DNA of 36,800 bases from Methanobrevibacter sp. (GTDB taxonomy: Archaea; Methanobacteriota; Methanobacteria; Methanobacteriales; Methanobacteriaceae). The stretch is taken from NCBI RefSeq assembly GCF_017539065.1, contig NZ_JAFYHP010000006.1, positions 1 to 36,800 of the forward strand. Reading direction: 5' to 3'. Made by a program: the position numbers and the translations under genes. Shown here piece after piece: positions 1 to 36,800 of the stretch; positions within the stretch are counted from its first letter, which is position 1, and each line of letters begins with the position of its first letter. The notes beneath the pieces were generated by a model that ran no database searches, had not been told where the DNA came from, and saw nothing but the letters and a program-made list of their open reading frames with translations.

Positions 1-335
1 AGAGCAGCATCACCAATAATTTGTTTTTTATCCTGCAACTCTTCAGGAATCTCTAAAATTACGATATCTCCAATAGTATCAAATGATGTTCTCAGATTCT
101 CAATTTCGTCAGGGGCAAGTTCATCTTTAAGTAGTTCCGAAAAATTGTGTGGGACTTTTTTCATTGGTTCCAAATCAATATCAACAATCTCATAATCGTC
201 AATATCTTCATTTATAGGAATATATCCGTAATCATCGCCTGCTTTTATCCTATATTCCATATTCATTAGTCCATTTTCCATTAATTTTATGCGAGTATCA
301 TTTAATTGTTTTAATGGAACTTTTACACATTTCAT
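1..335 (-). CDS. trm5: tRNA (guanine37-N1)-methyltransferase Trm5, N-terminal part
   Basis: Translating the minus strand from the ATG at 335 gives an open frame that runs off the left edge (about 111 residues). It begins MKCVKVPLKQLND and contains the stretch DTIGDIVILEIPEEL. This matches the D1 domain at the start of archaeal Trm5, which binds the tRNA elbow before the SAM-dependent domain methylates N1 of G37. The catalytic domain lies outside the window, so the call rests on the N-terminal domain. There is no ribosome binding site. A box ATTATAAA on the plus strand (357-364, TTTATAAT on the minus) lies 29 nt from the start, which suggests a leaderless mRNA divergent from dphB. Confidence 0.75.
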   Translation of the reverse strand, partial: MKCVKVPLKQLNDTRIKLMENGLMNMEYRIKAGDDYGYIPINEDIDDYEIVDIDLEPMKKVPHNFSELLKDELAPDEIENLRTSFDTIGDIVILEIPEELQDKKQIIGDAA

Positions 336-371
336 AAAGTTATTTATGCTTAAATTATTATAAATAGTATT

Positions 372-1163
372 ATGTTTTATCTAGTTGGTTTAGGATTATT
401 TGATGAGAAGGATATTTCTCTTAAGGGATTGGAATGTTTAAAAAATGTTGATAAGATTTATGCTGAATTTTTCACATCAAGATTATTTGGGTCAAGCTTT
501 GAAGCTATTGAAGAATTAATTGGTAAAAAAATAGAGGTTCTTGTTAGAGGGGAAGTTGAAGAAGAACATAAATTCATTGAAGAATCTAAAACTTGTGATG
601 TTGCTTTGATTACTGGCGGAGATCCTTTAATTGCAACTACTCATAGCGATTTTTTAGTTCAATGCAGTAAAAAAGGGATTGATTTTGAAGTGATTCATGG
701 TTCGTCTATTTTATCTTCCGCACCTGCCATTTCAGGACTTCAAGGTTATAAATTTGGTAAAGTAACGACAATTCCTTTTCCAGATTATAATTTTTATCCA
801 AAATCTCCTTATGAAGCAATTGAGGAAAATCTTAAAATGGATCTGCATACTCTTGTTTTACTGGATATTCAAGCTCACAAAGACAGGTATATGACTGTTA
901 ATGAAGGTTTGGAGTATTTAATAAGTATCTATAATGATTTGGATAGGGAAGGATTAATAACTGAGGATACATTAGCCATGGGCATTGCTCGTGTTGGCTC
1001 AAAAGATGTGGTTGTTAAAGCAGGCAAAATTTCCGAATTGATCGATTTTGATTTTGGAGGGCCTCTCCATTGTATTGTTATTCCATCTAAACTTCATATT
1101 GTTGAAGCAGAATATTTAGTAGAAATTGCTGGAGCGGACCCCAAAATAATAGATAATGTCTGA
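372..1163 (+). CDS. dphB: Diphthine synthase (DphB)
   Basis: This 263-residue protein has the usual length and sequence of archaeal diphthine synthase. That enzyme uses S-adenosylmethionine to methylate the modified histidine of elongation factor 2 on the way to diphthamide. It opens MFYLVGLGLFDEKDISLKG and carries the TP-methylase signature ALITGGDPLIATTH near residue 80 followed by a IHGSSILSSAPAISGLQ segment. No Shine-Dalgarno motif precedes the ATG, while a TTTATGCT-like box begins 29 nt upstream, so the mRNA is probably leaderless. It diverges from trm5 across 36 bp; both genes act on the translation machinery. Confidence 0.93.
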   Translation: MFYLVGLGLFDEKDISLKGLECLKNVDKIYAEFFTSRLFGSSFEAIEELIGKKIEVLVRGEVEEEHKFIEESKTCDVALITGGDPLIATTHSDFLVQCSKKGIDFEVIHGSSILSSAPAISGLQGYKFGKVTTIPFPDYNFYPKSPYEAIEENLKMDLHTLVLLDIQAHKDRYMTVNEGLEYLISIYNDLDREGLITEDTLAMGIARVGSKDVVVKAGKISELIDFDFGGPLHCIVIPSKLHIVEAEYLVEIAGADPKIIDNV

Positions 1164-1165
1164 TT

Positions 1166-1292
1166 TAAAAAAAGGGGGAGTTTGGAAGTAGTTGTGGTCA
1201 TTTCTACTTCCTTGAACATAATTAAGCATTTTGGAGATTATAAAATGTTTGACCGATGTTCATCACAAGACATGAAAGTTACTTCACATCGT
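1166..1292 (-). ncRNA. Putative structured small RNA, copy A
   Basis: Read on the minus strand, a TTTATATA box (1314-1321) lies 22 nt before a predicted start at about 1292. The roughly 125-nt RNA would fold into an outer stem CGATGT/ACATCG (1286-1291 with 1254-1259) enclosing TCAT/ATGA, a second hairpin CATTTT/AAAATG with loop AUAAUCUCC (1227-1247), and a third hairpin GGAAGTAG/CTACTTCC (1184-1191 with 1204-1211). It ends with CTCCCCC and seven Ts, a plausible archaeal terminator, just after the dphB stop. No coding frame is conserved with copy B. I do not recognise the family; transcription is inferred. Confidence 0.6.
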
Positions 1293-1637
1293 ATATTATA
1301 TATATTTTTGTATTATATAAATGTTTTTATTTGATTTTTCAGTATTTATTTAATGTTTTGTAGTTATGTTCACTAAGAATTTTCTAAAATCAAGAAAATA
1401 TTATCAGATTTCTAATTTTTAGTAAAAATTTAAAAAATTTATATGTTAAAATTAAACATTAATAAGTATTTAAGGAAAGTAAATTAATAAAAAGGGGGAG
1501 ATGGAAGTAATGGTGTATTTACTTCCGGATATAATATATTTTAAAACATTTTGGAGATTATAAAATGTTTGATGTTCATAAAAAGATATGAATTATATTT
1601 TACATCGTATATTATATATGTTTTAGGCATATATAAA
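1167..1637. repeat. Two diverged copies of a ~155-bp element
   Basis: Unit A (about 1167-1321) and unit B (about 1489-1637) are direct repeats about 320 bp apart. Shared blocks in order are: an A-run followed by GGGGGAG, an inverted repeat GGAAGTA...TACTTCC, the segment CATTTTGGAGATTATAAAATG, GATGTTCAT...ATGAA, ACATCGTATATTATATAT, and TATATAAAT. The spaces between blocks have diverged, but the pairing potential is kept. The matching ends, including a minus-strand promoter-like box and an oligo-T end, suggest that complete genes were duplicated rather than random sequence. Confidence 0.85.
1489..1608 (-). ncRNA. Putative structured small RNA, copy B
   Basis: This copy has the same order as copy A. 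A TTTATATA box on the minus strand (1630-1637) lies again exactly 22 nt before the predicted start at about 1608. It is followed by GATGT/ACATC (1602-1606 with 1571-1575) enclosing TTCAT/ATGAA, the hairpin CATTTT/AAAATG with identical loop AUAAUCUCC (1547-1567), and GGAAGTAA/TTACTTCC (1503-1510 with 1519-1526). It ends in CTCCCCC and five Ts. The innermost pair of the last stem is G-C in copy A and A-T here, a compensatory change. A plus-strand transcript from a TTTATATG box at 1438-1445 cannot be excluded. Confidence 0.6.
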
Positions 1638-1695
1638 TATTTTCATTTAATTCATGGGTAGGCATAGGATTTTTCATTATAAAACATGGGTATAG

Positions 1696-1703
1696 TTTAT
1701 ATG
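1696..1703 (+). promoter_or_regulatory. TATA box of the 1728 gene, leaderless arrangement
   Basis: TTTATATG starts 32 nt before the ATG at 1728. No Shine-Dalgarno motif lies between, so transcription should begin at or next to the start codon. The same 29-32 nt spacing recurs at several other genes in this window. Confidence 0.6.
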
Positions 1704-1727
1704 TGTTGAAATTCAAAAATAAATATA

Positions 1728-2225
1728 ATGGGGAATAGGAATAGTCTTGTACTAGATAATTTACAAGAAAGAAACAATTTGTTACAATCCAAGTTGATTC
1801 ATGACCAATTAAAATATGGAACTTATCATTTTGGATATTTTAAGAACTGTTTAGTAATTATAAGCGAATATAAAAAATTCAGATCTTTCTTTAAAGTGTC
1901 TACTGTACTGGATATAAGTCAAAATGAAATGATTAATTGGTATATTAAAGGACAAATGGGCAATAGTAAATTCAGGAGTTTTTACTTAGCGATCAATGGA
2001 ATTAACAATAGGAAAATCATTGATGCTGTTGAAGATGGCGCCGGCATTGATGAGGAAATAGTTTCTGGAAATATTGTCAATGAAGAGAAAGATTATGCAA
2101 TTTCTCAATATGGGGATGGTTGGAGTTATAGAACATTCATTGATGGTAAAAAAATATTTATCATCTCTAATGAGTTAAGAACTCTAAAAGATAAAGTTAA
2201 ATCTGAACATCTTCCTTTAGACTAG
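1728..2225 (+). CDS. Hypothetical protein, 165 residues
   Basis: I do not recognise this protein. It is soluble, with no signal peptide or membrane segment, and mixed in charge. Its N-terminal half is rich in aromatic residues and lysine (KYGTYHFGYFKNC near residue 29). The C-terminal part has a segment GDGWSYRTFIDGKKIF that reads like a beta hairpin. The ATG at 1728 is supported by a TATA box 32 nt upstream. It stands alone downstream of the duplicated small-RNA elements and upstream of a ribbon-helix-helix gene on the same strand, separated from the latter by about 180 bp, so an operon is not obvious. The codon composition is as AT-rich as the surroundings. Confidence 0.65.
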   Translation: MGNRNSLVLDNLQERNNLLQSKLIHDQLKYGTYHFGYFKNCLVIISEYKKFRSFFKVSTVLDISQNEMINWYIKGQMGNSKFRSFYLAINGINNRKIIDAVEDGAGIDEEIVSGNIVNEEKDYAISQYGDGWSYRTFIDGKKIFIISNELRTLKDKVKSEHLPLD

Positions 2226-2404
2226 TTAAACATTCTAAAAAATTAATCAGATTTCAATTTTCTTGAATATTTTGGGGAATGAGCTCTTGTTTTATTGAAA
2301 TTTCGATTAATATAATTTTATTTTTACAATATTTATTTTGGCATGACAAATTGCTCTTAAAAAACACTAAAATGTTTATTAACCAGTATGCACAATCTAT
2401 TTTC

Positions 2405-2560
2405 ATGACTCAAAACAGACGTGTTACAATTAGCATCAATAATGACATTGACTTGAATTTTCGCAAATTAGCCTCCTCTAAGATGTTGTTCAAAACAGGA
2501 TGGTATTCAAAAGCAATCGAGGAAGCAATGTTATTATGGATTGAAAAAGAAGATAAATAA
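2405..2560 (+). CDS. Ribbon-helix-helix (CopG/Arc-like) small protein
   Basis: The open frame could start at 2279, but the first 42 codons read as AT-rich noise. A box TTTATTAA at 2375 lies 30 nt before the ATG at 2405, matching the leaderless pattern used nearby. From 2405 the protein is 51 residues: a beta strand RRVTISIN near residue 5, then two helices ending in AIEEAMLLWIEKEDK. That is the layout of a ribbon-helix-helix DNA-binding dimer. Such proteins are often autoregulators or antitoxins; no toxin-like partner is clear here. The assignment comes from the motif pattern only. Confidence 0.6.
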   Translation: MTQNRRVTISINNDIDLNFRKLASSKMLFKTGWYSKAIEEAMLLWIEKEDK

Positions 2561-2562
2561 AA

Positions 2563-2589
2563 TTTTTTTCTTCTTTTTTTCTTTTTTTT
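2563..2589 (+). terminator. Oligo-T terminator after the ribbon-helix-helix gene
   Basis: Three T-runs of seven to eight, broken by single or paired C residues, follow directly after the stop codon. This is the usual form of an archaeal intrinsic terminator. Confidence 0.55.
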
Positions 2590-2645
2590 ACATTAACTAT
2601 TTAAATTAAACAAATCAAACTTATTAATATAGAGTGGTGTCAATA

Positions 2646-3560
2646 ATGGAAAGTGATGATTTTAGAACTGTTAGGGTGTACACTAAAAAGTATACAAGTA
2701 AAGATAAAGATGGTAACACTGTCGAAAAAGAATCACAACAAAAGCAAGTTAGTCTTAAAAAAGAAGACCCTTTTGAAGATGATGATTTAGTAAAAGTGTT
2801 ATCTCAAGAAGATTATGAAAAATTAATTGATAATCAATTTTCAGATGAAAAACTTGATGAGTTTTATCATATTATAGAAGGGAAAGATGCTGAAATTGAA
2901 GAGTTAAAAGGCCAAATTCAAACTCTTAAAGGATCATTTTTTGATGATGTTGATTCACTTAAAGAGCAGTTATCCGATAAAGAGGAACTTTTAAAAGCTA
3001 AAGATGAAATTCATGAGTTAAATAAAAAGATTACTAAAATTGATGACGAAAGAGTTGCTATTTTTAAAGAACTTGATTATAAAAATAAAATGATTCTTGC
3101 ATATAATGTTGAACTGAATAAATCAATTTTAAATGCTATTAATGTTGTTATTGATGAGGCAAGGGATAACATTAACAGAAGAAATGCTCTCCTAGTTAAG
3201 AATTTAGAAAAATCAATCGAAAAATCAAAACAGGAAGTAAATGAGAAAAATAAAGCTATAGCATATGATATAAAAAGCACTGTTGAAGATATGAACGACC
3301 AAATAAGAAATACAAGCACTCTTAAAATGATACTCAATAAGAGAAAAATTAATTTAAGAGTACCTACCGACGATTTACTTAAGCCATTTGATTTTGGGTT
3401 TGACGTTGAACAATTACTTTCAGGCCAAGCATTGGAACTCGATGCTGCCGAAATCTTAAAAGAAGTCATGCCAAAACTTCCGGAACCCTTCTCTAAATAT
3501 ATTGACACTATAGAAGAAGCTCCTGAAACCATTGATGTTTCATCTAAGGATGAGGAATAA
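2646..3560 (+). CDS. Coiled-coil protein of unknown function
   Basis: The frame opens at GTG 2634, but GGTG at 2636-2639 is itself the ribosome binding site, placed 6 nt before ATG 2646; from there the protein has 304 residues. It starts with a beta-like segment FRTVRVYTKKYTSKDKDG, continues with an acidic stretch, then a long heptad-rich helical region from about residue 60 to 215 with many E, K, L and I residues. A short non-coiled C-terminal domain follows. There are no membrane segments. It is followed after 3 bp by the PsbP-like gene, so the two are probably one operon. I do not know its function; a scaffold role is only a guess from shape. Confidence 0.75.
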   Translation: MESDDFRTVRVYTKKYTSKDKDGNTVEKESQQKQVSLKKEDPFEDDDLVKVLSQEDYEKLIDNQFSDEKLDEFYHIIEGKDAEIEELKGQIQTLKGSFFDDVDSLKEQLSDKEELLKAKDEIHELNKKITKIDDERVAIFKELDYKNKMILAYNVELNKSILNAINVVIDEARDNINRRNALLVKNLEKSIEKSKQEVNEKNKAIAYDIKSTVEDMNDQIRNTSTLKMILNKRKINLRVPTDDLLKPFDFGFDVEQLLSGQALELDAAEILKEVMPKLPEPFSKYIDTIEEAPETIDVSSKDEE

Positions 3561-3563
3561 CTC

Positions 3564-3986
3564 ATGAAGACATTCAACACAGGAAGAATCACTTTTCAAT
3601 ATCCTGACAGTTGGGAAGTTGAAAAAGCGGACATACTTTCCAATCCAGATTGCATAGCTACTCTATCTAAAGGCCAGGACAATTTAATTAATGCAGTAAT
3701 GTTTCCGACTGCCACTAACCTTGAGGATTATAAAATTTTCATGGAAGATGCGATTTCAGATGATGGTGGGGTTATTTTAGCATCAGATTTTACTCGAATT
3801 GCGGGCAAGGATGCCATTAAGCTTCATGCAAATATGGATACTCCTGAAATCAACTTTGATATTCACACATTCGTGTTCATTGAAGAAAGAAACATTTACA
3901 TTTTTGAATTAAGAACCTTAGATATCTCTGGGGAATCTGAAAGGGAATTTACTAAAATAGTCGATAGTTTTAAGATTTCAAACTAA
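3564..3986 (+). CDS. PsbP-like / DcrB-like small protein
   Basis: This is a 140-residue protein with the pattern of the PsbP-related fold: an early ITFQYPDSWEVEK segment, a central GGVILASDFTRIAGKDAIKL region and a closing FTKIVDSFKI helix. The F-x-Y-P-x-x-W motif is typical of this group, which in archaea has no fixed biochemical role. No signal peptide or lipobox is visible, so it is predicted to be cytoplasmic. It sits 3 bp after the coiled-coil gene and its end overlaps the convergent ArcS-like gene by 9 bp. The family call is from motif recall. Confidence 0.65.
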   Translation: MKTFNTGRITFQYPDSWEVEKADILSNPDCIATLSKGQDNLINAVMFPTATNLEDYKIFMEDAISDDGGVILASDFTRIAGKDAIKLHANMDTPEINFDIHTFVFIEERNIYIFELRTLDISGESEREFTKIVDSFKISN

Positions 3987-4721
3987 TTGTGTGTATTCAA
4001 GCAGATAATCCATGTGGTTTCTGTCAAGTATTTTTAAAGTCGAGATATTTTGAGGAGTAGTCCCAGATCTCTCTTCAACAAGGTTTCGCAATGATTTATT
4101 TTTCATGTGGGCATGGATTTCTTTGATGACAAATTCCATATTTTTTATATTTTCACGTTCTAAATCTTCTTTTGAAATATTTTCATAAATATGATATGTA
4201 TTTAAGTCATATGCTTTGGTTGGGGTTTGTAAGACATTCAAATAACTATAATAATTTGCGGAATCAGTTAAAAATCCATCAATTCCCATATATACTAATA
4301 TTGGCATGAATGAAACTTCAGTAAATGGAAAGATAAAATAGCTATTTTTTTTAGCTTCTTTTTTTAATGTGACAATTAGTTCAACAAGGTCTTTTGAATT
4401 GGTAAGTAATGCATCACCATTGGCTATTATAAAACCATTGTATCCTATTTCTTCAAGTTCTTTTAGACATTTGACTCTTAAATCGATGTATTTTGAACCT
4501 TGAATAACCGCTACGTCACATTCCTCTACATTTTCTCTAGCAAGTCTCAATGTTTCTCTAACGTTAAATTCAGCAATTTCACGGTCAACATTATAGGCAG
4601 AACCTTCACTAGGAGCAATTTTTAAGTCTTTTTTGGAGAATAATATTGGACTTAACTCATCTTCAATTTTACCTATTCTTCCAGGCCCGTCATGGGATTT
4701 TATTTCGAATTTTTTAATCAT
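3978..4721 (-). CDS. ArcS-like tRNA-guanine transglycosylase-fold protein
   Basis: This 247-residue protein resembles the transglycosylase-like domain of archaeosine synthase (ArcS/TgtA2). Landmarks are SAYNVDREIAEFNVRETL near residue 41, VIQGSKYIDLRVKCLKEL near 73, a FPFTEVSFMPILVYMGIDG segment, and a C-terminal LRNLVEERSGTTP...LDRNHMDYLLEYT stretch. ArcS converts preQ0 at tRNA position 15 to archaeosine. Full-length ArcS also has a second domain and a PUA domain, both absent here, and the protein is about half the family length. It may be one part of a split ArcS or a diverged paralog. GGAAG lies before the start, and a minus-strand TATA box is at 4768-4775. Confidence 0.6.
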   Translation of the reverse strand: MIKKFEIKSHDGPGRIGKIEDELSPILFSKKDLKIAPSEGSAYNVDREIAEFNVRETLRLARENVEECDVAVIQGSKYIDLRVKCLKELEEIGYNGFIIANGDALLTNSKDLVELIVTLKKEAKKNSYFIFPFTEVSFMPILVYMGIDGFLTDSANYYSYLNVLQTPTKAYDLNTYHIYENISKEDLERENIKNMEFVIKEIHAHMKNKSLRNLVEERSGTTPQNISTLKILDRNHMDYLLEYTQLV

Positions 4722-4767
4722 TTTTTCTTCCTTTTCTTGTTCTTGTTTTAATATATGATTATTTAGG

Positions 4768-4775
4768 CATATAAA
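4768..4775 (-). promoter_or_regulatory. TATA box of the ArcS-like gene
   Basis: TTTATATG on the minus strand with an A-rich upstream element lies about 47 nt before the start at 4721. That predicts a leader of about 24 nt carrying GGAAG. Confidence 0.5.
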
Positions 4776-4787
4776 AATTTTTCATTT

Positions 4788-4810
4788 TGTGTAACCTTTT
4801 TGATTACACA
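4788..4810. promoter_or_regulatory. Perfect inverted repeat TGTGTAA-N9-TTACACA, possible operator
   Basis: TGTGTAA (4788-4794) and TTACACA (4804-4810) are exact reverse complements with a 9-bp spacer. That geometry suits a dimeric regulator. The repeat lies between the divergent TATA boxes of the ArcS-like gene (4768-4775) and hdrC (4830-4837), about 20 bp from the latter. A half-site-like GTAACCTTT recurs directly at the hdrC TATA box. No T-run follows it, so a terminator is unlikely. Confidence 0.5.
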
Positions 4811-4829
4811 AGCCAAAATTTTAGTAACC

Positions 4830-4837
4830 TTTATATA
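4830..4837 (+). promoter_or_regulatory. hdrC-hdrB promoter TATA box
   Basis: TTTATATA follows AGTAACC. Transcription would start near 4856, giving a leader of about 26 nt that carries GAGGAG before ATG 4882. Confidence 0.6.
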
Positions 4838-4881
4838 TGTTCTTTTAAAGACTATTAGTATGGATTTGAGGAGATTATCCG

Positions 4882-5868
4882 ATGATTATCCGAGGTGTGT
4901 TTTCAATGTCTATTATAAATCGTTTAAAATCCTTATTTAAAGGAGATAATGAAGAAATTGACATCAATGCTGATGTTTCAAACACATCTGATGATGTTCA
5001 AGTTACATCTTCAAAAACTGAAAGTGAAACTGTCGTTACTGAGGCAGAACCAGTTGTAGAAGCTGAGGAAGCAACTGTGGAAGAATCAGAAGACAGTGTT
5101 GAAGATTTAGCTTCCGAAGACATCAAACCTGAAGAGGAAAAAGTTGAAACTATCAAGGAAGAAATCCACGAGAAAGTTGAAGCTAAAAAAGAAGAAATTC
5201 ATGAAAAAGTTGAGACTGTCAAGGAAGAAATCCACGAGAAAGTTGAAGCTAAAAAAGATGCCAAAGAAGCTGATGAAGATTCAAATAATAATGATAAAGA
5301 GAGAGATAAAATGACTTTATTGACTGATAAAGAATTATTAACTGATGCAAATCGTGATCCAGATTTCACTGCTGAATTCATTGATTCTGGAATCGAAACT
5401 GTAAAACACTGTTTCCAATGTGGTACCTGTAGTGGTAGTTGCCCATCTGGAAGAAGAACTCCATACAAAGTAAGACAAATTGTCAGAAAATGTTTACTCG
5501 GATTAAAAGAAGAAGTAATCACTGATGATGCTTTATGGATGTGTACTACTTGTTACACTTGCCAAGAAAGATGTCTCAGAAGTGTTAAAATTGTAGAAAT
5601 TATCAAAAAAGCACGTAATATTGCTGCACACGCAGGTTACATGGCAAAACCTCACAAAATGACTGGAGTATTTGTTATGAACACAGGTCACGGTGTACCT
5701 ATTAACGATGCTACTAAAGCTTTAAGAGCTAAAATTGGACTTCCAGAAATTCCACCAACAACCCATGCTTTCCCTGAAGCATTAGAAGAAGTTCAAAAAA
5801 TATGTAAAATTACTGGATTTGATGAATTAATCGGTTACGATGAAGCAACCGGTGGATTAAAAGAATAA
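4882..5868 (+). CDS. hdrC: Heterodisulfide reductase subunit C with a long N-terminal extension
   Basis: The last ~185 residues are a typical HdrC: two [4Fe-4S] motifs, C177-x2-C180-x2-C183-x3-C187 and C221-x2-C224-x2-C227-x3-C231. HdrC relays electrons between HdrA and HdrB in reduction of CoM-S-S-CoB. The family normally starts at a methionine equivalent to the ATG at 5311. Here 143 extra codons precede it: an amphipathic INRLKSLFKG near residue 11, a serine- and glutamate-rich acidic stretch, and three 11-residue repeats EEIHEKVE(A/T)(K/V)K at 5158-5256. Start 4882 has GGAG 8 nt upstream; ATG 4906 with GAGGTG upstream is an alternative. The extension is real coding sequence by its open frame and repeats, and its role is unknown. 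hdrB follows. Confidence 0.92.
   Translation: MIIRGVFSMSIINRLKSLFKGDNEEIDINADVSNTSDDVQVTSSKTESETVVTEAEPVVEAEEATVEESEDSVEDLASEDIKPEEEKVETIKEEIHEKVEAKKEEIHEKVETVKEEIHEKVEAKKDAKEADEDSNNNDKERDKMTLLTDKELLTDANRDPDFTAEFIDSGIETVKHCFQCGTCSGSCPSGRRTPYKVRQIVRKCLLGLKEEVITDDALWMCTTCYTCQERCLRSVKIVEIIKKARNIAAHAGYMAKPHKMTGVFVMNTGHGVPINDATKALRAKIGLPEIPPTTHAFPEALEEVQKICKITGFDELIGYDEATGGLKE
5158..5256 (+). repeat. Three tandem 33-bp repeats inside hdrC
   Basis: Units at 5158-5190, 5191-5223 and 5224-5256 encode EEIHEKVEAKK, EEIHEKVETVK and EEIHEKVEAKK. Units 1 and 3 are identical and unit 2 differs at several third positions, which suggests recent expansion with selection on the protein. An 11-residue period suits a long amphipathic or hendecad helix. 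Confidence 0.9.
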
Positions 5869-5890
5869 ATGAATTGAGGAGAGTTATAAT

Positions 5891-6778
5891 ATGGAAATTG
5901 CATACTTCTTAGGTTGTATTATGAACAACCGTTATCCTGGTGTTGAAAAAGCTACCAGAAAATTATTCGAAGCATTAGATATTAAATTAATTGATATGGA
6001 AGGAGCATCATGTTGTCCTGCTCCAGGTGTATTCGGTTCTTTTGATGAAGAAACCTGGGCTACTATTGCTGCTCGTAACTTAACTCTTGCTGAAGACATT
6101 GGTGCTGACATTATGACTGAATGTAACGGATGTTTCGGTTCATTATTTGAATGTAACCACATGTTAAAAGAAAGTGAAGAGAAAAAAGCTGAAATTAATG
6201 CTAACTTAGCTGAAATCGGAAGAGAATACAAAGGAACTATTGATGTAAAACACTTTGCTCAAATCTTAAGAGATGACGTTGGATTTGAAAAATTAGCTTC
6301 CTTAATTGAAAAACCTTTAGACTTAAATGTTGCTGTACACTACGGTTGCCACTTCTTAAAACCAACCAAAACTATTGGTATCGAAGAAAACGCAGAAAAC
6401 CCATCTATCTTAGATGACCTTGTAGAAATTACAGGTGCTAAATCTGTAGACTACAAAGACAAAATGATGTGCTGTGGTGCAGGTGGAGGATTAAGATCCA
6501 GAGATTTAGATGTAACTACCAGTTTCACTAAAGAAAAACTCGACCACATGACTGAAGCAGGTGTAGATGCAATCGTTAACGTATGTCCATTCTGTCACTT
6601 ACAATTTGACCAAGGTCAAATCGAAGTAAACGAAAGATACGGAACTGATTTCGCATTACCAGTATTCCACTTAGCTCAATTATACGGATTAGCTATGGGA
6701 TTATCTGCTGAAGAATTAACTTTCGATGCTCAAAGAATTGATGCAACTCCAGCTATTAAAAAAGCATTAGGAGAATAG
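5891..6778 (+). CDS. hdrB: Heterodisulfide reductase subunit B
   Basis: At 295 residues this matches the usual length of HdrB, the catalytic subunit that holds two noncubane [4Fe-4S] clusters where the heterodisulfide is cleaved. Both CCG-type cysteine domains are present: the first with CIM, SCCPAPGVFGSF and TECNGCFGSL in the N-terminal half, the second with HYGCHFLKP, MMCCGAGGG and NVCPFCHLQFD in the C-terminal half. GGAG lies 9 nt before the ATG, and the gene starts 22 bp after hdrC, so they form one operon. HdrA is not in the window, so the flavin subunit must be encoded elsewhere. Confidence 0.96.
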   Translation: MEIAYFLGCIMNNRYPGVEKATRKLFEALDIKLIDMEGASCCPAPGVFGSFDEETWATIAARNLTLAEDIGADIMTECNGCFGSLFECNHMLKESEEKKAEINANLAEIGREYKGTIDVKHFAQILRDDVGFEKLASLIEKPLDLNVAVHYGCHFLKPTKTIGIEENAENPSILDDLVEITGAKSVDYKDKMMCCGAGGGLRSRDLDVTTSFTKEKLDHMTEAGVDAIVNVCPFCHLQFDQGQIEVNERYGTDFALPVFHLAQLYGLAMGLSAEELTFDAQRIDATPAIKKALGE

Positions 6779-6840
6779 GTTAAGGATTTTTAATCCTTAT
6801 CTTATTTATTTTTTAGGTATTGAAAACACAGTTCGGTTTT

Positions 6841-6868
6841 AGTTATCCTAGTGATAACTATTTTTTTT
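6841..6868 (+). terminator. hdrCB terminator hairpin with T-run
   Basis: AGTTATC (6841-6847) pairs with GATAACT (6853-6859) around a 5-nt loop and is followed by eight Ts. A smaller hairpin AAGGATT/AATCCTT at 6782-6798, right after the hdrB stop and followed by a T-rich stretch, may act as a first terminator. Confidence 0.6.
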
Positions 6869-6969
6869 ATATCAAATTTTTTTTGTTTGATTGAATACGA
6901 ATAATTCGGGATTATGTTTATATATCAAGTAGTTTAATATAATAATGTAATAATTATAGAGGTGTAATT

Positions 6970-7236
6970 ATGTTTGTAGCAACATTAGACGGTATATTTA
7001 AATATGCTGACCTTCCAGAAGAATATGAACCATATGTTCAATTCAAAGCAACTATTGATAAAAGAGAACTCAAATCTGATGATGAAATAGCAATTTTAAA
7101 CATTGCAGGTACTTCAACTCATCATGTTTTATTCTTAGATTCATATAGTAATACTAGTGAAATTGAAAGAGAATTAAAAGATGCAGATGCTAAAATTAAT
7201 CACACTACTTTAAAAATTATAGGTGGACATTTATGA
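6970..7236 (+). CDS. Small conserved methanogen protein (DUF749-like)
   Basis: This 88-residue soluble protein has a conserved-looking N-terminus MFVATLDGIFKYADLPEEY and a central IAILNIAGTSTHHVLFLDSY stretch. The pattern resembles the DUF749 family known only from methanogens, but I assign this from memory of the motif and cannot test it. GAGGTG stands 5 nt before the ATG and a TTTATATA box is at 6917-6924. Its stop overlaps the next start as ATGA at 7233-7236, so the two genes are translationally coupled. Confidence 0.7.
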   Translation: MFVATLDGIFKYADLPEEYEPYVQFKATIDKRELKSDDEIAILNIAGTSTHHVLFLDSYSNTSEIERELKDADAKINHTTLKIIGGHL

Positions 7237-7760
7237 GTTTGCCCTCAGAACAAAATTGGTTAATTCTAAATCATCTTATAAAAGATTTAACTAAGAAAGG
7301 ATATAAAATCCCTGATGGAATTAACCCTGAGATGGGAATAATCAGATCAACAATTAGTTCATATAAAAGAGACCCTTCCCATCCCGAATTGATTAATGGT
7401 TTGGCAAAGGCGGAAATGTCATTAAATAATATTCAAGGAACTCTTTTAACAATCGCTGATGAAGAAGGTGACGAATATGCTGACCATTGGCTTGATTTGT
7501 TAAAACAAGCTATGCAAGGAAAAGAATTATTTGAATTTGCAGATTCAAGGTCAAAATTTTTAGTAAATACTCCACCAGGTTTAATTACCGGTAGAATCAA
7601 CTTAAGAGTTCCTTTAGCTGAAGAAAGAGTTCAAGAAATTGCAGAATGGAACGGTCTTATTATTGAATATGACGATGATGTTACTGTTCAATTACATGGA
7701 GATAAGGAAGACCTCCAAGTTGGTTTAAAAGAGATGGGTTCTTTCTTTTTAGAAGATTAA
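7233..7760 (+). CDS. Conserved archaeal protein (DUF2096-like)
   Basis: This 175-residue soluble protein has an N-terminal helical half (NWLILNHLIKDLTKKGYKI, then paired helices to about residue 110) and a C-terminal half GLITGRINLRVPLAEERVQEIAEW that looks like an alpha/beta domain. It resembles the DUF2096 group of methanogen proteins of unknown function; this is recall, not a search. AGGTGG lies 6 nt upstream of the ATG. It overlaps the preceding gene by 4 bp and is followed after 11 bp by a metallophosphoesterase, so three genes form one operon. Confidence 0.7.
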   Translation: MSLPSEQNWLILNHLIKDLTKKGYKIPDGINPEMGIIRSTISSYKRDPSHPELINGLAKAEMSLNNIQGTLLTIADEEGDEYADHWLDLLKQAMQGKELFEFADSRSKFLVNTPPGLITGRINLRVPLAEERVQEIAEWNGLIIEYDDDVTVQLHGDKEDLQVGLKEMGSFFLED

Positions 7761-7771
7761 ATGGTGATTAT

Positions 7772-8461
7772 ATGGTTAAAATATTAGCTATAAGTGATGT
7801 TCATGGCGAAGAAAATGAAAACTTGTATACTTATTTAAATAATAATGAAATTGATTTAGTTTTAATTTTGGGCGATATCACTAATTTTGGACCTCTTGAT
7901 TTTGTAGAAACATTCATTAATAAGGTAGCTGATTGTGGAGTGGATGTAATAGCAATTCCTGGAAATTGCGACCCTAATGGAATTTGTAATGCTATTAATG
8001 ATGTTTCATTCTGTCTTCACAACAATATTATTGCTTATGGAGATGCAATATTATTTGGTTTCGGGGGATCTAATCCAACTCCATTCGATACTCCGGGCGA
8101 AATGGATGACGATAAAATCTACAGACAAGTTTATGATTTGTTAGCTAACTATGATTATGTTTACAATTCTGATGTTCCTAAAGTGAAAATTTTAGTCACT
8201 CATGCCCCACCGTTCAATACTGATGCTGATAGAGTTGAAAATGGCGAGCATGTGGGCAGTCCGGGAATTCTAAAATCAATTCATGAGTTTGAACCTCAAA
8301 TAAACTTGTGTGGACATATTCATGAGGCTAAATCCCTTAGTAAAATTGGAAAAACTACAGATGTAGCAAATCCTGGGATGCTTAAGGATAATGGAGCTGT
8401 TTTAATTGATGTAATAGATGGCTCCAATTATGAGATAAGTATCGTCTCATTAGAAGAATAA
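7772..8461 (+). CDS. Metallophosphoesterase family protein
   Basis: The 229-residue protein carries all five blocks of a calcineurin-like phosphoesterase: ISDVHGE near residue 7, LILGDITNFGP near 31, IPGNCDPNG near 65, VTHAPPF near 143 and CGHIHEAKS near 176. These Asp, His and Asn residues bind two metal ions for phosphoester hydrolysis. The substrate cannot be read from the sequence. GGTG lies 5 nt before the start. It closes the operon begun at 6970, and a T-rich stretch follows. Confidence 0.88.
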   Translation: MVKILAISDVHGEENENLYTYLNNNEIDLVLILGDITNFGPLDFVETFINKVADCGVDVIAIPGNCDPNGICNAINDVSFCLHNNIIAYGDAILFGFGGSNPTPFDTPGEMDDDKIYRQVYDLLANYDYVYNSDVPKVKILVTHAPPFNTDADRVENGEHVGSPGILKSIHEFEPQINLCGHIHEAKSLSKIGKTTDVANPGMLKDNGAVLIDVIDGSNYEISIVSLEE

Positions 8462-8468
8462 TTACTTA

Positions 8469-8515
8469 TTCTTTCTTTTTTTCTATTTTTTTCAATGATT
8501 TTTTTAAATTCAAAT
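8469..8515 (+). terminator. T-rich terminator after the phosphoesterase gene
   Basis: Successive T-runs of seven, seven and seven follow within 55 bp of the stop codon without a clear hairpin, as is common for archaeal termination. Confidence 0.45.
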
Positions 8516-8575
8516 AAAAAATTTTATTTAAGATTAATTTAAGATATTTATTTATATATTTTTGGAGAGATTATC

Positions 8576-9487
8576 ATGATATGGGTCAGTGGGAATGTTG
8601 ATGGGAAAAAATATAAAGAACCATTTTCCAAAGGAATTATGTCCCGTTCCCTAAATGTTGCTGATATTGGGATAGAAAGAGCTCATGTTATTGCCAGTGA
8701 TATTGAGGCAAATCTGATTAAAAACAATGTTACTGAAATTTCCAGCAAGGAGTTAGCAGATACTGTTTTACATCATTTAGAATCCGTTGATTCTAACATT
8801 GCAGTTAAATATAAAAATTGGAGAGCATTAAGAACTTCCCAAAAGCCATTAATTATTTTAATTGGTGGTGCATCAGGAGTAGGTACCTCTTCAATGGCAT
8901 TTGAACTTGCTAACAGATTAAGATTAAAAAATCTTATCAGTACTGATATGATTCGTGAAGTGATGCGTAAGATTGTCTCTAAAGAATTAAGTCCCGTAAT
9001 TCATAAATCTAGTTTTGATGCTCATGAAAGCATTCGAACACCCTCTATAAGGGTAGATTCTGTTATTGAAGGATTTATTAGTCATGTAGATGTTGTTAAT
9101 GTAGGTATTGAAGCGATTATAGAACGATCTGTAAAAGAAGGAATTAGTACTATTATTGAAGGAGTTCATGTGGTTCCAGGTTTTATTAGAAAAGATTTAA
9201 TTGAAGATAATAACATTATTATTTTTACATTAACTGTTGATGATGAGGAATCACATAAACAAAGATTCTATTCTAGATGCAGGCAACCCTGGGTAAAGCG
9301 ATCTCTTGAAAGATATATGGATAATTTTGATACAATTAGAAAAACTCAAAAATTTTTAGTTGAACAGGCTAAAATTCATGATACTCGTATTATTAACAAT
9401 GTGGATATCAACGAAACCATAGATATAATGGTTAGTGATATTCTTGAAAAATTTGTGGGTGCGGAATATGTTGAACAAAAAAGTTAA
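8576..9487 (+). CDS. 2-phosphoglycerate kinase
   Basis: The 303-residue protein combines an N-terminal ATP-cone-like domain (PFSKGIMSRSLNVADIG near residue 17) with a P-loop kinase domain whose Walker A is GGASGVGTSS near residue 97. STDMIREVMR and ISTIIEGVHVVPG follow. This matches methanogen 2-phosphoglycerate kinase, which phosphorylates 2-phosphoglycerate to 2,3-diphosphoglycerate, the first step to the cyclic 2,3-diphosphoglycerate found in Methanobacteriales. GGAG lies 8 nt before the ATG. Its end overlaps the following CBS gene by 20 bp. Confidence 0.85.
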   Translation: MIWVSGNVDGKKYKEPFSKGIMSRSLNVADIGIERAHVIASDIEANLIKNNVTEISSKELADTVLHHLESVDSNIAVKYKNWRALRTSQKPLIILIGGASGVGTSSMAFELANRLRLKNLISTDMIREVMRKIVSKELSPVIHKSSFDAHESIRTPSIRVDSVIEGFISHVDVVNVGIEAIIERSVKEGISTIIEGVHVVPGFIRKDLIEDNNIIIFTLTVDDEESHKQRFYSRCRQPWVKRSLERYMDNFDTIRKTQKFLVEQAKIHDTRIINNVDINETIDIMVSDILEKFVGAEYVEQKS

Positions 9488-9854
9488 AGATATAATGACT
9501 TCTGAGGTAATTACTACTACTTCAGATGTTGATGTTGTAAATGCATTTGAAAAGTTAATGGAATATAAAATCAGTTCTCTTCCTGTTTTGGAAGATGATA
9601 AGTTAGTTGGGATTATAACTGCGACAGATGTTGGACATAACCTAATTTTGGATAAATATGAATTAGGTACCAGTGTTAAAGAAATTATGATTTCTCCTGT
9701 GGTTACAGTTTCTCCTGAAGATACTATTGAAACTGCAATTAAAGTTATGAAAGAAGGTGCTTCTTCTGGAATTTTAAATCAGCTTCCAGTTGTCGATGGA
9801 GAAAAATTAGTGGGAATTATTTCCGATGGGGATATTATTCAGGAAATATTCTAA
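9468..9854 (+). CDS. CBS-domain pair protein
   Basis: The frame is open from 9435, but GGTG at about 9458 precedes the ATG at 9468 by the usual short spacing, so I choose 9468 (128 residues). Two CBS domains fill the protein: VKDIMTSEVITTTSDV with LVGIITATDVG, then VKEIMISPVVTVSPEDT with LVGIISDGDII. CBS pairs bind adenosine nucleotides or SAM and act as sensors. No catalytic domain is attached. The 20-bp overlap with 2-phosphoglycerate kinase suggests coupled translation and perhaps energy-state control of that step, which is inference. Confidence 0.85.
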   Translation: MLNKKVKDIMTSEVITTTSDVDVVNAFEKLMEYKISSLPVLEDDKLVGIITATDVGHNLILDKYELGTSVKEIMISPVVTVSPEDTIETAIKVMKEGASSGILNQLPVVDGEKLVGIISDGDIIQEIF

Positions 9855-9865
9855 TAATTCCTTTA

Positions 9866-9882
9866 ATTTTTTATTTTTTTTT
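9866..9882 (+). terminator. T-tract terminator after the CBS gene
   Basis: Runs of six and nine Ts separated by one A follow the stop codon by about a dozen bases. Confidence 0.45.
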
Positions 9883-9989
9883 AATTTAACTATTTTTAAT
9901 GCAGTTACTGTAAATTAATTTTTTTTCTAGAAATAATTTTTAAATTATTTTTTATCTTTTTTTAATATTATCTGTATTTTTTGATAACA

Positions 9990-9997
9990 TTTATATA
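9990..9997 (+). promoter_or_regulatory. SRP RNA promoter TATA box
   Basis: TTTATATA lies about 27 nt before the proposed 5' end of the SRP RNA, the spacing expected for an archaeal RNA gene. Confidence 0.65.
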
Positions 9998-10016
9998 ATA
10001 TTAAAATCAAATATAA

Positions 10017-10280
10017 AGTTGGCTAGACTGGAGGGTTAGGGGTCCTCTGTAAGCACACACCCCCTTTGGTGCAGTTGAAGTTCAAGAGGCGGCTTTTTAA
10101 GAGAGTATGAGCCTAGAAAAACAACATAGAAACCTCGTCCTACAGGATTGGTGGTGGTGAAGTTTTTACTGGAGGGTAAAAATTAGTCATCTCTAATATG
10201 GGAACGGGTCAGGCCCGGAAGGGAGCAGCTCTACTGTTAACATGCAATGCTTGTAGAATCCCGGGGTGGAGTTGGCTTTT
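10017..10280 (+). ncRNA. ffs: Signal recognition particle 7S RNA
   Basis: The diagnostic helix 8 is present at about 10207-10230 as GGGTCAGGCCCGGAAGGGAG followed by CAGC, with its GGAA tetraloop and the asymmetric loop that binds SRP54. A GGAGGGTTAGGGGTCC region near the 5' end and the AATCCCGGGGTGG segment near the 3' end fit the archaeal fold. AGTTGGCT occurs at both ends (10017-10024 and 10270-10277), which can pair with itself antiparallel through four central G-U wobbles to close helix 1. A T-run at 10277-10282 ends it. The ends are inferred from this pairing and the TATA box. Confidence 0.93.
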
Positions 10281-10356
10281 TTAGATCACTCATATTTTTG
10301 AGATTAGTCCACTTTTGAACATGCCATTTATAAAAATAATTAAGTTTATTAAGATG

Positions 10357-10369
10357 TTTTTACATATAT
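10357..10369 (+). promoter_or_regulatory. tRNA-Ser promoter TATA box
   Basis: TTTTTACATATAT lies about 25-30 nt before the mature 5' end of the tRNA. Confidence 0.5.
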
Positions 10370-10391
10370 CTTAGTATACTGTTTTTTACTA

Positions 10392-10475
10392 GTCGGGATG
10401 GCCCAGCCTGGTACGGCGTCGGACTGCTAATCCGATGGTCATTTGACCTCCGGGGTTCAAATCCCCGTCCCGGCG
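10392..10475 (+). tRNA. tRNA-Ser (anticodon GCU)
   Basis: The acceptor stem GTCGGGA pairs with TCCCGGC with one T-G wobble, and the discriminator base is G. The anticodon stem TCGGA/TCCGA holds loop CTGCTAA with anticodon GCT, reading AGC and AGU. A long variable arm (TGGTCATTTGACC) marks a class II tRNA, as expected for serine. The T arm is CGGGG-TTCAAAT-CCCCG. CCA is not encoded and there is no intron. A short T-run after the gene reaches the stop codon of the convergent transporter gene 4 bp away. Confidence 0.96.
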
Positions 10476-10479
10476 CTTT

Positions 10480-11385
10480 TTAATTATCTATTTCTTGGTC
10501 ATGGTCATATTCTAATCCTATTGGGCACACGTGTACCATTACTGATTTTATCTCAGGGATAGTTTTTAGGATATTATCTTCTACTTCATGCGCAATTTTA
10601 TGGGTTTCGTTTAAGGGCATGTTTCCGTCAACTTGAACATGCAGATAGGCAGTAGCATATGACCCTAAATAATCAACTTTAATATTATGTGCTCCTTGCG
10701 CATTTGGAGTTAAATTAGCCACAGTTCTTATTTTATCTATTAAGTCTTGTGAAGGTACTTTTCCCATAATATTATCTATATTTTCTTTACCAATATCATA
10801 TGCAGTTTTAATGATTAACAAACCTATTAATAATCCAACAAGAGGATCTAAAATTGGATATCCAATGTTCGCTAAAATAACGCTTATTAAAATAGCAATT
10901 GATGTAAATATATCTGTTTTTTGATGTTTTCCATCAGCGACAATGGCAGGACTTTTGATTTCCTTTCCTATGTTAATAATATATTCGCTGATGAAATAGT
11001 TAACAAATATTCCAAAAACCGCCATTAATGCAGCATAGAAATCCGGAACTGTAATTAATTCAGGATGCAATAATTTATTGAAAGCACCTGTTATGATTTC
11101 ATAAGCAACAATTGCTAAAAATACAACAATTAGCAATCCACTAATTGCTTCTGCACGGCCATGACCTAAAGGATGCTCTTTATCAGCAGGTTTTTGACCT
11201 ATTCTAAATCCTGCATAGGCTATTATTGAGGTTGTCACATCTGAAAGGGTATGTGCTCCTTCTGATACTAACGCGTAACTTCCAGACATGAGTCCGACAA
11301 AAATGTTTAAAACTGTTAAAATGGTGTTTGCAACAATTGCTACCGCTGAAGCTTTTGTTCCAGCTTTATTTCTATAATCATCCAT
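10480..11385 (-). CDS. Cation diffusion facilitator family metal transporter
   Basis: This 301-residue membrane protein has about six transmembrane helices and the two metal-site motifs of the CDF family: HTLSD near residue 41 and HQKTD near residue 154. The HPLGHGRAE loop lies between them, followed by a cytoplasmic ferredoxin-like domain with LHVQVDGN and VMVHVCP. CDF proteins export divalent metals such as zinc, manganese or iron in exchange for protons. The metal cannot be told from sequence here. Its start overlaps the end of the aminotransferase gene by 8 bp, so both lie on one transcript. Confidence 0.92.
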   Translation of the reverse strand: MDDYRNKAGTKASAVAIVANTILTVLNIFVGLMSGSYALVSEGAHTLSDVTTSIIAYAGFRIGQKPADKEHPLGHGRAEAISGLLIVVFLAIVAYEIITGAFNKLLHPELITVPDFYAALMAVFGIFVNYFISEYIINIGKEIKSPAIVADGKHQKTDIFTSIAILISVILANIGYPILDPLVGLLIGLLIIKTAYDIGKENIDNIMGKVPSQDLIDKIRTVANLTPNAQGAHNIKVDYLGSYATAYLHVQVDGNMPLNETHKIAHEVEDNILKTIPEIKSVMVHVCPIGLEYDHDQEIDN

Positions 11386-12496
11386 TTATTACACGCTCTT
11401 CTAAAATATTCATGGCTTTTTCGATATTTTCATAGGAATTAGCATAGGACATTCTGATATGTCCTTCTCCGTTTGATCCAAAGGCAAATCCAGGAACAGT
11501 AATCACCCCTGCATCCGCAGCTTTAGCAACGAAATTTTCTTCTTCAATTTTTGGAAATACATAAAATGCCCCTTCGGCGTTTACTGTTTCATAACCCATT
11601 CCATTCAAGCGACTAACAATCAGGTCCCTTCTTCTTTGGAATTCATTAACCATTTTGGTTACTTCATCCTGCGGGCCGGTTAATGCCTCATATGCTCCTT
11701 TTTGTGCAGTAGAATTACTGCATGCAATGCTGTTTTGGTGTACTTTAAATAGTTCTTCGGTATGTTCGTCATTTGCAGTCAAATAACCCACCCTTAACCC
11801 AGTCATTGCATATGTTTTTGAAAATCCGTTAATTGTAATTACGTTATCGCTATATTTTGCAGGGGAGTAATGTTTTTTGTCATATATTATTTTTTCATAA
11901 ATTTCATCTGAAATAATTAAAAAATTATGGTCCATAGATAAATCGGCAATTGCTTTTATGTCTTCTTTTTCCATTACTGCTCCTGTTGGGTTGGATGGTG
12001 AATTCAATATAATTGCTTTTGTTTTATCACTAATTTTTTCTAAAACATCGTCCGCTTTTAATTTAAATTCGTTTTCCATTTTACAATCTACGGGCACGAT
12101 ATTTCCACCAGCTAAATTAATAACCGCTTCATATAATAGAAAACTAGGGTTCGGCAATAGTATTTCATCACCCGGTTCCATAAATGCTTGAGCACTGATG
12201 TATAATGCTTCACTAGCTCCAACTGTAACAATGACATTTTCCGGATCGGTATTGATGCCATTATCATTTTTGAATTTTTTAACAATTTCCTCTCTTAATT
12301 CAATATATCCTTTGTTTGGAGTATAATGGGTATCATTTTCATCAATTGATTTCTTCATTGCATCCTTGATGTTTTGAGGTACATCAAAGTCAGGTTCACC
12401 AATACCCAAGTTTATGGCATTGGGATTTGTGGCTTCAAACATTTTTCTAATCAATGATAATTCGATTAATTTGGTTCTATTTGCTGGTTTTATCAT
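11378..12496 (-). CDS. Class I/II pyridoxal-phosphate aminotransferase
   Basis: The 372-residue protein is a fold-type I aminotransferase. Motifs are NLGIGEPDFDVP near residue 29, NSPSNPTGAVM near 164, IISDEIYEKIIY near 194 and NGFSKTYAMTGLRVGY, where K227 should bind PLP. FPKIEE and a C-terminal arginine motif HIRMSYA follow. It is most like aspartate or alanine aminotransferases of archaea; substrate specificity cannot be settled by eye. GAGG stands a few bases before the ATG. An AT-rich palindrome at about 12511-12535 fills the short gap to the radical SAM gene upstream. Confidence 0.9.
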   Translation of the reverse strand: MIKPANRTKLIELSLIRKMFEATNPNAINLGIGEPDFDVPQNIKDAMKKSIDENDTHYTPNKGYIELREEIVKKFKNDNGINTDPENVIVTVGASEALYISAQAFMEPGDEILLPNPSFLLYEAVINLAGGNIVPVDCKMENEFKLKADDVLEKISDKTKAIILNSPSNPTGAVMEKEDIKAIADLSMDHNFLIISDEIYEKIIYDKKHYSPAKYSDNVITINGFSKTYAMTGLRVGYLTANDEHTEELFKVHQNSIACSNSTAQKGAYEALTGPQDEVTKMVNEFQRRRDLIVSRLNGMGYETVNAEGAFYVFPKIEEENFVAKAADAGVITVPGFAFGSNGEGHIRMSYANSYENIEKAMNILEERVING

Positions 12497-12537
12497 ATTT
12501 TTGCCTCACTATATTATAATATAATTATTATAGTAAA

Positions 12538-14109
12538 TTAATTTTTTTCTAGTAATACTTTTTCGCATGCTCCACAATTATAGCAGGTAGATGTTTCACA
12601 CCATGGTGTTTGTTTCAGATTTCTCAATCGTCTGTGCTCTATTTTTAGAAATCTTTCATCTACGCCAACATCAATATTGCTCCAAGGTAATTTTTCATCA
12701 AGATCATATTTTGGAGTTATCTCCTTCCACTCTTTAAGTGTCGGTTGCTTTTCTAGAGATTTTTCAATAATCGTAGAAATGCTCCTATTTCCACAAGATA
12801 GTATATATTGAATTAGTCCTTTTTTAGGACTTTCGCACTTTATGTTATAATTTTTCATTTCCTTTTGAATATACCTAGTTTTCTTTTTAATGTCCTTAAA
12901 ATCATAACATTCCCATTGGAGTGGTGTATGAGGTTTTGGAATCACTGGATTTATACTAAATTTCACTCTTTTAGGATTTCTATGCATGTTAGCTATTTTT
13001 TTCATGTATTCACAAAGTTCATGAATATCCTCGTTACTTTCACCGGGTATTCCTATTAGAAAATACAACTTAATATTGAAGTCTAATTCAATGGCATTTT
13101 TTATTACTGTAAAAATTTGTTTTTCCAGTATGGATTTATTTACTACTTTTCTAAGTTTACTAATGGATTCTGGTGCTAGAGTTATTGTTTTCAGCCCACT
13201 TTTTTTCAAGGTGACTAATGTTTCTTTAGTGATTGATTCAATTCTCAGTGAAGGTGTTGAAATTTGGAAACCTTCACTTTCAAGACCATCAATCAATTTA
13301 TCAAGATCACTATAATCTGAAACTGCCGCACCAATCAATGTAACTTTATTTAATCCAGTATTTTTTCTATTTTCAATTGCTATGTCAATTAGGTGTTTCC
13401 AATTTGTTTCTCTGGTAGGCCGATAAAGATAACCTGCCATACAGAATCTACAACCTCTGGTACAACCTCTTGAAACATTTAACATTATTGAATTATTGAA
13501 AATGCTTTGATAGTTCTCATCATCACTTTTACTTATAACCGGTTGAGTTATGTGGTAAGTTTCATCCATATTTTCTATAATGCGGATTTTTGTTTTATTA
13601 TCAAATTCGGGAATGTATATTCCCTCGATATCAAGGAATTTTTCTAAATCATTGTTCGACGAATTTTTATAAACGTTTAATATTTCGTTAATTGTATGTT
13701 CACCTTCTCCAATAATGAATAAATCAATAAAATCTGATAATGGAAGAGGATTAGCAGTTGCACAAGGTCCACCAGCTATAATTAATGGATCATCGTCTCC
13801 ACGGTCTTTTCTCTTAAGTGGGATTTCTGCATCTTTTAGCATTTGCAAAACGTTAAAATAGTCTTCTTCAAACTGAAGGGAAAAGCTTATTATATCAAAA
13901 TATTTGCTAGGAGTATTGGATTCAAGTGATTTAATGTTAGGATAAATTATTCTCTCACACCAAGTATCTTCACGTTCGTTAATTAAATTATACAGGATGT
14001 TATAACCTAATGAAGACATTGCAGTCCTATAAATATTCGGATAACTTAATCCGAATCTTATATCTACTTTCTTGTAGTCTTTTTGAAAAATGTTTTTTTC
14101 ATACAACAT
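12538..14109 (-). CDS. B12-binding-type radical SAM protein
   Basis: The frame begins TTG-ATG; I prefer the ATG at 14109 (523 residues). The N-terminal part (SYPNIYRTAMSSLGYNILY, LIIAGGPCATANPLPLSDF, FIIGEGEHTINEIL) matches the B12-binding-like domain of this group. The radical SAM motif CTRGCRFC is at residues 217-224 counting from the TTG. A C-terminal CETSTCYNCGAC may hold a further iron-sulfur cluster. Related proteins are conserved in archaea and bacteria without an established reaction. It precedes the aminotransferase on the same strand by 41 bp. Confidence 0.87.
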   Translation of the reverse strand: MLYEKNIFQKDYKKVDIRFGLSYPNIYRTAMSSLGYNILYNLINEREDTWCERIIYPNIKSLESNTPSKYFDIISFSLQFEEDYFNVLQMLKDAEIPLKRKDRGDDDPLIIAGGPCATANPLPLSDFIDLFIIGEGEHTINEILNVYKNSSNNDLEKFLDIEGIYIPEFDNKTKIRIIENMDETYHITQPVISKSDDENYQSIFNNSIMLNVSRGCTRGCRFCMAGYLYRPTRETNWKHLIDIAIENRKNTGLNKVTLIGAAVSDYSDLDKLIDGLESEGFQISTPSLRIESITKETLVTLKKSGLKTITLAPESISKLRKVVNKSILEKQIFTVIKNAIELDFNIKLYFLIGIPGESNEDIHELCEYMKKIANMHRNPKRVKFSINPVIPKPHTPLQWECYDFKDIKKKTRYIQKEMKNYNIKCESPKKGLIQYILSCGNRSISTIIEKSLEKQPTLKEWKEITPKYDLDEKLPWSNIDVGVDERFLKIEHRRLRNLKQTPWCETSTCYNCGACEKVLLEKN

Positions 14110-14450
14110 CAAATCAACTTTTTACAGATTTTTTTATTTTTAAATTTTGAGTTTATTTTTCCCATTACTTTTATTATCTTAATTGTTTTTTCTTAAATCA
14201 TACAATTTTTCATTGAATTTTATTTTAATTACTGAATATAAACTAATTTTTTCAATAAAAAATCATCATTTTCAAATTTCATTTTTCATGGATTTGTTAA
14301 AATTTTATTTAAAATTTAAGATATTTAATTTTATCTTAGATAATTTTAATTTATTTATTTCTTAATTTTACTTTTATACTAAATTTTAACCTTTTTTGAT
14401 TAATTTGAGTATTTTTAAAGGGTTTTTCACATATTGGGGTTTTAAAAACA
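14110..14450. other. AT-rich intergenic region with no gene seen
   Basis: This stretch separates the divergent radical SAM and surface-protein genes. It is extremely AT-rich with frequent T-runs. A short open frame inside it (14183-14365) reads as low-complexity F/I/L/N and is not believable. It probably holds the minus-strand promoter of the radical SAM gene, with an AATTTAAAAATA box near 14140. Confidence 0.6.
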
Positions 14451-14458
14451 TTTATATA
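14451..14458 (+). promoter_or_regulatory. Surface-protein promoter TATA box
   Basis: AAAAACA followed by TTTATATA predicts transcription start near 14481-14484, giving a leader of about 80 nt. Confidence 0.65.
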
Positions 14459-14483
14459 TGATAAACTAAATAATTCTTATCCA

Positions 14484-14557
14484 CTCATTATGAAATACTA
14501 TATTTTAGTATAATCATATTTTACTATAAAATTTTCGTAATGAGAACCAAGAGGTGG
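14484..14557 (+). promoter_or_regulatory. Structured 5' leader of the surface-protein mRNA
   Basis: CTCATTA (14484-14490) pairs with TAATGAG (14538-14544), closing a domain that begins at the predicted transcript 5' end and stops 6 nt before the ribosome binding site GAGGTGG (14551-14557). Inside are ATACTA/TAGTAT (14495-14500 with 14506-14511) and an alternative TTTTAGTA pairing downstream. An upstream reading frame MKYYILV starts at ATG 14490 within the stem. The pairing could influence access to the binding site; this is inferred. Confidence 0.45.
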
Positions 14558-14561
14558 AAAA

Positions 14562-17500
14562 ATTTCGATTAAAAATAAGGCATTAGTGTTTTCTATTGTA
14601 TGCATATTGTTCCTTATTATTGGAGCGGTTAGCGCAGTAGATTCATTAAATGTTGTTAATAAAGAAGATTCAAATTTTATAGGAGATAATGACAATTCAT
14701 TATCTGTAGAAAATAAATTAGAAATTTCTAGCGAGTATTCTATCTCAGAAACTAATATAGTTGATTCTCATGATGATAATTTGGGAAACACCCCTGATGA
14801 TGAGGTTCTAAATATTAGCGCCGATTCAGAAAATGTTACTGGTACTGATTCATATGACGAGATTAGTGCTAGTTCATTTGAGGATAATAATCAACAAATC
14901 TCTTCCAATGTTGAAGTAGAAAGTGACACTGTAATTGGTTCATCCAGTTCAAGCATTGATAGAGTTGCTACTGATGTTTCAAGTAACAATGTAGTTAGTG
15001 CTGCTGGTTCTACTGTATTAAGTGCTAAATCTGCTACTTTAATTTCTACAAAGTTAACTGTATCTGATACCCACTATGGAAAATCAGCTACATATTTCAA
15101 AGTAACTTTAAAAGATCAAAATGGTAATCCTTTATCAAATCAGAAAGTTTCTTTAAAAGTGAATAAAAAATATTATTCCGCATTTACAAATGCCAAGGGA
15201 AAAGCATTGATTAAAACGATTAGTTTAAATGTTGGAAAATACGCTGTTTCTTTAAATTATGAGGGAAATGGTAATTATTCTTCATCTTCACTTTCTAAGA
15301 AAGTCAAAGTATTATCATCTGCAATTGGAAGCGACTTAACTAAATATTATGGACATGCATCTAAATATAACGTTAAATTTTGGAAAGATAATTCAGTATT
15401 AAAAAATACTAAAGTTTCTTTCAAAGTTCATGGCGTAACTTATACTGCAACAACTAATCAAAAAGGTGTTGCGGGTCTAGAGATTAATTTGGCTCCTGGC
15501 AAATATGTGATTACTACTGTTAATCCATATTCTAAAGAAAAAGTTTCCCATAAGATTGTGGTTAAAAAGACTAAAACTAATCTCAATGCAAGGGATACTT
15601 ACATTCATGTTAATAAGCAAGGTTCATTTAGTGTTGTTTTAAAATCAAAAGATGGTGCGTTACTTAAAAAAGAAAAAATATCTTTTACTTATAATAATAA
15701 AACAGTAACCTCAAAGACTAATGCGAATGGGAAAGCTGTTATAACTATTCCTGTTCTTGCTAAAGGTACTTATAATATTAATTTTAAGTATGCGGGTAGT
15801 GGTAATTATTATTCTAGTTCAGGTCATGCTAAAATAATTGTTGCAGACCTCACTACAAAATTATCTTCTTCAGTAGTAGTAATGCATTACAATGATGGAT
15901 CAGAACTCAAAGTCAAATTAACAAATAAAGATGGAAAAATTTTAGCTAATAAAAATATCAAATTTAAAATTAATGGAAAAACTATTATTTCTAAAACTAA
16001 TAGTCATGGTAATGCAAAACTTTCATTAAAAAACATCAATCCAAATAATTATATTGTTAAATACTCACATTCATCTAAAGGATCTAGTGATTATAGTCAC
16101 GGGTCTACAAGAGTTATTATTCTAAAAGCTGTTGCTAAAGTAAGCGGTAAAGATTTAACTATGAAAGTAAATGACGGTTCTTTCTACAAAGTAAAAGTTA
16201 AAGACAAATCCGGCAAACTTCTTAAAGGAGTATTTGTTAAATCTACAATTAATGGAGAATCTTATATTTATAAGACTGATTCAAATGGTGTTGCAAAGTT
16301 GAAAATAGGACTGGCTGTTGGCTGTTATCCAATTAAAACTTTAGTTGCAGACCCGATTTATAATTCAGCTCCTATATCAAAACAGGTTATTGTTCAAGGA
16401 ACTAAATTTGTCGCTGAAAATGGTTATGCGCCTACCGGTCATAAAGTAACATATTCAGTAAAATTAGTTAATGAAAAAAATAAAGCTGTTAAAAATAAGA
16501 AGGTTGTGTTTACTTTTAAAGGTAAAAATTCAACAGTTGTAACTAACTCAATGGGTATAGCTAAAATTGATTTGGGTGTATTATCTAAAGGAAATTATAA
16601 AATTAACTTCCAACATGAATCCTCTAATGGATCATCAAAAATATACGTATTAAATAAGGTAACAATTAATGACATTCTTAAAGCATCCAAAAAGGTTCAA
16701 AAGTATGTTTCTAAAAATTCAAAGTTACCTTCCACAGTTAAAGTCGGAGATGTTTCATTTAAAACAGCAGATTACTTATATTTAGCTTCTAAAGCTATCG
16801 TAAATCTAAAAAACGGAAATAAAAAGAGCATCTCTATTAAGATTTTAGATAATCCTACCAAACCTAAAGGAGCATCTAATTTAGGTTACTTAAAAGATTA
16901 TCTTAGTGTAGCAGAAAGTATTGTTAAAACTGCAGAATCTAAAGGAAAACTTCCTAATTCTGTAAGTTCAAAAGTGGGAACTATTGGTTATAAAGGATTA
17001 GTTAACACTCTTTCAAGTGTTCTTACTTATTATAATAACCATAAGAAAATGCCTTCTTACATTTCAGTAAAATCTTTATCCGGTTCATCCTCTTCTCCAA
17101 CTGGTGTATTAAACTTTAAAAATTCAATTAAAGATTTGGCACCGTACTTGGCAGCTTCTAAAAACTGTGATGTTAACGATGCTAAAATAAAAAAGTTAGT
17201 CTCTAAGTTGACAAAGAATTGTAAAACTGATAAAGAAAAAGCTACTGTAATTTATAATTATGTAAGAGATACTATTTCCTATAGTTTCTATTATGACACA
17301 AAATTCGGATCAGTTGGCACATTAAACGCTAAAACCGGAAATTGTGTGGACCATGCACATTTAGCTATTGCAATGTTTAGAAGTGCAGGGTTAGCTGCTA
17401 GATATGTCCACGGAACTTGTCACTTTTCAAGTGGCGGTACTTATGGTCATGTATGGGCTCAGGTATTAATTGGCAATACTTGGACTGTTGCTGATGCTAC

Positions 17501-17588
17501 TAGTACTAGGAACTCGTTAGGTAAAGTAGTAAATTGGAATACCAATTCATATACTCTTAAGAGTTATTCCCCAAGTATTTTATTCTAA
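14562..17588 (+). CDS. Surface protein: Ig-like repeats, pseudomurein-binding repeats, transglutaminase-like domain
   Basis: The first ATG/GTG-type start is GTG 14586 (1000 residues), but the strong site GAGGTGG at 14551-14557 fits the in-frame ATT at 14562, which adds SIKNKAL before the hydrophobic core FSIVCILFLIIGAVSA and completes a signal peptide. Numbering from the GTG, an acidic Ser-rich region is followed by six Ig-like repeats (about 150-690), each with an N-G-K-A or similar turn. Two pseudomurein-binding repeats follow (about 691-755 and 767-830, NSKLPSTV and KGKLPNSV). The C-terminal transglutaminase-like domain has C920 (GNCVDHAH), H955 (GHVWAQV) and D970 (VADAT). Layout recalls pseudomurein endoisopeptidases and methanogen adhesin-like proteins. 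It probably binds the wall and may cut or link peptide bonds there. Confidence 0.85.
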   Translation: MSIKNKALVFSIVCILFLIIGAVSAVDSLNVVNKEDSNFIGDNDNSLSVENKLEISSEYSISETNIVDSHDDNLGNTPDDEVLNISADSENVTGTDSYDEISASSFEDNNQQISSNVEVESDTVIGSSSSSIDRVATDVSSNNVVSAAGSTVLSAKSATLISTKLTVSDTHYGKSATYFKVTLKDQNGNPLSNQKVSLKVNKKYYSAFTNAKGKALIKTISLNVGKYAVSLNYEGNGNYSSSSLSKKVKVLSSAIGSDLTKYYGHASKYNVKFWKDNSVLKNTKVSFKVHGVTYTATTNQKGVAGLEINLAPGKYVITTVNPYSKEKVSHKIVVKKTKTNLNARDTYIHVNKQGSFSVVLKSKDGALLKKEKISFTYNNKTVTSKTNANGKAVITIPVLAKGTYNINFKYAGSGNYYSSSGHAKIIVADLTTKLSSSVVVMHYNDGSELKVKLTNKDGKILANKNIKFKINGKTIISKTNSHGNAKLSLKNINPNNYIVKYSHSSKGSSDYSHGSTRVIILKAVAKVSGKDLTMKVNDGSFYKVKVKDKSGKLLKGVFVKSTINGESYIYKTDSNGVAKLKIGLAVGCYPIKTLVADPIYNSAPISKQVIVQGTKFVAENGYAPTGHKVTYSVKLVNEKNKAVKNKKVVFTFKGKNSTVVTNSMGIAKIDLGVLSKGNYKINFQHESSNGSSKIYVLNKVTINDILKASKKVQKYVSKNSKLPSTVKVGDVSFKTADYLYLASKAIVNLKNGNKKSISIKILDNPTKPKGASNLGYLKDYLSVAESIVKTAESKGKLPNSVSSKVGTIGYKGLVNTLSSVLTYYNNHKKMPSYISVKSLSGSSSSPTGVLNFKNSIKDLAPYLAASKNCDVNDAKIKKLVSKLTKNCKTDKEKATVIYNYVRDTISYSFYYDTKFGSVGTLNAKTGNCVDHAHLAIAMFRSAGLAARYVHGTCHFSSGGTYGHVWAQVLIGNTWTVADATSTRNSLGKVVNWNTNSYTLKSYSPSILF

Positions 17589-17603
17589 TTAACTACTTTT
17601 AAA

Positions 17604-17639
17604 TTTTTTTTATTTTTTTTTTTATTTCTCTTTTTTTTA
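17604..17639 (+). terminator. T-rich terminator after the surface-protein gene
   Basis: T-runs of seven to eleven follow the stop codon within 15-50 bp. Confidence 0.55.
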
Positions 17640-17701
17640 TAGCTATTAATTTATATTAGTTCTAATAAACATTTAATTAACAATCTAATTAGGACAATAT
17701 T

Positions 17702-18160
17702 ATGACTTCTAAAAAGTATAATAAAGTGGCTGTAGGGGGAACTTTTGATAAATTTCATGATGGGCATAAAAAATTATTGTCCACTGCTTTTGAAATAGGC
17801 AATGAAATTGAAATTGGAGTTACTTCCGATGCATTTGGAGGATTAAAAGGAGATATTGATTCCTGTAAAGTAAGAATGGGTAATTTAAAATCTTTTTTTT
17901 CTGATAAATCTAATTTTATTATTGTTCCTTTAGAAGATCCTTATGGGACTACTATATATGATAAAGATTTTGAAGCAATTGTCGTAACTGAGGAAACCGA
18001 ACCAACTGCTGTTGAAATTAATAAGATTAGAAGTTCTAAAGGCATGAAACCTCTTGATATTGTTGTAGTTAGTTTTGTTTTGGCTTATGATGGAACTCCT
18101 ATTTCTTCCACACGAATTAGAAGTGGAGAAATAAATCAAAGTGGGAATTTCATTAAATAG
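17702..18160 (+). CDS. coaD: Archaeal phosphopantetheine adenylyltransferase
   Basis: The 152-residue protein is a nucleotidyltransferase with the motif GGTFDKFHDGHKKLL near residue 12 (a T/HxGH signature) and a closing ISSTRIRSGEI near residue 135. It matches the archaeal PPAT type, which transfers AMP from ATP to 4'-phosphopantetheine in coenzyme A synthesis. Length is normal for the group. AGGA lies before the ATG, and a TTTATATT box sits about 50 nt upstream. A hairpin at 18176-18194 separates it from the ferredoxin gene. Confidence 0.9.
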   Translation: MTSKKYNKVAVGGTFDKFHDGHKKLLSTAFEIGNEIEIGVTSDAFGGLKGDIDSCKVRMGNLKSFFSDKSNFIIVPLEDPYGTTIYDKDFEAIVVTEETEPTAVEINKIRSSKGMKPLDIVVVSFVLAYDGTPISSTRIRSGEINQSGNFIK

Positions 18161-18175
18161 TCAAAAGGTATATTG

Positions 18176-18194
18176 CATGAAATTATTTTTCATG
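18176..18194 (+). terminator. Hairpin between coaD and the ferredoxin gene
   Basis: CATGAAA (18176-18182) pairs with TTTCATG (18188-18194) around a 5-nt loop that continues into a T-run. It may end or weaken transcription from coaD, though no long T-run lies beyond the stem. Confidence 0.35.
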
Positions 18195-18208
18195 TGTAAG
18201 GTGGTTAT

Positions 18209-18400
18209 ATGGCAGTAAAAATTGATTCAAATTTGTGTGGACACATTGAAAATTGTCCAGTACAAGGTTTATGCATTAAACTTTGTGAGCAAGGCGCAAT
18301 CATAGAAAAAGATGGGGATGTATCAATAGTTCCTGAAAATTGTGATGATTGTGATCTTTGTATACAAAGTTGTCCAAATCAAGCTATTTCTAAAGCATGA
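18209..18400 (+). CDS. Small 2[4Fe-4S]-type ferredoxin next to fwdF
   Basis: A 63-residue protein with eight cysteines in two groups. The second, CDDCDLCIQSCP, is a standard [4Fe-4S] motif. The first is spaced unusually as C-x5-C-x5-C-x3-C (CGHIENC, then GLCIKLC). It starts 9 bp before fwdF on the same strand, so it probably exchanges electrons with it. In Methanothermobacter small iron-sulfur genes of the fwd cluster lie beside fwdF, and this could be a counterpart of one of them; I cannot tell which. AAGGTGG lies 5 nt before the ATG. Confidence 0.75.
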   Translation: MAVKIDSNLCGHIENCPVQGLCIKLCEQGAIIEKDGDVSIVPENCDDCDLCIQSCPNQAISKA

Positions 18401-18409
18401 GGGGATAAT

Positions 18410-19417
18410 ATGTTTGCTATTGAGAGAGAGGGTGAAGAGTACCGTAGGTTATCTTACAAAGACGCAAATTGTGTCGGTTGCGGAATATGTGTTGAAGTAT
18501 GTCCAACTGAGTCTTTAAGATTGGGGCCTACCGTACCAATTGCACGTGGATTAATAGAAATGGATTTGGTTTCTGTTAATGAAAGTTCTTGCGTATTCTG
18601 TGGTTTATGTTCTGTAGCTTGTCCATTTGATTCATTAGCATTGACAATTGATGGAGCCGATGTTAAAGATATAGAATCTTATCCTGTTTGGGAAGTTGAA
18701 TCAAAAATCGATGAGGAAGAATGTATCTATTGCGGAAGATGTAATGAAGTTTGTCCGAGAGATTCTATAATATTCGAAAGAAAGCTCCCTAACCCAGTTG
18801 ATTTGGTAAGGGGAGAAATAGAAATTGATAAAGATCAATGTATTTATTGTTCTTTTTGTGCAGATATGTGTCCTGCAGGTGCTATTGACATCAAAAATGT
18901 TCCAACATCAAGCAATGACTTGTTGAACAATTCTATTGAGGTAGACTTGTCTAAATGTATTTTCTGTGGAGTCTGTAAAAGAGTATGTCCTGAAGATGCA
19001 ATCAAACAAATTTGTTCAACTTGTATGTTGGTCGATGAGATTCCAGTTCCTGAAATTACAGGGGATGCATTCATTTCTGAAGGATCCTGCGTAAACTGTT
19101 CTTGGTGTTCTGAAATCTGTCCGGTTGATGCAATTACAATTACCAAACCATTTGAAGGTACATTGGAATTGGTTGAAGCTGACGAAAAGGTATGTAAAGG
19201 CGATTCATGTCATGCATGTCAAGATGTATGTCCATGTAATGCTGTAGAAATAGTGGACGGCAAATCCGTTACTAATCTGGACTTCTGTAACTTATGTGGA
19301 GCTTGTGTAATCGCATGTCCACAAGATATAAGGGTCTTATCCAGAACAGCAATGAAATTGAACAATATTAATTCTGAATCTTGGAATGAAATTTTAAATG
19401 GTTTAATTGGAAAATAG
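18410..19417 (+). CDS. fwdF: Polyferredoxin, formylmethanofuran dehydrogenase subunit F type
   Basis: The 335-residue protein has eight ferredoxin motifs ending in CP, from CVGCGICVEVCP near residue 21 to CNLCGACVIACP near 288. One is modified with an insertion (CKGDSCHACQDVCP). That number and the N-terminal EGEEYRRLSYKDANCVGCG agree with FwdF/FmdF, which in the formylmethanofuran dehydrogenase complex wires clusters between the tungsten or molybdenum sites and electron donors in the first step of methanogenesis. The catalytic fwd genes are not adjacent, which is unusual. GAGGGG precedes the ATG, and a hairpin follows the stop. Confidence 0.82.
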   Translation: MFAIEREGEEYRRLSYKDANCVGCGICVEVCPTESLRLGPTVPIARGLIEMDLVSVNESSCVFCGLCSVACPFDSLALTIDGADVKDIESYPVWEVESKIDEEECIYCGRCNEVCPRDSIIFERKLPNPVDLVRGEIEIDKDQCIYCSFCADMCPAGAIDIKNVPTSSNDLLNNSIEVDLSKCIFCGVCKRVCPEDAIKQICSTCMLVDEIPVPEITGDAFISEGSCVNCSWCSEICPVDAITITKPFEGTLELVEADEKVCKGDSCHACQDVCPCNAVEIVDGKSVTNLDFCNLCGACVIACPQDIRVLSRTAMKLNNINSESWNEILNGLIGK

Positions 19418-19431
19418 AGAGTTCAACTCTC
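19417..19431. terminator. Bidirectional terminator hairpin between fwdF and pilin genes
   Basis: GAGAG-TTCAA-CTCTC forms a short perfect hairpin between the convergent fwdF and pilin-like genes. It begins on the last base of the fwdF stop codon, and T-rich sequence lies beyond on the plus strand. Confidence 0.5.
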
Positions 19432-19436
19432 CATTT

Positions 19437-19619
19437 TCATATTTTATTTATTAAATAATCTCTTTCTATTTTTAACAAACTTTGAATATTAGTTTGTGCT
19501 TTACCAGTTATATTTGATACATAACTTCCAATAAGAAGTACTATGACTATTAATCCGCCAATAATTAAGATTAATTCTGCACTTCCTTGTCCTTTATTGT
19601 CAAGCTTTTTTCTATACAT
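19437..19619 (-). CDS. Class III signal-peptide (pilin-like) protein 2
   Basis: Starting at ATG 19619 the product has 60 residues: [10 protein letters not shown], the class III motif [12 protein letters not shown], a hydrophobic helix, then a short polar tail. Such peptides are cut before the Gln by the EppA-type prepilin peptidase and assembled into pili. An earlier in-frame start at 19664 would add 15 residues that break the usual short basic leader. The start overlaps the end of the upstream pilin gene by 8 bp, so translation is coupled. No separate ribosome binding site is visible. Confidence 0.72.
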
Positions 19620-19818
19620 GGGTTCTATTGTCAAGTATTGTGTTTCTGACATCGATGATGTCATCTTTTGCTTTTAAGCTAACATCGCTTGTGTTCATAT
19701 ATGATCTGTATATTGTTAGTGCAAGTAGTGCAATAACAATAACTCCTCCGAACAGAAGAATATATTCTGCGGCTCCCTGACCTGAATTTTCATTGAATAA
19801 TTTTTTCATTTTTCTCAT
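19612..19818 (-). CDS. Class III signal-peptide (pilin-like) protein 1
   Basis: The frame is open to 19830, but GGTG lies 5 nt before ATG 19818, giving 68 residues. A basic leader [13 protein letters not shown] precedes [19 protein letters not shown], the class III signal peptide with the conserved Gln and Glu, then a polar C-terminal segment. It is the first of two tandem pilin-like genes, presumably minor or structural pilins. Mature size would be only about 55 residues. The prepilin peptidase gene is not in the window. Confidence 0.78.
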
Positions 19819-20021
19819 TTTTTTCACCAAATAAACTTAGTTTTTTTTAATATATTAATATTACTATTTTTAAAAAAAGTATTACTTACACTGATTTTTC
19901 TTTGATTTTCCCCATTTTTCTTTATTTTTTCCTTTTTTTTACCAATAACTTTATAAATGGTGTTCAATAAATAAATTAATAGTTAAATAATAGAGTGATA
20001 ATATTTGATAAGGGTGAAATC

Positions 20022-21197
20022 GTGGGAAATACAATAAAATTAGTTTCAGGTTTTATTTTATTTGTAATAGGTGTTCTCCTTGCATACGAAACAGTTGTCT
20101 ATAACTTAATAGACATTTTATTAATAGTTGGTTTAATCATTTCAATTGTAGGAATTATAATGATTGTCAGCTACTTTGTTGATTTGAATGCAGATAGAAC
20201 AACTAATATGCTTAAAGAATTTTTAGAGTCTAAAGATGCTGATTCTCCTTCATTTAGGGGACTTGAAAGAAAATCAAAAGATAAAAATCGTCCATTAAAA
20301 CTTCGCAAAGAATTTAATGATGATAATAATAATGACATTGAATATGAAGAATTTGTAGTTGATGATTATCCAGATTCTTCAACTTCCGAATTTTTTGGAA
20401 CTTCATTTGAAGATAATCCAAAAGCTGTTTTGAATGTTGTTCCTCAACAAGAACAAGAGGTTGACCTTGATAGAGAGCTTACTTTTACTCCTCATTATGA
20501 TAAGCCATTAAAGGTTAATAGGACTCCTAGGAGACGTAGTGAAGAGTACTATATAGAAGAAGTTCCAGAATTCATTGTTGAACCAACAAATAATTCTAAT
20601 GTGATTCAAACAGCTTTAGCAGAAGAACCTATAGTGCCAGAGCCGGTTTTACATACTCCAACTAGAATTGAGCCTGAAGTGCCTGCTAGAGATATAAAAA
20701 TTGACATTAACAATCCTGAAAGTTTACCAGTTCCAAAATCACTTAATAGTTATGTGATTTCTGATTCTGGAGTATTAACTTCTAAAGAAGCTTTCGATAG
20801 CTTAGCTGTTAATGTTCATAAAGAAATAATGTTGGAAATTCCATCATTAACAGATTTGTCTGATAGAGTTTTATCTCATGTTCCGACAATCTATTCTAGG
20901 GTCATTATTAATGAATTCGATGTTTCAGATGTATCTTACATGTTTTTAATATCTTCTTTATTAAAACAAGGAGTTCATATTAAAACTGTTCCTAAAGTAC
21001 ACGCCATAAATTTAATTACAGATGATTCACATGCAATGATTATCTCCGAAGGCAAAAATGACATTGAATATGGTGCTATCTATGATGATAGAAGTTCCAT
21101 TTCAAATATTAGGGCAGATTTCGAGAAAACTTGGAATATAGCTTCTAATTTAGATGAAAGTATTTTAGTTGCCAATGCATCTGGCGGTGTTGCATAA
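20022..21197 (+). CDS. Membrane protein with C-terminal soluble domain, unknown function
   Basis: The frame is open from 19995, but GGTG lies 5 nt before GTG 20022, so I start there (391 residues). Two hydrophobic helices follow (FILFVIGVLLAYETVVY and IDILLIVGLIISIVGIIMIV), then a long acidic, proline-rich linker and a folded C-terminal domain from about residue 245. This domain has SRVIINEFDVSDVSYMFLI and a later LITDDSHAMIISEGK followed by YGAIYDDRSSI, which resembles the PLD-like effector domains of some archaeal regulators, though catalytic histidines are missing. The function is not known. It is joined to the next gene through TAATG. Confidence 0.7.
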   Translation: MGNTIKLVSGFILFVIGVLLAYETVVYNLIDILLIVGLIISIVGIIMIVSYFVDLNADRTTNMLKEFLESKDADSPSFRGLERKSKDKNRPLKLRKEFNDDNNNDIEYEEFVVDDYPDSSTSEFFGTSFEDNPKAVLNVVPQQEQEVDLDRELTFTPHYDKPLKVNRTPRRRSEEYYIEEVPEFIVEPTNNSNVIQTALAEEPIVPEPVLHTPTRIEPEVPARDIKIDINNPESLPVPKSLNSYVISDSGVLTSKEAFDSLAVNVHKEIMLEIPSLTDLSDRVLSHVPTIYSRVIINEFDVSDVSYMFLISSLLKQGVHIKTVPKVHAINLITDDSHAMIISEGKNDIEYGAIYDDRSSISNIRADFEKTWNIASNLDESILVANASGGVA

Positions 21198-21916
21198 TGG
21201 AAATAAGGTGGTTAGGACACTCCGCATTTGAAATAATAAGCGATGAGGGGGTTAAAATCCTAATTGACCCATTTATCAGTAATAATCCTGCTTGCGAAGT
21301 TCCTGTAGAAGAATTAAATCCGGATATTATTTTGCTAACTCATGGACATTCAGACCATTTTGGGGACGCATTAGAAATTTCTAATAGCACTAATGCCCCC
21401 ATTGCATGTATTCATGAGATTTCACTCTTTTTAGCAAAACAAGGGATAAGAAACATTAGTGCGAATATCGGCGGTTCTTTTATATATCGCAATATTAAAT
21501 TTACAATGCTTGAAGCTAAACATTCTTCCGACATTGACATTGTTGAAGAAACTGTTCCAGGAGGTACAGCTGCAAGCTTTTTAATAACTTTCGAAGATGG
21601 AACTAAAATATTCCATGCGGGGGACACAGGTTTATTTGGTGATATGAAAGATATTATTGGTTCAATATATAAACCTGATGTTGTTCTAGTGCCTATTGGT
21701 GATAAATTTACTATGGGTCCTTTTGAAGCTGCTTTAGCTACAATGTGGATGAATCCAAAAGTTGTTATTCCAATGCATTATAATACATTTCCGCCAATAG
21801 AACAAGATCCGGCAATTTTTGCTAATTTTGTAAGTCAGTTCAACCCAAATATTGATGTTGTGGTAATGAATCCTGATGAATATTTTGAATTTAATCCTGA
21901 AAATTATCAGGATTAA
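21197..21916 (+). CDS. MBL-fold metal-dependent hydrolase (UPF0173 type)
   Basis: This 239-residue protein has the metallo-beta-lactamase signature THGHSDHFGDA near residue 50, a KHSSDID segment, HAGDTGLFGDM near 140 and PMHYNTFPP near 195. These are the metal ligands of the fold. The opening MEIRWLGHSAFEI is typical of the UPF0173 group of metal-dependent hydrolases, whose natural substrate is unknown. It starts within the stop of the upstream membrane protein and overlaps the convergent RqcH gene by 4 bp. Confidence 0.88.
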   Translation: MEIRWLGHSAFEIISDEGVKILIDPFISNNPACEVPVEELNPDIILLTHGHSDHFGDALEISNSTNAPIACIHEISLFLAKQGIRNISANIGGSFIYRNIKFTMLEAKHSSDIDIVEETVPGGTAASFLITFEDGTKIFHAGDTGLFGDMKDIIGSIYKPDVVLVPIGDKFTMGPFEAALATMWMNPKVVIPMHYNTFPPIEQDPAIFANFVSQFNPNIDVVVMNPDEYFEFNPENYQD

Positions 21917-23919
21917 TTTTTTTCATATTTTTTTCTTTGATGATATTCCTCATCGATATCGCATTTTCCAGATGGAAGTACCCTTATAATATCATCTAAA
22001 GTCAACAAATCATCTTCATTAATTTTATTAATAATTTTTTTAGCTATCGCTTCTTTTTTTGTATATCCTGGTTTAATCACGACATAATTATCACAATGAG
22101 CTTCTAATGCTTCAATTGGACCAGCCATTATTCGTTTTCCTTCATAATCAACAATTCCAACAGCTAATTTTACTCTTGCGCCTCGAATGTAATTTCTATG
22201 GCCTCTAATAACAAATGATCCTTTAGCTAGAAACTCTCCGGATTCAGGTGTTTTTGTAACTTGGTCCGGATGAACCCAAAAGACGTCTTGGGATGTGAAA
22301 CCTAAGGACCAAGCAGATGAGAATGAAGCTGCAAACTCTCCAGATTCTTTAAGGAGATTGTCATTTAATTCACTTCCATTTAACTTGATGGCAGTTGATG
22401 ATGCACCATGTATGTCTGCATGCAGGTAAATGTCATTTGGCTCAAGATATTTCTTGACAACATTTTCGTTACTGTTGGCATCACGGCCTCCGATCACTAA
22501 AGTTCCATCAGAGCTTACAAACCATCTTAATTTTTCATACCATTTGAGATTCTTCTTAACTCTCTTTTTAGGAACTGATACGCGTTCCATTGCAACATCT
22601 TTTTTAGCTTTAATATCTTCAAGTTGTTTTTTTGTATTTTCGATAGCTATTAAAGCACCTTTTGTTTTTCTTTTAGCTTTTTTAGCTTTTTCATAATAAT
22701 TTTCAGCGTTTTCAGGTATGGTAATCTTTGGATCAATTATAAAAGAAGTATCATCAATGTTTAAAGTTAATACACCTAATTTGTCAATTGATTCATAAAT
22801 CTGAGCTTCAGCCATTCCATCTTCCTTGGCTTTTTTTAGGACTTTTCCAATTTCTTTAAAAGAGTAATCCTTACTTCTAGCTTGATTAACAACAGTTATG
22901 ATATTTTCAATGGAAGGGTAATTAGAATAGATAATCTCTCCTTTATGTTGGCTATCTTCAATTGTCTTGTTAAAATTATCAAGTGTTTCTTCTTGTAAAC
23001 GCAATCTTTTTTCAAACTTATTTACTTTTTTATTCCAGGCGGATTCCTGGGCATTTTTTATATCAGTATTTACTTTTTTAGAGTAAAATTCATCACAGGC
23101 CTCATTGAATGTTTCGTAATATATCTTTTCATAATCTTCATATTCTACTAAATCCAGGGCAACGACATCCTCTTTATCATCATTTTTCACGATTTGCGGT
23201 TTGATTGCACCCTCTTTCAAATTATCAAATAAGTCTTTAAAACCATTGTATAATCCGGATAGCTGTTCTTCGCTTATTTCATTGTTTGGAGTATTCTTAT
23301 CAACTTCAACTATTTCATTTGCCCTTTTGACAATCTCTTCAGCATATAAACTTCCAAGCCCATTTCTTGCAAGGGTTCTTACAACATCGCTCTCGCCGTC
23401 TTGGAATAATGATTTGAAGTCTTCTTCATCAGCAGTAATCGGATTAATTCCTCTTTCTTCAGGGAAAATGTATTCTTTTTTAGAACTGATGTCTCTTGCG
23501 CTCCAATGTTTTCTTTTAAGAGGTAATATAATGTTGTTTTCATCATCTAAAAGGATAATGTTTCCTTTATCAAATAATTCAACGATGATAGTATAATATT
23601 TGTCTTTTTTCACTCTTATTTCAACTACGCGATCAAAATTATGCTGTTTGATACTTTCAACATGCGCCCCTTTTATTCTTTTTCTCAAAAGCATTGGGAA
23701 TGTAGGGGGTGTAGTTGGATTTTCAAGAGGATATTGGCTAGTATGTATTCTAGAACCACATTGCATTACTAAATCGATTCTTCCAGTTCCGGGAACATGG
23801 AATCTCATAACAACAATATCTTTAGTGGGTTGAAATGATTTATCGACTCTGGCACCACTCAATAAATTATTTAATTCATTACATATTCTAAAAATGTCAA
23901 CATTAGACATTGATTTCAT
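21913..23919 (-). CDS. rqcH: NFACT-family ribosome quality-control protein RqcH
   Basis: At 668 residues this is a full NFACT protein. It has an N-terminal NFACT-N domain (IFRICNELNNLLSGARVDK, then MLLRKRIKGAHV), a helical HhH and coiled-coil middle, and a C-terminal NFACT-R (DUF814) domain with KNLKWYEKLRWFVSSDG, VIGGRDANSNENVV and LHADIHGASS. Relatives bind stalled large ribosomal subunits with peptidyl-tRNA and recruit Ala-tRNA to tail the chain. GGTG lies 7 nt before ATG 23919. It is divergent from a small membrane-protein gene. Confidence 0.9.
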   Translation of the reverse strand: MKSMSNVDIFRICNELNNLLSGARVDKSFQPTKDIVVMRFHVPGTGRIDLVMQCGSRIHTSQYPLENPTTPPTFPMLLRKRIKGAHVESIKQHNFDRVVEIRVKKDKYYTIIVELFDKGNIILLDDENNIILPLKRKHWSARDISSKKEYIFPEERGINPITADEEDFKSLFQDGESDVVRTLARNGLGSLYAEEIVKRANEIVEVDKNTPNNEISEEQLSGLYNGFKDLFDNLKEGAIKPQIVKNDDKEDVVALDLVEYEDYEKIYYETFNEACDEFYSKKVNTDIKNAQESAWNKKVNKFEKRLRLQEETLDNFNKTIEDSQHKGEIIYSNYPSIENIITVVNQARSKDYSFKEIGKVLKKAKEDGMAEAQIYESIDKLGVLTLNIDDTSFIIDPKITIPENAENYYEKAKKAKRKTKGALIAIENTKKQLEDIKAKKDVAMERVSVPKKRVKKNLKWYEKLRWFVSSDGTLVIGGRDANSNENVVKKYLEPNDIYLHADIHGASSTAIKLNGSELNDNLLKESGEFAASFSSAWSLGFTSQDVFWVHPDQVTKTPESGEFLAKGSFVIRGHRNYIRGARVKLAVGIVDYEGKRIMAGPIEALEAHCDNYVVIKPGYTKKEAIAKKIINKINEDDLLTLDDIIRVLPSGKCDIDEEYHQRKKYEKN

Positions 23920-24007
23920 TGCTTTACACCTTTCTTTTCATCAATACCTTAATATATTATAACTCACTAAAATTATATTAATATATTTAATTTAACGGAG
24001 GATATAA

Positions 24008-24280
24008 ATGGACACTACTATTAAAGTTACAAGTATTCATATCATTTTTGGCCTAATTGCAGCTTTATTATCCACAGGATGCAGTGTAGGTTGGTTCGGA
24101 TTCAAAAATGATGTGTTAGCGTTTTTCGTTGCAGTAATTATCCTATATTTCGTTGGTCAATTCTCCCAAAAAATCGCTGGAGACGAAATTTCTGGATTTA
24201 GCCAATGGTTATGGGATGGAATTTCACCATTCTTCTTTACTTGGGTTATTGCATATACATTATTTGTAATGTATTTATAA
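24008..24280 (+). CDS. Small three-helix membrane protein
   Basis: A 90-residue protein with three hydrophobic segments: IHIIFGLIAALLSTG, DVLAFFVAVIILYFVG and SPFFFTWVIAYTLFVMYL. A conserved-looking SGFSQWLWDG loop lies before the last. The size and layout fit small uncharacterised membrane families of Methanobacteriales (DUF5379-like, possibly EMC6-like), which I propose only from memory. GGAGG stands 7 nt before the ATG. Its end overlaps the convergent DUF2070 gene by 6 bp. Confidence 0.65.
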   Translation: MDTTIKVTSIHIIFGLIAALLSTGCSVGWFGFKNDVLAFFVAVIILYFVGQFSQKIAGDEISGFSQWLWDGISPFFFTWVIAYTLFVMYL

Positions 24281-26095
24281 TCCCCCAAAGAAAATCCACG
24301 CAAATGCGATAAATAATGCTGTAATTAGCAAGACTGGAGCTATAATTTTACTTACTGCCACAACGGAACTGATTGTTGAAATCAATTCTGTTGAATTGTT
24401 CGGACCAAAAGTATTAAGATTTTCTATTTTTTCAGTTCCAGTTCCAACTTCTACTTTTTCTAAATCTTTAAGCGCTTCTTTAATACTTATTCTGACATAT
24501 TCAATTATTTCCGGTCTTTTTACAATTCCTATTGGATTATAACCTCTTGAAATTGTATTCACGGTATGTGTATCGGTTGTCATCACTTCAATTTCATCTA
24601 TTTCCAAATCACTTACTGCGTCCATGATTTCTTTTCTGAATCCAGCTTCCATATTGTTTGAATCAAATAAAACATAGGCAGTTCTTTGATTGCCAACTTC
24701 AATAATCATTGTTTTGATACCGCTTTCACCGATTCCATCATGTTTATCAAATGTGTCCATGTTATTCGCATAGCATCCAATTTTGATTTCAAATTTTTCC
24801 TGTTCAGGGTTAATGGCATCAATAACGTCAATCAAATGGAAAACTTCTGAATTTCCTGGAAGAACTTCCCCACTTTCTGCAGTAAATGAATTGTGACAAT
24901 CAACAATCACTGAATCTTTTACATGGCAATGGCTTCTACTTTGAGCCATCATGGTAAGCCCAACACCAAATTCAATGTCATCAACGGCTTCCGGAGCGAA
25001 TGTGGATAAAATAACCATGCCCTTGTTGAAGAATTGAACTCCAATATTTGCTTTTTTTGCATTATATCTTACAAATCTGCTGGCTTCACTTGAATATTCA
25101 ACATTTTTCAAACCCTTTTTAACGGAATTTTCGATTTTATCAATTTCAGATACTGCTATAGGGTTAAAATCATGTGTAGAAGGGCCATGAGCAACCATTG
25201 TGAAATGATCAAATTTATTTGCAAGAATTGTTGGCATGTTGGAACCACCTAAATCACCTAAAGGTCCAGGATGCACAGATGGTGAAATAAATAAAGCCTT
25301 TATTCCCTCTTCAGTTTTAAAACTAACAAATGTTACAATAGTGTCAATGGCTTCACTCATATTTTCAAATAATCCTTCAAGGGAATTTGATCCCTCATTC
25401 ATATGCGCAATGAACAGGCTCAATAAATCTAAAACTCCGATTCCCAGATTTTTTTTAAATGGTGAAGCAATAACCTTAATAAATGCATAAATGGCCGCGA
25501 CGATAATTATTGCGGCAACCAATGCTTTAAGCAAAATCTGTATTATGGCCGGTCCCATAAAACTTGTGTCAACAAACAAGAATGAGATTAATATGTACAT
25601 TGTTATTATAAGAGCCGGCTGGATAAGTCCTGTAATGGCTGCAACTGAAAATCTTACTTTGGATGTTGCCCAGAAAACCAATGTGTTAAATCCATATATT
25701 AAAACACATGCGAACAACATTGAATTTATGAAGATGTCTATATTGATTATTCTTGAAATAATGCATCCAAGAATAACAACAATTCCCAAAGCAGTCATTG
25801 AAAGAGCGGATAAGAACATGGAATGCTTGATTTTTAAATTGATTCCATGAAGTGAACTAATTACCTGCTGATTTAGTGCTCCACTCATTATTGAGGATAT
25901 GCCAAGAACAGAAAAACCGAAAAATCCTCCCCAAATGATATCTTCTATAATTCCAGCCCCAAGGGTCAAATCAATCAGATAATAAATGCTTCCAATAAGA
26001 AAACTTATTATAACCATTCCAATTATAGAATATTTTGTTTCAGGCAGGGTTTTAATATATTTTGATAGTCCTGCAACGCTGCTCATACTTGACAT
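24275..26095 (-). CDS. DUF2070 family membrane protein
   Basis: The 606-residue protein has about seven transmembrane helices in the first 210 residues, a large soluble domain and one final helix (IIAPVLLITALFIAFAWIFF). The soluble part includes SPSVHPGPLGDLGGSN near residue 270, MVAHGPSTHDFNP near 296 and VIVDCHNSF near 397, which look like metal-binding His and Asp clusters. This matches the archaeal DUF2070 family, whose activity is unknown. The frame has tandem methionines at the start (MSSMSS), so the start may be 9 bp later. Confidence 0.85.
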   Translation of the reverse strand: MSSMSSVAGLSKYIKTLPETKYSIIGMVIISFLIGSIYYLIDLTLGAGIIEDIIWGGFFGFSVLGISSIMSGALNQQVISSLHGINLKIKHSMFLSALSMTALGIVVILGCIISRIINIDIFINSMLFACVLIYGFNTLVFWATSKVRFSVAAITGLIQPALIITMYILISFLFVDTSFMGPAIIQILLKALVAAIIIVAAIYAFIKVIASPFKKNLGIGVLDLLSLFIAHMNEGSNSLEGLFENMSEAIDTIVTFVSFKTEEGIKALFISPSVHPGPLGDLGGSNMPTILANKFDHFTMVAHGPSTHDFNPIAVSEIDKIENSVKKGLKNVEYSSEASRFVRYNAKKANIGVQFFNKGMVILSTFAPEAVDDIEFGVGLTMMAQSRSHCHVKDSVIVDCHNSFTAESGEVLPGNSEVFHLIDVIDAINPEQEKFEIKIGCYANNMDTFDKHDGIGESGIKTMIIEVGNQRTAYVLFDSNNMEAGFRKEIMDAVSDLEIDEIEVMTTDTHTVNTISRGYNPIGIVKRPEIIEYVRISIKEALKDLEKVEVGTGTEKIENLNTFGPNNSTELISTISSVVAVSKIIAPVLLITALFIAFAWIFFGGL

Positions 26096-26204
26096 TGTTT
26101 TCCTCAGTATTATTTTTAACCATTAATTTTATTAAAGCAAAAAATTTTATATATTTATAGTTAGATTTTTTTTTAATAAATAGATTATTATTATAGGTGG
26201 ATAA

Positions 26205-26726
26205 ATGGAGAAAAAATTACAAGTTCCAATTAAGGATGAAAGTCTATCTGAGTTGAAAGCAGGGGATGTAGTTTATTTAACAGGCAATATTTTAACTGCT
26301 AGAGATCAAGCACACAAACGACTTATTGAAAAGGGAGCTCCATTAGATATTGAGGGAGCGGTACTTTTCCATGCAGGACCAATAATAACGGAAAAAGATG
26401 GGAATTATCAGATGGTAGCTATTGGACCTACTACTTCTATGAGAATGAATCCCTATCAGAGTGATGTTTTAGATATGGGTCCAAAAATAGTCATAGGTAA
26501 AGGCGGAATGGACGATACAGTTCGTGAAGCTTTAATCAGAAATAAAGCACTCTATGTTGTGGCTACAGGTGGTTGTGCCGCATTATATGTTGATGCTATT
26601 GAAGAAATTGAAAGTGTAGACTGGTTAGATTTAGGGATGCCCGAAGCAATGTGGAATTTAAAAGTTAAAGATTTTGGCCCTCTTATAGTTGCAATGGATA
26701 GTGATGGAAATAGTTTATATGATTGA
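26205..26726 (+). CDS. Class I fumarase-type beta subunit
   Basis: The 173-residue protein matches the C-terminal or beta subunit of class I iron-sulfur fumarate hydratases and L-tartrate dehydratases. Motifs are [20 protein letters not shown] near residue 20, LFHAGPII near 54, [11 protein letters not shown] near 73, IGKGGM near 97 and ATGGCAALY near 120. With a separate alpha subunit (not in this window) it would interconvert fumarate and malate in the incomplete reductive TCA route of hydrogenotrophic methanogens. A TTTATATA box is at 26146-26153 and AGGTGG precedes the start. Confidence 0.88.
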
Positions 26727-26815
26727 ATTTTCATATAAAAATACTTATATATTAATTAGTTTATAGTATAGTTTGATTATTACTTACATATACAAAAATT
26801 AAGGACGTGTGTTTA

Positions 26816-27145
26816 ATGGCTAATATTGATGAACTCGCAGAAAAAAAATTGAAATCAAGAATGACTAAGATTAGAAAATGCAATAGGGAACCTGAAGAAA
26901 AAGAAAAGTTCTCTCAAAAAATAGGCACTACTTTTAGAATAGAATTCCATAACAAAAATCCTGAAAAGTTGCTTGATGAAATAAGTATCATCACTAATCC
27001 TGATGGTAAAGTATTATTTGCGGAATATTCTTATATAATTCCGGAAACTGAGGAATATACTTCTATGGATCTTGATGAAAAACAATTAAAAGCAATTGTC
27101 GAATTCCTTGATGATTATAAATTAAAATTAGATGACTCTGATTAG
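26816..27145 (+). CDS. Small conserved hypothetical protein
   Basis: The open frame begins at GTG 26807, but ATG 26816 starts MANIDELAEKKLKSRMTKI with AAGGACG upstream, giving 109 residues. It is basic at the N-terminus and acidic at the C-terminus, with a middle FRIEFHNKNPEKLLDEISI and VLFAEYSYIIPETEEYTS. It has no signal or membrane segment. I do not recognise the family. Its stop codon is directly followed by the start of the SelA-like gene, so the two are coupled. Confidence 0.68.
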   Translation: MANIDELAEKKLKSRMTKIRKCNREPEEKEKFSQKIGTTFRIEFHNKNPEKLLDEISIITNPDGKVLFAEYSYIIPETEEYTSMDLDEKQLKAIVEFLDDYKLKLDDSD

Positions 27146-28294
27146 ATGATAATCAATAATTCCCTGGATGAAGTTAAAAAAAGAGAAAAAGCTCTTTCAA
27201 TTATTAAGAACATAGTTGAAAATAAGGGCCGTGAATTTTTACATGATTTAACTGGACTATCAGGAGGATTTATAGCAAGTCCTTCAGAATTAAGTCTTTT
27301 AGAAACATATGTTGGCCCAGCCATCTTTGAAGATGCTCTTCAAGAAGTTGGAATAGCCCATATGGGCGGTGAAAAAGTTCTTCCACTTAATAGGACTTCT
27401 TCAGGAATTTTGGCCGCTATTTTAACATTAGTCAAAGAAGATTCTAATGTTGTACATTACCTTGCCGAGTTGCCTGCTCACCCATCAATTCCTCGCAGTT
27501 GTAAGTTAGTTGGCGCTAATTACTTTGAAACTGATGTTTTTGATGAATTCACTATTCCTGATAATACTTCTTTAGTTGTTATAACAGGTTCTACAATGGA
27601 TCATAAGGTAATTGATGAAGGGGAATTTAAAAAAGTAATTGAAATGGCCCATGAAAGGGGAATTCCGGTCATGGTTGATGATGCTTCTGGAGCAAGATTA
27701 AGAACTGTTGTTTTTAACCAGGCTAAAGCATGTGATTTGGGGGCGGACATTGCAATTACAAGTACTGATAAATTAATGCCAGGTCCAAGAGGAGGACTTA
27801 TGGCAGGACGTAAGGATTTAATAGATGAAATTAAAATCAAAGTTAATCAGTTTGGTCTTGAAGCACAACCTCCGGCAGTACTTGCAATGTTAAATGGTAT
27901 TGAGAATTTTAACGAGGATAATTTAATCAATAGTTTTGATAGAAAAGATCAGTTATTTGATTTACTAAGCTCAAAATTTAATAATTTTAAAAAAACACCA
28001 ACAGGGGTCATGATTACTCCTGAAGATTTAGCAAAAGAGATAAATATTCCTCATAACCTATCGGATAATGATTTGGCATTCATATTTTCATTTATTATAT
28101 TAAAAGATTATGGAATTATTACAATTCCTGCTGTGGGAATGCCTGGGGCATCTGCCACCATAAGATTTGATTTATCTACCAGTGATGCATTCAATTTAGA
28201 TTTGAAAGATTTAACAAAAAAAATAGAATCTTCATTTGAAAAATTACTTGATGTAATTACAAATGAAGAAAAATGTAGGGAGATTGTATTTTAG
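27146..28294 (+). CDS. SelA-like PLP-dependent protein (UPF0425, MJ0158 type)
   Basis: The 382-residue protein is a fold-type I PLP enzyme related to selenocysteine synthase. It has GLSGGFIASPSELSLLETYVG near residue 37, MVDDASGARLRT near 176 and ITSTDKLMPGPRGG near 210 where the lysine should bind PLP. The closest group I know is UPF0425, typified by M. jannaschii MJ0158, which is not selenocysteine synthase itself. Its reaction is unsettled. The ATG directly abuts the stop of the upstream gene, and its end overlaps the convergent birA gene by 4 bp. Confidence 0.85.
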   Translation: MIINNSLDEVKKREKALSIIKNIVENKGREFLHDLTGLSGGFIASPSELSLLETYVGPAIFEDALQEVGIAHMGGEKVLPLNRTSSGILAAILTLVKEDSNVVHYLAELPAHPSIPRSCKLVGANYFETDVFDEFTIPDNTSLVVITGSTMDHKVIDEGEFKKVIEMAHERGIPVMVDDASGARLRTVVFNQAKACDLGADIAITSTDKLMPGPRGGLMAGRKDLIDEIKIKVNQFGLEAQPPAVLAMLNGIENFNEDNLINSFDRKDQLFDLLSSKFNNFKKTPTGVMITPEDLAKEINIPHNLSDNDLAFIFSFIILKDYGIITIPAVGMPGASATIRFDLSTSDAFNLDLKDLTKKIESSFEKLLDVITNEEKCREIVF

Positions 28295-29208
28295 TTTTTA
28301 ATTATACATTCTCCAGAAATTACTTTTTCTAAGGTTCCATCAATTTTCTCAACAATTAACGCACCTTCTTTTCCAATACCTACTACATAGGCATCATAAT
28401 ATTTATTGAATGGGGCTCTAACTTCAACGATTTTACCAATGGTATAAGAACGTTTTCTCCATTCTTTTAGGATGTCTTCAATTCCTTCTTCAAGGAACAC
28501 TTTGCCGATATTTTCAAACTCTTCTAAAAAGATTCTAATTAAATTGTTTTCATTTTCTTTTGTACCGAGTTCATTGGCGATTGTTGTTGCTCCATCTTGT
28601 AATTCTTCTGGGAACTCATTTATATCTATATTAACATCAATACCTACTCCAATAATGATATTTTCAATAGTATTAAATTGAGTCACTGCTTCAGTTAATA
28701 TTCCGCAGACTTTTTTATCATTAATCATGATGTCATTAGGCCATTTAATCTCAGCATTTTCAACACCTATTCTTTCAAGTGCTTTAGCAACGGCTACTCC
28801 AGTAGCTAATGTGATTAACGGAAGTTTTGAGTAATCCACATGAGGGTGCAATATGATGGACAACCATATTCCTCCAAGGGGGGAGGCCCATGCTTTGCCG
28901 GATCTTCCTTTTGCATCAGTTTGCTTTTCAGAAATGACAACGCTGCCGTTTTCAACATTATTCATCGCTAAAAATTTAGCTACTGTATTTGTTGAGCTGA
29001 CTTCATTGTAAACATATAGGTTTTTACCGATATATGTTGTTTCTAAGTCTTTAGAGATTTCAGATGCTTTAATATATTCTGTTTCTCCTTGTCCAATTTC
29101 CTGAACTATATTAGCAAATTCATGAATATCAACATCTTTAAGTTCATTTAAGGTTTCACTGGAAAGTTTCCCTTCTTTTTTTAATAATTTGGTTATTTCA
29201 TCTCTCAT
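28291..29208 (-). CDS. birA: Biotin-protein ligase BirA
   Basis: This 305-residue enzyme has a short N-terminal helical region in place of a full winged helix, then the biotin ligase core: VSSTNTVAKFLA near residue 69, KGRSGKAWASPLGGIWLS near 99, IKWPNDIMIND near 152 and KVCGILTEA near 165. It attaches biotin from biotinyl-AMP to the carrier subunit of pyruvate carboxylase (PycB, outside the window). GGAG lies 8-9 nt before the ATG. It follows pycA by 21 bp on the same strand, the same pairing described in Methanothermobacter. Confidence 0.93.
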   Translation of the reverse strand: MRDEITKLLKKEGKLSSETLNELKDVDIHEFANIVQEIGQGETEYIKASEISKDLETTYIGKNLYVYNEVSSTNTVAKFLAMNNVENGSVVISEKQTDAKGRSGKAWASPLGGIWLSIILHPHVDYSKLPLITLATGVAVAKALERIGVENAEIKWPNDIMINDKKVCGILTEAVTQFNTIENIIIGVGIDVNIDINEFPEELQDGATTIANELGTKENENNLIRIFLEEFENIGKVFLEEGIEDILKEWRKRSYTIGKIVEVRAPFNKYYDAYVVGIGKEGALIVEKIDGTLEKVISGECIIKN

Positions 29209-29229
29209 TTAAAAATCTCCAAAGTGAAG

Positions 29230-30720
29230 TTATTTTTGCATTTGTTGGTGTTTAACCCTATTTTGGTAAGATCCAACAGCCGCAGAAATTGCAGCAATTT
29301 TTTTACCAGGCATAAATGTGGACTTTAATCTATTAACATATTCTAAATCTTCTGCAATTACTTTATCCATTTCTTCTTCAATACCTTTTTTATAGGTATC
29401 AATGAAATGAGTATTCAAATCACCTGAAATAAAGTTAGGATTTCTCAGGACTGCCTTATGGAAAGGAATTGTAGTTTTGACACCTAAGATAATGTATTCG
29501 CTTAATGCTCTTTTCATTTTGTTAATAGCATCGTTTCTGTCTCTTCCATAAGTAATTAATTTAGAAATCATTGAATCGTAAAATGTTGGAATAGTATAAT
29601 TCATGTATACTCCACTATCTAAACGCACACCAGGTCCACCAGGGGATCTGTAACCAGTAATTTTACCAGGATTCGGTGCAAAGTCCTTAAGCGGATCTTC
29701 TGCATTAATACGGCATTCAATTGCATGCCCATTTACTGTAATATCCTTTTGTTCATAGCTTAACTCGTCACCATTTGCAATTTTAATTTGTTCTTTAATT
29801 AAATCGGTATTGGTGATTAATTCTGTAATTGGGTGTTCAACTTGAATACGAGTATTCATTTCAAGGAAATAGTATTTCCCATTGTCGTATAGGAATTCAA
29901 CAGTTCCAGCACTCTTATATCCTATATATTCTGCAGCTCTAACTGCACTTCCGCCCATTTCTGCCCTTAATTCTTCAGTCATAATTGGAGAAGGGGCTTC
30001 TTCTAAGAGTTTTTGGTGTCTTCTTTGAATTGAACATTCTCTGTCTGCTACATGAATAACGTTTCCATGTTCATCAGCCAATAATTGGAATTCGATGTGA
30101 CGTGGTTTTTCAAGGTATTTTTCAATAAATACGGTTGAATCTCCAAAGTTTGTTGAAGCAACAGATTGTGTTGATTCAATTGCACGTACAAGTTCATCTT
30201 CTTCGTAAACTGCACGCATACCAATTCCACCACCACCAGCTGAAGCTTTTACTATTACAGGATATCCAATTTGGCGAGCTATTTCTTTAGCTTCATCAAT
30301 ATCAGTTACACCTTCAGGTGTTCCTTCAATAACTGGGACTCCTGCTTTTTTCATGAGAGCTTTTGAAGTAATTTTGTCTCCCATTTTATTAATTACATCT
30401 CCAGATGGTCCGATAAGTTTAATTCCATTTTTTTCACATTCTTCTCCGAATTTAGCGTTTTCAGCTAAAAATCCATATCCTGGGTGAATAGCGTCAGCAC
30501 CGGAATCGAGTGCAATGCCGATGATTTTTTCGATATTTAAATAGGATTTTGCTGGTGAAGGATTTCCTAAAGGATAACTTTCATCAGCATAATTTGTATA
30601 AAGAGAAGTTTTATCTGCATCAGAGTAGATTGCTACACTTTTAATGTCGAGTTCACGACAAGCACGCATAACTCTTATTGCGATTTCTCCCCTATTTGCA
30701 ATTAATACTTTTTCAAACAT
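29230..30720 (-). CDS. pycA: Pyruvate carboxylase subunit A (biotin carboxylase)
   Basis: The frame is open to 30732, but GAGGT sits 5-6 nt before ATG 30720, which gives the standard start [20 protein letters not shown] (496 residues). The ATP-grasp biotin carboxylase domain is complete: [11 protein letters not shown] near residue 159, [18 protein letters not shown] near 227, [16 protein letters not shown] near 281 and RINAEDP near 334. It carboxylates biotin on PycB to make oxaloacetate from pyruvate for biosynthesis. Acetyl-CoA carboxylase subunits look similar, but archaeal methanogens and the birA neighbour favour pycA. Confidence 0.92.
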
Positions 30721-30787
30721 GTGAAACCTCAAGTGATTTTTTATTCAATATATAATTATATACTAAATAATTTAAATATTTTATTAG

Positions 30788-31420
30788 ATGAAAAAGATTA
30801 CTCGCAAAAAGCATTTGGAAATGAAACTTCAATCAGTACCCGCCCATCCAAAACCAAAGGTGGGACTTGAACAGTATACGACACCTTCAGTCATAGCTTC
30901 GGATTTGATTTGGAATGCGTATTCCCTTGGGGATGTGGAAGGTAGGGATATTGTTGATTTGGGTTGCGGAACTGGAATATTCGCTATTGGTTCATCATTA
31001 ATGGGGGCAAATTCATCAGTTGGTGTAGATATTGATGAAGATTCTATTAAGTTAGCTCAAGAGCTTAAAGATAAATTAAAACTCACCAATTTAAACTTCA
31101 TCGTCAGCAATATCGATGATTTTAATGAAAGCTCAAATGTAGATACTGTTTTTCAAAATCCCCCTTTCGGATCTCAAAAAAATGCGGATTCAGGTCAGGA
31201 TTTAAGATTTATTCAAAAAGCCATTGAATTGGAAACTGAAGTGTTATATTCATTTCACATGCAATCTACTGAAGACTTTTTGATAAAATATTATGAGGAC
31301 AATGATTTTGAAATCACTCATATTTTCAGGTATAAATTTCCAATTCCAAAAATTTATGATTTTCATACCAAAGAAAAGCAAAATGTTAATGTAATTGTAA
31401 TAAGAGCAATTTTAAAATAA
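30788..31420 (+). CDS. METTL5-like N6-adenine RNA methyltransferase
   Basis: The 210-residue protein has a SAM site VDLGCGTGIFAIG near residue 60, VGVDIDEDSI near 81, and the N6-adenine catalytic motif NPPFGSQ near 124. The opening LEQYTTP segment is shared with archaeal and eukaryotic METTL5-type enzymes, which methylate an adenine in small-subunit rRNA. No Shine-Dalgarno motif precedes the ATG, but TTATATAC begins 32 nt upstream at 30756, so it is probably leaderless. It is divergent from pycA. Confidence 0.85.
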   Translation: MKKITRKKHLEMKLQSVPAHPKPKVGLEQYTTPSVIASDLIWNAYSLGDVEGRDIVDLGCGTGIFAIGSSLMGANSSVGVDIDEDSIKLAQELKDKLKLTNLNFIVSNIDDFNESSNVDTVFQNPPFGSQKNADSGQDLRFIQKAIELETEVLYSFHMQSTEDFLIKYYEDNDFEITHIFRYKFPIPKIYDFHTKEKQNVNVIVIRAILK

Positions 31421-31465
31421 TTTAATTTTTTCAAATTCTTATTTTTTTATCCAAAAAACAATACA

Positions 31466-31473
31466 TTTATATA
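31466..31473 (+). promoter_or_regulatory. Promoter-like TATA box in the METTL5-MTH1 gap
   Basis: TTTATATA after an ATACA stretch predicts a start near 31498, inside a gap that also holds two hairpins and a second TATA box at 31618-31625. Confidence 0.4.
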
Positions 31474-31497
31474 GTGGGGAGTATAGAATTTATATTG

Positions 31498-31600
31498 ATA
31501 TATTCTCTGAGTATAAAAAAGTTGGTAGCATATAAGAGCTACAGATATTATAATTGATATAATATCTTGTAAATGTGTAAGTCTATTTAGTGATAGCTAT
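31498..31600 (+). ncRNA. Possible small structured RNA, weak candidate
   Basis: Downstream of the box at 31466 lie two perfect hairpins with 1 nt between them: GTAGC/GCTAC (31525-31529 with 31538-31542) and GATATTAT/ATAATATC (31544-31551 with 31559-31566). There is no coding frame and no clear oligo-T end, so the 3' end is a guess. It could instead be the METTL5 3' end. Confidence 0.3.
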
Positions 31601-31617
31601 GTAAATGTAGGGTAATC

Positions 31618-31625
31618 TTTATATA
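31618..31625 (+). promoter_or_regulatory. TATA box that sets the MTH1-like start
   Basis: TTTATATA begins 32 nt before ATG 31650 but only 14 nt before ATG 31632. Transcription would therefore begin downstream of the earlier ATG. Confidence 0.6.
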
Positions 31626-31649
31626 GTTTACATGCCAAATGTATTACTA

Positions 31650-32477
31650 ATGTATAAAGATGAGCTATCTATATTTATTCCAAACTCATTTCTTTCTGAG
31701 TCTAAAGATCTTAAAATCCGTACGTATAAAGTAGGGATTATAGCAAGAGCTTTAGCTATTTTTCAAGCAGACAATGTGGTTATTTATAATGATAATCATG
31801 ATAGGAATGTAGATGGAGACGAGGATGGAGCTTTTATTGCTGAAGTTTTGAATTATATGAATACACCTCAATATTTGAGGAAACAAGCTATTCCTATTAA
31901 AGCTGAACTCAAGCATGTAGGTATCCTTCCACCACTTAGGACTCCTCATCATCCTGTTAATAGTCAGCCAGACGTGGGTGATTATAGACAAGGTTTCACT
32001 GTTAAAAGAAATAAGAAAGGAACTTTTGTTGATATAGGTATGGATAAACTTGCATTCTGTAAAGAGCAACTTACAGTTAAAAAAATTTTTGACTTTAAGA
32101 TTACTAAAATAGCTAAGAAAGAAGTAATAGTCACACCTGATAAACCAGATGACGTTTACTGGGGGTATAATGTAATATCCTCTAATAAGAGTCTTAAAAA
32201 TAGCTTAAAATTAATTAAACCTGATCTTGTGATTGAAACTACAAGATATGGAGATTATATTGATTCTATTTTTAATGAATTAAAGCATAAAGTAGATGAA
32301 TGTAAAAGTATTGCTATTTTATTTGGTGGCCCTTATTCTTCAATTGCAGAAGATGTTTCAAATCCTAATTGGGATTTATATAAAGTGAATACCCTTCCAG
32401 GACAAGGAACTGAAACTGTTAGGACTGAAGAGGCAGTTGTCGCTACACTTTCTTTATTTAACTTTATGAGATTTTAA
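31650..32477 (+). CDS. SPOUT-family RNA methyltransferase, MTH1 type
   Basis: The protein matches Methanothermobacter MTH1, a SPOUT (knotted) methyltransferase with an inserted OB-like domain, related to human SPOUT1/C9orf114. Motifs are LSIFIPNS at the start, LKHVGILPPLRTPHHPV near residue 90, LFGGPYSSIAEDV near 232 and NTLPGQGTETVRTEEAV near 253. I choose ATG 31650 (275 residues) because the TATA box lies 32 nt upstream and the first residues then align with MTH1; ATG 31632 would lie before the transcript. Its place ahead of rpl3 matches Methanothermobacter. Confidence 0.85.
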   Translation: MYKDELSIFIPNSFLSESKDLKIRTYKVGIIARALAIFQADNVVIYNDNHDRNVDGDEDGAFIAEVLNYMNTPQYLRKQAIPIKAELKHVGILPPLRTPHHPVNSQPDVGDYRQGFTVKRNKKGTFVDIGMDKLAFCKEQLTVKKIFDFKITKIAKKEVIVTPDKPDDVYWGYNVISSNKSLKNSLKLIKPDLVIETTRYGDYIDSIFNELKHKVDECKSIAILFGGPYSSIAEDVSNPNWDLYKVNTLPGQGTETVRTEEAVVATLSLFNFMRF

Positions 32478-32807
32478 TTCTCTTTAAAATATTAGTTTTA
32501 CACTACTAATAGATAACTTGCTCAACTTTTTATACATGAATATTTTTAGGACTCACCTAAAAATAATCTTAGCACAGAATGATTTATACATTAAATATAT
32601 TCTTAATTGTGCTTCAATTAGCTTAAACTCAATAGGATATATTGAAATTTGATGTTTATCTAGTTACAGACTTGTTTGTAGCTATTTATCATTTCGATGA
32701 AACTATTTCATCAAACTCGCTTGATAGTTATTTATTTGGCTATCAAAGTAAATAAATTAAAATAATTTAGAAATAAAGGAAAAATATAAAATAGGAGGTT
32801 AAATTAA
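32478..32807 (+). promoter_or_regulatory. Hairpin-rich leader region before the ribosomal protein cluster
   Basis: No gene is seen in these 330 bases, but at least five inverted repeats are. These are TATTTTTAGG/CCTAAAAATA (32541-32565), AGCACA/TGTGCT (32571-32576 with 32608-32613, with AGAAT/ATTCT inside), TAGTTACA/TGTAGCTA (32661-32684, one wobble), GATGAAA/TTTCATC (32696-32712) and TTGATAG/CTATCAA (32721-32746). TTTTTATACATG near 32527 could be the promoter. A long structured leader could allow feedback control by a ribosomal protein; this is inference. Confidence 0.5.
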
Positions 32808-33818
32808 ATGGTTAGACATCATCAGCCAAGAAAAGGGTCTGTTGCTTTTAGTCCAAGAAAAAGAGCAGCAAAAGAAACCCCAAGAATAAAATCTTGGCCA
32901 CAAATCGATGAACCAAAATTACTCGGCCTCGCAGGTTATAAAGTCGGTATGACTCATGCATTAGTAACTGACACTGATAAAAACTCTCCAACCCAAGGGA
33001 TGGATGTTTTCACTCCAGTAACTGTATTAGAAGTACCTCCGGTCGTAGTAATGGGAATTAGAGCTTATGAAAAAACTTCTCGTGGATTGAAAGTAATCAC
33101 CGAAGTACTTGCAGACAATTTAGATCAAGAACTTTCAAGGAAAATTTCCCTTCCTAAAGAATACAATAAATCTGAAGCTATTGCAAAAATACAAGGTGCA
33201 TTAGAAAACACAGAAGAAATTAGAGTCTTAGTACACACAAATCCAAAAGTAACTAGCGTACCTAAGAAAAAACCAGATATATTTGAATGTGGAATCGGTG
33301 GAGCAAATCCAGAAGAAAAATTAAATACCGCATTAGAATTATTAGGTAATGAAGTAAAAGCTAGTGAAATCTTCAATGAAGGAGAATTTGTTGATGCAAT
33401 TGCAACTACAAAAGGAAAAGGATTCCAAGGTGTAGTAAAAAGATGGGGTATTAGAATTCAGTACGGTAAAGCTGTAAGAGCAGGTAAAGGTAGACACGTC
33501 GGTTCTATTGGGCCTTGGACTCCAAGAAGAACCATGTGGACTGTAGCTCAAGCAGGTCAAATGGGTTACCACAAAAGAACTGAATTCAATAAAAGAATTT
33601 TAAAAATCGCATCAGCTGATGAAGTTGACCAAATCAACCCAGATGGTGGATTTGTAAAATACGGACTTGTCAAAAATGATTATGTTTTAGTAAAAGGATC
33701 CCTTCCAGGACCTTCTAAAAGATTAGTAATCTTAAGACAACCTATTAGACCTAATAAAAAAGCTGAGGATATACCTCAAATTAACTATATAAGTACAAAA
33801 TCTAAACAAGGGGTATAA
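32808..33818 (+). CDS. rpl3: Ribosomal protein L3 (uL3)
   Basis: The 336-residue protein is the archaeal-type large-subunit protein L3, starting MVRHHQPRKGSVAFSPRKRA, with GYKVGMTHALV near residue 45 and the loop GKGFQGVVKRWG near residue 203 that reaches the peptidyl transferase region. The W/H-containing TMWTVAQAGQMGYHKRTE segment is typical. AGGAGG stands 9 nt before the ATG. It is the first gene of the cluster L3-L4-L23-L2-S19-L22-S3. Confidence 0.97.
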   Translation: MVRHHQPRKGSVAFSPRKRAAKETPRIKSWPQIDEPKLLGLAGYKVGMTHALVTDTDKNSPTQGMDVFTPVTVLEVPPVVVMGIRAYEKTSRGLKVITEVLADNLDQELSRKISLPKEYNKSEAIAKIQGALENTEEIRVLVHTNPKVTSVPKKKPDIFECGIGGANPEEKLNTALELLGNEVKASEIFNEGEFVDAIATTKGKGFQGVVKRWGIRIQYGKAVRAGKGRHVGSIGPWTPRRTMWTVAQAGQMGYHKRTEFNKRILKIASADEVDQINPDGGFVKYGLVKNDYVLVKGSLPGPSKRLVILRQPIRPNKKAEDIPQINYISTKSKQGV

Positions 33819-33820
33819 TC

Positions 33821-34585
33821 ATGAAAGTTAATGTTTATTCTATTAATGGGGAAGTCAAAGGAGATATTGAACTTCCAGCTATTTTTGATGAAGTATACAG
33901 ACCAGATTTAATCAAAAGAGCTGTACTTTCTGCACAATCTGCTAGAGTACAACCATGGGGTAATGACCCAATGGCAGGTAAAAGAACTTCCGCTAAAGGA
34001 TGGGGTTCAGGTAGAGGTACTGCAAGAGTTCCTAGGATTAAAAATGGTTCAAGAGCAGCTTTCGTACCAATGGCTATTGGTGGTAGACAAGCTCACCCTA
34101 CTAGAGCTGAAAAAAATCATCATGAAAAAATCAACATAAAAGAAAGAAGATTCGCTATCAGATCTGCTGTTGCAGCAACCGTTAATAAAGAACTTGTTGA
34201 AAACAGAGGTCACAAAGTAGAAGATTTAGAACAAGTACCTATTATTGTTGAAGATGATATTGAAGAAGTAAAAACTACCAAACAAACTCGTGAAATTTTC
34301 CAAAATTTAGGAGTTTACGACGATGTCATTCGTGCAAAAGAAGGTAAAAGAATCAGAGCTGGTAGAGGAAAAACCAGAGGAAGAAAATACAAAAAAGTAA
34401 AAGGACCTCTCGTTGTAGTCGGTGAAGATAAAGGAATTTCCTTAGGTGCAAGAAACCACGCTGGTGTAGATGTTGTGGTTGTTGAAAACTTAAACGCTGA
34501 ATTATTAGCACCAGGTACTCACCCAGGAAGACTCACTATTTACACTAAATCAGCTGTTGAAAAGTTAGGAGGTTTATTCCAATAA
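33821..34585 (+). CDS. rpl4: Ribosomal protein L4 (uL4)
   Basis: This 254-residue protein is archaeal L4 (L1e type), opening MKVNVYSINGEVKGDIELP. The exit-tunnel loop region is AKGWGSGRGTARVPRIKNGS near residue 60, and GRGKTRGRKYKKVKGPLVVV follows near 186. It begins 2 bp after the L3 stop, so it is translated in coupling with L3. In bacteria L4 represses its own operon; whether this happens here is not known. Confidence 0.97.
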   Translation: MKVNVYSINGEVKGDIELPAIFDEVYRPDLIKRAVLSAQSARVQPWGNDPMAGKRTSAKGWGSGRGTARVPRIKNGSRAAFVPMAIGGRQAHPTRAEKNHHEKINIKERRFAIRSAVAATVNKELVENRGHKVEDLEQVPIIVEDDIEEVKTTKQTREIFQNLGVYDDVIRAKEGKRIRAGRGKTRGRKYKKVKGPLVVVGEDKGISLGARNHAGVDVVVVENLNAELLAPGTHPGRLTIYTKSAVEKLGGLFQ

Positions 34586-34608
34586 TATTGGATAAATAAG
34601 GTGATATT

Positions 34609-34869
34609 ATGGATTCATATTCAGTTATTATTAAACCTCATGTTACTGAAAAAACCATGAATTTAATCGATTTGAATAATGTGATTTCATTCGTTGTAAA
34701 TCGTAAAGCTAACAAAAAGCAAATCAAATATGCTTTTGAAGAGTTATACGATGAAAAAGTAGCAAGAGTTAACACTCATATTACTACTAAAGGTGAAAAA
34801 GTAGCATACATAAAACTTGTTGAAGAAGAAATGGCAGAAGAACTCGCCGTAAGATTAGGAGTATTCTAA
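34609..34869 (+). CDS. rpl23: Ribosomal protein L23 (uL23)
   Basis: The 86-residue protein has the L23 signature IIKPHVTEKTMNLID at the start and VNRKANKKQIKYAFEELYDEK near residue 30. L23 sits at the exit tunnel and docks SRP and other factors. AAGGTG lies 5 nt before the ATG, 23 bp after L4. Confidence 0.96.
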   Translation: MDSYSVIIKPHVTEKTMNLIDLNNVISFVVNRKANKKQIKYAFEELYDEKVARVNTHITTKGEKVAYIKLVEEEMAEELAVRLGVF

Positions 34870-34882
34870 GGAGGAATGAAAT

Positions 34883-35608
34883 ATGGGTAAACGATTAATC
34901 CACCAAAGAAGAGGAAGAGGAACTCCTGCTCACCGTGTTGCTTCTCATCGTTTTAAAGATAAAATTAGATACAGATCTTACGATGCATTAGAAAAAGAAG
35001 GAAGTATTAAAGGAAAAGTCATTGACATCGTTCACGATCCAGCAAGAACTGCTCCAATTGCAGAAGTTAAATTCGAAAATGGTGAAAAGAAATATATCTT
35101 AGCACCTGAAAGCATTCAAGTTGATGATGAAATCGAATGCGGTATTTCTGCACCTATTAAATTTGGAAATACATTACCACTTGCTGAAATTCCTGAAGGT
35201 ACTCCTGTTTATGACATCGAAAACACTCCTGGAGATGGAGGTCGTTTTGTAAGATCTTCCGGAACTTATGCTAATGTTGTTACTCATGATGCTAACCAAA
35301 CTGTTGTTGAATTACCATCTGGGGAATTAAAATACTTAAATCCTAACTGCCGTGCTAGTATTGGTGTAGTAGCTGGTGGAGGTAGAAAAGATAAACCATT
35401 CCTTAAAGCTGGTAAAAAATGGCATGCTTATAAAGCTAAAGGTAAGAAATTCATGACTGTAAGAGGAGTAGCAATGAATGCTGTTGACCACCCTCACGGT
35501 GGAGGTAACAGACAACATCCTGGTCGTCCAACTACTGTTTCAAGACATGCACCACCAGGAAGAAAAGTTGGTTCAATTGCAGCTAAGAGAACAGGATTAA
35601 AAAGATAG
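34883..35608 (+). CDS. rpl2: Ribosomal protein L2 (uL2)
   Basis: At 241 residues this is archaeal L2, opening MGKRLIHQRRGRGTPAHR. The conserved GVAMNAVDHPHGGGNRQHPG segment near residue 195 includes the histidine important for peptidyl transferase function. AAGGAGG precedes the ATG. It is 13 bp after L23. Confidence 0.97.
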   Translation: MGKRLIHQRRGRGTPAHRVASHRFKDKIRYRSYDALEKEGSIKGKVIDIVHDPARTAPIAEVKFENGEKKYILAPESIQVDDEIECGISAPIKFGNTLPLAEIPEGTPVYDIENTPGDGGRFVRSSGTYANVVTHDANQTVVELPSGELKYLNPNCRASIGVVAGGGRKDKPFLKAGKKWHAYKAKGKKFMTVRGVAMNAVDHPHGGGNRQHPGRPTTVSRHAPPGRKVGSIAAKRTGLKR

Positions 35609-35623
35609 ATAGAGGGTGTTTCA

Positions 35624-36034
35624 TTGGCAAGAAAAGTATTTAAATATAAAGGTTATACTCTTGAAGAGCTTCAAGACATGTCATTAGAGGAAGTAATGGA
35701 ATTATTCCCTGCAAGACAAAGAAGATCTTTAAAAAGAGGATTCTTACCAAGACAACAAATTGTTTTGGATAAAATGAGAAAATTGAATAAAGAAGGAACT
35801 AAAGATGGCCGTCCTGTTGTAGTCAGGACCCATTGTAGAGACATGATTGTTATACCTGAAATGGTCGGAACCACTTTCGGTATTTATGATGGTCAAAATT
35901 TTGTTGAAGTTACTATTGCACCTGAAATGATAGGTCACTACTTTGGTGAATATGCACCAACTAGGAAAAGAGTTCAACACGGAGACCCAGGTATGGGTGC
36001 TACAAGATCATCCATGTTTGTACCACTTAAATAA
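35624..36034 (+). CDS. rps19: Ribosomal protein S19 (uS19), TTG start
   Basis: The 136-residue protein starts at TTG 35624 ([19 protein letters not shown]) with GGGTG 5 nt upstream. No ATG or GTG occurs in-frame before this, and the next methionine would lose the conserved N-terminus. The core [19 protein letters not shown] and [17 protein letters not shown] are typical of archaeal S19, which binds the 16S rRNA head. Confidence 0.95.
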
Positions 36035-36046
36035 GGAGATTAGAAC

Positions 36047-36511
36047 ATGGCTAACAAATATGCTTATAATAAAGAAGTTGATGAAGCAAAAACTGCACGC
36101 GCTATGGCAAAATCTCTTAAGATTTCTCCAAAGCACAGTGTTGAGATTTGCAGTGCAATAAGAGGAATGGAAGTAGGAAAAGCTAAAGCTTACTTAGAAG
36201 ATGTTATTGAAATGAAAAAATCTGTTCCTTTCAAAAGACACAACAAAAAAGTTGGTCACAGAAAAGGACAAGAAGGCTGGCCTTCTGGTAGATACCCTGT
36301 AAAAGCAGCTGAGCAAGTATTAAAAGTTTTAGAAAATGCTGAAGCTAACGCTGAATACAAAGGTATGGATACCGAAAAATTATTCATTGAACATATTTCA
36401 TCCCACAGAGGTGTAGTAATTCCAGGTTATATCCCAAGAGCATTTGGTAGAATGACCCCATTCAACACACCTACTACTCATATTCAAATAGTCTTACAGG
36501 AGGCTAACTAA
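36047..36511 (+). CDS. rpl22: Ribosomal protein L22 (uL22)
   Basis: The 154-residue protein is archaeal L22: [20 protein letters not shown] near residue 15, [18 protein letters not shown] near 45 and a C-terminal [20 protein letters not shown] segment. AAGGAG precedes the ATG. Its stop overlaps the rps3 start as TAATG. Confidence 0.96.
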
Positions 36512-36800
36512 TGATAGAAAAAGATTTTGTCACAGAAGGTCTTAGAAGAACCAGAATTGACGAATACTTAGAAAAAGAACTTGAAAGAGCAGGATACGGA
36601 GGTATGGATGTTCAAATCACACCTTTAGGTACTATGGTCATTGTTTATGCAGAAAGACCTGGTATGGTTATTGGTAGAGGTGGAAAAAACGTAAGAACTA
36701 TTACCAACACTCTTAAAACTGAATTTGGTTTAGACAATCCTCAAATTGAAGTTAAAGAAGTTGAAGTTCCAGAACTTAACCCTAAAATCATGGCATACAA
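36511..36800 (+). CDS. rps3: Ribosomal protein S3 (uS3), N-terminal part
   Basis: The frame opens at ATG 36511 with AGGAGG 7 nt upstream and runs off the right edge (96 codons visible). It reads [20 protein letters not shown], followed by the KH-domain loop MVIGRGGKNVRTI near residue 50. This is the N-terminal half of S3, which binds mRNA at the entry channel. The C-terminus lies outside the window. Confidence 0.95.
   Translation, partial: MIEKDFVTEGLRRTRIDEYLEKELERAGYGGMDVQITPLGTMVIVYAERPGMVIGRGGKNVRTITNTLKTEFGLDNPQIEVKEVEVPELNPKIMAY

What the first reader, a model, noticed from the sequence alone, without database searches (positions are those of the whole stretch)
1166..1637. Tandem duplicated small-RNA genes of an unrecognised structured family
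Two diverged copies keep the same three hairpin domains, a minus-strand TTTATATA box exactly 22 nt before the same start region, and an end CTCCCCC plus oligo-T. The unpaired regions have drifted, one stem pair changed G-C to A-T with pairing retained, and no reading frame is conserved (a 4-nt length difference shifts any short frame). That is what is expected of a real RNA gene under structural selection. The sequence directly shows the repeats and pairing; transcription and strand are inferred.
Basis: partly seen in the sequence, partly recalled or inferred. Interest (0 to 1): 0.8.

Follow-up and report, generated by a model that had tools for sequence, protein, structure and literature searches.

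The report
Paired small RNAs targeting formate dehydrogenase
Two neighbouring predicted small-RNA genes, of a kind conserved beside the same gene in methane-making archaea of animal guts, carry a stretch complementary to the ribosome-binding site and start codon of the formate dehydrogenase gene, so they likely turn down the making of that enzyme.

Summary
The window holds two diverged copies of a predicted minus-strand RNA gene (1167-1292 and 1489-1608), each with a TATA box and a C/T-rich end. Covariance models find the RNA in 57 of 67 genomes of the genus and in three other genera (11 of 19 g9 genomes, plus G069 and G075), nearly always convergent with dph5. H1 swaps an A-U pair between genera with pairing kept, and G-U pairs favour the minus strand. 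Rfam has no match.

The invariant core is antisense to the Shine-Dalgarno sequence and start codon of fdhA, the second cistron after fdhC. In the own genome the 19-mer TTTTGGAGATTATAAAATG occurs exactly three times: two RNA copies and fdhA. fdhA ranks 1 of 499 sampled starts. In 50 of 61 genomes with both, pairing (G-U allowed) runs at least 14 nt (median 24). G069 shows one compensatory change across the two molecules.

Best reading: trans-acting antisense sRNAs that mask the fdhA ribosome-binding site. Transcription, pairing in the cell and repression are inferred. Against it: four genomes have the RNA without fdhA pairing (G043, G046, G048, G052), and G092 has the fdhA motif with no RNA found.

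The parts
1167..1292 (-). predicted sRNA copy 1 (start near 1292, oligo-T end at 1167-1173)
   Evidence: CM R1 118.3 bits over 1170-1292; alignments. The copy is in the model's training set
1489..1608 (-). predicted sRNA copy 2
   Evidence: CM R1 103.6 bits; in the training set
1314..1321 (-). TATA box of copy 1 (TTTATATA)
   Evidence: sequence; A-rich + TTTA[AT]A box at near-constant spacing in relatives of 4 genera
1630..1637 (-). TATA box of copy 2 (TTTATATA)
   Evidence: as for copy 1
1228..1252 (-). antisense core of copy 1, complementary to the fdhA ribosome-binding site and start codon (24 of 25 nt)
   Evidence: 96% match at G000:C14:32622-32646; fdhA identified
1548..1572 (-). antisense core of copy 2
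   Evidence: exact 19-mer shared only with copy 1 and fdhA in the own genome
1269..1290 (-). hairpin H1 of copy 1
   Evidence: strand preference
1585..1606 (-). hairpin H1 of copy 2 (from the alignment; not in its own minimum-energy fold)
1184..1211 (-). hairpin H3 of copy 1 (GGAAGTAG..CTACTTCC)
1503..1526 (-). hairpin H3 of copy 2 (GGAAGTAA..TTACTTCC)
1174..1180 (-). CTCCCCC tail motif of copy 1, function unknown
   Evidence: sequence; TCCCCC in 61 of 90 copies of the genus
1494..1500 (-). CTCCCCC tail motif of copy 2, function unknown
   Evidence: sequence
372..1163 (+). dph5 (diphthine synthase), convergent neighbour used as the syntenic anchor
   Evidence: TIGR00522 E 2.8e-99; found beside the model's match in 57 of 61 other loci

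Best explanation
Two tandem predicted small-RNA genes of a family found in four genera of Methanobrevibacter-type methanogens carry a core complementary to the ribosome-binding site and start codon of fdhA, and likely act in trans by pairing there and blocking translation of formate dehydrogenase. The steps are as follows. (1) Each copy has its own TATA box and ends in a T-run beside dph5 (sequence shown; transcription inferred). (2) H1 and H3 form stems, and the AAUCUCC seed is held open in a loop between them (predicted; kept through compensatory changes or through replacement of the stem). (3) The core pairs with up to 28 nt of fdhA mRNA (26 in the own genome), covering GGAG to the start codon or codon 3 (complementarity shown; binding inferred). 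(4) fdhA is the second cistron after fdhC, so masking its start would lower FdhAB without touching the formate transporter, that is, discoordinate operon expression (inferred by analogy with Methanosarcina mazei sRNA162). When the RNA is made is unknown; H2 or formate supply is a guess.
For: Own genome: the best non-self match of the RNA is fdhA, E 6.9e-5. The 19-mer occurs exactly three times: 2 sRNA copies and fdhA. fdhA ranks 1 of 499 script-called candidate starts from the window and 400 kb (30-nt core duplex -32.2 kcal/mol; next -22.0; mean -8.9, sd 3.5; the fdhA stretch was put in on purpose); with the first 100 nt of copy 1 it is still first but barely (-35.8 against -34.3). Collection-wide: 61 exact matches of a 20-mer in one genome per species (84,980 species by the tool's description): 28 sRNA, 26 fdhA starts, 2 other Methanobrevibacter gene starts, 5 in unrelated bacteria (4 of the 28 reassigned by hand from context and contig length). 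Across genomes: 50 of 61 with both have a run (G-U allowed) of at least 14 nt, median 24; random own-genome starts reach that in 1.7% (median 9, maximum 16). The fdhA leader is 95% identical at -17..-1 but 52% at -35..-18 in 52 genomes (7 odd ones set aside; 84% and 50% with all 59); at -17..-1 dph5 has 51%, fdhC 76% and the second candidate 62%. Family: one H1 pair changes from A-U to U-A in 8 and to U-G in 1 of 26 sequences (9 cells; 0 of 500 shuffles); g9 replaces the stem around the core but keeps the loop. G069 changed both sides of one sRNA-fdhA pair. The seed is 0.86 unpaired against 0.48 for the whole RNA in 87 copies. Cognate pairs bind slightly better than permuted ones (2 of 10,000; relatedness not removed). 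Joint absence: in the two genus genomes with a full dph5 flank and no sRNA, G061 has a diverged fdhA leader and G026 (75% complete) has no fdhA found.
Against: No expression, binding or mutant data. G043 and G046 keep an intact core although their fdhA leaders lack the site; G048 and G052 have decayed cores and no pairing. G011 and G001 have fdhA changes that the RNA does not compensate. G092 has the fdhA motif but no sRNA in its full dph5 flank. Five g9 genomes pair over only 13 nt and G006 over 10. Seven genomes have the RNA but no fdhA start (G014, G037, G056-G059, G090; 83-94% complete; G037 has a fragment at a contig edge). Most of the complementarity is conservation, not covariation: one clean compensatory change, and even there the G069 RNA ranks only 33rd of 61 RNAs on its own fdhA by energy. 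The strongest random control duplex (-33.9) exceeds many cognate ones. Two shuffle measures of H1 covariation (number of pairs, pair types) do not exceed shuffles. Activation rather than repression is not excluded.
Confidence: 0.8

Rival explanations
1. The RNA pairs with the fdhA leader but activates or stabilises it, for example by opening an inhibitory leader fold or guarding the intergenic region from nucleases.
For: The pairing data are the same. PMC3600222 (passages) says M. mazei sRNA154 is important for growth when fixing nitrogen; that it stabilises mRNA is recalled. The fdhA GGAGATTA is itself predicted partly paired (0.57 unpaired, 68 leaders).
Against: Pairing covers the SD and start codon themselves, which a ribosome needs free; it does not lie beside them.
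Confidence: 0.1
2. The plus strand matters: the locus is a duplicated fdhA leader, acting as a decoy or sponge, or a relic.
For: The plus strand reads exactly as an fdhA SD and start codon and also folds somewhat better than shuffles (z -2.29, -2.21).
Against: H1 keeps its pairs on the minus strand (335 of 344 cells in A2, 205 of 208 in A4) better than on the plus strand (295 and 183); H2 and H3 do not discriminate. The promoter box is on the minus strand at near-constant spacing in four genera. A relic would not be expected to keep compensatory changes in H1 and H3. No frame is kept.
Confidence: 0.04
3. The RNA is structural or protein-binding with another main role, and fdhA is one of several targets or a by-product.
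For: H3 and the CTCCCCC tail are conserved in the genus without a known partner. G043 and G046 keep the core without fdhA pairing. A membrane-protein start (MKRDWKIKFSILM..) also matches: exact 19-mer in G007 and rank 3 of 499 in the own genome.
Against: fdhA is the strongest site in the own-genome sample and the most conserved of the leaders compared; the membrane-protein leader is 62% identical over the same span.
Confidence: 0.06

Closest known systems
sRNA162 of Methanosarcina mazei (PMC3510493; abstract and outline seen)
   Different: Homology was not tested; it is a Methanosarcina RNA with a single-stranded linker seed and another target. Here the seed is predicted in a hairpin loop, pairing reaches 28 nt, and copies are often tandem.
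sRNA41 of M. mazei (recalled; seen only as a search term counted in the listing)
   Same: Recalled as masking several ribosome-binding sites within one operon.
   Different: Recalled only; no sequence comparison was made.
RyhB of enterobacteria acting on formate dehydrogenase (PMC13414033, passages)
   Same: An sRNA reported to lower formate dehydrogenase.
   Different: Bacterial RNA, no sequence comparison made; the passage describes over-expression in Enterobacter aerogenes for product yield.

Membership tests
Trans-encoded RBS-masking antisense sRNA (as a kind) | Encoded away from its target | tested here: met
   sRNA at G000:C1:1170-1608, fdhA on contig C14
Trans-encoded RBS-masking antisense sRNA (as a kind) | Complementarity to the SD and start codon, beyond chance and conserved | tested here: met
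   Rank 1 of 499; 50 of 61 genomes with a run of 14 nt or more against 1.7% of random starts; 11 of 61 fall short
Trans-encoded RBS-masking antisense sRNA (as a kind) | Seed accessible in the RNA fold | tested here: met
   0.86 unpaired against 0.48 overall, 87 copies that hold AATCTCC; prediction only
Trans-encoded RBS-masking antisense sRNA (as a kind) | Own transcript | not testable with these tools
   Promoter box and T-run only; no RNA data
Trans-encoded RBS-masking antisense sRNA (as a kind) | Changes target translation | not testable with these tools
   No experimental data
Any Rfam 15 family | Match to a covariance model | tested here: not met
   No gathering-level match at this place and none up to E 10 over 1100-1720
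M. mazei sRNA162 family | Sequence homology to sRNA162 | not tested
   Its sequence was not fetched; R1 and R2 were run only in the family and class of the window's genome

The most novel reading that the evidence does not exclude
A lineage-wide small-RNA switch, often a tandem sibling pair, sets FdhAB synthesis apart from the formate transporter in gut and rumen methanogens including M. smithii- and M. ruminantium-sized genomes, and has kept its target across four genera while replacing most of its own scaffold.
Probability: 0.65. Interest if true: 0.75.

Novelty: new member of a known kind. Interest (0 to 1): 0.65.

Why it matters
Few archaeal sRNAs have a named target, and my nine paper searches listed none for Methanobrevibacter (open-licence PMC only). 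Formate is an electron source for these organisms. The review PMC10658910 (passages) notes that rumen samples lacked Fdh transcripts in one study although Methanobrevibacter carry the genes, while fdhAB expression rose in co-culture with a formate producer. A conserved RNA aimed at the fdhA start would make the regulation of formate use in gut methane producers directly testable, and the seed/target pair gives a ready compensatory-mutation test.

Tried and rejected
Rfam families: none match. Small protein: no frame kept on either strand. A second seed in H3 or the CTCCCCC tail: scoring 499 own-genome starts with the tail gave weak or unrelated tops (best -24.3 for tail 1, probably a spurious ORF; an ATPase leader AGGGGGAGAG, protein MAEQGHGHGHHGHGGQMT.., at -22.9 for tail 2), and the fdhC leader only -14.9; not pursued. 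Kissing hairpins (mRNA AUUUU..AAAAU opposite the sRNA loop): fits the genus but the g9 leaders lack that palindrome, so not adopted. The R1 hit in G045 (L143) is the antisense strand of its own fdhA start and was dropped; so was a reverse-strand hit in L036. The G073:C27 hit was treated as a likely contaminant (sequence as in G099). Weak R2 hits in G082 and G102 (E 0.008-0.009) were not followed. Membrane-protein start as a second target: 22 leaders read from 30 loci of 59 matching genomes; partly conserved only.

Full report
What is in the window. Two diverged copies, 77% identical, lie on the minus strand between dph5 (372-1163, TIGR00522) and an ORF of unknown family (1728-2225, no NCBIfam or Pfam match). 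Each has TTTATATA 21 nt before a common start ACGATG, a first hairpin, a middle domain, a hairpin GGAAGTA..TACTTCC, CTCCCCC and a T-run. Both fold better than shuffled sequence on the minus strand (z -2.67, -5.97) and, less markedly, on the plus strand (z -2.29, -2.21); copy 2 folded alone does not form H1 in its minimum-energy structure. Rfam 15 has no match here.

The family. BLAST in 67 genomes of the genus gave matches in 64, but some of these are only short matches to another place, discussed below. A covariance model from 43 copies at 30 loci (R1) matched 58 genus genomes and 2 others of 138 in the family. One of the 58 (G045) is the fdhA start itself and was dropped, leaving 57 of 67 with the RNA: 33 with two copies found and 24 with one, not all pairs being on one contig. 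dph5 lies convergent beside the match in 57 of 61 other loci examined; of the four others, two end at a contig edge (L033, L148), one is the false G045 hit (L143) and one is a dispersed copy in G038 (L141). Reading dph5 flanks of other genera showed relatives that R1 had missed or, for G075 and G095, matched only weakly: nine in g9, one in g3 (G069), one in g6 (G075). A second model of promoter plus 5' domain (R2, 26 sequences) matched 73 of 151 genomes of the class at E 0.1: 57 of 67 in the genus, 11 of 19 in g9, G069, G075, a likely contaminant in G073, and two weak hits (G082, G102) that I do not count. Of the g9 matches, G088 and G100 were not in the training set.

Structure and strand. 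In 26 sequences of four genera H1 is paired in 98.6% of cells (15-56% when slid by one to three columns); one pair changes on both sides in 9 sequences (U-A in 8, U-G in 1), which 0 of 500 shuffles reach, though the number of such pairs (499 of 500) and of pair types (147 of 500) does not exceed shuffles. In 43 genus copies three pairs change on both sides (17 of 500), with 7 such cells (0 of 500) and pair types not unusual (83 of 500). Relatedness inflates such counts, and many pairs never vary. H1 relies on G-U pairs that would be A-C on the other strand: 335 of 344 cells pair on the sRNA strand and 295 on the other (A2), 205 and 183 of 208 (A4); H2 and H3 do not tell the strands apart. In most g9 copies the stem around the core is new (TTAATAAATT/AATTTATTAA or close to it) but still presents TATAATCTCCAATAA in the loop, and in G095 a different 10-bp stem does so. 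The AATCTCC seed is unpaired at 0.86 on average in the 87 copies that hold it, against 0.48 for the whole RNA. Of all 90 genus copies, 54 match a strict GGAAGT..A[CT]TTCC pattern and 61 hold TCCCCC, so H3 and the tail are less uniform than in the 43 of A2. I did not recognise H3 or CTCCCCC in the g9 copies; their 3' end is unknown.

The target. The best non-self match in the own genome is 24 of 25 nt at C14:32622-32646. It spans the SD and start codon of a gene starting MVEIKYVPTICPYCGTGCG, formate dehydrogenase alpha (TIGR01591, 711.8 bits over a cut-off of 666.25; the part read is 502 aa), 81 nt after fdhC, a formate/nitrite transporter (TIGR00790). The 19-mer occurs exactly three times in that genome: both RNA copies and fdhA. 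Among 499 candidate gene starts called by a simple script in the window and 20 stretches of 20 kb, one chosen to hold fdhA, fdhA is first with the 30-nt core (-32.2 kcal/mol against -22.0 for the next) and first but close with the first 100 nt of copy 1 (-35.8 against -34.3). The exact 20-mer was sought in the collection of one genome per species: 59 stretches, 61 matches. My script called 24 sRNA, 26 fdhA and 11 other; four of the 11 (L168, L187, L197, L208) are sRNA loci by context and contig length, leaving 28 sRNA, 26 fdhA (one in a contig labelled Cellulosilyticum, likely misbinned), 2 further Methanobrevibacter gene starts and 5 in unrelated bacteria. The tool warns that records near the window may be left out.

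Conservation of the pairing. The fdhA leaders of most of 59 genus genomes share ATTTTGGAGATTATAAAATGGTTGA with little change, while the sequence just upstream drifts: 95% identity at -17..-1 against 52% at -35..-18 when seven odd leaders are set aside, 84% against 50% with all. At -17..-1 dph5 (42 leaders), fdhC (50) and a membrane-protein gene (22) have 51%, 76% and 62%. Of 61 genomes with both RNA and fdhA start, 50 have a continuous pairing run, G-U allowed, of at least 14 nt (median 24, best 28); 20 random own-genome starts per genome gave that in 1.7% (maximum 16), although the strongest control duplex was -33.9 kcal/mol. In G069 fdhA reads GGAGATTATATAATGG and the RNA CCATTATATAATCTCC: both sides of one pair differ from the rest together; by energy, however, the G069 RNA ranks 33rd of 61 on that leader and its own leader 17th of 61 for it. 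In G075 pairing has slid over the start codon (22 nt). Cognate pairs are slightly stronger than permuted ones (mean -33.3 against -32.2; 2 of 10,000 permutations; 1 of 10,000 within the genus), with relatedness not removed.

Results against. G043 and G046 keep the core though their fdhA leaders lack the site; G048 and G052 have decayed cores and no site, which could be joint decay. G011 and G001 have fdhA changes without compensation. G092 has the fdhA motif and a full dph5 flank without the RNA. The RNA without an fdhA start: G014, G037, G056, G057, G058, G059, G090. Ten genus genomes have no RNA found. dph5 was sought in nine of them (not G045) and found in four; a full flank was readable only in G026 and G061, which have respectively no fdhA found (75% complete) and a diverged leader. 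In g9 the leader motif may be conserved for other reasons, since pairing there is 13-15 nt in 7 of 8 genomes with both.

How it likely works. An RNA that covers GGAG, the spacer and AUG should block initiation; since fdhA follows fdhC, the effect would be discoordinate: transporter kept, enzyme lowered. M. mazei sRNA162 is proposed to act so inside a bicistronic mRNA (PMC3510493, abstract). In the own genome the two copies share the core and differ outside it. Transcription, timing, binding and the sign of the effect are untested here. A membrane protein of unknown family is the other recurring site that I noticed.

Novelty. As a kind, RBS-masking trans sRNAs are known. As a family it is not in Rfam, and nine searches of open-licence papers listed nothing on it by title or abstract; I read passages of three of the listed papers and the abstract of a fourth. 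Subscription papers were not searched.

Noticed in passing
L216 1501 (G007:C1:225949), L165, L233, L364: A membrane-protein-like gene of no Pfam family in the 120 aa scanned (MKRDWKIKFSILM.., about 250-270 aa) often starts with GGAGATTA..AAAATG; exact 19-mer in G007; possible second target.
   Followed up: partly
L193 (and L240, 2 mismatches): A small ferredoxin-like start (MADITIDLEKCDNCG..) carries the exact 20-mer in one Methanobrevibacter genome.
   Followed up: no
window 1174-1180 and 1494-1500: CTCCCCC before the T-run is kept in 61 of 90 genus copies (as TCCCCC) without a known role.
   Followed up: partly
window 1184-1211 and 1503-1526: H3 arms GGAAGTA/TACTTCC are nearly invariant in the 43 copies of A2, more than a mere stem needs; a protein site or second seed is possible.
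   Followed up: partly
L003 1552-1577: A perfect palindrome AAAGAAGCTTTTTAAAAAGCTTCTTT lies between fdhC and fdhA in the own genome; possible processing or termination site.
   Followed up: no
L328 (G073:C27) and L178: Likely contaminant or misbinned contigs: G073 holds a second dph5 region like that of G099; a Cellulosilyticum-labelled contig carries a Methanobrevibacter-type fdhA start.
   Followed up: partly
L302 (G098:C16): Repeated GACACAATTCACAATA units between fdhC and fdhA in G098, whose other fdhA start lies on contig C50.
   Followed up: no
window 10016-10330 and 10392-10476: Archaeal SRP RNA next to tRNA-Ser(GCT); ordinary.
   Followed up: yes
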